A DNA stretch of 64,000 bases from an uncultured bacterium (lineage in GTDB: Bacteria; Cyanobacteriota; Vampirovibrionia; Gastranaerophilales; Gastranaerophilaceae). A program made the position numbers and the translations under genes. Every line of letters starts with the position of its first letter. Position 1 is the first letter of the stretch. Shown one piece after another: positions 1 through 64,000 of this stretch. The notes beneath the pieces are model-generated. The model did not search any database. It was given only the letters and a program-made list of their open reading frames with translations, and was not told where the DNA came from. The stretch spans positions 62,001-126,000 of the forward strand of contig CACYUI010000001.1 in the NCBI GenBank assembly GCA_902777605.1, written 5' to 3'.

Positions 1-695
1 TGTCCCGTATCTCCTTCATAATTTGCAACATCTTTTCCGCCAAACGGATAAAGAATACCTTCTGCACCTACATAAAAATGAAATAAATCTCTCCCAACTG
101 TATTTGGACCTTCTTTTCCATTTACATCTATAAATATGTCAGCAGGATTTGCATTAAGAGAAGTCTGTCTGCTAAAAGCAACATTATCTGAAATTATATC
201 TCCTCCACCTGTAGCACGGGTATCACTTTTGTCAAAGGCTCGAATAAATATTGTTGCACCTTGTGTAGTATTTAAGACTATACAATTATTAAATTGATCT
301 ATAACATTCGCTTTCTTACGACCCCCATTATCATCTAATCCATACACGGTTTTACCGCTATAAAAATTTGCAGGAGCATTTGTACCAACATCGTAAGATA
401 TTACAGATAAATACTTGGTTAATTCGTTCGCAAAATGGCGCTTATTAGAATCTGATGATGCATTTGTTATTCTGCCGTTGCTCCATGGCGTCGTTTCAAA
501 TAAAGAATCTGCATTTTGCATTGCAACTATATTCGTCAAAGCTTGTTCCACAGACTGAACAGATGTCTGCAGCCTTGTAGCATTGATCTTATTTTGTTCA
601 TTTGATACAATATTTGGAATTGTCAAAGAAGCTATGACTCCAATAACTGTTATTGTTACCAACAATTCAGATAATGTAAAACCGTATTTTTTCAT
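1..695 (-). CDS. Type IV pilin / pseudopilin-like protein, 3' end cut by window edge
   Basis: About 231 residues are visible and the frame stays open to base 1, so the C-terminus lies outside the window. The N-terminus reads MKKYGFTLSELLVTI, a class III signal: a basic leader, the G/F cleavage site, Glu at position +5 of the mature chain and then one long hydrophobic helix. The rest is polar and Gly/Asn-rich, with aromatic patches such as HFYVGAEGILYPFGG, as in pseudopilins and minor pilins. A GAGGTGA ribosome site precedes the ATG. The chain would be cut by a prepilin peptidase such as the one at 46.7 kb and assembled by PilB/PilC at 62-64 kb. Major pilin, minor pilin and type II secretion pseudopilin cannot be told apart here. 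Confidence 0.85.
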   Translation of the reverse strand, partial: MKKYGFTLSELLVTITVIGVIASLTIPNIVSNEQNKINATRLQTSVQSVEQALTNIVAMQNADSLFETTPWSNGRITNASSDSNKRHFANELTKYLSVISYDVGTNAPANFYSGKTVYGLDDNGGRKKANVIDQFNNCIVLNTTQGATIFIRAFDKSDTRATGGGDIISDNVAFSRQTSLNANPADIFIDVNGKEGPNTVGRDLFHFYVGAEGILYPFGGKDVANYEGDTG

Positions 696-753
696 TGTTC
701 ACCTCGTTTTCATATGCCAATTTTACCATATTTAAACTGTTATGTGAATAAAG

Positions 754-1095
754 TTACTTAACTTTAAAAATAAAAAATACAGCAAGAATGATAAAAATAA
801 AACCTATTAAATAATTCCATTTGAATTGTTCTTTTAAATACAGAACAGAAAAAAATGTAAAAACCGTAAGTGTAATAACTTCTTGTATAGTTTTTAGTTC
901 AACTGCATTATAAACAGAATACCCTATTCTGTTTGCAGGCACTTGAAAACAATATTCAAAAAACGCAATCCCCCAACTTGCCAATATAACAATTAGCAGA
1001 GGCATTGAACGAAATTTTAAATGACCGTACCAAGCAAATGTCATAAATATATTTGATATGAGTAATAATATTATTGGTGTCAGATATCTTATCAT
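754..1095 (-). CDS. DUF486 (DMT-type) small membrane protein
   Basis: This 113-residue protein has four hydrophobic segments and the AWYGHLK motif after the first one, which I associate with the DUF486 / COG3169 family of small multidrug-like membrane proteins. The length matches that family. No substrate is established for it. The gene is divergent from groES and convergent with nothing. It is read in the same direction as the pilin gene, and 58 bases separate its stop from the pilin start. Confidence 0.75.
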   Translation of the reverse strand: MIRYLTPIILLLISNIFMTFAWYGHLKFRSMPLLIVILASWGIAFFEYCFQVPANRIGYSVYNAVELKTIQEVITLTVFTFFSVLYLKEQFKWNYLIGFIFIILAVFFIFKVK

Positions 1096-1207
1096 AATAA
1101 AATTGTAAAATAAAAATATTAATTTTTCCTTAACTTTTAATTAAAACTTTATTTTTTGTTATATAAATATGTTTGTAGGTTAAGTTTAAATAAAGGAGGA
1201 TTATATT

Positions 1208-1495
1208 ATGGCACTAAAACCATTACAAGACAGAATTGTTATTAAAGTTATCGAAGATACTGAGCAAACTGCAGGCGGAATATTTATTCCTGACAGCGCA
1301 AAAGAAAAACCGCAAAAAGGTGAAGTTGTTGCAGTAGGTGAAGGAAAGACTAATGACAAGGGCGAAAAAGAACCAATGGAAGTAAAAGTTGGTGATATCG
1401 TTCTTTACGCAAAATATGCAGGTACAGAAGTTAAAATGGACGGAGTTGAATACAAGATTTTGTCTATTAAAGATGCATTAGCTATTGTAGAATAA
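1208..1495 (+). CDS. groES: Co-chaperonin GroES
   Basis: A full-length 95-residue Cpn10. It begins with [34 protein letters not shown], which contains the mobile loop that docks on GroEL, and has the conserved roof region. It caps the GroEL ring during ATP-driven folding in the cytoplasm. An AAAGGAGGA ribosome site lies just upstream, and groEL follows 19 bases later, so the two are one operon. The 112-base leader holds no CIRCE inverted repeat (TTAGCACTC/GAGTGCTAA), so classical HrcA control is not supported by this sequence. Confidence 0.98.
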
Positions 1496-1502
1496 GTGTT
1501 AA

Positions 1503-3164
<1,662 letters not shown>

Positions 3165-3255
3165 TTTCTTTTTCTGTAGAAAAAGAAACCAAAAAGACTT
3201 TTCATACATAGTCGGCTCTTTAGTTAAATCTACAAAACAATGTAAAATTATAAAG

Positions 3256-3302
3256 TCGCCTCATTGGTATAACTACTTATGAGGCGATTTATTTTTTATT
3301 TT
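3256..3302 (+). terminator. Terminator after groESL
   Basis: TCGCCTCAT (3256-3264) pairs with ATGAGGCGA (3279-3287) around a 14-base loop and is followed by a T-rich tract. It probably ends the groESL transcript and separates it from the small regulator gene. Confidence 0.7.
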
Positions 3303-3355
3303 CTTCTGATTAATACGGCTTTACTTTATAAAACAATATTTATATACTTATAAGC

Positions 3356-3580
3356 ATGGATAAAAAATCTTTATTAAAAAAATTTGGCAAGAATGTAAAA
3401 ATAGAGCGAATAAAAAAGGACCTAACTCAAGAAAAACTTGCGGAAATAATGAATGTATCCCAAAACTATATTGCTAATATTGAGTGCGGAAAGGCTAACA
3501 TGTCACTCGGGAAAATATTGGAGTTGGCAAATTTTATGGGCATTGATATAAGCAAATTATTGATTTTTGATGACAAATAA
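3356..3580 (+). CDS. Small Xre-family DNA-binding regulator
   Basis: This is a stand-alone 74-residue helix-turn-helix protein of the HTH_3/Xre class. Residues 9-62 fit the five-helix fold, with LTQEKLAEIMNVSQNYIANIE as helices 2-3 and a typical recognition helix. It has no extra sensory or oligomerisation domain, as in many phage- or toxin-linked regulators, but no toxin or phage gene is adjacent. It sits alone between two terminators. The target is unknown, and autoregulation would be usual for the family. Confidence 0.85.
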   Translation: MDKKSLLKKFGKNVKIERIKKDLTQEKLAEIMNVSQNYIANIECGKANMSLGKILELANFMGIDISKLLIFDDK

Positions 3581-3616
3581 AAAAAGGGCGACTATTTATG
3601 TCACCCTTTTTTATTT
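3581..3616. terminator. Bidirectional terminator
   Basis: AAAAAGGGCGAC and GTCACCCTTTTTT form a hairpin with one mismatch, flanked by A-runs on one side and T-runs on the other. It lies between the Xre gene and the oppositely read SPFH gene, so it can serve both strands. Confidence 0.75.
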
Positions 3617-3630
3617 TAATATTTGATTAT

Positions 3631-4419
3631 TTATTTACCTGTGACATTGATAAACGGAACAGAATTACCTAACATATATTGAGGCATTTTGCCGTCCCAT
3701 TTTTGAACAGCTTCATATTGAACCAATGATTTATTTTGACTCAATGCTTGCGCTCTTATTGCCATAGAACGAGCCTCCGCTTCTGCTGCAATAACCTTTT
3801 GTTTTGCTTCTTCCTGAACCTGAACTGTTTTATTTTTAGCCTTTAAAGCTTCTTGTTCTGCAGTTACTTTACTTTCGATTGCTCTTTCGAATACATCAGA
3901 GTAATTAATTTCTGTCATTTGAAAATCTGTTACATCTATATAATTGTCTTTCAAAGATGAATGCAATTTAAACAATATATCACCCGTTGCTTTTTCTCTG
4001 TTTGCAATAAGGTCCTGAGCATTCCATTTACCAATTATATCTTTTATTGTACCTTCTACTACCGGAGTAAGAATTTTTGACTCATAATCCAAGCCTACTT
4101 CTTGGAACAATTTATTCACTTTGTCTGGTTGAACATTATAGTTAATAACATAAGTAATTCTTGCTTGTTGAATATCTTTTGTATAAACTGCGGTGGTTAA
4201 TGTATTTCTTTGAGTCTTAACATCCATTGTTCTAAACTTTTGTATAAACGGGAATATAGTATGTAAACCTTCTGTATATGTTGTCGGAGAAACTTTACCC
4301 AAAGTAATTTTAATACCGCGTTCACCGGGGCCTACCATTACAAACGGATTGCACATAACAAGAAAACATACCAGTATGCACAATAATAAAATAGGCATTC
4401 CTAAAAATTTTTTGTCCAT
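3631..4419 (-). CDS. SPFH/Band-7 membrane protein, HflC-like
   Basis: A 262-residue protein with one N-terminal membrane helix (about residues 4-22), then a Band-7/SPFH domain (VGPGERGIKITLGKV near residue 30) and a charged, Ala/Glu/Lys-rich coiled coil (KAKNKTVQVQEEAKQKVIAAEAEARSMAI region, residues 180-220). HflC, stomatin and prohibitin proteins scaffold membrane protein complexes and may regulate FtsH. No HflK partner is adjacent. The start at 4419 is chosen because AGAAAGGATT lies upstream. A 22-codon extension would read through a palindromic repeat and is rejected. It is probably co-transcribed with the 63-residue membrane protein upstream. Confidence 0.82.
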   Translation of the reverse strand: MDKKFLGMPILLLCILVCFLVMCNPFVMVGPGERGIKITLGKVSPTTYTEGLHTIFPFIQKFRTMDVKTQRNTLTTAVYTKDIQQARITYVINYNVQPDKVNKLFQEVGLDYESKILTPVVEGTIKDIIGKWNAQDLIANREKATGDILFKLHSSLKDNYIDVTDFQMTEINYSDVFERAIESKVTAEQEALKAKNKTVQVQEEAKQKVIAAEAEARSMAIRAQALSQNKSLVQYEAVQKWDGKMPQYMLGNSVPFINVTGK

Positions 4420-4440
4420 TTTAATCCTTTCTGTAAAAAA

Positions 4441-4474
4441 CTCACCTTTACCTTGAGGAGAAGGCTGGGGTGAG
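4441..4474. repeat. Short interspersed palindromic repeat candidate
   Basis: CTCACC and GGTGAG bracket a nested CCTTGAGGAGAAGG hairpin. Translated, it gives a PQPSPQGKGE-like peptide typical of small interspersed repeats rather than of protein. A related core, CCTTACAGGAGATGG, occurs at about 44075. The repeat sits in the leader of the SPFH gene. Confidence 0.45.
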
Positions 4475-4505
4475 AAATCAACCATCTCCTATTATTTTTT
4501 ATATT

Positions 4506-4697
4506 TTATTCTAAGCCAATAAGAGCAAGCGCCACATATAGAGCAGATACCGCAAAAACAAAACCTCCAAAAATATAGAGCATTTGTTTTCCGTATTTTT
4601 GATAAAGATTTTCGCCCATAATGTAGCATGCCGTTATAATACACAAATTCACTAATACAATTAGTGACAAAAACAACATCAAAATTCTTACGACCAT
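4506..4697 (-). CDS. Small two-helix membrane protein
   Basis: This 63-residue protein is almost entirely two hydrophobic segments (residues 3-25 and 38-60) joined by a short charged stretch, NLYQKYGKQ. I do not recognise a family. An AAAGAGGT ribosome site precedes the ATG. An overlapping ORF on the same strand (to 4713) has no such composition and looks like a shadow. Its position directly upstream of the SPFH gene suggests an operon and perhaps a membrane partner of the SPFH protein. Confidence 0.65.
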   Translation of the reverse strand: MVVRILMLFLSLIVLVNLCIITACYIMGENLYQKYGKQMLYIFGGFVFAVSALYVALALIGLE

Positions 4698-4781
4698 TAA
4701 AAACCTCTTTCAATGTTTATTATAGAGTATTAAGAATAAAGATATATCATTTAAAAATAGGATTTATGATAAAATTTGAAT

Positions 4782-5735
4782 ATGAAAAGAATTTGCGTAT
4801 TTGCTCACTGGGATAAAGATAATATTATTGATGATTATGTTATTTACTATCTAAACGCATTAAAAGAAGTGAATGACACAATTATATTTGTCTCAGATTG
4901 TGATATTGATGCAAGCGAGCTAAAAAAACTAAATAGCATCACAGAACATATTATTGCTCAAAAACATGGTGAATACGATTTTGGTTCATACAAACGGGGA
5001 TTTCTTTACGCAAAAGCTAACAATATGGAGTTTGATGAGCTGCTGCTTGTTAACGATTCCTGTTACGGCCCTTTTTATCCGCTAAAACCGATATTTGATA
5101 AAATGTCAAATAAAAAGTGTGATTTTTGGGGACTTACAACTAACAGTTACGGAATTTCTTTAGAAAACAATATCCGCTCTGCTATTTGGGAACCGCATAT
5201 TCAAAGCTACTTTATGCTTTTTAAATCTAAAGTTTTTAACAGTTATGTTTTTAATGATTTTATTAAAGGCATAAAAGCAGAAGATACGAAAGATTTAATA
5301 ATAAAAAACTATGAAATTAGTCTGACAAAAATTTTGCATAATAACAAATTTAAAAGTGCAGTATATATTGACAGATTCCACCATACTGAAAACTGTTTAA
5401 GTTCAAAATGGAAAAAACTAATATTGAAATATAAATTTCCATTCATCAAAACTTCTGTTGTGAGAAAGGGTATCTTTGTTCTTGGTGAAGTCAAAGACTG
5501 GAAGGACACGATTGAAAAAATATCCGATTATCCGACAGAATTTATTACAACAAACAGTGAACGATACAGGGTTCTTGAAGAAAATTTATATTCTAAGTTT
5601 AATTTGTATAGAAAAATAAGATTCAATATTTTAAATAATAGCCCAATGGAGTTAAGGAAAATTGTTATCTACATAGAGAAATACGGTTATAAAATTTTAA
5701 ACACACTTTTCTTTAATAAACTCAAGAAGTTCTGA
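4782..5735 (+). CDS. RgpF-like rhamnan/polysaccharide synthesis protein
   Basis: This 317-residue protein begins ICVFAHWDKDNIIDDYVIYYL, the opening of the RgpF family (rhamnan synthesis protein F, a GT-A-type glycosyltransferase-like fold). Further family-like blocks are GEYDFGSYKRGF near residue 70 and LLVNDSCYGPFYPL near residue 93. RgpF proteins help build or decorate rhamnose-containing surface polysaccharides in streptococci and others. Here it faces a glycosyltransferase operon and its last 39 bases overlap the end of the convergent GT4 gene. A TTG start six bases upstream is possible, but ATG is preferred. Confidence 0.8.
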   Translation: MKRICVFAHWDKDNIIDDYVIYYLNALKEVNDTIIFVSDCDIDASELKKLNSITEHIIAQKHGEYDFGSYKRGFLYAKANNMEFDELLLVNDSCYGPFYPLKPIFDKMSNKKCDFWGLTTNSYGISLENNIRSAIWEPHIQSYFMLFKSKVFNSYVFNDFIKGIKAEDTKDLIIKNYEISLTKILHNNKFKSAVYIDRFHHTENCLSSKWKKLILKYKFPFIKTSVVRKGIFVLGEVKDWKDTIEKISDYPTEFITTNSERYRVLEENLYSKFNLYRKIRFNILNNSPMELRKIVIYIEKYGYKILNTLFFNKLKKF

Positions 5736-6896
5736 TGCACATTTTGACCAAGAAAAATGCTGAGCCCTAAGTAGTCCTCGTTCTATACATAATTGTCTGA
5801 AAAATTCGTCTTTATACATTTTAGTCATTGCTTCTATCATTTCTTTATCACTTGTCGGATCTATTTGTATACCTGCATTTCCTATTACCTCAGGAAGAGA
5901 AGATGTCTTTGATGTAATAACAGGACAACCGCATTGCATAGCTTCTAAAACAGGTAGTCCAAACCCTTCATAGAGAGAAGGGAAAATAAAACAGAGGGCA
6001 TTTGAATAATATTTAGCAAGTTCTTCTTCTCTTAAGTATCCAGTTAAAACAACTTTAGAACTATCATAATTGCTTAAAACTGATTTTAATGTTTTTTCAT
6101 ATTTTGTCCACACACTTCCACCCAAAACGAGTTTCAAATCTTGTATATTTTCCTTTTCAATGAATTTAAAAAAAGTTCTTATACTGAATTCTAAATTTTT
6201 TCTTTTTCCTATAGTGCAAAGAGAAAAAATATACTTCCCTTCTATCGGTACTTCTTCTTTTGATTGTTGAAAATAAGAACTTGCGCCCAATAATGTTGTC
6301 TTAATATTGTTTTCTTTAACAAAAGAAAAGTATTTTAATACATCTTTTCTTGTACATTCAGAATTTGTCAGATAAAAATCTTTATCATTTATATTGTTGT
6401 AAATTCTATAATACCAATCTTTTGGGGATTTTGGGTATCCATGTTCTTGTATAGGTATTGTATCATGCAGCATTCTAAATATTTTTAGATTTGACTGTTC
6501 AATTTCTTTGTTTGGCGGAGTGTAGGGCGAAAAATATATATTATAGTTTTTTATCTGAGCAAGATTTTTTTTATTTATTCTATAAAAGTACTCATCATAA
6601 AACCTTGTCATTATGAGAATACAATACTTAATTCTAATAGGAAAATTTCTTGTATAATAAATTAATTTTGCGAATAAGCGATTTATAAGAGAATTTTCTT
6701 CTAAAATTTTTATATCTTTAAAAAAATCTATTTGTTTTAAAAAATAATATCTTTTGTAATTACATATAAAGTCTATATCTATGTTTAGTTTTTTTAATTC
6801 TTTATACAAATTTAGTGCAACATAAAAAACTCCGGCCCTGTGACCGTCATTATCGTTATAGTATGATAGTTCCGTTGCATCAAATAAAAGTTTCAA
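5697..6896 (-). CDS. Glycosyltransferase family 4
   Basis: A 399-residue GT-B enzyme. The C-terminal Rossmann domain carries the GT4 signature PSLYEGFGLPVLEAM near residue 310, with the E-x7-E pair that binds the nucleotide-sugar donor, followed by GCPVITS and LPEVIGNAG. The N-terminal half (RAGVFYVALNLYKEL) is the acceptor domain. Donor and acceptor sugars cannot be read from sequence. It follows the GT2 gene with a 4-base overlap, so the two are translationally coupled. Its 3' end overlaps the oppositely oriented RgpF-like gene. Confidence 0.92.
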   Translation of the reverse strand: MKLLFDATELSYYNDNDGHRAGVFYVALNLYKELKKLNIDIDFICNYKRYYFLKQIDFFKDIKILEENSLINRLFAKLIYYTRNFPIRIKYCILIMTRFYDEYFYRINKKNLAQIKNYNIYFSPYTPPNKEIEQSNLKIFRMLHDTIPIQEHGYPKSPKDWYYRIYNNINDKDFYLTNSECTRKDVLKYFSFVKENNIKTTLLGASSYFQQSKEEVPIEGKYIFSLCTIGKRKNLEFSIRTFFKFIEKENIQDLKLVLGGSVWTKYEKTLKSVLSNYDSSKVVLTGYLREEELAKYYSNALCFIFPSLYEGFGLPVLEAMQCGCPVITSKTSSLPEVIGNAGIQIDPTSDKEMIEAMTKMYKDEFFRQLCIERGLLRAQHFSWSKCASELLEFIKEKCV

Positions 6897-7726
6897 AATT
6901 TCAAAACCTTTCTTAATCTGTTTTTTAATTTTATAAAAAATAAATACATTGAATAAATTTGCTTTAAAGGAAATTCTTTAAATTGTCTTGACATTCTTTG
7001 CAAATTGTATTTTTCTACACCTGATATTGATAAATATTCTGCAAAAGGATATTTGGAATAATATATGCTTCGATTATTTTCTAAATTTTGGTTTAAAAAT
7101 TTTGAAGTTATAGAACCAAAATGGTAAAAACAAACGGTATTGCATACAAAAATCCCATATCCGGCAATAATTGCTCTATATTTATAATCATTATCCTCAA
7201 AAAATGCCTGTTTATAATTTTCATCAAACAAACCAATTTTATTTACAATATTCTGTTTGGTTACAACACAAGAAAAAACACACTCATCAAAGCTTTTTTG
7301 ATAATTATTTTTGTATTTATAATTTTTTTTAAAATATTTTATGTAGTTATCTTCTTTAGCCAAGTCATAGTGAGGATTTATGTGTCTTGGTGAAACAAAT
7401 GCCGCATTTTCTTTTTGAAAAACCTTTTCACACTCTTCAAACCAATTAGGCGAAAGTAGAATATCATTATTTAAAAATCCGATATATTCGCCTTCTGCAA
7501 TTTCAATTCCCTGATTATTACCTTTTGAAAAACCTAAATTTTCAGAATTAAAAATAGTTTTTATATTGTCATATGGCAAAGATTTAATAAATTTTATCGT
7601 ACCATCAGTTGAACCGTTATCAACCAATATCAGTTCAAAATCAGAAGTATATTTATAAAGACTCTCAATATACTTTTTAGTATACTCCAGGTTGTTATAT
7701 GTAAGTGTTATTATGCTCAATTTCAT
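6893..7726 (-). CDS. Glycosyltransferase family 2
   Basis: This 277-residue GT-A enzyme opens with KLSIITLTYNNLEYTKKYIES and has ELILVDNGSTDGT (residues 31-43) for nucleotide binding and GEYIGFLNNDILL (about residue 80), whose N-D pair replaces the usual DxD metal site. The later FFEDNDYKYRA block supplies the ED catalytic motif. This pattern is typical of rhamnosyl- or galactosyl-transferase-like GT2 proteins, but sugar specificity is not determinable. A basic, partly hydrophobic tail (FIKLKNRLRKVLKF) may peripherally attach it to the membrane. Confidence 0.92.
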   Translation of the reverse strand: MKLSIITLTYNNLEYTKKYIESLYKYTSDFELILVDNGSTDGTIKFIKSLPYDNIKTIFNSENLGFSKGNNQGIEIAEGEYIGFLNNDILLSPNWFEECEKVFQKENAAFVSPRHINPHYDLAKEDNYIKYFKKNYKYKNNYQKSFDECVFSCVVTKQNIVNKIGLFDENYKQAFFEDNDYKYRAIIAGYGIFVCNTVCFYHFGSITSKFLNQNLENNRSIYYSKYPFAEYLSISGVEKYNLQRMSRQFKEFPLKQIYSMYLFFIKLKNRLRKVLKF

Positions 7727-7741
7727 AGATATTATTTTACC

Positions 7742-9481
7742 CTAAATATCTTTTATTGTATTTTTGTTTGATATCTCAACCAATTTTCTAAAACCTTCTG
7801 AACCTGCAATTAATTCTTCATAAGGTGCAATTTTTGAAACACTTCCTTTTTCCATAAAAACAATTCTATCTGCTTGACTTATGGCAGAAAGTCTATGCGC
7901 AACAACAATTATCGTTTTTTGTCCTTTTAAGCTTATAAGAACATTACATATTTCATCTTCCGTTTTTACATCAAGAGAAGAAGTTGCTTCATCAAAAATA
8001 AGAATATCAGAATCCATATACAAAGCTCTTGCAATTGCTATCCTTTGTTTTTGACCTACTGAAAATCCGACAGAATCAACTATTGGTTCTGCATAAATTC
8101 CTTCTTTATAATTTTCTTTTATAAAATCATATATTTGAGCTTTTTGTAATGCTTCAATAACTTTACTGTCATTAATATCAGAGCAGCCAAAAGCGACATT
8201 TTCTCTTATACTCCCCGTAATCAAACTGAACTCTTGAGGTATATATCCGATTCTCAACGGTTTTTCTTGTGGTCGACCGTCAATAATAATTTCACCGTCG
8301 AAAGAATTATATAATCCGGAAACTATATCAATAAGCGTTGTTTTACCCGCACCCGAGAGTCCGGCTATTCCTATAAACTCTCCTTTATTTATTTTTAGAT
8401 TTACATTAAAAATAGCTCTTTTTTCACTATCATATGAAAAATTAATTTGTTTAAGTTCTATTGACTCAACAAAATTTTCAAATTCAGTAGTTTTTACAAG
8501 CATATCATTATTGATATTATATGCACCGTATATTTCCATAAATTCTTTTACCATCGGAAGAGCTCCGTTAATACCATTATAGTTTACTTGTATACGAGAT
8601 ATTGTAGGAGCAAGTCTGAATATTGCAGATACTATCAAGGCATATGATGCAACCATAGTTTCTGTTTGAGAATATGTTTGAAAAGATATTACCGTTAACA
8701 TTATCAAAAGCAATATGATTATACAAGGCTCCGTTACATATGGCGGCACAAAACAAAGAAAAGAAAGCTTTTTGTTGTTGTTTGTATATGTTTCCAATGT
8801 TGCATTGTATTTATCTTCAAAAAATTTTTCTTTATTTGCAATTTTTATAGCTTTTGTGTTCAATGCAATTTCGTTATAACTTTGACTATTTAATAAAGCA
8901 TATTTTGATACATTCTTAGAAACTTTTGTCAAAACAGGTTTATATAAGATATTTTGAGCTAGTATAAGAAAAGCCCCGCAAATTGTTGTAATTATTGTTG
9001 CTAAAGGAAATTTTATTGCAATTAAAATTGAAATCAAACAAAAAATAAATAAATTTACATTTAAATTTAATAATCTCAGTATAAAATTATTCATTACATT
9101 TGGTATCAATAACGTAAAAATTTTATTTTTTTGAGCTAAAGATATTTTTGAAATCTTATTATAATCAGCTACCAAAAAATGATTTATAAATTGTTTCTTT
9201 ACTTTAGCTTCAAAATTGTTAGTAAAACCTGCTTGTACATATACGTAAAAAATCATAAAAATGTTTTTTAAAATAAATAATATAACAATACCTGCACCTA
9301 ATAACAAGGATTCTTTAGCATTTCCGTTTTTTGACAAAATATTCACGATAAACGGATACACCAAAGCTACTCCGAACAACTCCAACATACCTGCTATAAG
9401 TGACAAGACAGAGTATTTTATAAAGATTTTTCTGTCTTCTTTAAAATATTCAAAAAATTTGTTTAAATATGAAAAAATCAT
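7742..9481 (-). CDS. ABC exporter, MsbA/PglK-type lipid or glycan flippase
   Basis: A 579-residue half-transporter with six membrane segments (residues 20-310) fused to an ATPase domain. The ATPase has Walker A GLSGAGKTT (374-382), a Q-loop, signature FSVGQKQ (about 472), Walker B ILIFDE (about 493) and an H-loop AHR (about 528). The signature is FSVGQ rather than LSGGQ. Homodimers of this type flip lipid A or lipid-linked oligosaccharides across the inner membrane. Its place between glycosyltransferases suggests that it flips the product they make. Only 15-16 bases separate it from its neighbours on each side, which indicates an operon. Confidence 0.9.
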   Translation of the reverse strand: MIFSYLNKFFEYFKEDRKIFIKYSVLSLIAGMLELFGVALVYPFIVNILSKNGNAKESLLLGAGIVILFILKNIFMIFYVYVQAGFTNNFEAKVKKQFINHFLVADYNKISKISLAQKNKIFTLLIPNVMNNFILRLLNLNVNLFIFCLISILIAIKFPLATIITTICGAFLILAQNILYKPVLTKVSKNVSKYALLNSQSYNEIALNTKAIKIANKEKFFEDKYNATLETYTNNNKKLSFLCFVPPYVTEPCIIILLLIMLTVISFQTYSQTETMVASYALIVSAIFRLAPTISRIQVNYNGINGALPMVKEFMEIYGAYNINNDMLVKTTEFENFVESIELKQINFSYDSEKRAIFNVNLKINKGEFIGIAGLSGAGKTTLIDIVSGLYNSFDGEIIIDGRPQEKPLRIGYIPQEFSLITGSIRENVAFGCSDINDSKVIEALQKAQIYDFIKENYKEGIYAEPIVDSVGFSVGQKQRIAIARALYMDSDILIFDEATSSLDVKTEDEICNVLISLKGQKTIIVVAHRLSAISQADRIVFMEKGSVSKIAPYEELIAGSEGFRKLVEISNKNTIKDI

Positions 9482-9493
9482 AAATTTATTATA

Positions 9494-10369
9494 CTAAGAG
9501 TTTAGCTTATTTAAAACATTTTGTTCATAATACTTCATTAAGTTTTGCAATTGCTCATCATTTCCACCGTTCTTGTTATATGAATACAATGTTTTTTCTT
9601 TTTTTGAAATTAGTTGTCTAAAAATATTTGTACATGTAAGTGTATTAATATGATTTTTTACAACTCTTATTTTTCTATCAGAAATCAATGCCATAACCCA
9701 TAACCATATATCATCTGCCTTTGGAGAATTTTGTAAAAATATATCTTCTCTTGAAACTTCTTTTACAAAACAATTTGGCGGATATAAAACACCACCAACG
9801 CCTGTCAAAAAATTGTCATATCTTGCATTTTCTTCTTCTATATGCTTTTGCCATTCTCTATACGGAGCAATTTTACCGTTTTTAATTAAAACTCTGTGTG
9901 CTCTGTGAACTTGAATATCATTAGGATTTGCAATATATGACATATAAAGTTTTTCAAGCCATGTTTTAGGGTAAATTACATCGTCATCTGCCGTCACTAT
10001 TATTGATTTTGCAAATTCTTTCAGAGCGTACATAATTTTTGTATATGAGCCTATGTCTTTTACAAATCTTATCTCAAGCCCGTTTTTTACAAATTTTGTT
10101 ATTGTGTAAGGTAAAGTTGATAAATCGTATTCATCGCTTAACCAAAGTATTAGTCTATCAGGTTTAACAGATTGTGTCAAAAGAGAGTATAAAGAAATTT
10201 CTAAATCATCAAATCTTTCATCAAAAGAAGTCAAAGAAACTACAATCGGGACATCTCTTTTATATTCATTTATCCCAAGTACATCGCTCATATTATTAGC
10301 TTTGTATCTCAGATATGGATTAAACGCAAATCTTAAGTGTATTTTATTTTTGAAAATATTTTTAAGCAT
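9494..10369 (-). CDS. Glycosyltransferase with GT-A fold
   Basis: This 291-residue protein starts its catalytic domain with VPIVVSLTSFDERFDDLEISL (about residue 40), resembling GT2 family starts. It carries a DDD metal-binding motif at residues 128-130 (VTADDDVIYP) and an APYREWQKH segment after it. The WLWVMAL stretch near residue 220 resembles an acceptor-binding region. Similar proteins are annotated simply as glycosyltransferases. Its gene start overlaps the end of the CCA-type gene by 8 bases, and it belongs to the same minus-strand run as the flippase. Confidence 0.8.
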   Translation of the reverse strand: MLKNIFKNKIHLRFAFNPYLRYKANNMSDVLGINEYKRDVPIVVSLTSFDERFDDLEISLYSLLTQSVKPDRLILWLSDEYDLSTLPYTITKFVKNGLEIRFVKDIGSYTKIMYALKEFAKSIIVTADDDVIYPKTWLEKLYMSYIANPNDIQVHRAHRVLIKNGKIAPYREWQKHIEEENARYDNFLTGVGGVLYPPNCFVKEVSREDIFLQNSPKADDIWLWVMALISDRKIRVVKNHINTLTCTNIFRQLISKKEKTLYSYNKNGGNDEQLQNLMKYYEQNVLNKLNS

Positions 10370-11216
10370 TTCTCAACCTATGTATTATTATGCTCTCTTT
10401 TGGAGTATTATTTGTAGGCTCATCTGTCTTAAGCCTGTCTGCCCACTCTAATATTCTTTTTTCTGCTCTCGTAAGCTCTATATTTGATAAATTAAAAAAA
10501 CTCATATATATAAGCCAAGGTGTAAAATCCGTACCTTGAAGAGCATTCTCTATATCTTTACCTTTTATTTCGGGAGCTATTTGATTTTTCCCGAGAAGCC
10601 TATATATACCCTGTTCTACGAATTTATCAAAAGCCTCAGCTTTATTAAGATTAAAAGTTTCCACAAGTTCTTTTTTTACCCTGTGATAACTCATATCATA
10701 ATTTATATTTTCTAAATAATCATCTTGTAAAAATCTCGTTTTTTCTTCCAATTCAAAACCTAACCTTACGGAAAACTTTAAACCTCTGATAATTCTTGTC
10801 GGATCATCAATAAAGCTATCTTTGTGCAAAATTTTTAAAAGTTTCTTTTCAATATCACTACATCCGTCAAAATAATCAATAATTTCCCCGTCAGTTGTTC
10901 GTTTTGCCATTGCATTTATTGTAAAGTCACGCCTTCGAAGATCGTCTTTTAGCGAACATCCGATTTTTGTCACTTTTGGCAAATGTCCTTTTCTCGGATA
11001 TTCTTCAATTCTTGTTGATGCAATATCTATTTCGTTTCCATCATCGATAACCCTTACGGTTCCAAAATCAGGATTTGTTTTTATTACATTCAATATTTTA
11101 GAAAACTCTATTGCATCTCCTTCATAGCAATAATCAGTGTCAAAGCTTGCGACACCAAGTATTTCATCACGAACAACACCGCCTACAAAATATAAATTTT
11201 TATCCTTGAGAGTCAT
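10362..11216 (-). CDS. CCA/poly(A) nucleotidyltransferase-like protein, short form
   Basis: A 284-residue class II nucleotidyltransferase. Visible motifs are FVGGVVRDEILG (residues 10-21), DTD metal-binding aspartates (26-28), the later IDIAST strand with D64, and RRRDFTINAMA (94-104), which governs nucleotide choice. A neck region (FIDDPTRIIRGLKFSVRLGF) follows. Family members adding CCA to tRNA usually exceed 400 residues. This one ends soon after the body domain and has no HD domain, so it could be a minimal CCA enzyme, an A-adding enzyme or a CC-adding partner. It overlaps the genes on both sides. Confidence 0.8.
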   Translation of the reverse strand: MTLKDKNLYFVGGVVRDEILGVASFDTDYCYEGDAIEFSKILNVIKTNPDFGTVRVIDDGNEIDIASTRIEEYPRKGHLPKVTKIGCSLKDDLRRRDFTINAMAKRTTDGEIIDYFDGCSDIEKKLLKILHKDSFIDDPTRIIRGLKFSVRLGFELEEKTRFLQDDYLENINYDMSYHRVKKELVETFNLNKAEAFDKFVEQGIYRLLGKNQIAPEIKGKDIENALQGTDFTPWLIYMSFFNLSNIELTRAEKRILEWADRLKTDEPTNNTPKESIIIHRLRNA

Positions 11217-12249
11217 TTTTTATCCTCTTATTGTGAATTAATGATGAAACAAAAGCGCTGAGGATAAAAATCAACCCTAAGGTTCCTGTTACAACTTCAG
11301 GAATTTCGTGGAATGTGGTTACAAACATCAAAATTGCAAGAGTTCCTATTGCCCAATGAGCGCCATGTTCCAGGTATAAATACTGTGCCAGCGTTTTCTT
11401 TTCAACAAGCATTATTGTCAAAGACCTTACAAACATTGCACCTATAAATAAACCGATTGTGATAATTAAAATATCCTTGCTAAGCGCAAAAGCACCTAAA
11501 ACGCCATCTAAAGAAAATGATGCATCAATAAGTTCCAAATACAAGAAACCTACAAGTCCTGAACATTTTACCGCATCTGCACAAACCTTAGCTCTTTCTT
11601 CCTGCCTTCTTTCAAGCCATTCAGCAAGTCCGTCTATCAACAAATAAGTTATTATACCTGATACACCTGACATAAACACAGAAACTCTCGCATCAGGGGC
11701 AGTCTTTAGCATTAACAATCCCAAGCAGCATAATGTAGTGATTGTACAAAGTCCTCTTACCTTATGAAGTTTTTGCATATTTTCTTCTAAAAAAACAATC
11801 CAGTGAACCTTTTTGTTTTTTTCAGTAAAATAGTCCAAAAACAACATAAGTAAAAATGCTCCGCCAAAAGTAACTATTGGCGCGTGAGCAAGTTCTAAAT
11901 AATGAGCATATTGGTCGACATCATTAAATGCCATATTGAGAACTGATGATATATTTACACCGGCAAATATTGCAACAACAAGAAGCGGGAATAAAAATCT
12001 CATACCAAATACTGCTATTAAAATACCCCAAGTTATAAATCTGTGACGCCATTTCTCTGACATACCTTCAAGTTTCATTGCATTGACGACCGCATTATCG
12101 AATGACAAGCTTATTTCTAAAAGAGCAAGAACAAGTGCTATAAACACACAAGTTAAACCCGTTCCCGAGTGAACATGTTCACCCCAAAGATACGCACCAG
12201 CTAAGCCAAATATTGTTACTATATATGAACCAAAAAAATAGTGAAACAT
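11200..12249 (-). CDS. DUF475 / TerC-like integral membrane protein
   Basis: This 349-residue protein has about eight to nine membrane helices with LALLEISLSFDNAVVNAMKLEGMS near residue 45 and ELIDASFSLDGVLGAFALS near residue 235. These are the paired acidic-plus-Asn/Asp membrane motifs typical of TerC-related proteins, which are linked to metal ion handling and tellurite resistance. The full-length alignment pattern fits DUF475. The exact substrate is unknown; manganese export is an analogy from other TerC proteins. The start codon is preceded by a GGGAGAA site, and the 3' end overlaps the nucleotidyltransferase gene by 17 bases. Confidence 0.82.
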   Translation of the reverse strand: MFHYFFGSYIVTIFGLAGAYLWGEHVHSGTGLTCVFIALVLALLEISLSFDNAVVNAMKLEGMSEKWRHRFITWGILIAVFGMRFLFPLLVVAIFAGVNISSVLNMAFNDVDQYAHYLELAHAPIVTFGGAFLLMLFLDYFTEKNKKVHWIVFLEENMQKLHKVRGLCTITTLCCLGLLMLKTAPDARVSVFMSGVSGIITYLLIDGLAEWLERRQEERAKVCADAVKCSGLVGFLYLELIDASFSLDGVLGAFALSKDILIITIGLFIGAMFVRSLTIMLVEKKTLAQYLYLEHGAHWAIGTLAILMFVTTFHEIPEVVTGTLGLIFILSAFVSSLIHNKRIKNDSQG

Positions 12250-12302
12250 TTTATTCTCCCTTATCTTTCAATGCTCATTATATTATATACATTTTTTAGT
12301 GT

Positions 12303-12332
12303 AAATAAAAACCTCTCATTATTTTGAGAGGT
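12303..12332 (-). terminator. Terminator for the DUF4013-like gene
   Basis: ACCTCTCA (12311-12318) pairs with TGAGAGGT (12325-12332). On the minus strand a TTTTTATTT run follows. It ends the gene at 12343 and isolates the DUF475 operon. Confidence 0.75.
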
Positions 12333-12342
12333 CTTTATTTTT

Positions 12343-13086
12343 TTATTCTCTTATTGATTTTGCCGTCAAATAAGTGAAGAAATAAATCGTATAACCACTA
12401 ATTATTGATATTATAAATGTTGCAATTGCCAATCCAATAATTCCGATAAAGCTTAAAAGAGCAATTAAAATTGTTCCGAGAATTCCTGTTAGAATAGAAA
12501 GAACCACAAATAAAATAACACTCAGAGTATAGTGCTTAAAGTCTTTCCTTATCATGTTTGTAGCATTTCTAAATTGCAAAAACGAACTAAATTTTTCAGT
12601 TGTTGCAAAAATATAACAGAAAGCAAGTGAATAATAAGTTACAACTAATACTGCTACTGCAACTACTATTCCAACAAGAATGGCTCCTATACTAACTGCA
12701 TTTATAAGACTAAAAATAATAGCTGAAAGCATTGCAGTAAGAACAATTACTAATCCGAAAATCAATGACATAAAAATCACTGAAATAGCAAGTTTAAATC
12801 CTAGTACAAAATTAGTTTTTATATTCAAAAAAGGTATTACAAAATTTTCTTTTTGTTCTACAAAAGCTTTTACACAAGACATTCCATATCCGCTTGGAAT
12901 AAGCATTAAAATTGCGCCGACAAAAAATATTAACAAATATTTTATTGACGGCATTGTATTTGGCATTGGTGCCAATGTATTAGCATAATTTGATATAAAG
13001 TTTGCAATAAAAGCCACACAAGCATATGTCATAGCTTTTTTTACAAACATATTATCTTTAAACATAAAATTAAAAGCTTCTTTCAT
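12343..13086 (-). CDS. DUF4013-like polytopic membrane protein
   Basis: A 247-residue, very hydrophobic protein with roughly five to six membrane helices. It starts with a short soluble piece (MKEAFNFMFKDNMFVKKAM), has a GYGMSCVKAFVEQKE loop near residue 65, and has paired helices afterwards rich in Ile, Val and Ala. The architecture resembles DUF4013 proteins, whose role is unknown. It stands alone between terminators, preceded by a GGAGAGAG site. The family call is tentative; the membrane topology is clear. Confidence 0.6.
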   Translation of the reverse strand: MKEAFNFMFKDNMFVKKAMTYACVAFIANFISNYANTLAPMPNTMPSIKYLLIFFVGAILMLIPSGYGMSCVKAFVEQKENFVIPFLNIKTNFVLGFKLAISVIFMSLIFGLVIVLTAMLSAIIFSLINAVSIGAILVGIVVAVAVLVVTYYSLAFCYIFATTEKFSSFLQFRNATNMIRKDFKHYTLSVILFVVLSILTGILGTILIALLSFIGIIGLAIATFIISIISGYTIYFFTYLTAKSIRE

Positions 13087-13115
13087 ACTTCTCTCTCCTT
13101 TTTTAAAATAGATTT

Positions 13116-13144
13116 AAAAGGTTAGGATATAATCCTAACCTTTT
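13116..13144 (-). terminator. Terminator overlapping the valS stop codon
   Basis: A perfect 13-bp inverted repeat, AAAAGGTTAGGAT / ATCCTAACCTTTT, with a three-base loop. The valS stop codon at 13135-13137 lies inside it, so the last codons form part of the hairpin. Confidence 0.85.
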
Positions 13145-15801
13145 AATGATTCTATTAATTTTTTTATTACATCTTCTTGAGCAGTAATTTCTTCTATTCT
13201 TGCATTAGTTTGTTCAACGAGTTCTTTTGGAGCATTAGCAACAAACTTTTCGTTTTTCATTCTGCCTTGAAGTGAATTCTTCTCATTTGTAAGTTTTTCA
13301 AGTTTCTTTTCTTGTCTTTTTACTTCTGCATCCAAATCAATCAAATCAGCTAGCGGAACTATCAATTTTGAAGTTGATACAACAGCAGTTGCCGATTTTG
13401 GCGGAATAGGTGCATCAGGATTTTCATAAGTAATATTATTAACCTTAGCAAGCCTGTGAATGTATGATTCAATTGAGTTAAAGATTTCTTTTTCTCTGCC
13501 TTCTGCCCTAATTTCGACATCAACAGTTGCAGAAGTAGAAATATTAAAACTTTGTCTCACATTCCTTAAAGATGTAATAGTATCAAATACCATTTTCATT
13601 TCTTCAGCTTCCTTTGAATAAGAAAGCTCATCTTTATAAATAGGATATTCAGCTATTATAAGTGCTGAAGTTTCCTTCTTACCTTGCATCAATTGCCATA
13701 CATATTCCGTAATATGAGGCATAATAGGATGAAGCATTCTGAGCGACATGTCAAGAACATATCTTAAAACTCTTTGAGTATTAAGTTTAAGCTCACTGTC
13801 TTGAAGCTGAATTTTTGCAATTTCTACATACCAATCGCAATATTCAGAGCGGAAGAAATCGTACAGAGTATGCGCAATTTCACCGATCCTATATTCTTTC
13901 ATATTTTCATTAACAAGTTTAGCTGTTTCGTTCAATTGATTCAAAATCCACTTATCAACAAGAGTTAGTTTATCCTTATCTATCGGCTTGTCATCAACCC
14001 CTTCAAGATTCATTAATACAAATCTTGAAGCATTCCAAAGTTTATTTGCAAAATTTCTTCCGTATTCAAATCTTTCGTCAGAAATCTTGATATCTTGACC
14101 GCCATATGTACAAAGTGATGTCATTGTAAATCTCAAAGCATCACAGCCATATTTATCAATAATTTCAACAGGGTCAATAGTATTACCTTTAGACTTAGAC
14201 ATCTTTTGCCCTTTTTCATCTCTTATAAGACCGTGAATATAGACATCTTTAAATGGAGCTTTACCCGTAAACTCCAGTCCCATAGTTATCATTCTTGCAA
14301 CCCAGAAAAATATAATATCAAATCCTGTCACAAGAACTGATGTCGGATAAAATTTCTTAAAATCATCTGTTTCAGAGTTTGGAAATCCCATTGTTGAGAA
14401 CGGCCACAAACCTGATGAAAACCAAGTGTCAAGACAATCAGATTCCTGAACATACATATTAGGATCAGGATTTTCTTTTGCTACAACCATTTCTCCTGTT
14501 TCTTTATGATAATATGCGGGAATTTGATGTCCCCACCATATTTGGCGCGAAATACACCAATCTCTTATATTTTCCATCCAGCCTAAATAGTTTTTAGTCC
14601 ATCTTTCAGGGATAAAGTTTATTCTACCGTCTTTAACAGCAGCTATAGCTTCTTTTGCAAGAGGAGCCATTTTTACAAACCATTGTTCTGAAAGTAGCGG
14701 TTCAATAGTTGTATTACATCTTTGGCACTTACCTACATTGTGTTCGTGGTTTTTTACTCTAAGCAAGAAGTTATTATAAGAAAGCATTTCAACAACTTTC
14801 TTTCTTGCTTCATACCTGTCGAGTCCTTGGTATTCAGGCGGAACTTCAGCACAAGACTTCATCTTTCCTTCTTCGTCAATAACCCAAATCGGCTTAAATC
14901 CGTGTCTGTTACCTACTTCAAAGTCGTTAGGGTCATGAGCAGGTGTAATCTTAACCGCACCTGTACCGAACGATTTATCAACATACTCATCAGCAATAAT
15001 AGGTATTATACGATTTGTAAGCGGTATTAAAACATTTTTACCTATAAGTTCGGAATATTTTTTATCATCAGGGTGAACAGCAATAGCAACATCACCAAAC
15101 ATAGTTTCAGGTCTTGTTGTATCGACAATAATTGCCCCCGGCTCATTAACAAGCGGATATGATATTTCCCACAAATGACCTTGCTCTGTTTCATATTCTG
15201 TTTCAATATCCGAAATTGCAGATTGGCAGCGAGGACACCAATTTACAATATATGCACCTTTGTATATCAAACCTTTGTTATATAGTGTAACAAAGACTTC
15301 TTTAACGGCATCAGAACATCCTTTATCAAAAGTGAATCTTTCTCTTGAACGGTCAAAAGATGCACCTAACTTTTTCATTTGATCCAAAATTCGGCTTTTG
15401 TGCTCATTAGTCCATTCCCAGGTTTTTTCAAGAAATTTTTCTCTCCCCAAATCGTGACGAGTTAGTCCTTGTTTTGCGAGTTGTTTTTCAACGACATTTT
15501 GCGTAGCAAGACCTGCATGATCGGTTCCCGGAATCCAAAGAGCTTCATAACCGCTCATTCTGTGATAGCGAGTAAGAATATCCTGCAAAGTTTCATCCAA
15601 TGCATGTCCCATATGAAGAACACCCGTAACATTTGGCGGTGGAATAACTATTGTAAACGGAGGTTTATTAGATTTAGCATTAGCTTTAAAATACTCACCG
15701 TCTTCCCAAAATTTATACATTTTTTCTTCCGTAGATTTTGCATCATATACGGTAGGCAAATCTTCTATTTTTATTTTTTCCATAGTTGCATTTGTTTCCA
15801 T
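13135..15801 (-). CDS. valS: Valyl-tRNA synthetase
   Basis: This 888-residue class Ia synthetase charges tRNA-Val. It shows PPPNVTGVLHMGHAL with the HMGH signature at 63-66, the KMSKS loop (GQKMSKSKGNT), a CP1 editing domain with TTRPETMFGDVAI, a Cys pair CPRC in the zinc-knuckle region, and the C-terminal coiled-coil arm (LDAEVKRQEKKLEKLTNEKN) diagnostic of ValRS. It is full length. Two in-frame ATGs (codons 1 and 7) are both possible. No T-box leader is visible in the 88 bases before the repeat element upstream. Confidence 0.98.
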   Translation of the reverse strand: METNATMEKIKIEDLPTVYDAKSTEEKMYKFWEDGEYFKANAKSNKPPFTIVIPPPNVTGVLHMGHALDETLQDILTRYHRMSGYEALWIPGTDHAGLATQNVVEKQLAKQGLTRHDLGREKFLEKTWEWTNEHKSRILDQMKKLGASFDRSRERFTFDKGCSDAVKEVFVTLYNKGLIYKGAYIVNWCPRCQSAISDIETEYETEQGHLWEISYPLVNEPGAIIVDTTRPETMFGDVAIAVHPDDKKYSELIGKNVLIPLTNRIIPIIADEYVDKSFGTGAVKITPAHDPNDFEVGNRHGFKPIWVIDEEGKMKSCAEVPPEYQGLDRYEARKKVVEMLSYNNFLLRVKNHEHNVGKCQRCNTTIEPLLSEQWFVKMAPLAKEAIAAVKDGRINFIPERWTKNYLGWMENIRDWCISRQIWWGHQIPAYYHKETGEMVVAKENPDPNMYVQESDCLDTWFSSGLWPFSTMGFPNSETDDFKKFYPTSVLVTGFDIIFFWVARMITMGLEFTGKAPFKDVYIHGLIRDEKGQKMSKSKGNTIDPVEIIDKYGCDALRFTMTSLCTYGGQDIKISDERFEYGRNFANKLWNASRFVLMNLEGVDDKPIDKDKLTLVDKWILNQLNETAKLVNENMKEYRIGEIAHTLYDFFRSEYCDWYVEIAKIQLQDSELKLNTQRVLRYVLDMSLRMLHPIMPHITEYVWQLMQGKKETSALIIAEYPIYKDELSYSKEAEEMKMVFDTITSLRNVRQSFNISTSATVDVEIRAEGREKEIFNSIESYIHRLAKVNNITYENPDAPIPPKSATAVVSTSKLIVPLADLIDLDAEVKRQEKKLEKLTNEKNSLQGRMKNEKFVANAPKELVEQTNARIEEITAQEDVIKKLIESLKG

Positions 15802-16197
15802 AATATTTCCTCGCTTCGTGTAATTCAGTTAATTATAAATTACCACAAAAACAGCGGGAAAAAAATTGAATATTTTTTGTTTACAACAATTTATATATTT
15901 TGATGCAAAAATCTAAAAATGGTAATTTTTCGGGTATTTCTTTCTCTTTTTGATTGCGATGCAAAAGGAGAAAGAAATACCCAAAAGAAAGAGAAAAACA
16001 CGCAATCGTTTTCTATGCTCTATCGGGCATTTTTCATGTTCGGCATTCGCCGAATCTCTTACTCGACCTATGGTTACCTTCGGTAACACGGTCGAGGTGC
16101 TAAAGTCGTTCGTATGGAACAAAATCTGATTTTAGAAGTTTTTGCATCAAAATATATAAAAGTTTTTTTAGTATATAATTTATTAAGGGGGTATGAT
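15802..16197. other. Intergenic region holding a MITE-like element
   Basis: This is the 396-base divergent gap between valS and the radical SAM gene. Most of it is the inverted-repeat element described separately. Left over are a short AT-rich valS leader and, on the right, the AAGGGGG ribosome site of the radical SAM gene. ORFs reading across it follow repeat sequence and are not believed. Confidence 0.8.
15890..16160. mobile_element. MITE-like non-autonomous element, 271 bp
   Basis: Its ends are exact 22-bp terminal inverted repeats: 15890-15911, beginning TTTATATATTTTGATGCA, and 16139-16160, its reverse complement. Inside are a perfect 15-bp inverted repeat (15932-15946 with 15968-15982, GGGTATTTCTTTCTC), a TTCGGC/GCCGAA hairpin near 16040-16054, and a CTCGACC/GGTCGAG stem (16062-16068 with 16090-16096) enclosing GGTTACC/GGTAAC. 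There is no transposase. No convincing target duplication flanks it, although the TATATA at both tips could hide a TA duplication. It is either a transposon derivative mobilised in trans or an interspersed structured repeat. Confidence 0.65.
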
Positions 16198-16827
16198 ATG
16201 TACACACTTGTTTACTCAATTACCAATGATGAAAATCCTGATACGGTTTATATAAATCTTACAAATGCTTGCACTAATGCTTGTATTTTCTGTTTGCGCA
16301 CACAAAAAGATGATGTATGCGGAAAAGAAATGTGGCATGACGATGATTATGAATTTGAGGATATTGTTGAACAATTTAAACGATATTCTCATTGTGCAAA
16401 AAATGTTGTATTTTGTGGTTATGGGGAACCTTTTTTGAGAAAAGAGATGATGAAAAAATTCTGCAAATATTTAAGACTGAATTATCCTAAAATAAAAATA
16501 AGAGTAAACACAAACGGGCATGCTAATGCCATTTATAAAACCAATGTAGCAGAAGAATTTAAAGGACTTATAGATTCTGTATCTGTAAGCCTAAATGCGC
16601 CAAATCAAGATGAATATGAAGAAATTTGCAAGCCTAAGATAAAAAATGCATTTGACTCAATGAAAGATTTTACAAAATGCTGTAAAGATGCAGGAATTGA
16701 AATATCTATGAGCATTGTTACAGGTTTTGATAAAATCCATAATATAGATGTTAAAAAATGCGAAGAAATAGCAAATTCTTTGGGAGCAAAATTCAGAAAT
16801 AGAGAATTTATAACAAACGGATATTAG
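16198..16827 (+). CDS. Radical SAM protein, TatD-linked type
   Basis: A 209-residue radical SAM enzyme with the cluster motif C25-x3-C29-x2-C32 (NLTNACTNACIFC). After it come CGYGEPFLRKEMM near residue 80, as in the SAM-binding GGE region, and RVNTNGHAN near residue 102. The short size and the YINLTNxCTNxCxFC opening match the family I know as TatD-linked radical SAM proteins. No TatD nuclease gene is adjacent here. The substrate is unknown. The start at 16198 is chosen for its AAGGGGG site; a 28-codon extension would read through the repeat element. Confidence 0.8.
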   Translation: MYTLVYSITNDENPDTVYINLTNACTNACIFCLRTQKDDVCGKEMWHDDDYEFEDIVEQFKRYSHCAKNVVFCGYGEPFLRKEMMKKFCKYLRLNYPKIKIRVNTNGHANAIYKTNVAEEFKGLIDSVSVSLNAPNQDEYEEICKPKIKNAFDSMKDFTKCCKDAGIEISMSIVTGFDKIHNIDVKKCEEIANSLGAKFRNREFITNGY

Positions 16828-16836
16828 GAAGAAAAG

Positions 16837-17328
16837 ATGAAAATACAAAATGTACAATCAATAAACTTTGAGGCAAAGCAAAGATTTGTAACATCCGCAA
16901 TGAGAGAAAATATAAACATTTTGATGAACAAAATGAATGACGGTACTACATACAGTTCAAACGGGGATTTCTTTAAATCAACAATCTTTAAAGAACTGTC
17001 AACAAAAAATAACCGTGTTAAATTTCAAGACGGCAGAATATATTTAGGTGATAAATTAAAAAGAAAAGATTTAAAAGGCGAGGCTTTATTTACAATTGGT
17101 AAAACAGAACTTGTTATTGACAATAAAACCGGCGAAATTATTGATTATTACAAACCATTTTTTACCAGTTGGAAAACTGTTATGAAAAAAGCCGAAAAGT
17201 ATCTTGAATTTTTCACAGAAAATTTTGATAATGAAACTCTGGTAAAACAAAAAAAATTATCTATGCAAGGTTTTACAGAACAAGGTCAGAAAAAAATAGA
17301 AAAACTTAAGGCAGAGATAAATGGTTAG
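16837..17328 (+). CDS. Uncharacterised protein with N-terminal INFEAK motif
   Basis: This 163-residue protein is hydrophilic and Lys-rich with no signal peptide and no recognised domain. Residues 1-17 (MKIQNVQSINFEAKQRF) resemble a short N-terminal motif that I recall on many small proteins of gut Melainabacteria; this is recollection, not a search. The middle reads like a small beta domain (GRIYLGDKL, LFTIGKTELVIDNKTGEIIDYY) and the end is helical. It begins 9 bases after the radical SAM stop and overlaps maf by 8 bases, so all three are probably one operon. Confidence 0.65.
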   Translation: MKIQNVQSINFEAKQRFVTSAMRENINILMNKMNDGTTYSSNGDFFKSTIFKELSTKNNRVKFQDGRIYLGDKLKRKDLKGEALFTIGKTELVIDNKTGEIIDYYKPFFTSWKTVMKKAEKYLEFFTENFDNETLVKQKKLSMQGFTEQGQKKIEKLKAEING

Positions 17329-17896
17329 ACTTATACTTGCATCAAATTCTCCCAGAAGAAAAAAAATATTTACCGATATGGGACTTGAATACGAAGTGAT
17401 TCCATCTAATTATGATGAAAAGATGGATTCAGACGAGTTTAATTATGAAAAAATTGAAGATATCGCTACACAGAAGTGTTTAGATGTATATAGAAGAGTT
17501 GATAATAATTCTTTAGTTTTTGCTGCTGATACAGTAGTTGTTCACAGAGGGAAAATATTAGGAAAACCTCATACAAAAGAGCGTGCCTACGAAATGTTAA
17601 AAGAACTTTCAGGAGAAACTCATTCTGTGGTGACAGCAATATGTGCAATAAATAAAAAAACAAACAGAGCTGTTACTCTTTCTACAACAAGTTACGTAAA
17701 GTTTACTCAATGGTCAGATGAAATGATACACCACTATATAGATAAATATTCTCCCCTAGATAAAGCAGGAAGTTACGGTATACAAGAACTTCCTCCAAAT
17801 TATATCGATAAATTTGAAGGAAGTTTTGAAAACATTGTAGGTTTATGCCCCGAAGCTGCAAAAACCGTTCTTACTCAGCTTGAGTATCTGTGCTAG
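17321..17896 (+). CDS. maf: Maf-family nucleotide pyrophosphatase
   Basis: A 191-residue Maf protein. It has the opening LILASNSPRRKKIF with the SxSPRR phosphate site, AADTVVVHRGKILGKP (about 68-83) with the catalytic Asp, and the DKAGSYGIQ block near residue 146. Maf enzymes hydrolyse dTTP, UTP or modified nucleoside triphosphates to monophosphates, which keeps non-canonical nucleotides from nucleic acids. The subclass is not certain. The last 26 bases overlap the 3' end of the convergent S1-protein gene. Confidence 0.92.
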   Translation: MVRLILASNSPRRKKIFTDMGLEYEVIPSNYDEKMDSDEFNYEKIEDIATQKCLDVYRRVDNNSLVFAADTVVVHRGKILGKPHTKERAYEMLKELSGETHSVVTAICAINKKTNRAVTLSTTSYVKFTQWSDEMIHHYIDKYSPLDKAGSYGIQELPPNYIDKFEGSFENIVGLCPEAAKTVLTQLEYLC

Positions 17897-18938
17897 GTAA
17901 TCCCAATGAAATCCTTTTATCTTTAGGATTAAACTTTTCAATTTTAGTATCTATCTTATCGCCTGCAGCAAGTATTTTTCCCGATTTATTCTGATATTCA
18001 GAAACTGCAGATTGAGGAAGCAGAGCTTCAACTCCGGGAAGTACCTCGACAAAAGCTCCAAACGGTTTAACTCTCGTAACAACACCCTCTTTTGTGTCAC
18101 CCTCTTTTAACTCTTCTTCGGCTTTAATCCACGGATCAGGCTCAGTATTCTTTAAGCTTAAGCTTATTCTTTGCTTGTCATAATCGACATCTATGATTTC
18201 AACATTAATTTCTTGACCTACTTTTAAGAGATCCGTAGGATGTTCAACCCATTTCCAAGAAATTTGAGAAAGCGGTAGCAAGCAATCAACTCCGCCAACA
18301 TTGACGAATGCGCCAAAATCAGTAATTCTGACAACTTCACCTTTAACGATTTGACCAACCTCAACTTGTGAAAATACACTTTTTCTTGTTTCTGCCATAT
18401 TTGTTTCGTAAACTTTTTTGTTGGATAGAATCAAGTTGTTTTGAGATTTATCAAGAGTAAGTATCTTAACCTCAATTTTGTCACCAACATTTGCAACAGT
18501 TTCTCTTGCAGTCAATTGACCTTGAGGAATAAAGCCTTGAACACCAGATATATCTACAATCAAGCCGCCTCTTACAACTTGTGTAATTGTAGCAGCAATT
18601 GTTTCATCTGCCTCTTTAATTTTTTCAAGTTCCGTCCAAGTATGAGCTGCGGCTACCTTCTTGTATGATAATGTAAACTTACCGTTTTCATCACTTTCTT
18701 GCGTGATTAGAAACTCATATTCGGTATTTTTTTCCAAAATATCTTCTACTTTTGCTTTTCTGTCTGCAGAAACTTCGTAAGCAGGAACAAAAGCTGCACT
18801 TTTGGAACCAATATCAACAATGGCTCCATCTGATTCGTAAGCACATACAACACCTTTTACAATATCCCCGCGTTTAAACTTGTAATCATACTTCGATAAA
18901 AGTGCTTCGAAATCATCGTCTGAATACTTTTCAACCAT
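17871..18938 (-). CDS. rpsA: S1-domain RNA-binding protein, ribosomal S1-like
   Basis: This 355-residue protein has four S1 OB-fold repeats, at about residues 20-90, 105-175, 190-260 and 275-345. The third is the most canonical (GQIVKGEVVRITDFGAFVNVGG). Bacterial S1 binds mRNA on the 30S subunit and helps initiation. Four repeats is shorter than the six of E. coli and closer to the cyanobacterial or Gram-positive form. The start at 18938 has an AGGAAG site and lies downstream of a clear promoter at 19005-19033, which rules out the longer reading. Confidence 0.88.
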   Translation of the reverse strand: MVEKYSDDDFEALLSKYDYKFKRGDIVKGVVCAYESDGAIVDIGSKSAAFVPAYEVSADRKAKVEDILEKNTEYEFLITQESDENGKFTLSYKKVAAAHTWTELEKIKEADETIAATITQVVRGGLIVDISGVQGFIPQGQLTARETVANVGDKIEVKILTLDKSQNNLILSNKKVYETNMAETRKSVFSQVEVGQIVKGEVVRITDFGAFVNVGGVDCLLPLSQISWKWVEHPTDLLKVGQEINVEIIDVDYDKQRISLSLKNTEPDPWIKAEEELKEGDTKEGVVTRVKPFGAFVEVLPGVEALLPQSAVSEYQNKSGKILAAGDKIDTKIEKFNPKDKRISLGLPSTDTQAE

Positions 18939-19004
18939 TCGTATTCTTCCTTTCCTACATGCGACAAGGCTTCTTCGCTCATGTCTTGTAATAAACACGG
19001 GTAG

Positions 19005-19033
19005 ATTATAACATATTTTGTGCAAGTCGACAA
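19005..19033 (-). promoter_or_regulatory. Promoter of the S1-protein gene
   Basis: On the minus strand TTGTCG (19033-19028) is followed after 17 bases by TATAAT (19010-19005), with an extended TGT just before it. The predicted transcript has a 60-base leader whose ACAAG and CTTGT segments could pair. Confidence 0.6.
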
Positions 19034-19076
19034 GAGGTAAGAAAGAATGGCTATAATTTTGCGGAATTGTCTTATT

Positions 19077-20375
19077 TTATAATTCTCCGATTAAATCGTA
19101 TTCAGTTGCATCTACTATTTTAATTGACTCAATATCACCCGGAACAACTTGTTTATTAGTATTAATCGTTACAACTCCATCAATTTCTGGGGCATCATAT
19201 TCGCTTCTTGCAACAACTTCACCATCATCTGAATATGCTTCTATAATACAAGGTATTCTTTTTCCTATAAAACTTCTATTACGCTCTAATGAAATTTTTT
19301 GCTGAATTTCCATTAATTTTTTATAGCGTTGGTGAGCAACTTTTTTAGAAACTCTATTTGGAAGAGAGTATGAAGATGTTCCTTTTTCTCTTGAATATTC
19401 GAAAATCCCGACTCTATCAAATTTCATATCCTTTATAAATTTAGCCAAATGTTCTATATGCTCTTCTGTTTCACCCGGATAACCTACTATAAATGTTGTT
19501 CTTATGGAAACATTCGGAATTTTTTTTCTGATATTTTCTATCATTGGTCTATAGTCAAAAGCAGGTCTATTCATAAGTTTCAATATTTCAGGGTGAGAAT
19601 GCTGAAGAGGTATGTCGACATATTTGACTACTTTATCTAACCGTGCAATTGCATCAATAAGTTCTTCCGACATTGTTGTCGGATAAGCATACATAATTCT
19701 TATCCAGCCAAGACCTTCTATTTTATTAAGTTCTTCCAATAATTTTGGAAGCATTGGCTTTTTGTATATGTCTATTCCATATCCCGTTGTATCTTGTGCT
19801 ATCAAAATTATTTCTGTAACACCTCTTTTAACTAGTTTTTTAGCTTCAGATATAATATCATCCATTTTCCTTGAATGATAATCTCCTCTCAAGAAAGGAA
19901 TTACACAATAACCGCATCTGTAATTACATCCGTCAGCTATTTTTATATAAGAGCTTGCCCCCATAGTTATTTGCATGCGTTCAACTTTTTCTGGATAGAT
20001 ATAATTTGGCTTTTCACTAACCTCTACAACATAATCATTGTCAATATTTCTTATAACATTTACTATCTTTGAAAAATCTGTAGCACCGACTACTGCAGCT
20101 ATTTCGGGAATTTCTTTTTTTAGCTCATCAGCATGTTTTTGTGCTAAACATCCAGTAACAATAACCCTTTTGCCTTTATCTATAAGTTCTAAAATTGTAC
20201 TAATAGACTCTCTTTCGGCATCACATATAAAAGAACAAGTATTTACTATGACAATGTCTGTTTCATCTTCATTTAATGTAACTTGAAAACCTTCCTCTGA
20301 AAGAATTCCGAGCATTAACTCAGAATCAACTAAATTTTTTGCACAACCGTGACTAACCAAAGCAATCTTTTTCAT
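19077..20375 (-). CDS. rimO: Ribosomal protein S12 methylthiotransferase RimO
   Basis: A 432-residue methylthiotransferase that adds a methylthio group to Asp in ribosomal protein S12. It has the N-terminal UPF0004 domain with C11, C47 and C76 for the auxiliary iron-sulfur cluster. The radical SAM motif is C150-x3-C154-x2-C157, followed by VIPFLRGDYHSR, which marks RimO rather than MiaB. A C-terminal TRAM domain (about 370-430) binds the substrate. Its target gene rpsL is in the same window at 58.7 kb. The ATG at 20375 is preferred to an upstream ATG seven codons earlier; neither has a strong ribosome site. Confidence 0.93.
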   Translation of the reverse strand: MKKIALVSHGCAKNLVDSELMLGILSEEGFQVTLNEDETDIVIVNTCSFICDAERESISTILELIDKGKRVIVTGCLAQKHADELKKEIPEIAAVVGATDFSKIVNVIRNIDNDYVVEVSEKPNYIYPEKVERMQITMGASSYIKIADGCNYRCGYCVIPFLRGDYHSRKMDDIISEAKKLVKRGVTEIILIAQDTTGYGIDIYKKPMLPKLLEELNKIEGLGWIRIMYAYPTTMSEELIDAIARLDKVVKYVDIPLQHSHPEILKLMNRPAFDYRPMIENIRKKIPNVSIRTTFIVGYPGETEEHIEHLAKFIKDMKFDRVGIFEYSREKGTSSYSLPNRVSKKVAHQRYKKLMEIQQKISLERNRSFIGKRIPCIIEAYSDDGEVVARSEYDAPEIDGVVTINTNKQVVPGDIESIKIVDATEYDLIGEL

Positions 20376-20590
20376 AACTAAAAGTATATCATACAAAAAA
20401 ACTTCTACACTAAAAGTATGATTTTTGTGTCGGAAACTAATATATTCGTATGATTTTTAATAATTACAAATATTAATTTTTGTAAAGATAATATATAATT
20501 GTATTAGTATAATTGACTTTTTGTACAATCCCATTAAAGAAGAGATAAGCAGCTCTATAGTGAGCAAAATAATAATAGGAGACCTACAGT

Positions 20591-22366
20591 ATGGGTATGG
20601 CAGCTTCTCAGGCAAGGTATTTAGCACTTGTCGCTCGACAATCAAATTGTGAATACGAAGGACAACAGATAAATCAAGCAAGACTGGCTCTTTCAAATCA
20701 GTCTGCAAACTTGTTTAATCAAATGCTTGGTTTAACAGTCCCTGTTCCACCAAGCACACAAGATTTCACTAAGTATCAGTACTCTTTTACAGATGGTGTA
20801 AATAATTACACAATTGACAAGTGGAATCAGCTTGCACAGCCTGATAGCGAAGGTTATAACTATGTTGTAGATTACCATTACAAAGCAAATGTCTATACAG
20901 GCTCTCAAAAACAAATGAGCGATCCGCAAGTTCAATTCTCGGTTCCGGGAGCTGTAATATCACCTGACTATACTGCAACTGTACATGCTATTCAAGCTGC
21001 ATTAGAAAATATTAAAGAGAAAACAGATATATATGAGGCTGCAAAATCTGACTATTTGAGTTTACTTGCAAACTCAACAAGACTTGCAACATATAAGGAT
21101 ACTGCTACTTTTACAAAAGTTACTAACTACACGGGTGATGCAGAAAACGGATATACAATAACATACAATTCACCTCAAACCGAAACAATTAACGATGTTG
21201 AATACACTTTATATACTGATCCGCAGGACACACAGACAAAGTTCGGAAAAGCAGGGAATACATATTATGTGATTGACGGAACTAATGTGACACCGGTTGA
21301 CCCTACTCAATATGCTGATGTTATTGCCAGATTGGAACCAACAGCTGACAAAAAGACATTCCAATCATACGCATCAATTCAAGACGAAACTTTAAAATCG
21401 AAGATTGCTGATTCAATTGAAGTTTTGAAAAAATGTGACAGCTCAATAGATGCAGCACAAATATTTTATAACGCAGATGATGATGGCAATATAATGCTTG
21501 TTACACAAACTGATATTACTAATCTGGTAAGTAAAACAGGCACAGGTACAGCTACAATATTGCCGACTTATCATGTTAATAAAGACGGTACTGAACAAGA
21601 CAGCTGGCAATCAACAGAACAAGTTGCAAATGATTTGGCTAAGCTTTTAAACGCGCAAGTTGTTGCAAAATCTCAGTTAGATTTAGCAGAACAAGCTTAT
21701 GAACTTTTAAATGTTCCAAATTATGTAGGTAACAATCAGCTGACTCCGCTGAGTTCACTTACTGATGCTCAACAAGCGGAAATTAAACAGATTATGGCTG
21801 ATATGGCAGCGGAAAATGTTCAGACGAACTTCGGTAAATATTTTAATCCTGATACAGGTGAATATTACGGGGGAATTTACCAGTTTACACTTAATGGTGT
21901 AACATACTACACAACATATGATGACTTGGCTAACTCAGCTATTAACGGAAAAGGTATAAACAATATAGATGATCAGCCAAGACTTCCTTATTACAGAGCT
22001 GATTATGTTTCAAAAGAAATCAAAAAACAAGAAAAAGCTATTCTTGAAACTGATGCTCAAGGCAGATTCTCTTCTGTCAGATTTAGTGATGATACGATTA
22101 AATACTCCCTTAATGTTGAAACAATAACAGACGATAAAGCCTATCAAGACGCAATGAATCAATATTATTATGAATCAGCTAAATATGACAAGATGATACA
22201 AGATATAAATGCAAAAACTTCTGTAATTCAGATGGAAGATCAACAGTTAGAATTACGATTAAAGCAGTTGGATACAGAAAGAAATGCTTTAACAAACGAA
22301 ATTGAAGCAGTTTCTAAGGTTGTTAAAGATAATGTTGAAAAATCATTCAAAACATTTAGCAACTAA
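20591..22366 (+). CDS. Uncharacterised protein A of a five-gene block; helical ends, variable middle
   Basis: A 591-residue protein without signal peptide or recognised domain. Residues 1-48 are an amphipathic helix beginning MGMAASQARYLALVARQSN. The last 60 residues are a coiled coil ending in NVEKSFKTFSN. Between them lie a helical stretch (about 135-180), a Thr/Tyr/Asp-rich probably beta region (185-260) and further mixed segments. Both ends match the 110-residue protein at 24014, which has no middle, like the paired terminal helices of flagellin or needle subunits. That likeness is architectural, not homology. An AGGAGA site precedes the start. Function unknown. Confidence 0.75.
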   Translation: MGMAASQARYLALVARQSNCEYEGQQINQARLALSNQSANLFNQMLGLTVPVPPSTQDFTKYQYSFTDGVNNYTIDKWNQLAQPDSEGYNYVVDYHYKANVYTGSQKQMSDPQVQFSVPGAVISPDYTATVHAIQAALENIKEKTDIYEAAKSDYLSLLANSTRLATYKDTATFTKVTNYTGDAENGYTITYNSPQTETINDVEYTLYTDPQDTQTKFGKAGNTYYVIDGTNVTPVDPTQYADVIARLEPTADKKTFQSYASIQDETLKSKIADSIEVLKKCDSSIDAAQIFYNADDDGNIMLVTQTDITNLVSKTGTGTATILPTYHVNKDGTEQDSWQSTEQVANDLAKLLNAQVVAKSQLDLAEQAYELLNVPNYVGNNQLTPLSSLTDAQQAEIKQIMADMAAENVQTNFGKYFNPDTGEYYGGIYQFTLNGVTYYTTYDDLANSAINGKGINNIDDQPRLPYYRADYVSKEIKKQEKAILETDAQGRFSSVRFSDDTIKYSLNVETITDDKAYQDAMNQYYYESAKYDKMIQDINAKTSVIQMEDQQLELRLKQLDTERNALTNEIEAVSKVVKDNVEKSFKTFSN

Positions 22367-22452
22367 TAATATAGCAGCATAAATATACATTACTCAAAAA
22401 AGAAAGGAAGCAATAAGAGAAAAGTAAACAGGTTTAAAAAGATGAATATTAA

Positions 22453-22492
22453 AATCACTTATTAACTTATTAACTTATTCGCTTATTCATTT
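22453..22492 (+). repeat. Octamer tandem repeat before gene B
   Basis: Five successive 8-base units, AATCACTT, ATTAACTT, ATTAACTT, ATTCGCTT and ATTCATTT, lie immediately before the start codon at 22500. A matching five-unit array is found in the rpsL leader at 58575-58614. Confidence 0.75.
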
Positions 22493-22499
22493 AAAGAAA

Positions 22500-23357
22500 A
22501 TGTCTTACAAAAATGATAGTTACTTAGTAATAGCAAACAGATTCGGTTCAGCATCATCTGATGCGAAAGTTATGTTATACGAAACATATGACAGACTAAG
22601 AGATTTGACCGTATCAGGTTCAGCAAGTTCAGGAACAGGTTTTGAAGCAGCAGGTGGTTTCTTATATCAACTTGCAAGCTTATTCGCTCCGTCCGCTTTT
22701 ATGACAACAATGGGCGGTACTACTGCAATGAATATTCCTGGAACATCATATTGGAACAAATATACCGGTGGCACGGGTGGACTTACAGGAACTTATTCCT
22801 CTTTTGGAGTAAATTCTCTTGGTAACTATTCAGGCTTTCCAAGCGGTTACGCTGCAAATTTAGGATATCGACAAAGCGGATATACAACAGGCGGAGCTTC
22901 TGCAATTGGAGATTTATTAACAGGTTTTGGTTCCTCTGACGGTCAAGCAACAGGTTTTGCATCAGGAATCGGAAGTATTGCAGACATCGCAAGCACCGCT
23001 GCATATGGAATAGGAACAGCAAACGGCTATGGAATTGGCGGTAAGAATATCGTTATGCCTCTTGCCGGAATTATTTCGGGATGGGGCGGCATAATGACAG
23101 CAGCAGCACCTTATTTGGGAGAATTTGGTTTGCCTGCAGTTGTAATGGGTAATTTAATGCAAGGTACGACTTCTGCAGCGCTTTCTGCTTATCAAGCAGT
23201 ATCAAGTAACATTGTTGCAAATGCTGATACAATTCTTTCACAAAAAGTAGCAAACATTGAAACGGTTGTAAAAATGTTAGATACTCAAAGTGATGTTGTA
23301 AGAAAAATGCTTAAAGATGATATTGAATCTGCAAGCAAAGATATTCAAGATTTATAA
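22500..23357 (+). CDS. Uncharacterised Gly/Ser/Ala-rich protein B
   Basis: A 285-residue protein with an N-terminal helical part (1-37), a long Gly/Ser/Tyr-rich low-complexity region (about 38-180), a hydrophobic section (about 180-222, MPLAGIISGWGGIMTAAAPYLG) that could insert in a membrane, and a C-terminal helix rich in Asp, Lys and Val (230-285). No family is recognised. The layout recalls secreted pore or translocator proteins, but only in general form. The start has no clear Shine-Dalgarno site; an octamer repeat array ends 7 bases before it. It follows protein A by 133 bases on the same strand. Confidence 0.65.
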   Translation: MSYKNDSYLVIANRFGSASSDAKVMLYETYDRLRDLTVSGSASSGTGFEAAGGFLYQLASLFAPSAFMTTMGGTTAMNIPGTSYWNKYTGGTGGLTGTYSSFGVNSLGNYSGFPSGYAANLGYRQSGYTTGGASAIGDLLTGFGSSDGQATGFASGIGSIADIASTAAYGIGTANGYGIGGKNIVMPLAGIISGWGGIMTAAAPYLGEFGLPAVVMGNLMQGTTSAALSAYQAVSSNIVANADTILSQKVANIETVVKMLDTQSDVVRKMLKDDIESASKDIQDL

Positions 23358-23403
23358 TAGTTAAAATATTACATATTATTTACACGGGAAATAGAGAAAA
23401 GAG

Positions 23404-23631
23404 ATGCAAAGACGAACTTTTTACAGAACTATGCTTGACATATTTTTAGGAAATGCTGTTGTTAAAGCGATAATTTCTTGTGTAAAATTTTGTAACGAAC
23501 AGCGATATTATAATAATAAAGAATTAAAGTTTTTTGAAAATATGCCGATAGATAATTTAGGAAACAATCCTTTTTATCAAAAAAAGTTTATATTTGATAC
23601 GAAATCAATTAGTAAGGCTGGTCTAAAATAA
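23404..23631 (+). CDS. Small uncharacterised protein C
   Basis: A 75-residue basic protein with one moderately hydrophobic segment (about 10-28, LDIFLGNAVVKAIISCVKF) containing two cysteines (C26, C30), followed by a polar tail with several aromatic residues. No family is recognised. It sits 46 bases after protein B and about 100 bases before protein D on the same strand. A weak purine-rich site (AGAGAAAAGAG) precedes the ATG. Whether it is translated is uncertain. Confidence 0.45.
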   Translation: MQRRTFYRTMLDIFLGNAVVKAIISCVKFCNEQRYYNNKELKFFENMPIDNLGNNPFYQKKFIFDTKSISKAGLK

Positions 23632-23682
23632 AATGTTAACAAATGTAACAAACATGTCAAAAATAGGGCAATTATTGAAGAT

Positions 23683-23704
23683 TACATGTTTTATAATACA
23701 TGTA
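23683..23704 (+). promoter_or_regulatory. Dyad around a -10 box before gene D
   Basis: TACATGT (23683-23689) and ACATGTA (23698-23704) form a perfect 7-bp inverted repeat around TTTATAAT, which contains a consensus TATAAT (23692-23697). A third ACATGT lies at 23652-23657. The layout suits an operator placed on an internal promoter. No good -35 box is seen. Confidence 0.45.
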
Positions 23705-23732
23705 GGCTCAGATCGTGTAGGAGAAATAGCTT

Positions 23733-24002
23733 ATGCGTGAAGAGATACAAGATAATGTAAAACGGTTAGTGAATTTTCTGAATTTTGCGCGCTCATTCTT
23801 CAAACGCAAAAATCCTCTAAAGGCGCTAGCTATAAGCCTTATCTCAAGCCTAAAGGACATGCTTACCATAAGACAAAAACTTAAAATGGCTAAGTACAGG
23901 GTTACATATCACCAACATCAGCTTCACAAAATGGAAAGTTTGATAGCAGAAAGTAACGAACACACATTCCTGAAAGGCAAAAACTTAAACGAAACAAGAT
24001 AA
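23733..24002 (+). CDS. Small basic helical protein D
   Basis: This 89-residue protein is Lys/Arg-rich and predicted to be nearly all helix, with a leucine-patterned stretch (about 30-75) capable of coiled-coil pairing. No signal peptide and no recognised domain. An AGGAGAAA ribosome site lies upstream. It ends 11 bases before gene E, so D and E are almost certainly co-translated. A small basic helical partner next to a helical hairpin protein would suit a chaperone or co-subunit role, but that is a guess. Confidence 0.6.
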   Translation: MREEIQDNVKRLVNFLNFARSFFKRKNPLKALAISLISSLKDMLTIRQKLKMAKYRVTYHQHQLHKMESLIAESNEHTFLKGKNLNETR

Positions 24003-24013
24003 AGGAAACGATT

Positions 24014-24346
24014 ATGGGATTAATTGCCTCAAGTTTCAGAATGATGTATCTGACAGCGTACAAAATATCGCTGGAATCAAAGATTCAATGGATTGCTTCC
24101 GCAAAGATGGAATTGGTAGCATCAGCAGACGAGATAATGTCTTTAGGGAACGATTTGGATCCTGAAAATCCTGCCGTTAAGCAGATGGAAGCCCGAAGGG
24201 ATAAACTTGTAGTCCTTGAAAAGAAATTGGATTTGCAAATGCAGGAATACCAGAATAGACTCAAGATGGTTGATGCAGAACTTCAATCAGCTCAGGGAGC
24301 TGTTGATTCAGCTATACAAAGATCTTTCTCATATAACTTCGGTTAG
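24014..24346 (+). CDS. Helical hairpin protein E, short relative of protein A
   Basis: A 110-residue protein without signal peptide. Residues 1-48 (MGLIASSFRMMYLTAYK...) align without gaps to the start of protein A with 13 identities, including M1, G2, A5, S6, R9, L13, A15, E21, Q25, I27, A30 and L34. A turn, LDPENP (about 48-53), leads to a second helix whose last 35 aligned residues follow the pattern of A's C-terminus and share the terminal Ser-Phe. It looks like protein A with the middle removed. The size and fold type are those of small secreted or filament-forming helical hairpins. Function unknown. Confidence 0.75.
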   Translation: MGLIASSFRMMYLTAYKISLESKIQWIASAKMELVASADEIMSLGNDLDPENPAVKQMEARRDKLVVLEKKLDLQMQEYQNRLKMVDAELQSAQGAVDSAIQRSFSYNFG

Positions 24347-24375
24347 AAGAAATTAAATAAGATGCAATAATGAGT

Positions 24376-24404
24376 AAAAACAGGCACTAATAGTGTCTGT
24401 TTTT
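24376..24404 (+). terminator. Terminator closing the A-E block
   Basis: AAAAACAGGCACT and AGTGTCTGTTTTT pair around a three-base loop and are followed by TATATATT. It closes the five-gene block before lysA. Confidence 0.8.
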
Positions 24405-24489
24405 ATATATTATTCAATGTTTTAACTATGGAAAATTTTATATGAACTTTGATTATGGTACAATATATGTGACAATGAAATGAGGACAT

Positions 24490-25803
24490 ATGAGCGTTAA
24501 TCAATTACTTAAACCTGTAACATTAGAGTATAAAAAAAATATTAATATAGGCGGATGCGACTTAGTTGAATTAGCTAAAAAATACGGAACTCCTCTCTAT
24601 GTAATTGATGAGAGCACTATTAGAAGCATATGCAAAGATTATAAAGAGGCTTTTAAAGATTATAACAATATAAAAATGATGTACGCATCAAAAGCACTTT
24701 GTACTATGGCAACTTCTAAAATTCTATCCGATGAAGGTTTTGGATTTGATGTAGTTTCTGCGGGTGAGATTTATACTGTATATAAATCAGGCACCGATAT
24801 GTCGAAAGTACTGTTTAACGGGAATAACAAGTCAAGACGAGAAATAGAATTGGCTATAGATTTAAATGTCGGAAGATTTTCTGTAGACAATTTTTATGAG
24901 GCAGAGCTTTTAAATAACATTGCTGATGAAAAAGGTGTAACAGTCGATATTTTATTGAGAATTACCCCAGGAATAGAATGTCACACACACAATTATATTC
25001 AGACAGGTCAAATCGACTCTAAATTCGGATTTGACTTGGTACAGATTGATAAAATTGTTGAGATTATTAACACTGAATATAAAAATCTTAATTTAAAAGG
25101 ACTTCATGCACATATAGGCTCACAAATATTTGAGCTTCAATCTTTTTATGATGAAGTAGAAATTTTAGTAAAAGAAATTGCAAGAATAAATGAAAAATTT
25201 AGCCTAAAACTGGACGAAATGAATATTGGAGGCGGTTTAGGCGTAAAATACACAGAAAAAGATGAACCTCCTAAAGTCTGCGATTTAGCAAAAGTTGTAA
25301 CGGATGCTATGCATAAATATTCGGTAGATATTCCTACAATATATTTGGAACCTGGAAGAAGTATTATATCAACCTCAGGTGTAACACTTTATACCGTAGG
25401 CTCTTCAAAACTTGCATCGAACGGACATAAATATTTTGCCGTTGATGGCGGTATGGCAGACAACCCGAGACCAAGTATGTATCAGGCAGAATATGCAGCA
25501 GAAGTTGCCAATTATTCTGATGCAAAAAATAGGGAAAAAGAAAAACTTACACTTGTTGGAAGATATTGTGAAAGCGGAGATATTTTGATTAATGAAATTG
25601 AGCTTCCAAAGCTTGAAACTGGAGACATTCTCTGCATATACAACACAGGAGCATACAATTATTCAATGTCATCAAATTATAACAGAGTGGAAAAACCAGC
25701 AATGGTACTTGTAAATAATTCACAATCTGATATGATAGTATATAGAGAAACATTAGAGGATTTGATCTCCCACGATAGCATTCCCGATAGGTTGAGAAAG
25801 TAA
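24490..25803 (+). CDS. lysA: Diaminopimelate decarboxylase
   Basis: A 437-residue fold-type III PLP enzyme making lysine from meso-diaminopimelate. The PLP lysine is in YASKALCT near residue 65, followed by GFGFDVVSAGE, the HAHIGSQI block near residue 205, GGGLGVKY near 245, an EPGRS motif near 288, and the inter-subunit active-site CESGD near residue 360, which is typical of LysA. An ATGAGGAC site precedes the start. The stop overlaps the next gene's ATG (TAATGA), giving coupled translation with cdaA. Confidence 0.96.
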   Translation: MSVNQLLKPVTLEYKKNINIGGCDLVELAKKYGTPLYVIDESTIRSICKDYKEAFKDYNNIKMMYASKALCTMATSKILSDEGFGFDVVSAGEIYTVYKSGTDMSKVLFNGNNKSRREIELAIDLNVGRFSVDNFYEAELLNNIADEKGVTVDILLRITPGIECHTHNYIQTGQIDSKFGFDLVQIDKIVEIINTEYKNLNLKGLHAHIGSQIFELQSFYDEVEILVKEIARINEKFSLKLDEMNIGGGLGVKYTEKDEPPKVCDLAKVVTDAMHKYSVDIPTIYLEPGRSIISTSGVTLYTVGSSKLASNGHKYFAVDGGMADNPRPSMYQAEYAAEVANYSDAKNREKEKLTLVGRYCESGDILINEIELPKLETGDILCIYNTGAYNYSMSSNYNRVEKPAMVLVNNSQSDMIVYRETLEDLISHDSIPDRLRK

Positions 25804-26690
25804 TGACAGAGCATATTATGACATTATTTCAGAGTATTTTGCGCCCGATAGAATGGTCGCTTACTTGGATTAACATACTAGAAGTGCTTTTAATTGCTTC
25901 TGTTCTGTATCTTTTTTACAGGAAATTTATAAGAAACACTCAATCGGAAAAACTTGTTAAAGGTTTGTTTATACTTGTTTTTCTATGGATTTTAAGCGAA
26001 ATACTAACTCTTATCAATTTAAGAATTTTGGGCTTGTTTTTAAAAGGACTCGTAACATTTGTTTCTCTTGGACTAATTGTTATTTTCCAACCTGAATTAA
26101 GAAGATTTTTGGGCTATTTAGGACAGCCGGGATTTATCGGAAGGACTCTGTTTAGCAGAGAAAACTCTAATAAAAAAGAAACAAACACAGATATAATAAA
26201 AGAAATTATTGAATCAGTAAAATATTTAACCAAAACTAAAACAGGAGCATTAATTGTATTTCAAAAGGGGCCGAATACAGCATTATACTCCGATGTTGGA
26301 ACAAAAATTGATGCAATTATTTCTGCAGAGTTGATATTAACTATTTTTCACCCCAATACCCCGCTTCACGACGGAGCCATGGTTATTGATGGTCACAAAA
26401 TTCATTCAGCAGGTGTTTTACTTCCGCTTACGGAAGATCCAAAGTTAAGTTGGAAGTACGGAACAAGACACAGAGCTGCTATAGGTATGTCAGAAGTTTC
26501 GGATGCAGCAATACTAGTTGTTTCAGAAGAAACTGGTGATGTTTCCGTTTGTATGGACGGTATGCTCAAGAAATACGAAGACCTAATGACACTAAAAGCT
26601 GATTTAGAGGCAATTTTGGGTGTTAAAAAGGTTGAAGAAACAGAAGAAGAAAAACACAAAAATTTGTTTGATAAATTGAAAAGAAAGTAA
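25803..26690 (+). CDS. cdaA: Diadenylate cyclase CdaA
   Basis: This 295-residue protein has three N-terminal membrane helices (about 22-100) and a DAC domain with the catalytic motifs DGA (190-192) and RHR (222-224). It makes the second messenger cyclic di-AMP from two ATP at the membrane, which controls potassium and osmotic balance and cell-wall state. The usual neighbours cdaR and glmM are absent; instead it lies between lysA and a YitT-like gene. A charged Glu/Lys tail follows the catalytic domain. Confidence 0.95.
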   Translation: MTEHIMTLFQSILRPIEWSLTWINILEVLLIASVLYLFYRKFIRNTQSEKLVKGLFILVFLWILSEILTLINLRILGLFLKGLVTFVSLGLIVIFQPELRRFLGYLGQPGFIGRTLFSRENSNKKETNTDIIKEIIESVKYLTKTKTGALIVFQKGPNTALYSDVGTKIDAIISAELILTIFHPNTPLHDGAMVIDGHKIHSAGVLLPLTEDPKLSWKYGTRHRAAIGMSEVSDAAILVVSEETGDVSVCMDGMLKKYEDLMTLKADLEAILGVKKVEETEEEKHKNLFDKLKRK

Positions 26691-26695
26691 TATAA

Positions 26696-27583
26696 ATGTT
26701 TTTTCAAAAAAAGAAGATTGAACCAATCAAAAAAACGAAAGCACAATTAACAAAAGAGTACGGAATGCGTGCACTATTTATTACATTAGGTGCTTTTATT
26801 ACGGCTGCCGCATTAGAAACTTTCTTACTTCCAAATAACATCATTGACGGCGGTGTTATCGGTATTTCTATGATGGTTCACTATATTACAAAATGGAACT
26901 TAGGTTTGCTAATTTTTTGTATTAACATACCTTTTATTGTACTTGCATTTAAGAAAATGGGGTATAAGTTTATAATAAATACTCTTTTTGCTACCGGTAT
27001 GTTAGCTATTGCGACAAATGTATTTAGCGGTTTTCATGTTACTGAAGATTTAATACTATCAGCAATCTTCGGAGGTATAATTCTCGGTTTCGGAGTAGGA
27101 TTAATTCTCAGAAACAACGCGTCTTTAGATGGAACCGAAATGCTTTCAATCATTTTGGCAAAGAAGCTTAAAATAATTTCTGTAGGCGAACTTTTAATGG
27201 GAATTAACTTATTTATATACATAGGTGCTGGCTTTTTGCTTGGTTGGGACAGAGCTTTGTATTCAATCATTACATATTACATAGCCTCAAAAGTTATAGA
27301 TGCTGTAATGGAAGGCTTGGATAAATCAAAATCCGTTAGAATTGTTTCAGAGCACTACCGTGAAATCGGGGAAGCTATTATGAAAGAACTTGATACAAGT
27401 GTCACTTATATGCGCACAATGGGCGGATATTCCCGGCAGGAGAAAATTCTTACTTTTTGTGTCGTAAATAAATTTGAAATGGCAAAATTAAAAGAGGTTG
27501 TGCACTCATTTGATCCTAAAGCATTTATTGTTACTGAAGATGTTCATGAAGTTGAAGGTGTAAGAGTAAAAAAACACAAGTAA
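26696..27583 (+). CDS. YitT-family membrane protein (DUF2179)
   Basis: A 295-residue protein with five to six membrane helices (about 25-200) and a soluble C-terminal DUF2179 domain (about 215-295, VRIVSEHYREIGEAIMKEL...). It shows the family blocks LLPNNIIDGGVIGISMM near residue 45 and NNASLDGTEMLSIIL near 138. YitT proteins are common in Firmicutes, and their transport role is unproven. The gene starts 6 bases after cdaA and ends 1 base from the convergent nuoN stop, with no terminator between them. Confidence 0.9.
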   Translation: MFFQKKKIEPIKKTKAQLTKEYGMRALFITLGAFITAAALETFLLPNNIIDGGVIGISMMVHYITKWNLGLLIFCINIPFIVLAFKKMGYKFIINTLFATGMLAIATNVFSGFHVTEDLILSAIFGGIILGFGVGLILRNNASLDGTEMLSIILAKKLKIISVGELLMGINLFIYIGAGFLLGWDRALYSIITYYIASKVIDAVMEGLDKSKSVRIVSEHYREIGEAIMKELDTSVTYMRTMGGYSRQEKILTFCVVNKFEMAKLKEVVHSFDPKAFIVTEDVHEVEGVRVKKHK

Positions 27584-27584
27584 C

Positions 27585-29027
27585 TTAGATATTGTATGCA
27601 ATAAATCTGCAAAGTTCTATAATAATTTCGGGGTAACAACCCAAAATTATTGTAATTATTGCTGAGGTAATCAACACAAATTTTTGTGAAAAGGAAGGTT
27701 TTAGCTTTTCTATATTTGTATTTTTATCCTTTTCATCAAAAAGAGGAAGAAGAATTTTTAAATAATAGAAAAGAGCCACTACCATTAAAAGGAGTAGTGC
27801 AAGCAGGAAGGGAACAAATATAAAACCTGAGTTTACAATTGCTGTAAACAAATATATTTTAGCGATAAACCCGGATGTAATAGGGATTCCTGCCAGTGCT
27901 AAAATGGAAATTGCATAAGCTCCAGCTAAACCATGATTTTTATGAAAATATCCTGCAAAATCACTCACATTCATTTTATTTGAGTCACCATATACATTTA
28001 AAAATGCAAAAGCACCAATATTCATAATTGTATAACATATAAGATAAAAAATTACTGTAGACAAATTATAAACAGAAACCAACCCAGCTGTTAAAAAAAT
28101 GTAAGATGAATTTGCTGCAGCAGAACAAGCAAGTATAACTTTTACATTTTTTTCTCTTATAGCATAAGTGTTAGCCCAAAATGCAGTCAATATAGAAGAA
28201 AGAGCTATAACGAATGTCAGCTCAAAACTGTTACTTAGAGGGAAAACAAGAAGTCTGCACAAAATTCCAAATGTTGCCAGCTTTGGAATTGTTGACAGAA
28301 ATGCAAGAATAGATGTTTCACATCCTTTATATACATCTGCAATCCAATTTGCAAAAGGAAACACAGCAAGTTTTGATACAAGCCCAAGAACTATCATTAT
28401 AGAAGCGGTTGAGTACAAAATAGAGGTATCCTGTTCTGTTATATAAGAATATATTTCTGTAAAATTCAAACTTCCTGTAACACCATAAAGATAAGATACG
28501 CCAAACAAAAAAACTCCGGTCGATACAGCTGATGTTATTAAGTATTTAAAGCTTGCTTCTTTTGAGTGATAACCTTTTGCGCATGCTATAAGAAAATAAC
28601 TTGAAAATCCTAAAACTTCCATTGAAACAAAAAGCGTTAAAAAGTCATTAGCTGAAATTACACTCATTGCCCCAAATATTGCTGAAAGTAAAATACCGTT
28701 GATGGTATGAGCATTGCTTTTTTGTGACTTGATGAGATTTTTAGTTAAAAGAGCAACAAAAAACCCGCACAATAAAATTAAGAAATCAAAGAGCAATGTA
28801 TAACTATCTGACATTATAGAGTTTCTAAAGCCAAAATATTGAGGTTCAACTTGAACTGTAGATAAAAATACAATAGAAATTGATATTCCTACTATAGAAA
28901 TTATTCTTGCCAATTTATATAATCTTGGTGACAACACCATTCCCAATACAAATTGAAGGATTATAAAAAATCCTAATGAAACCTGTGGCAGCAGTATGTT
29001 AAATATATCATTAATCATTTTATCCAC
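27585..29027 (-). CDS. nuoN: Complex I antiporter-like subunit NuoN
   Basis: A 480-residue polytopic protein of the proton-translocating Mrp-like subunits of respiratory complex I. It has about 14 hydrophobic segments, the conserved glutamate in the FVSMEVLGFSSYFLI helix near residue 133, the membrane lysine near residue 217 (VSKLAVFPFANWIADVYKG) and a later charged helix. It is the last gene of the nuo operon and overlaps nuoM by 8 bases. The nuo transcript has no visible terminator and meets the YitT gene head-on. Confidence 0.94.
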   Translation of the reverse strand: MDKMINDIFNILLPQVSLGFFIILQFVLGMVLSPRLYKLARIISIVGISISIVFLSTVQVEPQYFGFRNSIMSDSYTLLFDFLILLCGFFVALLTKNLIKSQKSNAHTINGILLSAIFGAMSVISANDFLTLFVSMEVLGFSSYFLIACAKGYHSKEASFKYLITSAVSTGVFLFGVSYLYGVTGSLNFTEIYSYITEQDTSILYSTASIMIVLGLVSKLAVFPFANWIADVYKGCETSILAFLSTIPKLATFGILCRLLVFPLSNSFELTFVIALSSILTAFWANTYAIREKNVKVILACSAAANSSYIFLTAGLVSVYNLSTVIFYLICYTIMNIGAFAFLNVYGDSNKMNVSDFAGYFHKNHGLAGAYAISILALAGIPITSGFIAKIYLFTAIVNSGFIFVPFLLALLLLMVVALFYYLKILLPLFDEKDKNTNIEKLKPSFSQKFVLITSAIITIILGCYPEIIIELCRFIAYNI

Positions 29028-30507
29028 CTATAATTCCCAATAGTACATTCGGGAACAAACCGAATATAAATAAACCGGCAAGAATTGAAGCTAATACTAC
29101 AAATTCATGAACTGTTATGTCATTAATTTTTTCATCAGTTGTTACTTCTCCGTAAAAAGATTTATGCAAGAATTTCAGCATATAACAAGAACTTAGAATT
29201 AACAAAGGCAAACTCAATACCGCAGCCAGTCTTACTATTATTGATAGCTCAGAATTCATAACACCTACTATTGTTAAGATTTCACTAACAAAAGGCGCAA
29301 ACAGGGGAACTCCTATTGATGCAAGTACAATTAACACTGCAAAACCAAAAAGTCTTGGCATAAAAGTTGCAACACCAGAAAGAACATCTATATCACGAGT
29401 TTTATATCTCAAATACACAATTCCAACAATCATAAATAACCCGCAGGTCACAAGTCCATGAGCAACCATATGAAAGATTGACGCTTTTAAGGCTATTGAC
29501 TCGCAAGCCGCTATACCCAATAAAATCAAACCCATATTTGAAATACTTGAATATGCAACAATTCTCTTTATATCTTTTTGAGCATATGTTACAAAAGCAA
29601 TATATATAATATTTATTAGAGCCAAAATAACTAACACTAGCGCAATTTTAGCAAATGCATCAGGAAGAGTTTTATAGTTAAATCTAAAAATGCCATAAGC
29701 ACCTGTTTTTAGTAAAACTCCTGACAAAATCATGCTAACCGGTGTTACTGCATTTGTATGTGCATCAGGAAGCCATGTATGTAAAGGAACTATAGGAAGT
29801 TTTACACCAAATCCGATAAGCAAACAAACGGATATAAAAAGTTGTATTTTTAAAGGAATAGAAGTGGATGTTATATCACTAAAAGTTGCAGTAAGAATAC
29901 CGTTTGCCACAAAATTGTAATGATGAAGTAAAAGTATTCCGAGAAGCATAAACATACTGCCCAAAAAAGTAAACAGAATAAATTTCATAGCAGAATTTTT
30001 TGCTTTTGTCCTTTCCTCTCCCCTTTGACCATAATCTCCGCCTATCAAGAAATATGCAGGAATCATCTCCAACTCCCAAAATAAGAAAAACAGAAACATG
30101 TCGTTTGCGGTAAAAATTCCCAATATTGCAGACTCTAAAATAAACAACATTGAATAGTAGAATTTATGGTTTTTCCTTATAACAAATTTACTTGAAATCG
30201 ATGCAATTAAAAATATAAAAGAGGTTAATACAGTAAGAATTATAGATATAGCATCAATTTTGAAAGCAAATTTTATCCCGAGCGATTGTATCCAATCCAT
30301 ACCCCAAAAACTTATTTGAGATAAGTATGGATTATCAGTATTAAAGAAAGCAAGCATAACAAGTGTATACAAAAAGTGAAAAGAAAAAATCCCTTTTGCA
30401 AACCTTCTTACAATTATTTCATTTGAAATCATAAATGGCGATATGATTATCAATGAAACAACCATCGGCATAAATACTAAAAACGGTATTGATAAAATTG
30501 TATCCAT
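29020..30507 (-). CDS. nuoM: Complex I antiporter-like subunit NuoM
   Basis: A 495-residue proton-pumping membrane subunit. The FFLFWELEMIPAYFLIG helix near residue 145 carries the essential glutamate. The block GVKLPIVPLHTWLPDAHTNAV near residue 235 carries the conserved lysine and the signature of the family. NuoM sits in the middle of the membrane arm between L and N. Its gene overlaps nuoN and follows nuoL by 12 bases. Confidence 0.96.
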   Translation of the reverse strand: MDTILSIPFLVFMPMVVSLIIISPFMISNEIIVRRFAKGIFSFHFLYTLVMLAFFNTDNPYLSQISFWGMDWIQSLGIKFAFKIDAISIILTVLTSFIFLIASISSKFVIRKNHKFYYSMLFILESAILGIFTANDMFLFFLFWELEMIPAYFLIGGDYGQRGEERTKAKNSAMKFILFTFLGSMFMLLGILLLHHYNFVANGILTATFSDITSTSIPLKIQLFISVCLLIGFGVKLPIVPLHTWLPDAHTNAVTPVSMILSGVLLKTGAYGIFRFNYKTLPDAFAKIALVLVILALINIIYIAFVTYAQKDIKRIVAYSSISNMGLILLGIAACESIALKASIFHMVAHGLVTCGLFMIVGIVYLRYKTRDIDVLSGVATFMPRLFGFAVLIVLASIGVPLFAPFVSEILTIVGVMNSELSIIVRLAAVLSLPLLILSSCYMLKFLHKSFYGEVTTDEKINDITVHEFVVLASILAGLFIFGLFPNVLLGIIGG

Positions 30508-30519
30508 ATTTTTCCCCTG

Positions 30520-32343
30520 TTACTCAATTTGACCTATGATAAAAGTGTATGAAATTATTACCAGCGTTATTATAGCTGTTATTATAATAAAACCATACGC
30601 ATTGTAGTTCTGAATATTTCCGCTCTGCAATCGTTTATCTGTTTCCGATAACAATTTTGATGTATCTGATGTTATACCAACAGATTTATTCATTATGTTT
30701 TCTTCAATCCAATTCGAAGTCTTTACGCATAGTTTAGAAATACATAAAATTGGTTTATAGTTTCCAAACAGTCTTGTTTCTATAATATTTAAACAATTAG
30801 CGGTATATTCAAAAATCTTGGGTATTATTTGATTATTTAATTTTTCAGCAATTTTGGGAGTTGTTGATAATTTTTCAAGCAATCCTTTTTTATATAAAAG
30901 TATTGCTAATAAAATTCCGCCAAAAGCGGCTACAATTGGCTCAGAAATGTGGTATGTTCCTCTTAAAAAAACATATAACAAAACATTCATAAATATAAGT
31001 ATCAAACTTGAAATTTCCGTTAAACCAAATGATTTTTTATACTCACACTCTTTTATCGTAATAAATACAAATCTTGCAATATAATAAGCTGATACAAATA
31101 CTGCAAATAGAAATATGTAACCTAGAATTTTGTCCATTCCAAATGTTGTATAAATAATTTCTTTTGCACCTACTCCTGACAATATTAGTCCCGCAAGGCT
31201 CAATGCCCCAACTACCATCAATACTAATGATGTATAAGAGATTTTTTTATTATCAGGTATCAATATAAATAACATAGACTTAATAAAAGCGTGCACTACA
31301 AGAAGAATAATAGCAGCTTTTATACTTTCTAACCCAAGAGCTGCAAACATCAAGCCAAGATTAGCAGATGTAGAATATGCCAAAATTTTCTTAGGATGAA
31401 TTTCTATTGAGGCAAGAATTGAGCATACCAATGTCGTTAAAACACCTAATACTAAAACTATCTTCATCAAATGCTGATTGAGTGTAAAAAACGGCATTAG
31501 CCTAATTATCAAATATACTCCCAAAACAACAAGAGTTGCTGAGTGAAGTAATGCACTTACAGGAAGTCTGGCCTCCATTGCATCCTGAAGCCAAGTGTAA
31601 AAAGGAAACTGTGCAGATTTTACCGCTGCTGCTATAATAAATAAAAAACAAATTCCGATAAAAACTTCGTACGGTGCGTAAGCTAAAGTAAGTGTTGAAA
31701 TTGCATTCATATCATCCAGCGCCAGCGACACAAAATTATGATTTTGTGCGTAACTGTACATGAAATACTGCACTAAAATTATTCCACCAATAAGCGCTGT
31801 ATCTCCAATTCTATTAATTATAAATACTCTCTTTGAAGCATCGGATTTAATTGGATTAGAATACTCAAAACCAATCAGAAGATAAGAAATAATTCCCGTT
31901 AGTTCCCAAAATACATACATTTGAATTAAATTCGGACTAAAAAGAACTGAACCCATTCCAAAATTAAACAGGTTTAAAAGCGCAAAAAATCTGTATTTTT
32001 TCTTTTCGTCTTTCAAATTGTATATTGAATAAAGCTGCACGGCAAAACTTATTATAAAAAGAATTAAAGCCAATATAAGCGATAATTTATCAGCTCTCAA
32101 ACCAATATCAATTATATAATTTTCTATTTTTATAAAAGGCTGTACCCACTCAACAGCGGTTTTTAAATGAGCAATTGAAGCTAAAGAAGTAAAAATTCCA
32201 AATGCTGATGACACAAGAGTTAGCAAGTAAATTATTTTTTCATTAACATAAACGGAAAAAAATCTCCCGCACATTATTATCAAAAATATCCAAAGCGGTA
32301 TTAATAGCATTAAAGATATGTTATCTATAATAATATTTTCCAT
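30520..32343 (-). CDS. nuoL: Complex I antiporter-like subunit NuoL
   Basis: A 607-residue distal pumping subunit. Conserved points are YVFWELTGIISYLLIGF near residue 140, with the key glutamate, and KSAQFPFYTWLQDAMEARLPVSALLHSATLV near residue 240. The C-terminus runs into a long lateral helix and a final membrane segment (about 500-605), as expected for the arm that braces L, M and N. The length matches bacterial NuoL. Confidence 0.96.
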   Translation of the reverse strand: MENIIIDNISLMLLIPLWIFLIIMCGRFFSVYVNEKIIYLLTLVSSAFGIFTSLASIAHLKTAVEWVQPFIKIENYIIDIGLRADKLSLILALILFIISFAVQLYSIYNLKDEKKKYRFFALLNLFNFGMGSVLFSPNLIQMYVFWELTGIISYLLIGFEYSNPIKSDASKRVFIINRIGDTALIGGIILVQYFMYSYAQNHNFVSLALDDMNAISTLTLAYAPYEVFIGICFLFIIAAAVKSAQFPFYTWLQDAMEARLPVSALLHSATLVVLGVYLIIRLMPFFTLNQHLMKIVLVLGVLTTLVCSILASIEIHPKKILAYSTSANLGLMFAALGLESIKAAIILLVVHAFIKSMLFILIPDNKKISYTSLVLMVVGALSLAGLILSGVGAKEIIYTTFGMDKILGYIFLFAVFVSAYYIARFVFITIKECEYKKSFGLTEISSLILIFMNVLLYVFLRGTYHISEPIVAAFGGILLAILLYKKGLLEKLSTTPKIAEKLNNQIIPKIFEYTANCLNIIETRLFGNYKPILCISKLCVKTSNWIEENIMNKSVGITSDTSKLLSETDKRLQSGNIQNYNAYGFIIITAIITLVIISYTFIIGQIE

Positions 32344-32353
32344 TTATCTTACC

Positions 32354-32656
32354 CTATAATTCACTGTATTTCTCAATATTGTTACTCTTTTTCTTTTGAT
32401 ACATCAAATAAAAGATAAAGAGTGCTACCGCCAACTCTACTGCACCAATCCCGACATAGAAAAGTGCTATTATATATCCGTGAAAATTAACTCCGTCACA
32501 AAAAGTTCCGAATGTTACAAAGTTTATATTAATTCCCGTAAGCATAAACTCGATTGCAATTAATACTTTGATAACATTTTTTGCGAGCATTGAACCCAAA
32601 AGTCCTACTACAAACAGAAAGAGCCCAAGAAATAAGTAATGATACATTCCAACCAT
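32354..32656 (-). CDS. nuoK: Complex I subunit NuoK
   Basis: A 100-residue, three-helix membrane subunit with the conserved glutamates of the E-channel: IEFMLTGININFV near residue 35 and GAVELAVALFIF near residue 70. It couples quinone chemistry to the antiporter subunits. It lies 10 bases from nuoL and 4 from nuoJ. Confidence 0.94.
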   Translation of the reverse strand: MVGMYHYLFLGLFLFVVGLLGSMLAKNVIKVLIAIEFMLTGININFVTFGTFCDGVNFHGYIIALFYVGIGAVELAVALFIFYLMYQKKKSNNIEKYSEL

Positions 32657-32660
32657 ATCT

Positions 32661-33167
32661 TTACACCCCCTTCTTTCTATACATTGTCAATCCTGCAATA
32701 ACTACTGTTAACAACAGCGACACAAGTTCAAATGCCCAAACATAGTTTATAAAAATACCTTTTGCAAAAGAAGATATTACTTCATATGAGTTAGATTTAA
32801 CAAGTCCAACTATATTAAATGTTTCAGGCAGCATTGAAACTGACATCATAATTACATACACAAATCCTAAACAAAAAATAAGTGATGCGAGTATCGTTGC
32901 GTATTTTAGAGTAAATTCGCATTTAGAGCATTTACCCCCAAACATTATAGATAAGCCTATGATTATAGGCACTGCAAATCCATATATTGCCGCCTGAATA
33001 ATAGCATTATATTCAGAACCCAAAAAGTAAAACAATAATCCGGCAGAGAAAAATACCATTACAGAAGATAACAATGAATAAATAATGTTTTTTAAAAACA
33101 TTGTTAAAAATGCAAAAACTATCAGAATAAAAGATGCTATATAAAATAAAACAGGGTTACTAATCAT
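32661..33167 (-). CDS. nuoJ: Complex I subunit NuoJ
   Basis: A 168-residue membrane subunit with five helices; the GSEYNAIIQAAIYGFAVPIIIGLSIMF block carries the conserved Tyr and Gly of TM3 (the pi-bulge helix). The start at 33167 is chosen for its near-perfect AGGAGGTG site, dropping 21 codons that run back over nuoI. It overlaps nuoI by 8 bases. Confidence 0.93.
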   Translation of the reverse strand: MISNPVLFYIASFILIVFAFLTMFLKNIIYSLLSSVMVFFSAGLLFYFLGSEYNAIIQAAIYGFAVPIIIGLSIMFGGKCSKCEFTLKYATILASLIFCLGFVYVIMMSVSMLPETFNIVGLVKSNSYEVISSFAKGIFINYVWAFELVSLLLTVVIAGLTMYRKKGV

Positions 33168-33522
33168 CTGCACCTCCTGTGTATATAAGCTGCAATTCAT
33201 CTTTATTTTCTGTTCCAAGTTCGTATTCATTGGTCATTTTTATTGCACTTTTGGGGCAATAATACATACAATTTCCGCAAAATATACACTTTTCAAGATT
33301 AAAATTATAGGAAACAACTTTTCCTGATTCATTTTTTGTATAATTTATAGCACCTGACGGACAAACTTTTTTGCAAACACCGCACCCGACACATCCGCTA
33401 ACTTCTAATTTGCCTCTAAAATTATTATTCAATTCGCGTTTCTTTTCAGGATACTCAAGAGTAACCGGATGCATAAACAGATGCTTAAAAACCGTTAATA
33501 AACCTAACATCAAAGCCTTCAC
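33160..33522 (-). CDS. nuoI: Complex I ferredoxin-like subunit NuoI
   Basis: A 120-residue protein with two [4Fe-4S] motifs, C44-x2-C47-x2-C50-x3-C54 (CVGCGVCKKVCP) and C79-x2-C82-x2-C85-x3-C89. These hold the N6a and N6b clusters that pass electrons to NuoB. It is shorter than most bacterial NuoI (about 160). With no NuoEFG genes nearby, this subunit is the likely entry point for electrons, possibly from ferredoxin as in cyanobacterial NDH-1; that donor is inferred. Confidence 0.94.
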   Translation of the reverse strand: MKALMLGLLTVFKHLFMHPVTLEYPEKKRELNNNFRGKLEVSGCVGCGVCKKVCPSGAINYTKNESGKVVSYNFNLEKCIFCGNCMYYCPKSAIKMTNEYELGTENKDELQLIYTGGADD

Positions 33523-34616
33523 AGAGCACCTCCCGACAAGAACTTATAAACTACCATAAAAAATAGATTCAAAATTGATAACGGAAGCAAAAGCACCCAA
33601 GAAAATTTTAATAAATCGTAAGGCGCCAACCTCGGCAAAGTTGCCCGAATCCAAATTATTCCAAAAATTATCAAACTCGATTTCAAAAATAACCAAAAAG
33701 CTTGCTCAAAATATACAAAAATTGTTGCCAAATGACTTTCTCCAAATATCATATGACTTAAATATCCTCCAAATGGTGACAAATAACCACCCAAAAATAG
33801 AATTGAAAGAAACATAGCATTTGCAAAAAGCATAGTATACTCGCTCAGATAAAATATAGCAAATCTCATGCCGGAATACTCTGTATTATATCCGCATATC
33901 AGCTCACTTTCAGCCTCAGGTAAATCAAAAGGGCATCTGTTTAACTCTGCTAAAATACTTATGAACATAATTCCAAACCCCAATATACAAGGTATAATAA
34001 ACCACCCAAATATTCCTTTTTGAGAGTATTGTGCAAGAGTAATCCCTGTCAAATTCATTGAGGAAGATAATGTTACTATTCCCAATATAACAAATGTTAT
34101 AGGAAGCTCATAGCTCAATACTTGCGCCACATTTCTCATTCCGCCAAGCAATGAATACTTGTTATTACTTGCCCAACCCGCTAGAAATATACTTAGTACA
34201 GGAAATGCCGCTAATATAAGGTAAAGGATTACATTAGTGGAAGTATTTACAAAAGTAAATTCAGAGCTATACGGAATGATGCCTAAAGCCGTAACAACAG
34301 GAATAAATACAAGTATTGGCGCAAGATTATATAAAAATTTGTCTGCGCCTGACGGAGTAATATTTTCTTTACACAAAAGTTTGAAGGCATCGGCTAAAGT
34401 CTGCAAAACTCCCCAATACCCTACTCTGTTGGGTCCTTTCCTTTGTGTAAAATACCCGAGAAGTTTCCTCTCCACCAAAACAAGAACCAAAACTACCACT
34501 AATAATGCAAGAGCAATTATACAAAAAGGTATTACATAATAAGTAATATCTCCAAAAAGTTTCGAAATACCGTGTCGTGATAAAAACTCTATATATAAGA
34601 AGTAAAGATAATTCAT
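33519..34616 (-). CDS. nuoH: Complex I subunit NuoH
   Basis: A 365-residue membrane subunit that closes the quinone chamber. It shows LVERKLLGYFTQRKGPNRVGYWG near residue 50 and the loop AELNRCPFDLPEAESELICGYNTEYSG near residue 222, which lines the quinone path. About eight helices. Its start shares one base with the nuoD stop, and its end overlaps nuoI by 4 bases. Confidence 0.96.
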   Translation of the reverse strand: MNYLYFLYIEFLSRHGISKLFGDITYYVIPFCIIALALLVVVLVLVLVERKLLGYFTQRKGPNRVGYWGVLQTLADAFKLLCKENITPSGADKFLYNLAPILVFIPVVTALGIIPYSSEFTFVNTSTNVILYLILAAFPVLSIFLAGWASNNKYSLLGGMRNVAQVLSYELPITFVILGIVTLSSSMNLTGITLAQYSQKGIFGWFIIPCILGFGIMFISILAELNRCPFDLPEAESELICGYNTEYSGMRFAIFYLSEYTMLFANAMFLSILFLGGYLSPFGGYLSHMIFGESHLATIFVYFEQAFWLFLKSSLIIFGIIWIRATLPRLAPYDLLKFSWVLLLPLSILNLFFMVVYKFLSGGAL

Positions 34617-35710
34617 TATTTATCTACCTCCGGCAAAATAATATCCAAAGATCCCGCAATAGCAATTGCATCATTAATATAGTTTCCGACAAGTAATTCC
34701 CTTAAAAGATTTACCGAATAATAAGAGCCTGTTCTCCATTTTAGCCTGTATGGAATCTCACTTCCGTCTGACATAATATAACAAGATGCCAAACCTCTAG
34801 GAGCTTCAATTTCATTATAGTATTCCCTTTGCGGCAGTTTAAGTGTCAGTGGATTTATAAGAATCTGTCTGAGTGCATCAAAGCTTTTTATTTTATCTAA
34901 TGCTTGCTCAACTATTTTAATACTCTCTCTCATCTCCAAAATTCTTGCTTTGTATCTTGACCAAGCATCACAATCATTTAATATAACTGTTTCAAATTCA
35001 AAACCTTGATATAGTTCGCTATTTTGTCTCAAATCATAATCAATACCGGATGCTCTTAAATTAACACCTGTTATTGAGTAGTTTTTAGCCATATCAGGAG
35101 TTATAATACCTTTCCTTTTTGTTCTTGAAACAAAGATAGGGTTTTCGGTTATAATTCTTTCATAATCATCTATTTTAGATGGAAGGATTTTTATAATTTC
35201 TTCTATGTCTTCTAAAAAATCTATATCGTGTCTTACTCCGCCAAAAACAAAATAATTGTACATCATTCTCTGTCCAGTAAGGCGCTCAAAATACCTTAAA
35301 ATCATTTCTCTTTCTCTCATAGCATAGAAAAATGGTGAAACAGCTCCCAAATCCATAAGGAACGCGCCTACCCATAATAGGTGGGAAGCAATCCTATTGA
35401 GTTCTAATAACATCACCCTTATTATTTTTACTTTTTCCGAAAGTTTTACATCCATAGCTTTTTCTACCAAATCAACTAACAGATATGAGTAGAAAAAACC
35501 TGCAAGATAGTCTATTCTGTCCACAGTTGGAAGATACTGAATATATGTCATATTTTCAGCCATTTTTTCCATACCGCGGTGCAAGTAACCTACATCTGGT
35601 TCACAAGATATAATTTTTTCTCCGTCAAGTTCAAGCAGCAGCCTTAAGACACCATGAGTGGATGGATGCTGTGGGCCAAGGTTTAACTTAAATGTCGTTC
35701 TCGTTTTCAT
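34616..35710 (-). CDS. nuoD: Complex I 49-kDa subunit NuoD
   Basis: A 364-residue quinone-binding subunit descended from the [NiFe]-hydrogenase large chain. GPQHPSTHGVLRL near residue 12 forms the quinone-contact loop with its conserved His. The former nickel cysteines are absent and the chain ends LPEVDK, as in NuoD rather than hydrogenases. An ATG at 35710 is preferred to a TTG three codons upstream. It overlaps nuoC by 23 bases. Confidence 0.95.
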   Translation of the reverse strand: MKTRTTFKLNLGPQHPSTHGVLRLLLELDGEKIISCEPDVGYLHRGMEKMAENMTYIQYLPTVDRIDYLAGFFYSYLLVDLVEKAMDVKLSEKVKIIRVMLLELNRIASHLLWVGAFLMDLGAVSPFFYAMREREMILRYFERLTGQRMMYNYFVFGGVRHDIDFLEDIEEIIKILPSKIDDYERIITENPIFVSRTKRKGIITPDMAKNYSITGVNLRASGIDYDLRQNSELYQGFEFETVILNDCDAWSRYKARILEMRESIKIVEQALDKIKSFDALRQILINPLTLKLPQREYYNEIEAPRGLASCYIMSDGSEIPYRLKWRTGSYYSVNLLRELLVGNYINDAIAIAGSLDIILPEVDK

Positions 35711-36128
35711 TCCAAGCAATCCTCATATCTGTTTGAACATAATCTTTTCTCAAAGGGTACCCCTCCCAACTTTCAGGAAGATATAATCTTTTGAGATTTT
35801 TGTTGTTTACAAATTTTATTCCAAAGAGATCATATATTTCATTTTCATCAGCCTGAGCAGATTTAAAAATATCAACAACACTCTCAGCATCTCCTTGAGA
35901 AATTATCGATATACAGAAATCTTCTTCATTTATTGTTGAATAAAGCCTATATATTAATTCCACACCGACATCTTTTCCCCAATCAACGGCAGTGATACTT
36001 TTTAAAATATCAAAAGAATATTCTGATACAACATATACAAGAGCATCATGCATACGACTTTTTATGACAATTTTTTCATCATAAATATCACATTCGCCAA
36101 ATAAATTTTTCAATTCTTGTATATCCAT
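35688..36128 (-). CDS. nuoC: Complex I 30-kDa subunit NuoC
   Basis: A 146-residue protein limited to the conserved core of the 30-kDa subunit. It includes VELIYRLYS near residue 56, the DLFGIKF motif and RLYLPESWEGYPLRKDY near residue 125, the family signature. It packs against NuoD in the hydrophilic arm. It is separate from NuoD, not fused as in E. coli. Its start abuts the nuoB stop. Confidence 0.95.
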   Translation of the reverse strand: MDIQELKNLFGECDIYDEKIVIKSRMHDALVYVVSEYSFDILKSITAVDWGKDVGVELIYRLYSTINEEDFCISIISQGDAESVVDIFKSAQADENEIYDLFGIKFVNNKNLKRLYLPESWEGYPLRKDYVQTDMRIAWNENENDI

Positions 36129-36653
36129 TTATAACCTCACTAAGATTCCATCTTTTTCTTCAAGTTCTGTACAGTGAGAATTAACAAATTCTTTTCTTGT
36201 CAGTATAGATTCTTTTTTTATTTTTTTCTGCAATTTTCTTATAGCATCCAATAGCGCCTCAGGTCTTGGCGGACACTCAGGAAGATATATATCAACAGGA
36301 ATTATTTTATCTATACCCCGTATTACTGAATATGATGTATCGCAGAACATTCCGCCACCGCAAGTACAAGCTCCCATTGCAATTACATATTTGGGTTCAG
36401 GCATTTGTTTGTATAATCTTAATAGCACAGGTGCCATTTTGTGAGTAATAGTTCCCGCACAAATCAGCAAGTCCGCTTGTCGAGGAGAGCCTCTAAAAAC
36501 TTCCGAACCGAAACGAGCAATATCGTTATCAGAAGCTACGGCATGCATCATCTCTATTCCGCAACAAGAAGTTGCAAATGAGAGTGGCCAAAGAGAATTT
36601 GCTCTTGCGTTATTTAAAATATAATCAATTGAAGTAACTATAATATTTGACAT
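36129..36653 (-). CDS. nuoB: Complex I subunit NuoB (cluster N2)
   Basis: A 174-residue protein with the N2 cluster ligands C30 and C31 ([12 protein letters not shown]), a Cys in [10 protein letters not shown] (C96 or C98) and C127 (ECPPRPE). N2 passes electrons to quinone. The ATG at 36653 follows a GAGGTG site and overlaps the nuoA stop by one base; the longer GTG start is rejected. Confidence 0.96.
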
Positions 36654-37006
36654 TACACCCACCTCAACATTTTCTTATTAATTGCATAAAATAAACCTAA
36701 AACAAGCATTGAGATAAAGATAAAAGCCTCTATTATTGCAAATAATCCTAATCCGTTTACGAATACTGCAAACGGATACAAAAAAATTGTTTCTATATCG
36801 AAAATCAAAAACATAACAGCATAGTTAAAGTATTTGATATCAAACTGTATTCTTGCATCTTCAGAAGGAATAACACCACACTCATAGGTAGATTCTTTTA
36901 CACCGCATTTTTTTCTGTATTGACACACAAATCCGGCAATCACCATTGCAATTGCAAAAAGCGCTGATAGTATTATAAACACTGATAAGCAGACTAATTC
37001 TTTCAC
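36653..37006 (-). CDS. nuoA: Complex I subunit NuoA
   Basis: A 117-residue, three-helix membrane subunit. It has [38 protein letters not shown], whose Cys-bearing loop and Asp/Glu pairs are diagnostic, near residues 40-78. A GTG start is used, with GAGGG upstream. It is the first gene of an 11-gene nuo operon running to 27585 in the order A-B-C-D-H-I-J-K-L-M-N. Confidence 0.95.
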
Positions 37007-37047
37007 TCTTAAAATTCCCTCTAAAATTATTTTACTGGAAAAATATT

Positions 37048-37056
37048 TGATATAAT
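37048..37056 (+). promoter_or_regulatory. Extended -10 promoter for the TPR gene
   Basis: TGATATAAT is an extended -10 element with no good -35. It would start a transcript about 25 bases before the TPR gene. The same 82-base gap must also hold the nuo promoter, for which no convincing pair of boxes was found. Confidence 0.45.
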
Positions 37057-37088
37057 AGATATTATTATGTAATATTAAGTTAAATTGT

Positions 37089-37640
37089 ATGGCTCAACTG
37101 TTTAAAATTTTATTATTATTTTTTTTAATATTTGCGGTAAATATTGGAAACAACAGTAATTGTTTTGCCGCAATACATGGCGCTTTAGAGTACAAAATTC
37201 CCATTGAATATTCAAAAATGAATGAAGAAGAACTCAATTCTACTGCCGAATTTTATTACAATAATTCTTTAAAAAACAATTCAAAAGAGGTGGATGAAAA
37301 CACCTCAAAAGCACTTATTTTGTATACAATGCTCAGCAATAAGAACCCACAAAATATTATTTACACAGTTAGACTAGGAAGTTTATATGACAAAATCGGT
37401 AAAGACCGCTGGGCAAAGGGCAGTTTTTATAAAGCTATGGGCGTCGCTCCCTCCAGACCTGAACCATACTTTTATTTAGGTGAATTCTATTTTAAAAGAC
37501 AATTATACAGAAAGGCTCTTAAAATGTATAAAAAAGCCTATAAAAACGGATATTCTTCTCACTCAATGACTATAATAAGATTAAAAGAAATTTACATAAT
37601 GCTCGGTGATAAAGAGGGGTTAAAAGCAATAGGGCATTAA
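37089..37640 (+). CDS. Exported TPR-repeat protein
   Basis: A 183-residue protein with an N-terminal hydrophobic signal (residues 4-22, ending near NCFA-A) and about three tetratricopeptide repeats (about 75-175, with YTVRLGSLYDKIGKDRWAKGSFYKAMGVAPSRPEPYFYLGEFYFKRQLYRKALKMYKKA). TPRs bind other proteins, so a periplasmic scaffold role is likely. The specific partner is unknown. No strong ribosome site is visible. Confidence 0.75.
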   Translation: MAQLFKILLLFFLIFAVNIGNNSNCFAAIHGALEYKIPIEYSKMNEEELNSTAEFYYNNSLKNNSKEVDENTSKALILYTMLSNKNPQNIIYTVRLGSLYDKIGKDRWAKGSFYKAMGVAPSRPEPYFYLGEFYFKRQLYRKALKMYKKAYKNGYSSHSMTIIRLKEIYIMLGDKEGLKAIGH

Positions 37641-37722
37641 ATGTTAGGCTTTGTCATTGACTTTTGATTGAGAAATACACTTAAATAATTTTAAAAATAT
37701 TTATAACTAAAGAGGAAAATAT

Positions 37723-38883
37723 ATGTTTGAACGCAAAATAAATCAAGAATATTTAAAACTTGCAAAGATTATTTATGGTGGCGAATTTTATTTAGAATTA
37801 AAAAACTACAAATTGAAAGAGGTAAAAAACAGCAGATTTCAAAAAGTTACAGATACATTATTGAGTAAACAGGGCAATGATGATTTTTATGCTTACAAAA
37901 ATGATGAAACGGGTTTTGTCGGAAATGTTTTTGACAACGGAAAAAATCTTGTAATTGCATACCGCGGCACAGAACGATTTGGTTTAGGGGAGAATGTTTC
38001 AGACCTTGGTGCACTAATAAAGGATGTCATAACTGATGTTAATTTGATGACAATGAACTTTGATAAGCAATTTCAGGATGCTTGGGGATTTTATAAAGAA
38101 GTAAAAAAGGAGAACCCTAAAAGAAAAATAATTATTGTGGGACAATCATTAGGCGGAGCCTTGGCACAAATTGTTGCAGCAAAAGAATATACGGTAAATC
38201 GCAAAAAAACAGAAACCTACACATACAATGCTCCGGGTTGTTCTCACCTATTAGAAACTTATGACTGCAATTTAGATTATGATTATTCTTTTATTACAAA
38301 TTACTCGGTTATGAATGATTGGTGTGGTATGTTTGGCGAACATATAGGACAAAGATATTTAATCAAACCAATAGAAATTCCTGCTCCTGTAATAGGTACA
38401 ACAGAAGAAATTCTTAATAATATTTTGCTAAAAACTCACGAAGGAATTTTTGATTATACAGAAAAATTAATGGGTAAAGTTATTAGAAAACCTTCAAACT
38501 TTAATCAAAAAGAAGGTCTTTCTCTATGGTATTTTGACAACAACAACCCTTTAAAAAATTATGCAAATATTTCTGATTTTGCCAAAGAAAATGCACCCAA
38601 AATAGCACAAATTGATTTTTCAAAAAATGAAATTTTGCAAAAAGCACAACAATTCTTTAGCAATTCTATTGAAGAAACCCAGCAAGCTCCGATTGCTGTA
38701 GCAATAAAAAATGCAATGGATAATTTTGCAGAAGGTTCAAATGAACAAATTGCAAAAATTACAGAATACTATAACAGTAATATACTCACTACTGCAATAC
38801 GCATTTTAGATTCAGTATTTGCAGAATTGTCGTTAAACTGTTTGGAGAATGCGAAAACTATTGTAAAAAAACAGTATAAATGA
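37723..38883 (+). CDS. Class-3 lipase-like alpha/beta hydrolase
   Basis: This 386-residue protein has the nucleophile elbow GQSLGGALAQ with Ser142 and an oxyanion-type segment VIAYRGTE (78-84), as in class-3 lipases and DUF2974-like phospholipases. NDWCGMFGEHIGQRY around residue 205 could supply the catalytic Asp and His. There is no signal peptide. The C-terminal 150 residues are helical and unrecognised. An AGAGGAAA site precedes the start. Whether it acts on the cell's own lipids or as an exported toxin is not visible from the sequence. Confidence 0.75.
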   Translation: MFERKINQEYLKLAKIIYGGEFYLELKNYKLKEVKNSRFQKVTDTLLSKQGNDDFYAYKNDETGFVGNVFDNGKNLVIAYRGTERFGLGENVSDLGALIKDVITDVNLMTMNFDKQFQDAWGFYKEVKKENPKRKIIIVGQSLGGALAQIVAAKEYTVNRKKTETYTYNAPGCSHLLETYDCNLDYDYSFITNYSVMNDWCGMFGEHIGQRYLIKPIEIPAPVIGTTEEILNNILLKTHEGIFDYTEKLMGKVIRKPSNFNQKEGLSLWYFDNNNPLKNYANISDFAKENAPKIAQIDFSKNEILQKAQQFFSNSIEETQQAPIAVAIKNAMDNFAEGSNEQIAKITEYYNSNILTTAIRILDSVFAELSLNCLENAKTIVKKQYK

Positions 38884-38916
38884 TAAATATATTAATGTAA
38901 TAAACTTGTAACAAAC

Positions 38917-38945
38917 TTGATAAATATTAAGATATGTAATAAAAT
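38917..38945 (+). promoter_or_regulatory. Promoter of the TPR lipoprotein-lgt genes
   Basis: TTGATA (38917-38922), a 17-base spacer and TAAAAT (38940-38945). Transcription would begin about 30 bases before the gene at 38981. Confidence 0.6.
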
Positions 38946-38980
38946 ACATAATGTCAAAGAGAGGTTGAGGATTTTTATAT

Positions 38981-39559
38981 ATGAAAAAAGCCCTAATGAT
39001 AGCATCCATTTTAGTAGTTGCAGTAATTTCAACAGCTTGTATTAATAATATTGCAGTACAGGAATTAAATAACAAAGCATCTGAGTTTATGCAAAAAGGC
39101 GATTATGAATCTGCAATGAACAGACTTCAAGCAAGCCTCGATTTAGATTCTACGATTTATGAAACTCATTATAACTTAGGTGTTGCAGCTATTAATGCTA
39201 AAAAATACGAAATAGCAATAAATGCATTGGAAGATGGCATAAAATTAAAACCTGATTATGCGGATTTTTATTATTCATTAGCTATAGCTCAAATTGGCAT
39301 GGCTGAAGATATTATAGAAGATGCTGATGTTGAGGAAGAAGCCACTGCAGATACAGAAAATGGCAAAATTGAAGTATCTTCCGAAATAAAAGCCGAAGAC
39401 AAAGAAAAAGCTATTGAGTTAAGAAAGTCAGCTATTGAAAACCTTAAAAAATATATTGAAATGACACCTAATTCTAAAGATATGGAAAATGTTCAGGAAA
39501 TGATTAAACAGTCTGAAGAATTTGTTAACGGTGACACAAAGGCAGAAGTTAAAGAATAA
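38981..39559 (+). CDS. TPR-repeat protein, probable lipoprotein
   Basis: A 192-residue protein starting MKKALMIASILVVAVISTAC. Cys20 after a hydrophobic stretch suggests lipid attachment, though Ser at -3 is not the best lipobox residue. Two to three TPRs follow (residues 28-110, including YETHYNLGVAAINAKKYEIAINALEDGIKLKP), then an acidic linker and a final helical repeat near residue 140-180. GAGGATT lies before the ATG. It overlaps lgt by one base (TAATG), and Lgt is the enzyme that would lipidate it. Confidence 0.75.
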   Translation: MKKALMIASILVVAVISTACINNIAVQELNNKASEFMQKGDYESAMNRLQASLDLDSTIYETHYNLGVAAINAKKYEIAINALEDGIKLKPDYADFYYSLAIAQIGMAEDIIEDADVEEEATADTENGKIEVSSEIKAEDKEKAIELRKSAIENLKKYIEMTPNSKDMENVQEMIKQSEEFVNGDTKAEVKE

Positions 39560-40344
39560 TGTTTACTTCCCCATCTCAAATTATATTTAGTATAAACGGG
39601 CTTAATATTTATTGGTACGGTATTATTATGGCACTCGCTATTGCAGTAGGTACATTGGTTTCCGATTGGATAGGAGCGAAGTATTTTGAGTTAAAAAAAG
39701 AAATCATAATTGATATGGCGCCGTATTTAATAATTTTCGGGATAATAGGTGCCCGAATTTATTACTGCTTAATGGATTTTAATTTCTATGCAAAATTTCC
39801 AAGCGAGATATTGGCACTTCGCCACGGAGGGATATCTATCCATGGTGCAATAATCGGAGGCATCATAGGACTTATCATTTTTGCAAAAAGACATAACTTA
39901 TCCATAAAAAAGCTATGCGATGTATCTTGTATAGGTTTAGTTCTCGGACAATCTATCGGACGCTGGGGAAACTTTTTCAACTCGGAAGCCTACGGGACAC
40001 CTACTAATTTACCTTGGAAATTATATATAGCGCCACAATACAGACAGATTCCTTTTCAAGACACAGAATTTTTCCATCCGACTTTTTTATACGAAAGTAT
40101 TTTAGACTTAACTATTTTTGGATTATTATTATATTTTGTTAAAACATCTAAATTTAAAAAAAAGGGAAACTTGGCACTTTTGTATTTGGTAATGTACTCT
40201 TTTGCAAGAATTATTGTTGAATCTTGCCGCATTGACAGTGTCAGATATATATTCGGACTTCCCGTTGCAATTGTCGTGTCTGCAGGTATAATAGTTCTAT
40301 CAGCAATACTATTTTATATAAATAATAAAAAGGTTACGGAATAA
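39559..40344 (+). CDS. lgt: Prolipoprotein diacylglyceryl transferase
   Basis: A 261-residue membrane enzyme that moves diacylglycerol from phosphatidylglycerol to the lipobox cysteine of prolipoproteins. It has seven helices, the HGGISIHGAIIGG segment near residue 93 and the signature GRWGNFFNSEAYG (134-146), with the catalytic arginines. YGIIMALAIAVG near residue 20 is also typical. Full length. Confidence 0.96.
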   Translation: MFTSPSQIIFSINGLNIYWYGIIMALAIAVGTLVSDWIGAKYFELKKEIIIDMAPYLIIFGIIGARIYYCLMDFNFYAKFPSEILALRHGGISIHGAIIGGIIGLIIFAKRHNLSIKKLCDVSCIGLVLGQSIGRWGNFFNSEAYGTPTNLPWKLYIAPQYRQIPFQDTEFFHPTFLYESILDLTIFGLLLYFVKTSKFKKKGNLALLYLVMYSFARIIVESCRIDSVRYIFGLPVAIVVSAGIIVLSAILFYINNKKVTE

Positions 40345-40346
40345 CG

Positions 40347-41378
40347 ATGAAAGCAGTTTTATTTTACGGCCCGCAAGATATAAGATACGAAAATACGATG
40401 ATCAAACCTTTATCAAAAGGTGAAATTCTTGTTAAAATCGGTGCAGCGCTCACTTGTGGAACCGATGTCAAAACATTTAGACGCGGTCATCCTGTTCTTA
40501 TCAAAAATATTCCGTCAGGATTTGGACACGAATTTGCAGGTACTGTAGAAAAAGTTGGCGAAGGCGTTACAAATGTAAAAGTCGGTGACAGAGTTGTTTG
40601 CGCAAATTCCGCTCCTTGTGGTGAGTGTTTTTATTGCAAAAGAGGCGAATACAATCTTTGCGAAAACTTAGATTTATTAAATGGCGCATATGCTGAATAT
40701 ATTGTTGTTCCCGAAAGAATAGTAAAAAAGAATACAATAATTTTACCAGATAGCTTGCCGTTTCACAAAGCAGCTTTTGCAGAGCCTTTGGCAAATGTTG
40801 TTCACGGAGTTGAAAGAACCGATATAAAACCTAATGATACCGTAGGTATTATTGGCATAGGACCTATTGGATTAATGTTTGCAAGACTTGCTAAACTAAA
40901 AGGCGCTCGTGTTATCGCAGCAGGCAGAAATCCCATCAAGCTAAAATTAGCAGAAGAATTTAGCCATGCGGATGAAGTTGTAGATTTAAAAAAATACCCG
41001 AATCCTGAAAAGATTTTCAAAGATTTTACAGAAGAAGGTAAAGGCTTGGATGTCGCTGTAGAATGTGTGGGACTTCCCGAAATGTGGGAGAGAGTATTTT
41101 CTTGCGTTCGTCCCGGAGGAACCGTTCACTTTTTTGGCGGGTGTAAATCAGGCTCTACAGTAACTTTTGACACAACAAGAATGCATTATGGTGATATAAA
41201 GCTAATGAGCGTATTCCATCACACTCCTAAGTATTTCCGTCAAGCACTTGATTATATTGCATCAGGTGAAGTCGAAGTAGAAAAGCTTATTACGGCTGAA
41301 CTCCCGCTTGAAAAAGTTGAGTGGGCTATGGAGCAGCATATAGCCGGCAATGCTATTAAATTTTTAATCAGACCATAG
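40347..41378 (+). CDS. Zinc-dependent MDR alcohol/polyol dehydrogenase
   Basis: A 343-residue medium-chain dehydrogenase. Catalytic zinc ligands are in LTCGTDVK (about C35) and GHEFAG (about H57-E58). Four structural-zinc cysteines are in APCGECFYCKRGEYNLC (about 87-103). The NAD(P) site is GIIGIGPIGLMFARLAKLKGA near residue 165. It resembles sorbitol, threonine or L-iditol dehydrogenases; the substrate is not fixed. It starts 3 bases after lgt but has no functional link to it. Confidence 0.88.
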   Translation: MKAVLFYGPQDIRYENTMIKPLSKGEILVKIGAALTCGTDVKTFRRGHPVLIKNIPSGFGHEFAGTVEKVGEGVTNVKVGDRVVCANSAPCGECFYCKRGEYNLCENLDLLNGAYAEYIVVPERIVKKNTIILPDSLPFHKAAFAEPLANVVHGVERTDIKPNDTVGIIGIGPIGLMFARLAKLKGARVIAAGRNPIKLKLAEEFSHADEVVDLKKYPNPEKIFKDFTEEGKGLDVAVECVGLPEMWERVFSCVRPGGTVHFFGGCKSGSTVTFDTTRMHYGDIKLMSVFHHTPKYFRQALDYIASGEVEVEKLITAELPLEKVEWAMEQHIAGNAIKFLIRP

Positions 41379-41400
41379 TCTATATAATAAACATATTTAC

Positions 41401-41429
41401 TTGCCATTTACACATTTTTACTCTACAAT
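41401..41429 (+). promoter_or_regulatory. Promoter of yebC
   Basis: TTGCCA (41401-41406), a 17-base spacer and TACAAT (41424-41429), about 70 bases before the yebC start. Confidence 0.65.
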
Positions 41430-41498
41430 TGAAAAGCAAGGAACAGGCTAAGTTCCATTTTAAAATGTAAATAAAGGGGTAAATATAAGGGGGATATA

Positions 41499-42257
41499 AT
41501 GAGCGGACACTCAAAGTGGTCAACGATTAAACATAAAAAAGCAAAAACAGACTCTTTAAGAGCTGCTGAATTTCAAAAATATTCAAGAGAACTTATTGTT
41601 GCATCTAAACTTGGCGGACCTGATCCTGCAGGCAATTTTAGGCTTAGAACAGCTATAGAAAAAGCAAAAGCGGCAGGACTTCCTAATGACAACATCAAGC
41701 GTGCAATAGAAAAAGGTTCCGGCGCAGGAAACAACGAAAATTATGATGAAATGACATATGAAGGATACGCAGCCGGTGGTGTTGCAGTTGTTATTGAAGC
41801 GATGACTGACAACAAAAACAGAACCGCAGGCGATATCAGAAGCTATTTTACAAAATTCAACGGAAACTTAGGTGAAACAGGTTGTGTTGGTTGGATGTTC
41901 GACAAAAAAGGATGCATAACTTTTGAAAAAGATAGTGTTGATTTTGACGCACTGTTTGAAGCATCTATCAATTTGGATGCCGATGATATTGTTGAAGAAG
42001 ACGACGAATACAAAGTTTATACCTCAGTTCCAAATCTTCAACCGGTAGCCGAAGGTTTGGAAAAAGAAGGTTTTAAATCAGTAACTGCAGAATTTACTAG
42101 AGTTCCACAAAACACAATAGAAGTCACTGATGAAAAAACGGCAATCAGCATTATGCGTCTTTTAGGCAGACTGGAAGAACATGATGATGTTCAGAATGTC
42201 TATGCAAATTTTGATATTGATGACGATTTGATGTCAAAAATTGAAGAACAAATATAG
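41499..42257 (+). CDS. yebC: YebC/PmpR family translation or regulatory factor
   Basis: A 252-residue protein opening MSGHSKWSTIKHKKAKTD, the invariant YebC start, with FRLRTAIEKAKAAGLPNDNIKRAIEKGSG near residue 45. Family members were first described as transcriptional regulators. Recent work ties some to easing ribosome stalling at proline stretches; which applies here is unknown. AAGGGGGA precedes the ATG. Confidence 0.95.
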   Translation: MSGHSKWSTIKHKKAKTDSLRAAEFQKYSRELIVASKLGGPDPAGNFRLRTAIEKAKAAGLPNDNIKRAIEKGSGAGNNENYDEMTYEGYAAGGVAVVIEAMTDNKNRTAGDIRSYFTKFNGNLGETGCVGWMFDKKGCITFEKDSVDFDALFEASINLDADDIVEEDDEYKVYTSVPNLQPVAEGLEKEGFKSVTAEFTRVPQNTIEVTDEKTAISIMRLLGRLEEHDDVQNVYANFDIDDDLMSKIEEQI

Positions 42258-42338
42258 GGGTAATTTTAAATATTTGGTAAAGAACTCACCAAACAATCTC
42301 TTTAATTACAGAGAAACCATATATAGGAGGTATTAATT

Positions 42339-42674
42339 ATGATGAATATGATGAATATGATGAAACAAGCTCAAAACATTCAAAAGAAATTAAAAGAAGC
42401 ACAGGATGAGCTTAATGCAACAGAAGTAGCTGGTGAAGCAGGCAACGGTTCAGTAAAAGTTATTACTGACGGTAAAGGTATTTTTAAATCAATAAAACTT
42501 TCTGCCGAGGCAATTAATCCTGAAAATCCTTCTTCTGTTTCTGAAGATAGTATTGAAATGCTTGAAGATCTTATTACTGCAGCCATTCATTCAACAACCG
42601 AAAAAGCTACAAAGCAAATGGAAGAAAAAATGAAAGCTGTAACAGGCGGTTTTTCTATCCCTGGATTATTTTAG
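42339..42674 (+). CDS. ybaB: YbaB/EbfC nucleoid-associated protein
   Basis: A 111-residue DNA-binding protein opening MMNMMNMMKQAQNIQKKLKEAQDEL, then TEVAGEAGNGSVKV, which fits the EbfC fold. It forms dimers that bind and compact DNA. It lies just before recR, as in many bacteria, with an AGGAGGT site. Confidence 0.94.
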   Translation: MMNMMNMMKQAQNIQKKLKEAQDELNATEVAGEAGNGSVKVITDGKGIFKSIKLSAEAINPENPSSVSEDSIEMLEDLITAAIHSTTEKATKQMEEKMKAVTGGFSIPGLF

Positions 42675-42690
42675 GGGTTGAAGGGGTAAG

Positions 42691-43287
42691 ATGATTTATC
42701 CAAAATCCATAGCAACATTAATAGAACAGTTTCAAAAATTTCCGTCCGTTGGTCCAAAATCGGCTCAACGGATGGCTTTTCAAGTGTTAAAAATGCCTTA
42801 TAGCGAAGTTGAAAAATTTGCAAATGCAATTTTGGAAGCAAAAAGAAGCTCTAAGACATGCGAGATTTGTTATAATATATCAACCCAAAGTCCATGTGAA
42901 ATATGTTCTTCTACAAATAGAAACCGTTCTGTTATTTGTGTTGTTGCAGAAACAAAAGATCTTATTGCAATAGAAAAAACAAACGAATACAGGGGTTTAT
43001 ACCATGTTTTACAAGGTCTAATTTCACCCATTGACGGCATTGGAGCTGAAGATATAAGAATAAAAGAGCTCCTAAACAGACTTACTGACGAAACAGTACA
43101 AGAAGTAATATTGGCGCTTTCGCCTTCTGTTGAGGGTGAAGCTACAAGTTTGTATCTTACAAAGCTAATCAAGCCTTTTGGAATAAAGATTTCACGCATA
43201 GCGTTCGGGCTTCCTGTCGGAGCAGATTTAGAGTACGCTGACGAAGTTACCCTTGCTCGTGCGATTGAAGGTAGAAGAGAACTCTAA
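42691..43287 (+). CDS. recR: Recombination protein RecR
   Basis: A 198-residue recombination mediator. It has the helix-hairpin-helix PSVGPKSAQRMAFQVL (residues 15-30), a C4 zinc finger CEICYNISTQSPCEIC (about 57-72), a Toprim domain (SVICVVAETKDLIAIEKT near residue 80) and a C-terminal Walker-like segment. With RecO and RecF it loads RecA on gaps. Its stop meets the EF-hand gene stop with no gap. Confidence 0.96.
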   Translation: MIYPKSIATLIEQFQKFPSVGPKSAQRMAFQVLKMPYSEVEKFANAILEAKRSSKTCEICYNISTQSPCEICSSTNRNRSVICVVAETKDLIAIEKTNEYRGLYHVLQGLISPIDGIGAEDIRIKELLNRLTDETVQEVILALSPSVEGEATSLYLTKLIKPFGIKISRIAFGLPVGADLEYADEVTLARAIEGRREL

Positions 43288-43965
43288 TTAAGCCTCGGGA
43301 TTAAAATCTTTTACTGCACTTCCGAGTTCATATTTATTATACAAACTTGAATATAGTTTTGTAGCAGCAAGTGCGTTACTCTTCTTTGTATATTCTAATA
43401 ATGCATTAAACCCTTTTTGATTAATTGTTCCGTCAACATCATCAGGGTTTGGAACATCTGATTTACTTAAAACATCAGCAGCAAGAATGGTTGAGCCGTA
43501 TTCTCCGACATCAATTTTTCCATCTTTATTCAAATCAATAGGTGCGGTAGAAAAATCTTTATTGATGGCAAAATTATAATCCATCTCATCAACAGAAACT
43601 TCTTTTCTTTTGCCTAATTCTTCATACGCAGCTCCGAGTACAGCATGCTTGTCTACTACTCCTTTTGGAGCTTTTGGCATATAACGATATTCAAACTCTA
43701 ATGGAGGAAGAGATTTTAGATAATCATCATTTTCTTTTAAAAATTTGTTTAATTTTTCTTCATTTTTTTCTGCTGCATCGGGATTTAGCCCAAAATCTAA
43801 AATCGGTGCTGTATTCATACTATCTTCAACCAACGGTTTTTCTATATATGAGTAATAATTGTCTACCGAATTTCTTCCGTATCTAACGGAAGGATTTGTG
43901 ACCGTTTTATCATATTTTCCCTGTGCACCATTGATTTGTGCACCATTTTGGTTGACTTCAAACAT
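43288..43965 (-). CDS. Uncharacterised EF-hand protein
   Basis: A 225-residue protein with one perfect calcium-binding loop, DLNKDGKIDVGE (144-155). About 30 residues later is a degenerate second one (NPDDVDGTINQK), a spacing that faintly recalls dockerin. The N-terminal part is Asn/Gln/Pro-rich and there is no signal peptide. The start at 43965 has a GGAGGT site; a 12-codon extension is rejected. The role is unknown. The N-terminus (MFEVNQNGAQINGAQGKY) is low-complexity. Confidence 0.75.
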   Translation of the reverse strand: MFEVNQNGAQINGAQGKYDKTVTNPSVRYGRNSVDNYYSYIEKPLVEDSMNTAPILDFGLNPDAAEKNEEKLNKFLKENDDYLKSLPPLEFEYRYMPKAPKGVVDKHAVLGAAYEELGKRKEVSVDEMDYNFAINKDFSTAPIDLNKDGKIDVGEYGSTILAADVLSKSDVPNPDDVDGTINQKGFNALLEYTKKSNALAATKLYSSLYNKYELGSAVKDFNPEA

Positions 43966-44068
43966 AGAAAACCTCCACACTTTATACTTATATAAAAACA
44001 CATAAATATAAAAAATTGCCTGAAAGGTTAACTTTTGTTAATAAATATTTTTTATCACCTCGCCCCTG

Positions 44069-44115
44069 CCATTTCCTTACAGGAGATGGTATTATTATTT
44101 TTTTAATATTTTTAT
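44069..44115. repeat. Orphan hairpin with T-rich tail
   Basis: CCATTTCC (44069-44076) pairs with GGAGATGG (44082-44089), one wobble, then a T-rich tract. No upstream gene on that strand needs a terminator. The core resembles the palindromic repeat at 4441-4474, so this may be a second copy of the same interspersed family. Confidence 0.4.
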
Positions 44116-44169
44116 AACTATTGGTGTACTAATTCACCATAACAGCACTCTACAACTATACAATATTTA

Positions 44170-44198
44170 TTTACAAAAGAACTGTAATAAGATATAAT
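44170..44198 (+). promoter_or_regulatory. Promoter of the aminotransferase gene
   Basis: TTTACA (44170-44175), 17 bases, TATAAT (44193-44198). It implies transcription from about 44205 and excludes a TTG start at 44198. Confidence 0.75.
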
Positions 44199-44215
44199 TG
44201 GCAAAGGGAGAGAGT

Positions 44216-45130
44216 ATGAGCGAATATGTTTTTTTTAATGGCGAATATATAGAGTCCGACAAAGCAGTTATACCTGTCAGAACTCATGCTTTTCTTTATG
44301 GAACATCCGTATTTGAAGGTATTAGAGCATATTACAACAAAGAAGAAAAACAAATGTATGCTTTTAGAGTAAAAGAACATTATCAAAGACTTTTAGCTAG
44401 TGCTAAAGTAATGTGGATGAATAGCCCTTACACTTTGGATGAATATGTTGATATTACCAAAGAACTTTTAAAAAAGAATAATTATAAAACAGATGCTTAT
44501 ATTCGTCCGACACTATACAAGTCTTCAATAAAAGTCGGACCCACACTTACTGACAATGAAGATTCTTTTCTTATTTTTACAACACCATTCGGAAACTATT
44601 TTGATGCACAAAATGGTCTAAAACTATGTGTTTCAAGTTGGAGAAGGACTTCAGACAACGCAATACCTCCAAGAGCAAAAGTTAGCGGTGCTTACGCAAA
44701 TTCAGCACTTATTAAAACAGATGCTCACGAAATGGGATTTGACGATGCAGTTGTTTTATCAGAATCAGGTCAAGTTACCGAAGGTTCTGCAATGAACATA
44801 TTTCTTGTAATAAACGGAGTTTTAACAACTACTAGCATTACTGACGATATTTTAATCGGTGTAACAAGAAACACGGTTATTGAACTTGCTCGTGAACTTG
44901 GTATTCCTGTTTGTGAACGGTCTATAGACAGAACAGAGCTATACAATGCCCAAGAAGTATTCTGCTGCGGAACAGGAGCACAGATTGTTCCAGTAGAAAG
45001 CATTGACCATAGGATAATTGGTGATGGCAAAATCGGAGAAATTACAAAGAAAATTAAATCTTTATACTTCGATGTTGTTAGAGGAAAGACAGATAAATTT
45101 AAGAAATGGTGTTTGCCTGTATATGATTAA
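44216..45130 (+). CDS. ilvE: Branched-chain amino acid aminotransferase
   Basis: A 304-residue fold-type IV PLP enzyme. VRTHAFLYGTSVFEGIRAY (residues 20-38) and RPTLYKSSIKVG near residue 97 fit the substrate side. The Schiff-base lysine is near residue 155 (RAKVSGAYANSALIKTDAHEMGFDDAVVLS region). EGSAMNIF and GVTRNTVIELARELGI complete the family pattern. It makes or degrades valine, leucine and isoleucine. AAGGGAGAG precedes the ATG. It overlaps the mlaE gene by 8 bases. Confidence 0.94.
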   Translation: MSEYVFFNGEYIESDKAVIPVRTHAFLYGTSVFEGIRAYYNKEEKQMYAFRVKEHYQRLLASAKVMWMNSPYTLDEYVDITKELLKKNNYKTDAYIRPTLYKSSIKVGPTLTDNEDSFLIFTTPFGNYFDAQNGLKLCVSSWRRTSDNAIPPRAKVSGAYANSALIKTDAHEMGFDDAVVLSESGQVTEGSAMNIFLVINGVLTTTSITDDILIGVTRNTVIELARELGIPVCERSIDRTELYNAQEVFCCGTGAQIVPVESIDHRIIGDGKIGEITKKIKSLYFDVVRGKTDKFKKWCLPVYD

Positions 45131-45854
45131 GTTTTTTGGAAATTGCATGATAAATTTGTGGACAAGTATCCGTTATTTATTTAGCGGCAGCACAAGAGTG
45201 AAGCACATACTTGCTCAAGCCGCTTCTATAAGTTATGACTCGCTTGTAATATCTCTTGTTATTGCTTTTGTTGCTGCTGCAGTTATTGCAATTCAGGTTT
45301 CTAAACAGTTTCTTATGTCTGGAGCTGAAGCCTATGTCGGCGGTTCTATTGCAATTGTTATGATTAGAGAAATCGCTCCAGGTTTTGTAGCATTAGCAAT
45401 AGGTGCAAGGGCAGGAACCGCAATATCAGCAGAGATAGCAAATATGCAAGTTACATCACAAGTTGATGCAATAAAAACTCTTGATGTTGACCCTGTCGGA
45501 TACTATTTTACCCCAAGAATTGTCGCTGCAGCAATTACAGTTCCGATGGTTGTTATGCTTGCTGAGCTGGTCGGAATCGCAGGAGGATTATTTGTATCAA
45601 ATGCTACAATAGGGCTTCATCCCGCAAGATACATTAATTCCGTATGGTTATGGCTTAATTCCAGAGATATTTATATTAGTTTATTTAAGGCTTTTATTTT
45701 TGGAATATTAATAGCACTAGTTTGTGCAACACAAGGTTATCAAACAAAAGGCGGGGCAAAAGATGTCGGCATATCGACAACAAAAGCTGCAGTTCGTTCA
45801 ACTGTTTATATGTTAGTTGCTGACTTTGTGATTAATTTGATATTTTATTTATAA
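45123..45854 (+). CDS. mlaE: MlaE-family lipid ABC permease
   Basis: A 243-residue permease of the Mla/TGD phospholipid transport system. It has about five helices with IREIAPGFVALAIGARAGTAISAEIANMQVTSQVDAIKTL near residue 85, the conserved cytoplasmic loop. In diderms it works with an MlaF ATPase and an MCE-domain MlaD to move lipids between the membranes. Neither partner is adjacent here. The ATG at 45123 is used; an ATG eight codons later with a GGA upstream is also possible. Confidence 0.9.
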   Translation: MIKFFGNCMINLWTSIRYLFSGSTRVKHILAQAASISYDSLVISLVIAFVAAAVIAIQVSKQFLMSGAEAYVGGSIAIVMIREIAPGFVALAIGARAGTAISAEIANMQVTSQVDAIKTLDVDPVGYYFTPRIVAAAITVPMVVMLAELVGIAGGLFVSNATIGLHPARYINSVWLWLNSRDIYISLFKAFIFGILIALVCATQGYQTKGGAKDVGISTTKAAVRSTVYMLVADFVINLIFYL

Positions 45855-45856
45855 AA

Positions 45857-45885
45857 TTGATAAAAAGCCGCTATCGTGTTATTAT
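45857..45885 (+). promoter_or_regulatory. Promoter of the sigma-factor gene
   Basis: TTGATA (45857-45862), 17 bases, TATTAT (45880-45885), with the sigma gene ATG 25 bases downstream. It resembles a housekeeping promoter. Confidence 0.6.
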
Positions 45886-45909
45886 ATACTTGTATTATTT
45901 GGAGATTAT

Positions 45910-46722
45910 ATGGCGCAAGGTAAACTTAGCGAGCAAGAAACATACGAGCTTATATCCCTTTGGCTGGAAGAGTATAAAAAAGCAAAAACTAAAGAGAGCA
46001 AAGAAAAATTCAAAGCTCTTATTGTAACAAGAATGCTTCCGATTGTAAGGCGAATTGCAAGGACGATTGCAAGACGATCCTATGACCCTATCGAAGATAT
46101 GATTCAAGCAGGTTCAATCGGTCTTTTAAAAGCCATTGATGGTTATTCCAAAAATATTAATGATAACTTTAAAGTTTATGCCGGATGTTTAATAATTGGC
46201 GAAATGCGTCATTACTTACGCGATAAACTTAGTAACATTAAAGTACCAGCGCATTTACAAGAACTTGCATACCGTATTAATTCTTTTATCGGAACCCTTA
46301 CACAAGAAGAACTTAAAAATTTAACTGACGATTATGTTGCCGAGGTTCTTAATGTTCCAAAACAGATAGTGAATTACGCTCGTCAAGCTGACAGAAGAAA
46401 AGAAACAATTTCTTTAGATGCTATTTTTGCAAATGACAATCAAAAAAATCTCCACTACGAAGAAATTTTTTCAAAAGATGATTATGTAAGAACCGGAGAA
46501 ATAGAAGATGCAAAGCTTATATTGAAAGATGTAATCAACTATTTGCCGGAAGATTGCAAAGAAATAATAGAACTCTATTACTATGAAGACTACAACCAAA
46601 AAGACATTGCAAATGAATTAAGTCTTACGCAAATGCAGGTTCACAGACGGCTAAAAAAGGCTTTTGGACTTATGTATAAAATGATTGCCGACAAACAAGA
46701 ACAGTCAGCTACGGAGGAATAG
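45910..46722 (+). CDS. Group-3 RNA polymerase sigma factor, SigF-like
   Basis: A 270-residue sigma-70 family protein lacking region 1. Region 2 shows IEDMIQAGSIGLLKAIDGYSKN (about 58-79) and GEMRHYLRDK for -10 recognition. Region 3 follows. Region 4 has QKDIANELSLTQMQVHRRLKKAFG near residue 230, the -35-binding helix-turn-helix. The layout matches the SigB/SigF class, which in cyanobacteria includes SigF, a regulator of type IV pilin. The gene ends one base before pilD, fitting that role. The specific regulon is inference. Confidence 0.88.
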   Translation: MAQGKLSEQETYELISLWLEEYKKAKTKESKEKFKALIVTRMLPIVRRIARTIARRSYDPIEDMIQAGSIGLLKAIDGYSKNINDNFKVYAGCLIIGEMRHYLRDKLSNIKVPAHLQELAYRINSFIGTLTQEELKNLTDDYVAEVLNVPKQIVNYARQADRRKETISLDAIFANDNQKNLHYEEIFSKDDYVRTGEIEDAKLILKDVINYLPEDCKEIIELYYYEDYNQKDIANELSLTQMQVHRRLKKAFGLMYKMIADKQEQSATEE

Positions 46723-46723
46723 C

Positions 46724-47626
46724 ATGGGCTTGAACCTATATATACTTATTTGGGTTTGCATAATTGGTCTGTGTTTGGGTAGTTTTTTTAATGTCGTAAT
46801 TCTGCGTTCTCTTTCAAATGAAAGCATAGTTTTTCCTCCGTCAAAATGTCCAAAATGCAATCATAAGTTATTTTGGTGGCACAATATCCCTGTTATTTCA
46901 TACATTATGCTTAAAGGAAAATGCTATTTTTGCCAAGAAAAAATAAGCATCCAGTATCCGATTATTGAAATTATTACAATGATTTTATACGGATTAACTT
47001 TTGTCAAATTTGGAATAAGTTTTAAAACTATATTTGCTGTTATAATTGTATCTTGTTTTATCATAATGACAACAACAGACATAAGAGAAAAACTCGTTGA
47101 TTGTAATATAGCAATCGGTCTTGGAATAACGGCTCTTATATACAATTATTTTGCAGGAGGGATAAACGGAATTATATCATCTATTTTGGGACTTATTGTC
47201 GGGACTCTAATTTTGGAAGTTATTGCAAGATTAGGTTACTTGTTTACAAAAAGTCGTGCTATGGGAGAGGCTGATAGTTATGTAGCAGGAGCAATCGGAG
47301 CTTGTTTTGGGTTACAAAACATCATACCTATTCTTTTGTACAGTCTTATTGCATCTATGATATTTATTTTGCCGGTATTCTTTTACAACAAATTTAAAGC
47401 AGGTGACAAGTTAACATGCATAGCTGCAATACTATTTACACTTTCAGTTGTTATCTACAACTCATTAGTTCAAAACTATTTTACATTTGGATTTCTTACA
47501 TTTACGGGAATGCTTCTCGCTTACTTTATTACTAGAAGTATAAAAAAAGAAGAAAATGCACATTACCTTCCTTTTGTACCTGCGCTATCAATCGGTGTTT
47601 TATATTTTATAGCAATGTATTTTTAA
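46724..47626 (+). CDS. pilD: Prepilin peptidase PilD
   Basis: A 300-residue membrane protease/methylase that processes type IV prepilins. It has GLCLGSFFNVVILR (15-28), a zinc-binding pair of CxxC motifs (C42/C45 and C67/C70) in the methylase loop, and catalytic aspartates in TTDIREKLVD (D119) and GEAD (D184). The second motif is GEAD instead of the common GxGD. ACGGAGGAAT precedes the ATG, so the longer ORF start is dropped. Its substrates include the pilin at the left edge. Confidence 0.93.
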   Translation: MGLNLYILIWVCIIGLCLGSFFNVVILRSLSNESIVFPPSKCPKCNHKLFWWHNIPVISYIMLKGKCYFCQEKISIQYPIIEIITMILYGLTFVKFGISFKTIFAVIIVSCFIIMTTTDIREKLVDCNIAIGLGITALIYNYFAGGINGIISSILGLIVGTLILEVIARLGYLFTKSRAMGEADSYVAGAIGACFGLQNIIPILLYSLIASMIFILPVFFYNKFKAGDKLTCIAAILFTLSVVIYNSLVQNYFTFGFLTFTGMLLAYFITRSIKKEENAHYLPFVPALSIGVLYFIAMYF

Positions 47627-47640
47627 AAATATTTTCATAA

Positions 47641-47674
47641 AAAATGGCGAGAGTATAATAACTCTCGCCATTTT
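47641..47674. terminator. Bidirectional terminator between pilD and fusA
   Basis: ATGGCGAGAGT and ACTCTCGCCAT pair perfectly (11 bp) and are flanked by A- and T-runs on the two strands, serving both convergent genes. Confidence 0.9.
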
Positions 47675-47692
47675 ATTATCTTTTTAAGCTAA

Positions 47693-49780
47693 TTACTTAG
47701 CACTACCTGCCTTTTCGATAATTTCTTTTTCTACATTAGCAGGAACTTGTTCGTATTTTTGGAATTCCATAGAGAATGTACCACGACCTTGAGTGTTTGA
47801 TCTCAAATCTGTTGCATAACCAAACATATTAGCCAACGGAACAATTGCTCTAACAATTACATTACCTGTATTGCCTTGAGGTTCTTGACCTTCGATTCTA
47901 CCTCTTCTTCTTGAGATATCACCAATAATAGTACCGGTAAATTCGTCAGGAATTTCGATTTCAACCTTCATCATAGGTTCAAGAATACATGGTTGAGCTT
48001 TCTTACAACCATCTTTAATTGCCATAGATCCTGCAATCTTGAATGCCATTTCAGAAGAGTCGACTTCGTGGTAAGAACCGTCATAAAGTTCAACCTTAAC
48101 ATCAATCATCGGATATCCTGCTAGGATACCACCTTCAAGAGCTTCTTCCATACCTTTTCTTGCAGGTTCAATGTATTCCTTAGGAATCGCACCACCAACA
48201 ATTTTATTTTCAAATACAAATCCTGCATTTTCTTCAGCCGGCATAATTCTAACTTTACAGTGACCATATTGACCTTTACCACCTGACTGACGAATGAACT
48301 TAGAATCTTGATCTGCAGTACCTCTGATTGTTTCACGGTAAGCAACTTGTGGTTTACCGATATTAGCTTCAACTTTAAATTCTCTAAGCATACGGTCTAC
48401 AATGATATCCAAGTGAAGTTCACCCATACCAGAAATAATTGTTTGACCAGTTTCAGTATCAGATTTAACTCTGAATGACGGATCTTCTTCTGCAAGTTTT
48501 TGAAGAGCAATACCCATCTTGTCTTGGTCAGCTTTTGTTTTTGGTTCAATTGCAACTGAAATAACCGGTTCAGGGAAGTTAATTTTTTCCAAGATAATCG
48601 GAGCATTTTCAGCACACAATGTATCACCTGTTGTAGTATCTTTCAAACCTACTGCAGCACAGATATCACCTGCGTATACTTCAGTTTCTTCAAGTCTTTG
48701 ATCAGCATACATTCTAACAAGTCTTGAAATTCTTTCTTTTTTACCGTTTGATGCGTTAAGAACATAAGAACCTGATGTAATCACGCCTGAATATATTCTC
48801 ATAAATGTTAAACGACCTACAAACGGGTCTGTCATAACCTTAAATGCCAACGCTGCGAATGGTTCTGAGTCAGAAGAATGTCTTTCAGTTTTTGTACCAT
48901 CTTCCAATTCACCTTCAATAGCTTTAACATCAACAGGTGATGGCATATAATATACTACATTGTCTAACAGAAGCTGAACACCTTTGTTCTTGAATGCTGT
49001 ACCGCAGCATACAGGAACAATTTTGTTTGTACAAACAGCTTTTCTTAAACCTGCTCTTAATTCATCAATTGTAATTGAATCAGGATCTTCAAAGAATTTT
49101 TCCATTAAAGCATCATCCTCACCTGCAATAGCTTCAACCATTGCATCGTGATATTCTTTAGCTTTTTCTTGCAATTCAGCAGGAATTTCTTCTTCTCTAA
49201 TATCTGTACCTAAGTCATTAGTGTAGATTTCAGCTTTCATTGTCATAAGGTCAACCAAACCTGTAAATTTGTCTTCTGCACCAATAGGTAATTGGATAGG
49301 AACAGCATTACCGCCTAATCTTGTTTTGATTTGATCTACAACTCTGTAGAAATCAGCACCAGTTCTATCCATTTTATTAACGAATACCATACGAGGTACT
49401 TCATACCTGTTTGCTTGTCTCCAAACAGTTTCTGATTGTGATTGAACACCACCAACTGCACAGAATACAGCGATTACGCCGTCTAATACACGAAGTGAAC
49501 GCTCAACTTCAATTGTAAAGTCAACGTGCCCAGGAGTGTCGATAATGTTAATTTGGTGTCCTTTCCATTCCGCAGTAACTGCTGCTGATTGGATTGTAAT
49601 ACCTCTTTCTCTTTCTTGTTCCATAAAGTCGGTAACTGCTGCACCATCGTGAACTTCACCGAGTTTATGTGTTTTACCTGTATAGAACAGGATACGCTCA
49701 GTTGTAGTGGTTTTGCCTGCATCGATATGGGCAGCAATACCAATATTTCTGATTTTCTCTAATGGAGTTTTTCTAGCCAT
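47693..49780 (-). CDS. fusA: Elongation factor G
   Basis: A 695-residue translational GTPase. P-loop [15 protein letters not shown] (about 16-30), [10 protein letters not shown] switch region, DTPGHVDF and [11 protein letters not shown]-motifs, then domains II to V; the end [27 protein letters not shown] is typical of domain IV. It translocates tRNA-mRNA on the ribosome. The start at 49780 has AAGGA; the longer 13-codon start is rejected. It is separate from the rpsL-rpsG genes at 58.7 kb, and no tuf gene is seen. Confidence 0.97.
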
Positions 49781-49933
49781 TTTCTTTTTCCTTCTATATT
49801 TCTCTGGTGTAAAATACACCCTACTACTATTTATACTGATAACCAGTCAAGATAATTTTCACATAAACAGGGGTAAAAGTAAAGAGGTACATAGCAAGCA
49901 TATAGCGATGCTTACACAAAATAAGTATATAAT

Positions 49934-50611
49934 TTAGCACATAACAATCCAAAGAAGTTTTCTTACTTGCTTACCAAGATAAATTCCTACAAGTGTAAAA
50001 ATTATGTCATAGATAATTTGTATTCCACTCTGGGAAATTATCCAGCTTGTAATCATCTCTGCTGATGCATGTCTAAGGGTAGCAATAAACAGCATATATA
50101 ATATTCCTAAAATATGAATTATTAGTACACCGACTACTGACACCATAAGAACTCTTAAAAAATCAGGCTTGCCCTTAAGAATAGTTCCTGCAAAGAATAT
50201 TGCCGGAAGAAAAGCCAAAATATATCCAAATCCATATTCAAAAAGATAGTCAATTCCGCCACCAAGTGCAAATATCGGGAAAAATAACCCTAATACAATA
50301 TAACTTATTATAGCAAGCATACCAAATCTTCTGCCCATTAGTGCAACAATAAAAAATACAACAGGTATTTGCGGTATGTACTGATACTTTTTAATAAAAT
50401 GATGCAATACTTCATAATCACTCAAATCTTGAGCAAGGTAGCTTAGCGAATCTAATGGCAAATACGGATGCTTTATTGTAATTTGAGTAAAAGTTGCTAC
50501 AATAATCAAAATGACACACAAACCTGTCATAACAAGAGTACCAAGTGTAATTTTTATCGGTTCTCCGTTGTATTTAAAACTATTCAGTTGTTTCTCAACT
50601 CTCTTACTCAT
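49934..50611 (-). CDS. bioY: BioY-like biotin transporter S component
   Basis: A 225-residue membrane protein with about six helices. The block GLFFPIFALGGGIDYLFEYGFGYILAFLPAIFFAG near residue 110 follows the BioY pattern of Gly-rich substrate-binding loops. BioY imports biotin, often with an energy-coupling ATPase. None is adjacent. It overlaps rimI by 4 bases. The N-terminal ITLGTLVMTGL motif also fits. Confidence 0.8.
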   Translation of the reverse strand: MSKRVEKQLNSFKYNGEPIKITLGTLVMTGLCVILIIVATFTQITIKHPYLPLDSLSYLAQDLSDYEVLHHFIKKYQYIPQIPVVFFIVALMGRRFGMLAIISYIVLGLFFPIFALGGGIDYLFEYGFGYILAFLPAIFFAGTILKGKPDFLRVLMVSVVGVLIIHILGILYMLFIATLRHASAEMITSWIISQSGIQIIYDIIFTLVGIYLGKQVRKLLWIVMC

Positions 50612-51147
50612 GATATTTTGATTATCTTTTCTAATTTTTCACAATTTGATTTATACAATGCTTTAAACTTGTCATAAAATATATTTTCTGTCCACATAAT
50701 CAAAGCATCTTCATTATTATCCTGATAATAACCTTTTCTCGTACCTAAAGACTGAAAACCGTATTTTTCATAAAGTTTTATAGCAGGCACATTAGAAACA
50801 CGAACTTCAAGTGTCAGATATTTTATACCTTCCTTGTAGCAATCTTCAATTATTTGATGAATAATCGCTTCACCAATATGGTTGCGTAAACAATCACTTC
50901 TGACAGCAATTGTAGTAATATGCCCTTCATCTATAATATGCCAAGTTCCTGCATAACCAACAATTTCATCTTCTTTAGTCTTGGCTACATAGTATTTAGC
51001 AAGATTGTTAGACATTTCATCATAAAATGACGATTTTGCCCAATGATGTTTACCGTATGCTTCTTCTTCAATCTTTACAACATCTTCAACATCATCCTTA
51101 GTCATTCTGGTAATAGCTATTTCTGATAAATTATTCATTACGGGCAT
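50608..51147 (-). CDS. rimI: RimI-type N-acetyltransferase
   Basis: A 179-residue GNAT protein. The acetyl-CoA loop is RSDCLRNHIGEAIIHQI near residue 90, LEVRVSNVPAIKLYEKYGFQSLGTRKGYY near residue 125 is the RimI signature, and the tyrosine ends the pattern. It acetylates the N-terminus of S18 or other proteins. The start at 51147 has a GGGAGAG site; the longer ORF is dropped. It overlaps the HicB-like gene by 10 bases. Confidence 0.9.
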   Translation of the reverse strand: MPVMNNLSEIAITRMTKDDVEDVVKIEEEAYGKHHWAKSSFYDEMSNNLAKYYVAKTKEDEIVGYAGTWHIIDEGHITTIAVRSDCLRNHIGEAIIHQIIEDCYKEGIKYLTLEVRVSNVPAIKLYEKYGFQSLGTRKGYYQDNNEDALIMWTENIFYDKFKALYKSNCEKLEKIIKIS

Positions 51148-51419
51148 ATACTCTCCCAATCAATATCATCCTCAGTTTCTTCTCCGGGTTCTATTATATG
51201 ATCACCATCTTCCAGCATAAGCATAAGAGATAGCCTTAGCTGCTTTTTATAGTTTTCAAGAGCCTTTTCTCTTGTTTTTGCGCAGAATGCAAAACTCGGA
51301 ATTTCCTTAATTTCTATATAATGATACGGATTTCCGTTAAAATCAAGGTCTGTTCCTTCTATCAAAGTCCAAGGAAGATGCATATAGTATTCTAAATCTT
51401 TAACTTGTTCACTAGTCAT
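51138..51419 (-). CDS. HicB-like orphan antitoxin-fold protein
   Basis: A 93-residue protein whose core resembles HicB, with NPYHYIEIKEIPSFAFCAKTREKALENYKKQLRLSLMLMLEDGDHIIEPGE across residues 30-80: a beta strand with a Cys, then the EEAL-N helix and the LEDG-xIPEP turn. There is no HicA toxin gene nearby. It has a short N-terminal extension and an acidic tail. It may be a lone regulator or a structural relative, and is in a minus-strand run with RimI and the GerMN protein. Confidence 0.6.
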   Translation of the reverse strand: MTSEQVKDLEYYMHLPWTLIEGTDLDFNGNPYHYIEIKEIPSFAFCAKTREKALENYKKQLRLSLMLMLEDGDHIIEPGEETEDDIDWESICP

Positions 51420-52008
51420 CTAAAGACCTTTCATCTAAGGGTTGTTTTATCATAATACCTTCTCCGCCTATTACATCAGCCTGTTTTCCGTTTAAATACA
51501 GATACACCGGCTGCTTTGTATTTGCCTGAACCGTTTTAATAAGTTGATGTACTCTTATATATGTGCTTTCAGCTCCACCACCGCTTTCAAAATTTGAAGA
51601 AAGATCTATAAGTATGTTATTAGAGCCCTCCCTTACAGATAAAACTCTTGTATCAGTAGGAATTTCTGATGACAAACCTTTTGATTTTTCCCATTTTGTC
51701 GGAGCAGAAATAAGTTCTTTTATAGCAAAAGTAAAACAAGATTTTTCTTTTGAAGTATCACATTTCCTGCTAACTGGACGAATATTTCCTTTTGCATCCG
51801 TTACAAAAATTTTAACTATTTTTATTTCCTTTTTATCAACAGTTTCTTGATCATTATTTTCAATAGGTTCATCCGTTGAAATTTCTATATCAGTTTCTTT
51901 TTTGGGAAAATTTATATTAAAACCTTCCTCTGAAAAGAATGAAAAATATACATACAAAGATGTTATTATGACTAAACAAAGTATACCCAATTTTTGAGTG
52001 AAGTTCAT
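51412..52008 (-). CDS. GerMN-domain membrane-anchored protein
   Basis: A 198-residue protein with one N-terminal membrane helix (8-26), an acidic linker (residues 30-60), then a GerMN domain (about 64-185). Fitting blocks are VKIFVTDAKGNIRPVSRK, TFAIKELISAPTKWEKSKGLSSEIP, and LIDLSSNFESGGGAESTYIRVHQLIKTV. GerMN domains occur in spore germination and cell-envelope proteins and probably bind peptidoglycan or lipid. Nothing here suggests spores. It overlaps the HicB-like gene by 8 bases. Confidence 0.85.
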   Translation of the reverse strand: MNFTQKLGILCLVIITSLYVYFSFFSEEGFNINFPKKETDIEISTDEPIENNDQETVDKKEIKIVKIFVTDAKGNIRPVSRKCDTSKEKSCFTFAIKELISAPTKWEKSKGLSSEIPTDTRVLSVREGSNNILIDLSSNFESGGGAESTYIRVHQLIKTVQANTKQPVYLYLNGKQADVIGGEGIMIKQPLDERSLDD

Positions 52009-52027
52009 TTAAAAATTTTTCCTTTCG

Positions 52028-52852
52028 CTATTCGGATTTTGATATATACATTTTACCATTAACCTTAATCATGTTGTCAACAAAATTAATATTCTCAATA
52101 TTTCCTTTATACTTGTTATCATCAATTTGGTTAAGAGTAAATTCTAGCGGGTTTAATAAATTTATAAGATTAGCAACTTTGTTAAGTCCCAATTTTCCAT
52201 ATGTTGTATCAATATGTACATTTTTTGCTTTTATTTTTCCATTTACAACTTGAAAATCAGTTGCTGCAACAAAAGATCTGTCTTTCGTAAGTTTTACGAT
52301 TGGTAGATTGTAATCCATTATCAAATATAGTTTATTATTAGCAATTTTTGTACGAAGAGCTTTTATAGTAAACATGGAGCCGGCAAGTCTATTGACCGTT
52401 TTTATTATTCCTTGATATTGAGCATCTTTTAGCGCAACATTCAAAGCTTCATCTGTTAATACAAGTTCGTATGCAAATTGCATATCAGATTTGTAAACGA
52501 CAGGGGATTGTGTATAGTCAATATAGTTGTAATCCGTTAATGATTTTAGGTTTATATAATTAACGGGAATATCATTTACAAACAAGTCATTTCCTGTAAT
52601 TTCAAGATTTTTAAAGATTCCTTTTTTTAAACTGGAAGTATTATAGGCATCCAATTTAACATCAAAGTTTGCACCTGTTTCTTTTTTTAGCGATTTTTTG
52701 ATTGCTTTTTTTGCAATATACTCGGCTAAAGGTTTTGTTATAGAAAAATGATTTTTGCTTTGTAAATATTCCTGAGAATACCTGTCAGTTGCTGAATAAG
52801 AAGTACTGACACTCAATAAAGAAATCAATAATAAAATAAATATTTTTTTCAT
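52028..52852 (-). CDS. DUF2993/LmeA-like exported lipid-binding protein
   Basis: A 274-residue secreted protein with signal peptide (1-20, ending SYSA-T). The mature part resembles DUF2993 (LmeA) proteins, with NFDVKLDAYNTSSLKKGIFKNLEITGNDLFVNDIPVNYINLKSL near residues 62-106. These barrel-shaped proteins bind phospholipids and occur in cyanobacteria and actinobacteria. The family call is moderately sure. It is 11 bases from the gene upstream. Confidence 0.65.
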   Translation of the reverse strand: MKKIFILLLISLLSVSTSYSATDRYSQEYLQSKNHFSITKPLAEYIAKKAIKKSLKKETGANFDVKLDAYNTSSLKKGIFKNLEITGNDLFVNDIPVNYINLKSLTDYNYIDYTQSPVVYKSDMQFAYELVLTDEALNVALKDAQYQGIIKTVNRLAGSMFTIKALRTKIANNKLYLIMDYNLPIVKLTKDRSFVAATDFQVVNGKIKAKNVHIDTTYGKLGLNKVANLINLLNPLEFTLNQIDDNKYKGNIENINFVDNMIKVNGKMYISKSE

Positions 52853-52863
52853 TTATATAACCC

Positions 52864-53472
52864 CTATTTATTTTCTTTAACACCACGATAAAATTCATCT
52901 GCAATTAATTGCGAATACTTTTTCTTCTCGCTTACAGATAGAGCTATTTTTTCTGACCCGTCAGCTGCAGTAACAGATGCTACGACCCCCGACACATCTG
53001 AGAACGGAAGTTTTGTAACTTTTGCATCAAACTTGGCATAAGGCACATACTGCCCGTAAACTTGCATACTTCCTCTTTTTACAACTTTTACATCCTGCAC
53101 ACTCACACCCTGATACTTGATTTTTTCAGATAGCTTTTTCAGCTTTTTGTCTATTTTATCACTCTTAATATCATCTTTTGTTAAAAGTGATTTTTTGCCG
53201 GAATCTATAATCATCATTTTTTGTCCTGATGATTTATGTTCTGCCATAACAGCCTTATATCCCATAAAGCTTGCGGTTTTATCTATATAAAATTCTTCAT
53301 TTATGTTTGAAAAATCACCTACTTTTTGTGCATTTTTTAGATTAAATTCTTGTATGTAATTTCCTACAAAGACTTTCACCTGCTCTACATATTTTTCTCC
53401 GCCGATTGCGTTAAATCCTATAAATGCAAGCACAAGTAAAAATGCGTTAAAAACAATTTTAATAAGTCTCAT
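52864..53472 (-). CDS. Uncharacterised membrane-anchored protein
   Basis: A 202-residue protein with an N-terminal hydrophobic helix (about 5-25) and a Lys/Ser-rich soluble part. No domain is recognised. The part after residue 60 could fold as a small beta domain (YKAVMAEHKSSGQKMMIIDSG, VQVYGQYVPYAKF-like strands). The position beside the DUF2993 protein suggests an envelope operon. The helix may be uncleaved. Confidence 0.6.
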   Translation of the reverse strand: MRLIKIVFNAFLLVLAFIGFNAIGGEKYVEQVKVFVGNYIQEFNLKNAQKVGDFSNINEEFYIDKTASFMGYKAVMAEHKSSGQKMMIIDSGKKSLLTKDDIKSDKIDKKLKKLSEKIKYQGVSVQDVKVVKRGSMQVYGQYVPYAKFDAKVTKLPFSDVSGVVASVTAADGSEKIALSVSEKKKYSQLIADEFYRGVKENK

Positions 53473-53542
53473 TATTTTATCCTCTAAACTTACAATTTTA
53501 TTTTATCACAAAGGATTTAGCTTGCTTAATAAGCATTAAATA

Positions 53543-53571
53543 TTGTAAAAAAGAAAAATTTTTGCTAGGAT
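53543..53571 (+). promoter_or_regulatory. Promoter of mscL
   Basis: TTGTAA (53543-53548), 17 bases, TAGGAT (53566-53571), about 30 bases before the mscL ATG. Confidence 0.55.
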
Positions 53572-53600
53572 AAGTTTGTACAGATAAATAGGAGTTTATT

Positions 53601-54074
53601 ATGTTCAAAAACTTAGGAAAAGAATTGAGAGACTTTATTTTACGCGGAAATGTTATGGACATGGCAGTCGGTATCATTATTGGTGCTGCATTCGGTAAAA
53701 TTGTTGATTCTCTCGTAAAAGACATCATTATGCCGCCAATCGGTTTTGTATTAGGTAAAGTTGATTTTTCCAACCTTTACTTCACTCTATATCCGCTTGG
53801 TGAAAAGTACGATTCTTTAGATGCGGCCTCAGCTGCAGGCGCTGTAACAATTAATTACGGTTTGTTTATTAATACAGTTATTAGTTTCTTAATAGTAGCT
53901 TGTGCTATATTTGCTATTATCAAAATTGTAAATACTATTAAAGATAAAGCTTGCAAGGAAGAAGAAGCAGCAGATGCAGCTGAAGCTGCTGCAACAGAAA
54001 AAGAATGTCCTTTCTGCTGTACACAAATTCCTATCAATGCAAAAAAATGTCCGCATTGTACTTCCGAACTGTAG
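53601..54074 (+). CDS. mscL: Large mechanosensitive channel with zinc-ribbon tail
   Basis: A 157-residue Msc[44 protein letters not shown] (3-45) is the N-terminal helix and pore-lining TM1. TM2 is about 87-110. The protein then runs through an Ala/Glu linker to a CPFC-x10-CPHC zinc ribbon (about 135-153) not present in classical MscL, which ends near residue 136. It protects cells from hypo-osmotic shock. The ribbon is on the cytoplasmic side and could gate assembly or bind partners. Confidence 0.93.
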
Positions 54075-54095
54075 AAGGATAAGTTAAACTTAAAT

Positions 54096-54134
54096 AAAAA
54101 AACGGCGAGATTTTTAGAAATCTCACCGTTTTTA
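54096..54134. terminator. Bidirectional terminator between mscL and ileS
   Basis: AAAAACGGCGAGATTT and AAATCTCACCGTTTTT pair with one mismatch around a short loop; A- and T-runs flank it, so it works on both strands. Confidence 0.85.
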
Positions 54135-54145
54135 TTTATCTTATA

Positions 54146-56950
54146 TTACTGTATTGCATCATAACAATCTGAACATATTGTTTCATATCCTGCATGTTCA
54201 CCCAGTTTTCTGTATTTCCAACAGCGCTCACATTTTTCTCCTTCAGCTTTAGTTACCCAAACAGTAATTTCTCCTTCTGTGTATTCGTTTAAGACTTCTG
54301 ATGGCGCAGAATCAGAGACATGAGCTTGTGAAACAATAAAGATATCCGCTATGTCATTCTCATTTGCTTTCAATACTTCGCTATCATTTGACCTAACATA
54401 AACTGCAGCTTCTAGAGAACTTCCGATAGTTTTAGCTGCCCTTAGAGGTTCAATTGCTCTTGTTACAACTTCTCTTGTCTTTAAGATTTTTGAGAAATCT
54501 TCTTCAAGTTTTTCATTGTTCCATTCTTGATGGATTATAGGCCAAGAAGCAAGTAGGATGCTTTCTAAACCGTCTCTTTGCGATTCAGGAGTATTTTGCC
54601 ACATATCTTCTGCTTGGAAAGGCATTACCGGAGCAACAATTCTTACAAGAGTTTGATAAGTTTCATAAAGCACTGTTTGACAAGCTCTTCTTGATAATGA
54701 TTTTTTGCCGGCTGTATAGAGCCTGTCCTTCACAATATCAAGATAGAATGAACTTAAATCAACTGCGGCAAAGTTTTGCAAGCATTGGAAGTATTTATAA
54801 AATTCATAATTTTCAAATGCTTCCGTAACTTCTGCTACAACCTTATTGAGTTTATGCAAAGCAAATTTATCAATTGCTTTTAATTCATCATATTTTACAT
54901 AATCAACTTTAGGGTCAAAGTCGTGAATATTACCCAATAAGAACCTTGCAGTATTTCTTGTCTTCTTAAAAATTTCAGCAAGTTGTTTTACGATATTATC
55001 ACCAATTTTTGTATCGTTTTTATAATCAACTGATGCTGCCCAAAGCCTTAGGATGTCTGCACCATAGTTTTTAATAATATCATCAGGTCTTATGTAGTTA
55101 CCAAGAGATTTAGACATCTTTCTGCCGTCTTCACCAAATACAAAACCGTGTGTAAGAACTTGTTTATACGGAGCCTTGCCTTGAGTTGCAATTGAAGTCA
55201 AAAGTGAAGATTGGAACCAACCTCTGTGTTGGTCAGAGCCTTCCAAGTACATGTCAACAGGAGTATGACCAAGCTCATCTGCTCTTTTTTCTACAACTGC
55301 TCTCCAAGAAATGCCTGAATCAAACCAAACATCCATGATATCCTTTTCTTGCCTAAAGTGTTTTTTACCGCATTTAGGACAAACAAAACCTTCAGGTAAA
55401 AGTTCTTCTGCGCTTCTGTTAACCCAAGCATCAGAACTTTCTTTCTCAAATATTTTAGCTATATTTTCTATAGTTTCGTCTGTACAAATAACGTCTCCGC
55501 AATCTTCACAATAAAAAATCGGAATTGGAACACCCCAAGCTCTTTGACGGGAAATACACCAATCGGTACGACTTGCAACCATGTTACCGATACGGCTTTC
55601 ACCGCTTGAAGGAATCCATTTTACATTCTTAATAGCTTCCATAGCTTGTTCACGGAATTTGTCTACTTTTACAAACCATTGTGGTGTAGCTCTGTATATT
55701 ACTGGATGTTTACATCTCCAACAATGTGGGTAACTGTGATTTATCTCATTTTGATATACCAATGCTCCACAGTTTTGTAACATATCTATTACCATGTCGT
55801 TGCCTTTGTAGTAAGGAACTCCGACAAGTTCAGGAATATTAACTTCTTCTTTCCAACAGCCTGAAGCATCAAGCGGTGAAAAGACTTCAATACCGTATTT
55901 GCAGCCTACTTCATAGTCCTCAAGACCATGTCCCGGAGCAGTGTGTACAAGTCCTGTACCTGCATCAAGCGTAACATGTTCACCTAAAATTATTTTGGAT
56001 TTTCTATCTACAAGCGGGTGTTCAACCTCCATAAGCTCAAAATCTTCACCAATAGCGGTTTCTATTAGCTTGATTCCGCTTTCATCCCAACCTGCATCTT
56101 CAACAAATCTGCCCAGCAAATCTTTCGCTACAACATAAACATCACCCTTGTATTCAAATAGTTGATATTCAAACCTTGGATGCATAGATATAGCAACATT
56201 AGACGGAATTGTCCATGGAGTTGTTGTCCAAATAATTGCATAAATCGGTTTTTCATTATTTGGGATGATATTGATATTTATCCTCTCGGTTGAATCCTCG
56301 TCAAACTTGAATCTTACATAAATTGATTTAGAGGAAACATCTGCGTACTCAACTTCGGCCTCTGCTAATGCTGTTTCGCAAGAAGCACACCAATAAACAG
56401 GTTTAAGACCTTTTTCAACAAATCCTTTTTTATACATTTCTCCAAATACTCTAACTTGTTCAGCTTCGTACTCAGGTTTAATTGTCAAATAAGGATTTTC
56501 CCAATTACCTAAAACGCCGAGTCGTCTGAATGCAGCCTCTTGACCTTTTAAGCTGTTCATTGCGTATTCTCTGCATTTCGCCCTGAGTTCGCCCTCAGTG
56601 ATTGCGTGTCTGCCACCCTTAATATTTTTGACTACTGCATTTTCAATCGGCAAACCATGAGCATCATAACCGGGAACATAGGGTGTATAATATCCTCTCA
56701 TAGCTTTGTATTTTAATAATACATCCTTTAAAATTTTATTTAACGCAGTACCGACATGAATCTTATCTGAGCTTAAATACGGAGGACCGTCGTGTAATAC
56801 AAAAGAATTTGATTTATCTTTATTTGCATTAATCTTTTCGTAAATATTATTATCTTCCCAAAACTTTTGTGTCAAAGGTTCTTTGTTAATAGCATTTGCT
56901 CTCATTTCCAATGTTGTTTGAGGCAAATTTAGGGTTTCTTTATATTCCAT
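54146..56950 (-). CDS. ileS: Isoleucyl-tRNA synthetase
   Basis: A 934-residue class Ia synthetase. The ATP-binding signature is HVGT (65-68, in GPPYLSSDKIHVGTALNKI) rather than HIGH, with an LSSDK loop before it. The CP1 editing domain has WTTTPWTIPSN. The second signature KMSKS is in DGRKMSKSLGN. The C-terminal zinc-binding part is CERCWKY...CSDCYD. The size and domain order fit bacterial IleRS-1. It overlaps the symporter gene by 11 bases. Confidence 0.97.
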   Translation of the reverse strand: MEYKETLNLPQTTLEMRANAINKEPLTQKFWEDNNIYEKINANKDKSNSFVLHDGPPYLSSDKIHVGTALNKILKDVLLKYKAMRGYYTPYVPGYDAHGLPIENAVVKNIKGGRHAITEGELRAKCREYAMNSLKGQEAAFRRLGVLGNWENPYLTIKPEYEAEQVRVFGEMYKKGFVEKGLKPVYWCASCETALAEAEVEYADVSSKSIYVRFKFDEDSTERININIIPNNEKPIYAIIWTTTPWTIPSNVAISMHPRFEYQLFEYKGDVYVVAKDLLGRFVEDAGWDESGIKLIETAIGEDFELMEVEHPLVDRKSKIILGEHVTLDAGTGLVHTAPGHGLEDYEVGCKYGIEVFSPLDASGCWKEEVNIPELVGVPYYKGNDMVIDMLQNCGALVYQNEINHSYPHCWRCKHPVIYRATPQWFVKVDKFREQAMEAIKNVKWIPSSGESRIGNMVASRTDWCISRQRAWGVPIPIFYCEDCGDVICTDETIENIAKIFEKESSDAWVNRSAEELLPEGFVCPKCGKKHFRQEKDIMDVWFDSGISWRAVVEKRADELGHTPVDMYLEGSDQHRGWFQSSLLTSIATQGKAPYKQVLTHGFVFGEDGRKMSKSLGNYIRPDDIIKNYGADILRLWAASVDYKNDTKIGDNIVKQLAEIFKKTRNTARFLLGNIHDFDPKVDYVKYDELKAIDKFALHKLNKVVAEVTEAFENYEFYKYFQCLQNFAAVDLSSFYLDIVKDRLYTAGKKSLSRRACQTVLYETYQTLVRIVAPVMPFQAEDMWQNTPESQRDGLESILLASWPIIHQEWNNEKLEEDFSKILKTREVVTRAIEPLRAAKTIGSSLEAAVYVRSNDSEVLKANENDIADIFIVSQAHVSDSAPSEVLNEYTEGEITVWVTKAEGEKCERCWKYRKLGEHAGYETICSDCYDAIQ

Positions 56951-58259
56951 TTATTCCTCCGTTTTGACTATCGTCTTTATATTCGTTTATATTTCTGACT
57001 TCTGCCAGTTTTAAATTTTTATTCTTAATAAAATTACTCATTTTGTAGTAATCAAATTGATTTTCCCATCTTGCAATAACAACTGTTGCAACACAATTTC
57101 CAATGAGGTTAACAGTGGTTCTTCCCATATCAAGAATTTGGTCTATACCTAAAAGTATAGCAACTCCTAAAATCGGAATTCCAAAACTTGTCAAAGTTCC
57201 AGCGAGAACAATTAAAGCCACTCTTGGTACTCCTGCAATACCTTTACTGGTAAGCATAAGCGCAAACATTATAATTAATTGCTGCTCAAAAGGAAGCGCA
57301 TGACCTACCAATTGAGTAGAAAAGATTACTGCCATAGCAAGATATAGAGTAGAACCGTCAAGATTAAATGTATACCCTGTCGGCATCACAAATCCTACAA
57401 TAGATTTTGGTACACCAAAATCTTCCATAATAGCCATTGCTTTGGGGAGTGCCGCCTCTGAGCTTGCCGTTGTAAAAGCTAAAAGTGCAGGTTCCTGAAT
57501 GGCTTTAAATAATGCTCTTACTGATATCTTAACAATTTTGCAGGCTGCAAACAATACAAAAAGTACAAATGCAGCAAGTGCAACATAAAGTGAAACTATT
57601 ATTTTTCCGTAGTTAAACAGTATAGTGATACCGTTAGAACCAACAGTATAAGCGATTGCGCCAAAAATACCTATGGGTGCAAAGAACATTACATACTCAG
57701 TAAACTTGAACATTATTGTCGCGAGTGAGTTTAGAACATTAACAACAGGCTTTGCTTTTTCTCCAACTGCAACAATAGCGAGCGCAAAGAAAATACAAAA
57801 AACAACTATTTGTAAGAGATTACCCTCTGCCATTGATTGAAAAATACTGGTCGGGAAAAGTCCCAAAAGCAATTCCCCAAAAGAGTTGTGATGTGTAGTG
57901 GCAGCTGATTGAACAATACTGTTCAAACCTGTGTGAGCAGTTGATATTGCTCCCATTCCCTCACCGGGCTTAAACAAGTTAGCAAACCCCAAACCTATAA
58001 ACAACGCAATTGTTGTAACTATTTCAAAATAAGCGATCGTTTTTATACCAAGTCTGCCGATACTTTTTACATCACCATGTCCCGCTATACCTACAACAAG
58101 GGTTGCAAAAAGAAGAGGAGCTATAATCATTTTGACCATTCTGAGAAAAATTTCAGCAAGCACATGCATCTTTACTGCAAATTCAGGAAATGCCCATCCT
58201 ACAACAATTCCCAAAAATAAAGATATAAATATTGCTACTGTCAATTTAGAATGTTTCAA
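56940..58259 (-). CDS. Dicarboxylate/amino acid:cation symporter
   Basis: A 439-residue member of the GltP/DctA family. It has eight helices plus two re-entrant loops, with FTTASSEAALPKAM near residue 265 (serine-rich hairpin 1) and FVMPTGYTFNLDGSTLYLAMAVIF near residue 290 (NMDGT-like TM7). GIAGVPRVALIVLAGTL near residue 345 belongs to the hairpin HP2. It imports glutamate, aspartate or C4-dicarboxylates with protons or sodium. It is translationally coupled to ileS by an 11-base overlap. A polar tail follows the last helix. Confidence 0.92.
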   Translation of the reverse strand: MKHSKLTVAIFISLFLGIVVGWAFPEFAVKMHVLAEIFLRMVKMIIAPLLFATLVVGIAGHGDVKSIGRLGIKTIAYFEIVTTIALFIGLGFANLFKPGEGMGAISTAHTGLNSIVQSAATTHHNSFGELLLGLFPTSIFQSMAEGNLLQIVVFCIFFALAIVAVGEKAKPVVNVLNSLATIMFKFTEYVMFFAPIGIFGAIAYTVGSNGITILFNYGKIIVSLYVALAAFVLFVLFAACKIVKISVRALFKAIQEPALLAFTTASSEAALPKAMAIMEDFGVPKSIVGFVMPTGYTFNLDGSTLYLAMAVIFSTQLVGHALPFEQQLIIMFALMLTSKGIAGVPRVALIVLAGTLTSFGIPILGVAILLGIDQILDMGRTTVNLIGNCVATVVIARWENQFDYYKMSNFIKNKNLKLAEVRNINEYKDDSQNGGINGI

Positions 58260-58357
58260 AATCTTTTCCTCTCTTAGAAAGATTATACAATAAACATAAA
58301 TAAATCACTAAATTTGGATATTGTTACCTTTTATTACAATAAAATTTCCCAAATTTA

Positions 58358-58386
58358 TTGACACTTAAATATGTTCGTCATAAGAT
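58358..58386 (+). promoter_or_regulatory. Strong promoter of rpsL-rpsG
   Basis: A perfect -35 TTGACA (58358-58363), a 17-base spacer and TAAGAT (58381-58386). Transcription from about 58393 leaves a leader of roughly 264 bases. Confidence 0.8.
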
Positions 58387-58442
58387 TTAGATACCCTAGT
58401 CGAAATTTTCTTGCCGGATTTGACGGCTCAGGGAGGGGGTAA

Positions 58443-58478
58443 ATGATACTTCCGCTGACATTAGAACTACTTATGTAG
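58443..58478 (+). CDS. Predicted rpsL leader peptide, 11 residues
   Basis: ATG at 58443 opens an 11-codon ORF, MILPLTLELLM, stopping at TAG 58478. A GGAGGGGG Shine-Dalgarno lies 6-7 bases before it, better than most genes here. Five of eleven residues are Leu, using four different codons, so simple attenuation by one leucine tRNA is unlikely. It starts about 50 bases after the transcription start and ends about 180 bases before rpsL. Translation is predicted only. Confidence 0.45.
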   Translation: MILPLTLELLM

Positions 58479-58574
58479 CACTCTTATCAATGAAAGCAAT
58501 TTATCCTCAAATGTTTTAAATGAAAAAGAAATATAAATGAGCAAATGACAATTTATGATTCAGCAAAACTGAAA

Positions 58575-58614
58575 ATCACTAAGTCACTTATTCACTTATT
58601 CATTCAATCACTTA
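58575..58614 (+). repeat. Octamer tandem repeat in the rpsL leader
   Basis: Five 8-base units, AATCACTA, AGTCACTT, ATTCACTT, ATTCATTC, AATCACTT, lie 42 bases before the rpsL start. The array resembles the one at 22453-22492 in unit, phase and opening bases. Confidence 0.75.
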
Positions 58615-58656
58615 AAACAACAGTATTACCAAGGCAAAAATAAAGGAGAAAAAGTT

Positions 58657-59037
58657 ATGCCTACAATGAATCAGCTGGTTCGTCAAGAACGCAAAAAGCT
58701 GCAAGACAAAACCAAATCGCCGGCTCTTATGAATTGTCCTCAAAGACGCGGCGTTTGTACAAGGGTTTACACAACAACCCCTAAAAAACCTAACTCAGCT
58801 TTGAGAAAGGTTGCCAGAGTCAGACTTACTAACGGATTTGAAGTAACTTCATATATCCCCGGTATTGGTCACAACCTCCAAGAACACAGTGTTGTTCTTA
58901 TTAGAGGCGGAAGAGTTAAAGACCTTCCTGGTGTAAGATATCACATCGTACGCGGTACTTTAGATACAGCAGGTGTTGCTAACAGAGCACAAAGCCGTTC
59001 TAAGTACGGTGCAAAAAAAGCTAAGGGAGGTAAATAA
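58657..59037 (+). CDS. rpsL: Ribosomal protein S12
   Basis: A 126-residue S12. It has [15 protein letters not shown], the [17 protein letters not shown] segment, where streptomycin resistance substitutions fall (Lys is present, the sensitive form), and [19 protein letters not shown] with the Asp that RimO modifies. AAAGGAGAAAA precedes the ATG. rpsG follows 2 bases after the stop. Confidence 0.98.
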
Positions 59038-59039
59038 TC

Positions 59040-59510
59040 ATGTCAAGAAGATCAAAACCTGAAAGAAGAATACCTTCAGCAGACCCGATTTATAACAGCG
59101 TTGATGTATCAAAATTCATTAACAGAGTTATGAGACGCGGTAAAAAATCTTTAGCTGAAAAAATATTCTATGCAACAATATCTAAAGTTGAAGAAAGAAC
59201 AAATGAAAAGGGTTTGGAAATTTTCCAAAAAGCTCTTACAAATGCAACTCCATTATTGGAAGTTAAAGCAAGAAGAATCGGTGGTTCAACATATCAAGTA
59301 CCTATCGATGTTAAGCCGGACAGAGGTTTCGCTCTTGCATCTTCTTGGATTATTGCAGCAGCTAAAAACAGAGGCGGAAAATCTTTCGTAGAAAAATTAA
59401 CAAGCGAATTAATCGATGCTTCTAACGGAAACGGTGCAGCTTGCAAAAAGCGTGAAGATACCCACAAGATGGCAGAAGCAAACAAAGCATTTGCTCACTA
59501 CAGATATTAA
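59040..59510 (+). CDS. rpsG: Ribosomal protein S7
   Basis: A 156-residue S7 that nucleates the 30S head by binding 16S rRNA. Its pattern is MSRRSKPERRIPSADPIYNS, VSKFINRVMRRGKKSLAEKIFY, and RIGGSTYQVPIDVKPDR near residue 80. fusA and tuf, which normally follow in the str operon, are not here. A terminator closes the operon directly after. Confidence 0.98.
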   Translation: MSRRSKPERRIPSADPIYNSVDVSKFINRVMRRGKKSLAEKIFYATISKVEERTNEKGLEIFQKALTNATPLLEVKARRIGGSTYQVPIDVKPDRGFALASSWIIAAAKNRGGKSFVEKLTSELIDASNGNGAACKKREDTHKMAEANKAFAHYRY

Positions 59511-59530
59511 TACTAATAGTGTTAAGCATA

Positions 59531-59566
59531 AAAAAGACCTGAATTTTATTCAGGTCTTTTTTGTAT
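59531..59566 (+). terminator. Terminator of rpsL-rpsG
   Basis: AAAAGACCTGAA and TTCAGGTCTTTT pair around a short AT loop and are followed by T-rich DNA. Confidence 0.85.
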
Positions 59567-59580
59567 AGATTTAATATTTA

Positions 59581-59724
59581 TTATCTCAAACCTTTTTCCG
59601 GAAACGCTGAATTAGACTTTACGATTTCGTAATACTCGTTTTTGTCGATGTTAACACCCATATTTTTAGTATCAATCGTAAATTTTTTCTTCTTTTTTGT
59701 ACTTTTCGGACGCATATCATCCAT
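59581..59724 (-). CDS. Small ORF coupled to panD, 47 residues
   Basis: A 47-residue ORF, beginning [14 protein letters not shown] and ending FPEKGLR. The stretch [16 protein letters not shown] is very basic and the end is more neutral. The ATG overlaps the panD stop by 8 bases (ATGGATGA), which favours coupled translation. It is too short for most gene finders. No family is recognised. The open frame and the overlap are what support it. Confidence 0.5.
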
Positions 59725-60073
59725 GGCTTACAATCTCATTATTTTCGCCAACTTGTACAATTGTCGGCTTATGTTTATCAATTTCTTCGGGAGAAAGTTG
59801 AGCATAAGTAACGATAATAATCTTATCTCCCTTTTGGGCTTTTCTTGCTGCAGCACCATTCAGGCAAAAGCATTTTGAACCTTTTTCACCTTTTAGTGCA
59901 TAAGTCTGAAATCTTTCACCGTTATTGATATTCAATATTTCGACTTTTTCCCACTCTCTAATTTTTGCAAGTTCCAAAAACTCTTCGTCTATTGTAATCG
60001 AACCTACATAATTTAAATTTGCATCAGTAACAGTTGCTCTGTGGATTTTTGAGTTTAAAAATTCTCTTAACAT
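59717..60073 (-). CDS. panD: Aspartate 1-decarboxylase
   Basis: A 118-residue self-processing pyruvoyl enzyme that makes beta-alanine for pantothenate and CoA. The cleavage site Gly24-Ser25 in YVGSITID is intact. [23 protein letters not shown] near residue 72 carries the conserved Tyr and Arg-region residues. It is a full-length single domain without the other pan genes nearby. Confidence 0.95.
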
Positions 60074-60177
60074 ATCTACCTCTTTTTACATGCTAACACA
60101 AACAAAGATACATGGAGGATGTTTTTATTTTTAGATAAAGTATACTAAAATAGTAATAGTTAAAAAAGGAGTTTGAT

Positions 60178-60408
60178 ATGTTTGATTTGTACATTATGGA
60201 AACTTGTCCTTATTGCAAAAAAGTAATGTCTTTTTTGGAAGAAAAAGGAATTGAATATAACAAAGTGGATATTGCAGAAAAATCTAACGAAGAAGCTTTA
60301 ATAAAAATGGGCGGAAAAAGACAGGTGCCGTTTTTGGTGGATAAAGACAGAAATATTCAAATGTACGAGTCAATGGATATTATTGAATACATAAAGACTA
60401 TAATTTAA
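60178..60408 (+). CDS. Glutaredoxin
   Basis: A 76-residue thioredoxin-fold protein with the CPYC active site (residues 10-13) and the later QVPFLVD cis-proline loop and YESMDIIEYI. Like other Grx it uses glutathione or a similar thiol to reduce disulfides, though no glutathione genes are seen here. AAAAGGAG precedes the ATG. Its stop overlaps the convergent gene by 4 bases. Confidence 0.93.
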   Translation: MFDLYIMETCPYCKKVMSFLEEKGIEYNKVDIAEKSNEEALIKMGGKRQVPFLVDKDRNIQMYESMDIIEYIKTII

Positions 60409-60815
60409 GCTAAATAATCAAGTATTGCACCGCCTATTTCTTCTGTCGGGTCAAAACCCGCATTTTTAGGAGGATTGATAGAATCTTGTATAAGCATTTT
60501 TACAAGAGGTCCGAAAGCATCAGGAACTTTGGTTTTTCTGTATATTCCCGCTAGAAATGTTTGAATATTAGGCGATTTGGTATCATTATATTTTGATAAA
60601 ATGGGGTATAGTTTTGATACCTCGTTTTTGTCTTTTCCGTTATCAAGCATCAAGTTTATTGCATACAAATCTTCTAAAACTTCTCCTTCTGAGTTTGGAT
60701 TTTTTAGAGAATCTTCAATTTCTTGCAAATTCATATTTGCTTTTTTCTGAATACGATTTTCATCAAAAAGACAATAATTTCTTGATTGGTTTGGATACGA
60801 TACACTCAAAGTCAT
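60405..60815 (-). CDS. Uncharacterised protein, possibly leaderless
   Basis: A 136-residue soluble protein, mostly helical from residue 28 on, with MNLQEIEDSLKNPNSEGEVLEDLYAINLMLDNGKDK. No family is recognised. The extended -10 box TGGTATAAT ends just 6 bases before the ATG, so the transcript probably starts at or near the first codon and carries no ribosome site. A TTG two codons upstream is less likely. Confidence 0.6.
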   Translation of the reverse strand: MTLSVSYPNQSRNYCLFDENRIQKKANMNLQEIEDSLKNPNSEGEVLEDLYAINLMLDNGKDKNEVSKLYPILSKYNDTKSPNIQTFLAGIYRKTKVPDAFGPLVKMLIQDSINPPKNAGFDPTEEIGGAILDYLA

Positions 60816-60821
60816 ACTCAA

Positions 60822-60850
60822 ATTATACCATTAACATTATCTGTTATTAA
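60822..60850 (-). promoter_or_regulatory. Extended -10 promoter giving a leaderless mRNA
   Basis: On the minus strand TTAATA (60850-60845), 17 bases, then TGGTATAAT whose core is 60827-60822. The ATG begins at 60815. The promoter lies partly within the end of the SDR gene. Confidence 0.5.
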
Positions 60851-61667
60851 ATATTTTTACTTTAATTCCTAGTTTTATTATGTTATTTATAATTTTTTGC
60901 GGCAAAAGTGATACTATATGTGCAAAAAAAGCATCAGGCCCAATTGTGTATGACAATTTTGGATTTTTACATTTATCCACTTTTAGTATCAAGTTTACAA
61001 CATCTTTTGATGTTAAACCTCTGGTTTCATTGCGTTCAGCATTCGCGAGGACATACTTCATTTCTTTAGAATATTCACTACTGAATCTTTCAAAATATTT
61101 AGAATTTTCTTCAATAGATTTTTGCCATAAAGGTGTTGCTATTACCCCCGGTTTTATTGAAACAACTTTTATATTCTTTTTGTTTTCAATGAGGAGTGAA
61201 TTAAAAAACATATCTAAGCACTTTTTAGATGCACAATAGGGAGTTATAAACGGAAATAATCCATAGCTTGCCATTGAGCTTATATTTATAATTTTGCCAT
61301 TTTCTAATAGCGACAATAGGCTTTGAGTAAATTCTATGTGCCCAAAAACATTCACATTAAATTGGTGCCTAATTTCATCTACTTTAATATTTTCGACAGG
61401 ACCAGCAACCACACAACCTGCTGCATTAATAAGAGTATCAATTTTTATACAATTTGCCTGTATAAAATCAGCCGCATTCTTAATTGTTTCAGGCTTATCA
61501 TAATCAATAAAAAAAGGAACAACCTTGCTCGACATAGCAGCAAACATCTCTATATTTGCAGGATTTCTATACCCTGCAAAAATTATATTATCACCTTCTA
61601 TAAGCTCTTCAACAAGAGCTTTTCCGATTCCTGATGTCGCACCTGTTACTACATAAGTCTTAGTCAT
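60837..61667 (-). CDS. Short-chain dehydrogenase/reductase
   Basis: A 276-residue Rossmann oxidoreductase. The cofactor loop is TGATSGIGKALVE (8-20), NAAG near residue 82, and the catalytic Ser near residue 132 with YCASKK (Tyr-x3-Lys) near residue 146. The C-terminal 50 residues are longer than in minimal SDRs and hydrophobic. The substrate cannot be read. A TTG start one codon upstream is not preferred. It overlaps the 93-residue gene by 8 bases. Confidence 0.88.
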   Translation of the reverse strand: MTKTYVVTGATSGIGKALVEELIEGDNIIFAGYRNPANIEMFAAMSSKVVPFFIDYDKPETIKNAADFIQANCIKIDTLINAAGCVVAGPVENIKVDEIRHQFNVNVFGHIEFTQSLLSLLENGKIINISSMASYGLFPFITPYCASKKCLDMFFNSLLIENKKNIKVVSIKPGVIATPLWQKSIEENSKYFERFSSEYSKEMKYVLANAERNETRGLTSKDVVNLILKVDKCKNPKLSYTIGPDAFFAHIVSLLPQKIINNIIKLGIKVKIFNNR

Positions 61668-61941
61668 CAATTGGTCTCATAATAAGAATTGTAGCAATAT
61701 TAACTTCTATAAAATCATAAGATTCGAGCTCTTTTTGTGGCGAAAGTTTTGATTCTACTTTACAATCAGTAACAGCAATAAATTGTTTAGTCGTGTTCAA
61801 AATTTCAGTCAGAAGTCGACTTCTTTTACCAATTTTTGGCATATGAACATATCCTCTTATAATATATTCAGCCGTTTCAATATATACTTTTTCGCTCCAC
61901 GAGCCAGACATCATTTCATTGCTTAAATCTTCTTTCGCCAA
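61660..61941 (-). CDS. Uncharacterised 93-residue protein in the pilus operon
   Basis: A small soluble protein: KVYIETAEYIIRGYVHMPKIGKRSRLLTEILNTTKQFIAVTDCKVES fits a beta-rich fold, and LESYDFIEVNIATILIMRPID ends it. The pattern recalls small proteins I remember beside pilus genes in Cyanobacteria relatives, without name. It is 16 bases from pilC on the same strand. A role in pilus assembly is suggested only by position. Confidence 0.6.
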   Translation of the reverse strand: MAKEDLSNEMMSGSWSEKVYIETAEYIIRGYVHMPKIGKRSRLLTEILNTTKQFIAVTDCKVESKLSPQKELESYDFIEVNIATILIMRPIDD

Positions 61942-61957
61942 AACATAATCCTTTCTG

Positions 61958-63157
61958 TTAACTCATATAAGATTGGAACAATGGCAGGTACAATGCTAAA
62001 GCCATTACAAGAACTATACTACCAATAACTAAAAGCATTATAGGTTCAATCATTTTTGTAACGGTATCAATAATCCCATCTAAAGTCTTATCTAAGAAAT
62101 TAACACCTTTATCAAGCATGTCACCTAAACGACCAGATTGCTCACCGGTTGCAATCATAAACAAAAGCATTTTAGGAACTACTTTTGTTGACCTTAGAGC
62201 TTGTGACACTTGCAAACCTTGTTGAACTTTTACTATTGCACTACTCATTTTATTCCTTAAAACTGAATTAGTAAGTGTGATAACTGCAAGGTGTAAGCAA
62301 TCAACAATCGGAATACCTGCATCATAAGATACACTCATAACTGACATAAAGTTTGAATAATTAGAATACAATATTAAGTTATTTAACAAAGGCACTTTCA
62401 AAACAAATTTATCCATTACCTCTCTTGCTGGTTTCCAGTTTATAAACATATATATTAGTGCAACAACCGCTATTATAAAAATAGGAATTGTAAACCAATA
62501 TTCTTTCAAATAATCCCCTGCATTTATCATTATTGAAGTAATAAGCGGAAGTGCCTTATCCTGTTGTTCAAACATATCTTTAAAAGCAGGAAAAACGAAT
62601 ATCAACATAACAAGAGATATTATAAATGCCAATACTACAACAAAAGCAGGATACATAAGTGTTCCAATAACTTTTCCTTTTATGTTGGCTTGCTTTGTTA
62701 ATAGATCTTTGATACGACCTAAAGTTTTTTCAAGTTCACCGGCTTCCTCACCAGCCTTTACAAGACCTATAAATATATATCCAAATACATTAGGAAATCT
62801 TGCAAGTGTGTCAGCAAAAGTTGAACCACCCATAATTTGAGTTTTTAAAATTTTTGACATGTTCCTTATTTTTTTCTTAGCAGCCTCCTGCTCCATAAAC
62901 ATTAAAGATTCGACCGCAGGAATACCGGATGTTAACAGTATTTGCAAAGTTGATATAAAATCTATTTTTTCACTTAGTGATAAAGAAGAAATAACACCTT
63001 TTTGCTTTGCTTTTGCATCACTGTACTCTGTTATTTGAGTTGGAACAAGCCCCATTCTTCTGACCACATCTCTTGCATCTTTTAAATCAGAAGCCGTAAC
63101 CTCTCCTGTTACAATCTGTTTTCCTTGTTTTAAAGCTTTATAACTATATATTGGCAT
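61958..63157 (-). CDS. pilC: Type IV pilus inner-membrane platform protein PilC
   Basis: A 399-residue protein with two T2SF domains (about 65-190 and 265-395) and three membrane helices (about 165-190, 215-235, 370-395). It begins MPIYSYKALKQGKQIVTGEVTA, as PilC/GspF do. It anchors the assembly ATPase and passes pilin subunits into the fibre. It follows pilB by 24 bases and is in the same operon. Confidence 0.94.
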   Translation of the reverse strand: MPIYSYKALKQGKQIVTGEVTASDLKDARDVVRRMGLVPTQITEYSDAKAKQKGVISSLSLSEKIDFISTLQILLTSGIPAVESLMFMEQEAAKKKIRNMSKILKTQIMGGSTFADTLARFPNVFGYIFIGLVKAGEEAGELEKTLGRIKDLLTKQANIKGKVIGTLMYPAFVVVLAFIISLVMLIFVFPAFKDMFEQQDKALPLITSIMINAGDYLKEYWFTIPIFIIAVVALIYMFINWKPAREVMDKFVLKVPLLNNLILYSNYSNFMSVMSVSYDAGIPIVDCLHLAVITLTNSVLRNKMSSAIVKVQQGLQVSQALRSTKVVPKMLLFMIATGEQSGRLGDMLDKGVNFLDKTLDGIIDTVTKMIEPIMLLVIGSIVLVMALALYLPLFQSYMS

Positions 63158-63181
63158 TAAAAACCTCTATTCTTGTTTGCA

Positions 63182-64000
63182 TCATTCATTAGCATAGCCT
63201 AACACTCTGATGAATTCACTGCTTGTAGTATTTCCATTTATTATATGCTGAAGGCAAGATACTTTCAATGTTTGCATACCACTCCCCACAGCGGCTTCTT
63301 CTATTTCTATATCATGCGCACCTTGCGCTATCAATCGTTTAATTTCTCTTGTTATAGGCATAATTTCATAAATACCTATACGACCAGAATAACCTAAATA
63401 ACCACACTCTTTACACCCCTTTTTTCTATACAGCTTTGTTTTTAATAATTCTTGTTGCTTTTCTGGATCTGTCGTTATATGTTTTACTTCTTCCTCTGTC
63501 GGGAAATATGCTTCTTTACAGTTATCGCAAAGCTTTCTTACAAGACGCTGAGCAATGACTCCTGTTAATGTTGAAGAAACAAGATAATCCTTTGCTCCCA
63601 TTTCGATAAGACGAGTAACGGTCGCGGCTGCAGAGTTTGTGTGGACGGTACTGAGCACCAAGTGACCTGTAAGAGCAGCAGAAATAGCAACTTCTAATGT
63701 TTCAAAGTCACGAATTTCACCAATAAGTATTATATCAGGGTCCTGTCTTAATATTGCTCTCATACAAGATGCAAAAGTAATATCAGCTTTAGGATTAACC
63801 TGAGATTGGTTTATTCCTTCTAACTTAATTTCAATAGGGTCTTCAATTGTTGTAATATTAACATCTTCTTTATTCAATGACTTTAATATAGTGTACAAAG
63901 TTGTAGTTTTACCAGAACCTGTCGGACCTGATGTAAGAATTATACCATTTGGACATTGTACCATATCATGAATTTTCTCAATATCTTCTTCTGATGCACC
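63182..64000 (-). CDS. pilB: Type IV pilus assembly ATPase PilB/GspE-like, 5' end cut by window edge
   Basis: The visible 272 residues hold Walker A GPTGSGKTTT, the Asp box (TTIEDPIEIKLEGINQSQVN), Walker B DIILIGEIRD and the His box (GHLVLSTVHTNSA). A tetracysteine zinc motif (CDNC ... CKEC) follows and marks PilB/GspE rather than PilT. The frame stays open to the window end, so the N-terminal domains are missing. It powers pilus extension with PilC. Confidence 0.93.
   Translation of the reverse strand, partial: GASEEDIEKIHDMVQCPNGIILTSGPTGSGKTTTLYTILKSLNKEDVNITTIEDPIEIKLEGINQSQVNPKADITFASCMRAILRQDPDIILIGEIRDFETLEVAISAALTGHLVLSTVHTNSAAATVTRLIEMGAKDYLVSSTLTGVIAQRLVRKLCDNCKEAYFPTEEEVKHITTDPEKQQELLKTKLYRKKGCKECGYLGYSGRIGIYEIMPITREIKRLIAQGAHDIEIEEAAVGSGMQTLKVSCLQHIINGNTTSSEFIRVLGYANE

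What the first reader, a model, noticed from the sequence alone, without database searches (positions are those of the whole stretch)
20591..24346. Five-gene block whose first and last proteins share both helical ends but not the middle
Seen: the 591-residue A and 110-residue E begin MGMAASQAR / MGLIASSFR and keep 13 identities over 48 ungapped positions. Their last 35 aligned residues share pattern and a terminal Ser-Phe. E is just the two helices with a LDPENP turn; A carries about 480 residues between them. Between them lie a Gly/Ser-rich protein with a hydrophobic stretch (B), two small helical proteins (C, D) and a terminator after E. None has a signal peptide and none is recognised. Inference: a family of helical-hairpin subunits, some with a surface insertion, as in flagellin or needle proteins, possibly a secreted filament or envelope system of this lineage.
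Basis: partly seen in the sequence, partly recalled or inferred. Interest (0 to 1): 0.82.

Follow-up and report, generated by a model that had tools for sequence, protein, structure and literature searches.

The report
Parts of a second type III exporter
A five-gene block in a gut cyanobacterial relative appears to encode the outer, secreted parts of a second, flagellum-like protein-export machine that every sampled member of its order carries, even the majority that have no flagella, so genes previously read as leftovers of a lost flagellum look like a working and undescribed secretion device.

Summary
A and E belong to one protein family with shared helical ends (profile-profile P 2.5e-13 and 2.2e-9). 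The window's genome has at least five more members, and all 146 genomes sampled in the order have the family (1-15 copies each). AlphaFold gives a helical hairpin for E (pLDDT 90). For A (pLDDT 91) it gives helices 2-46 and 515-589 around an inserted domain that is conserved near the hairpin and hypervariable at its centre, the layout of flagellin. A, B, D and E keep their order in 59 of 59 loci. In 20 relatives the block lies 6-14 kb from a fliE-fliF-x-fliH-flhA cluster. That flhA belongs to a second type III export gate, distinct from the flagellar one. The 91 genomes without flagellin keep the gate (89 of 91 a full FlhA2), and all keep the A family; those examined also keep FlgB/C/F/G-like rod genes. 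A sigma-28 (FliA) promoter, the only one in the 64 kb, precedes D-E, and such sites precede four A paralogs. Best reading: exported outer parts of a flagellum-derived, non-motile type III system. Export, polymer formation and B as translocator are inferred. No held paper describes it.

The parts
20591..22366 (+). A: 591-aa hairpin-end protein with inserted domain; helices 2-46 and 515-589, conserved flanking beta regions, hypervariable centre about 121-360
   Evidence: syntenic orthologs range from 138 to 733 aa
22500..23357 (+). B: 285-aa Gly/Ser-rich protein with a hydrophobic stretch (184-202 and on to about 220) between conserved terminal regions; translocator-like (inferred)
   Evidence: dN/dS 0.04
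23404..23631 (+). C: 75-aa ORF, rapidly evolving, overlaps the sigma-28-type promoter; doubtful or minor gene
   Evidence: present in 56 of 59 close loci, not recognised by similarity in most other genera, dN/dS 0.31
23525..23551 (+). Sigma-28 (FliA)-type promoter TAAAGTTT-N11-GCCGATAG upstream of D-E; only exact match of its pattern in the window
   Evidence: exact consensus in many syntenic loci, including relatives without flagellin
23733..24002 (+). D: 89-aa basic, probably helical protein, conserved directly upstream of E
   Evidence: dN/dS 0.05
24014..24346 (+). E: 110-aa minimal hairpin (helices 2-46 and 53-108), single copy in family f1
   Evidence: dN/dS 0.06
24374..24406 (+). Terminator-like stem-loop with T tail after E
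   Evidence: 1 found; shuffle mean 2.7, so weak alone

Best explanation
The block encodes exported outer components of a second, flagellum-derived type III export machine (the 'FlhA2 system') that is separate from the flagellum. SHOWN: A and E are one family; the order A-B-D-E is conserved; the family is universal and multicopy in the order; a second, phylogenetically distinct export gate (FlhA2 and FliP2, with FliO, FliQ and FliR) with rod (FlgB, FlgC and FlgF/G-like), FliE, FliF, FliH, FliJ/YscO-like, FliK-like and FliN-domain genes persists in genomes without flagellin; the A-E block lies beside its flhA cluster in many relatives; sigma-28-type promoters stand before D-E and several A paralogs. 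INFERRED: the proteins leave the cytoplasm unfolded through this gate without a signal peptide. Outside, the terminal helices pack as a D0-like coiled coil. E, the bare conserved hairpin, is the likeliest polymer or adaptor subunit. A, with its variable inserted domain, is exposed at the surface or tip and, through its 1-15 paralogs, diversified for target binding or immune variation. B, with its hydrophobic stretch between conserved ends, may insert into a target membrane. D may be an accessory factor.
For: Family; A1 model hits 146/146 order genomes, 40/40 genera. Outside the order it hits none of five class-mates and gives one borderline hit in the rest of the 292-genome phylum sample. FHIPEP is in 146/146, while flagellin is in only 55/146 and the high-scoring FlhA1 (E below 1e-240) in 52, all of them with flagellin. 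Of 91 genomes without flagellin, 89 keep full-length FlhA2. FliP: usually two copies (long and short) in flagellated genomes, one short copy in the others, 145/146 overall. FlhA2 is a separate clade, support 1.0. E orthologs in 57/60, 6-14 kb from flhA2 in 20 genomes of six genera. G001, without flagellin, carries the apparatus and a FliA/WhiG sigma factor above cut-off. Sigma-28 sites: 8 in 239 kb of own DNA against about 0.1 expected, five of them at D-E and four A paralogs; conserved in relatives without flagellin. AlphaFold A and E. Flagellar rod, hook and filament chains are frequent among A's VIA matches, aligned at both termini.
Against: No direct evidence of export, surface location or polymer. 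No sequence homology to flagellin, rod, hook or needle (hhalign probability below 1%; no Pfam). Foldseek finds no significant fold match for A (best E 0.12), and VIA Z scores for flagellar proteins are below 8 with unrelated helical chains above them. In the window's own genome the block lies about 121 kb from the flhA2 cluster. Outer-membrane exit and stator genes were not searched. Main-locus A itself lacks a sigma-28 site; only 6 of 130 A-family members scanned have one close upstream. Class-mates in family f8 have an FlhA2-like gene but no A family, so the gate can exist without it. Genomes are related, so co-occurrence counts overstate independent evidence.
Confidence: 0.72

Rival explanations
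1. A-E are extra flagellar parts (filament decoration, cap or alternative filament proteins) exported by the ordinary flagellar gate.
For: Own genome has about 10 flagellin-domain matches, rod and hook genes; sigma-28 promoters normally serve late flagellar genes.
Against: 91 of 146 order genomes have no flagellin and no FlhA1, yet all keep the A family; E and D-E sigma-28 sites persist there; the block neighbours the flhA2 cluster, not the flagellar gate, in 20 genomes.
Confidence: 0.08
2. The second gate with A-E is a decaying flagellar remnant, as the 2014 survey of nine genomes read the partial gene sets.
For: Soo et al. [quoted passage not shown]
Against: The retained genes are a distinct paralogous set that coexists with the flagellar gate in 52 genomes, is near-universal, and B, D and E are under strong purifying selection (dN/dS 0.04-0.06).
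Confidence: 0.05
3. The A family is an intracellular or envelope coiled-coil scaffold unrelated to type III export that merely neighbours the gate.
For: No homology to known axial proteins; hairpins are generic folds; most family members are scattered singletons in the genome.
Against: Universal co-occurrence with the gate, proximity in 20 genomes, sigma-28 promoters on scattered paralogs, flagellin-like split of conserved ends and hypervariable centre.
Confidence: 0.15

Closest known systems
Bacterial flagellum (F-T3SS) and its axial proteins (flagellin, FlgL, FlgK, FlgE, rod)
   Same: FlhA/FliOPQR-type gate, FliF, FliH, FliE, FlgB, FlgC and FlgF/G-like rod, FliK-like ruler, FliA sigma factor and promoters; proteins with conserved helical ends and variable centre
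   Different: System persists without flagellin and without a recognised full-size FlgE or FlgK; FlhA2 and FliF fall below the flagellar equivalog cut-offs; A and E share no detectable sequence with flagellar axial proteins
Non-flagellar T3SS (injectisome)
   Same: Type III gate used apart from motility; small hairpin (needle-like) and hydrophobic (translocator-like) candidate substrates in one block
   Different: Retains FlgB, FlgC and FliE, which Abby and Rocha 2012 (PMC3459982) use as flagellum-specific markers; FlhA2 below the SctV cut-off; no needle, tip or translocator homology
Buchnera filament-less flagellar basal bodies (PMC8109811)
   Same: Flagellar basal body and export gate kept without filament in a host-associated bacterium
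   Different: No secreted proteins are recognised in Buchnera; here a dedicated multigene candidate substrate family and a separate paralogous gate coexist with flagella in some members
Myxococcales intermediate T3SS (Abby and Rocha 2012)
   Same: Flagellum-related gate without motility function, proposed relic stage between flagellum and injectisome
   Different: The Myxo systems lack FlgB, FlgC, FlgD, FlgE, FlgK, FliE and FliG; this one keeps FlgB, FlgC and FliE

Membership tests
Flagellum (F-T3SS) | Flagellin filament | tested here: not met
   PF00669 in 55/146 order genomes; FlhA2 system and A family present in the rest
Flagellum (F-T3SS) | FlhA above NCBIfam FlhA equivalog cut-off (772.1) | tested here: not met
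   G001 FlhA2 705.8 bits; own FlhA1 850.4 passes
Flagellum (F-T3SS) | Rod proteins FlgB, FlgC and FliE | tested here: met
   Present in flagellin-less genomes
Flagellum (F-T3SS) | Full-size hook FlgE and FlgK | tested here: inconclusive
   No ORF over 320 aa with a Flg_bb_rod match above cut-off in 12 flagellin-less genomes; a short FlgE/F/G-like protein of about 280-320 aa is there
Flagellum (F-T3SS) | MotA/MotB stators and P/L rings | not tested
Non-flagellar T3SS (injectisome) | SctV above NCBIfam cut-off (692.25) | tested here: not met
   594.7 bits
Non-flagellar T3SS (injectisome) | Absence of FlgB, FlgC and FliE (Abby and Rocha 2012) | tested here: not met
   All three present
Non-flagellar T3SS (injectisome) | Secretin outer-membrane ring | not tested
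   No secretin search run; only a weak T2SS-T3SS_pil_N match in a neighbour (E 0.0014, below cut-off)
Flagellin / flagellar axial protein (A) | Profile match to flagellin, hook or rod domains | tested here: not met
   0 Pfam families up to E 5; hhalign versus rod, hook and flagellin ends probability below 1%
Flagellin / flagellar axial protein (A) | N- and C-terminal helices around an inserted domain | tested here: met
   AlphaFold m65575f3b75cd, pLDDT 90.9
Flagellin / flagellar axial protein (A) | Significant fold match | tested here: inconclusive
   Foldseek best E 0.12; VIA Z up to 7.8
T3SS needle protein (E) | Needle profile match | tested here: not met
   No needle family among Pfam matches or PDB sequence matches
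T3SS hydrophobic translocator (B) | Translocator profile match | tested here: not met
   No translocator family
T3SS hydrophobic translocator (B) | Insertion into target membranes | not testable with these tools
   Only a hydrophobic stretch, mean 1.56 over 19 residues

The most novel reading that the evidence does not exclude
An ancient duplicate of the flagellar export machine in the non-photosynthetic relatives of Cyanobacteria was independently turned into a contact or secretion device with its own filament, surface and translocator proteins (the A/E family and B). It is universal in the gut order Gastranaerophilales and evolved separately from the known injectisomes.
Probability: 0.4. Interest if true: 0.93.

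Novelty: new variant of a known kind. Interest (0 to 1): 0.8.

Why it matters
If true, an entire order of common animal-gut bacteria, partly non-motile, carries an undescribed type III export device with a large, diversifying family of probably surface-exposed proteins. That would be an independent case of a flagellum turned to another use, directly relevant to how injectisomes arose. It would also explain why flagellin-less Gastranaerophilales keep 'partial flagella' genes, and it offers concrete candidates for how these bacteria touch host cells, protists or neighbouring bacteria.

Tried and rejected
A as a replacement flagellin: rejected, the own genome has 10 flagellin-domain matches. Sequence homology of A/E ends to rod, hook and flagellin ends: none. 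Fold search for E: generic hairpins, including the IpaB coiled coil (Z 12.3), but the list is non-specific. An N-terminal 'MKIQ..NFxG' stretch as an effector signal: 5 of 202 ORFs against 3.6 in shuffles, not enriched. A family in the f8 class-mates' FlhA loci: none found. Sequence relatives in the PDB: none credible for A, B or E. Literature: seven searches found no report of a second type III system in this order; preprints and most subscription papers are not held.
Full report
1. The observation. The A-E similarity is genuine: models of the ends built from A and its paralogs without E score E at 13.8 bits (N end) and 22.0 bits (C end), against at most 9.0 and 8.4 in 2000 shuffles. With 63 A-type and 29 E-type sequences hhalign gives P 2.5e-13 and 2.2e-9. 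No Pfam, PHROG or NCBIfam family covers A to E, and no credible PDB sequence relative exists for A, B or E.

2. It is a family. The window's own genome (G000, 1.99 Mb) has at least five further members with the same ends (MGMAASQAR... / ...FKTFS) and unrelated-looking centres of very different length, at scattered places. The 46-residue N-end model hits 146 of 146 genomes of the order, 40 of 40 genera, with 1-15 copies each. In a 292-genome sample of the phylum it hits the order members, none of five class-mates, and one distant genome at a borderline E of 0.004. Named B-bearing records are Gastranaerophilales/Melainabacteria/Cyanobacteria MAGs or unnamed gut and rumen genomes, a few of them labelled Acinetobacter in the database.

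3. Anatomy. Across 63 syntenic A sequences the fraction of majority residues is 0.96 at residues 1-30, 0.17-0.48 at 121-360 and 0.8-0.9 over the last 50-80 residues. Orthologs at the same position range from 138 to 733 aa; the 138-aa one (G015) is hardly more than the two ends. AlphaFold: A pLDDT 90.9, helices 2-46 and 515-589, a beta-rich part next to the hairpin and further inserted domains; E pLDDT 90.1, helices 2-46 and 53-108. This is the flagellin layout: terminal helices, conserved inner part, hypervariable outer part. Fold searches are not significant by themselves (Foldseek best E 0.12, a flagellum). Among VIA rows, distal rod (Z 7.8), hook (7.4), hook-filament junction (7.7, 6.8), polyrod (6.8) and filaments (6.3-6.5) recur, aligned at both termini, but unrelated helical chains score higher. 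No sequence homology to rod, hook or flagellin ends was found. So A is built like an axial protein; membership in that family is not shown.

4. The block. In 59 of 59 close loci with room on both sides the order is A-B-D-E (C in 56), and in 19 of 20 more distant syntenic loci, over families f1, f3 and f7. B, D and E are under strong purifying selection (median dN/dS 0.04, 0.05, 0.06); C is at 0.31. B has conserved ends, a Gly-rich variable part and a hydrophobic stretch.

5. The export gate. The genome has two full FlhA genes (PF00771): FlhA1 with fliP-fliQ-fliR-flhB on C2, and FlhA2 behind fliE-fliF-(gene in the fliG position; its G001 relative has no Pfam match)-fliH on C1; plus a third gene with only the FlhA C-terminal domain. 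Over 146 order genomes flagellin is found in 55 and FlhA1 in 52, all 52 with flagellin. The 91 genomes without flagellin have no FlhA1; 89 of them have a full FlhA2 and the other two (G045, G122) only short matches. FliP behaves the same way: a long copy in flagellated genomes, a short second copy almost everywhere, 145/146 in all. FlhA2 forms its own clade (support 1.0) with the single FlhA of family f8 as sister; FlhA1 is elsewhere. The G001 FlhA2 scores below both the FlhA cut-off (705.8 < 772.1) and the SctV cut-off (594.7 < 692.25), while FlhA1 passes (850.4).

6. An apparatus without a flagellum. Flagellin-less G001 carries, beside A-B-D-E: FliE, FliF, FliH, FlhA2; FliO, FliP2, FliQ, FliR and a FliN-domain protein; FlgB, FlgC and two FlgF/G-like rod proteins; FliJ/YscO-like, FliK-like and a 278-aa FlgE/F/G-like protein (the first two are below Pfam cut-off); and a FliA/WhiG sigma factor above the family cut-off (241.6 > 189.6). 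Eleven other genomes without flagellin keep rod genes, and none shows a full-size hook-type ORF above cut-off. In 20 family-f1 genomes, of six genera, E lies 6-14 kb from flhA2 (coordinates). In the own genome the distance is about 121 kb.

7. Regulation. TAAAGTTT-N10..13-GCCGATA, the sigma-28 consensus (known from enterobacterial FliA; own knowledge), occurs once in the 64 kb window, at 23525 inside ORF C and upstream of D-E (0 expected). In 239 kb of own-genome DNA there are eight sites with up to two mismatches (shuffles: one in ten runs), four of them 35-100 bp upstream of the start of A paralogs. The D-E site is a perfect match in many close loci and is conserved in flagellin-less relatives (G049, G050, G044, G042, G041, G056). 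The loci were fetched around this block, so the proportion of sites at D-E in the wider set is biased. Most main-locus A genes have no such site.

8. Interpretation. The family, its universality, the second gate and the promoter link are shown. That A, B, D and E are exported by the gate is the best inference. The division of labour (E polymer or adaptor, A exposed variable subunit, B membrane-inserting, D accessory) is a proposal, at about 0.35-0.4 for the details.

9. Relation to known systems. By the Abby and Rocha markers (PMC3459982: flgB, flgC, fliE for flagella; secretin for injectisomes) the machine has the flagellar markers, yet it persists without filament and without recognised full-size hook. 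It keeps more than the Myxococcales intermediate. Buchnera keeps filament-less basal bodies but without recognised substrates (PMC8109811). Soo et al. 2014 (PMC4040986) read the partial gene sets as loss of flagella; Di Rienzi et al. 2013 (PMC3787301) list two flhA genes for ACD20. No held paper reports a second type III system here.

10. Limits. Secretin, P/L rings, stators and a second FlhB were not searched across the set. Co-occurrence counts come from related genomes. No experimental data on these proteins were found.

Noticed in passing
L057:6016-7482 (G000:C10:6016-7482, minus strand) and one gene in most order genomes: A third FHIPEP gene holds only the C-terminal cytoplasmic domain of FlhA (about 490 aa), beside a 319-aa gene whose look-alike in G001 (L166:7848-8810) lies next to the FlgE/F/G-like gene. 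It could be a free substrate-docking platform.
   Followed up: partly
L128:12842-14872, L009:10473-11357, L182 (416-aa ORF), L203 (137-aa ORF): Other unknown ORFs directly behind sigma-28-type promoters; candidates for further exported proteins of the flagellum or second system.
   Followed up: partly
L248-L251 (family f8 of the same class): Class-mates carry an FlhA2-like gene followed by a FliI-like ATPase gene, with no A-family protein found in these loci or with the N-end model in these genomes.
   Followed up: partly
G000: The window's genome has 10 flagellin-domain matches, a large set for a 2-Mb genome.
   Followed up: no
L164:3491-3859: 122-aa protein with an apparent signal peptide and a weak T2SS-T3SS_pil_N match, between fliQ and fliR of the second gate; possible envelope or outer-membrane exit component.
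   Followed up: partly
L113:19232-19867, L117:19-591, L124:18921-19598: A conserved neighbour of E on the opposite strand (about 190-225 aa, '...EGVGKKIVEALKxQSDIEI...ISLFVQT') in flagellin-less relatives; function unknown.
   Followed up: no
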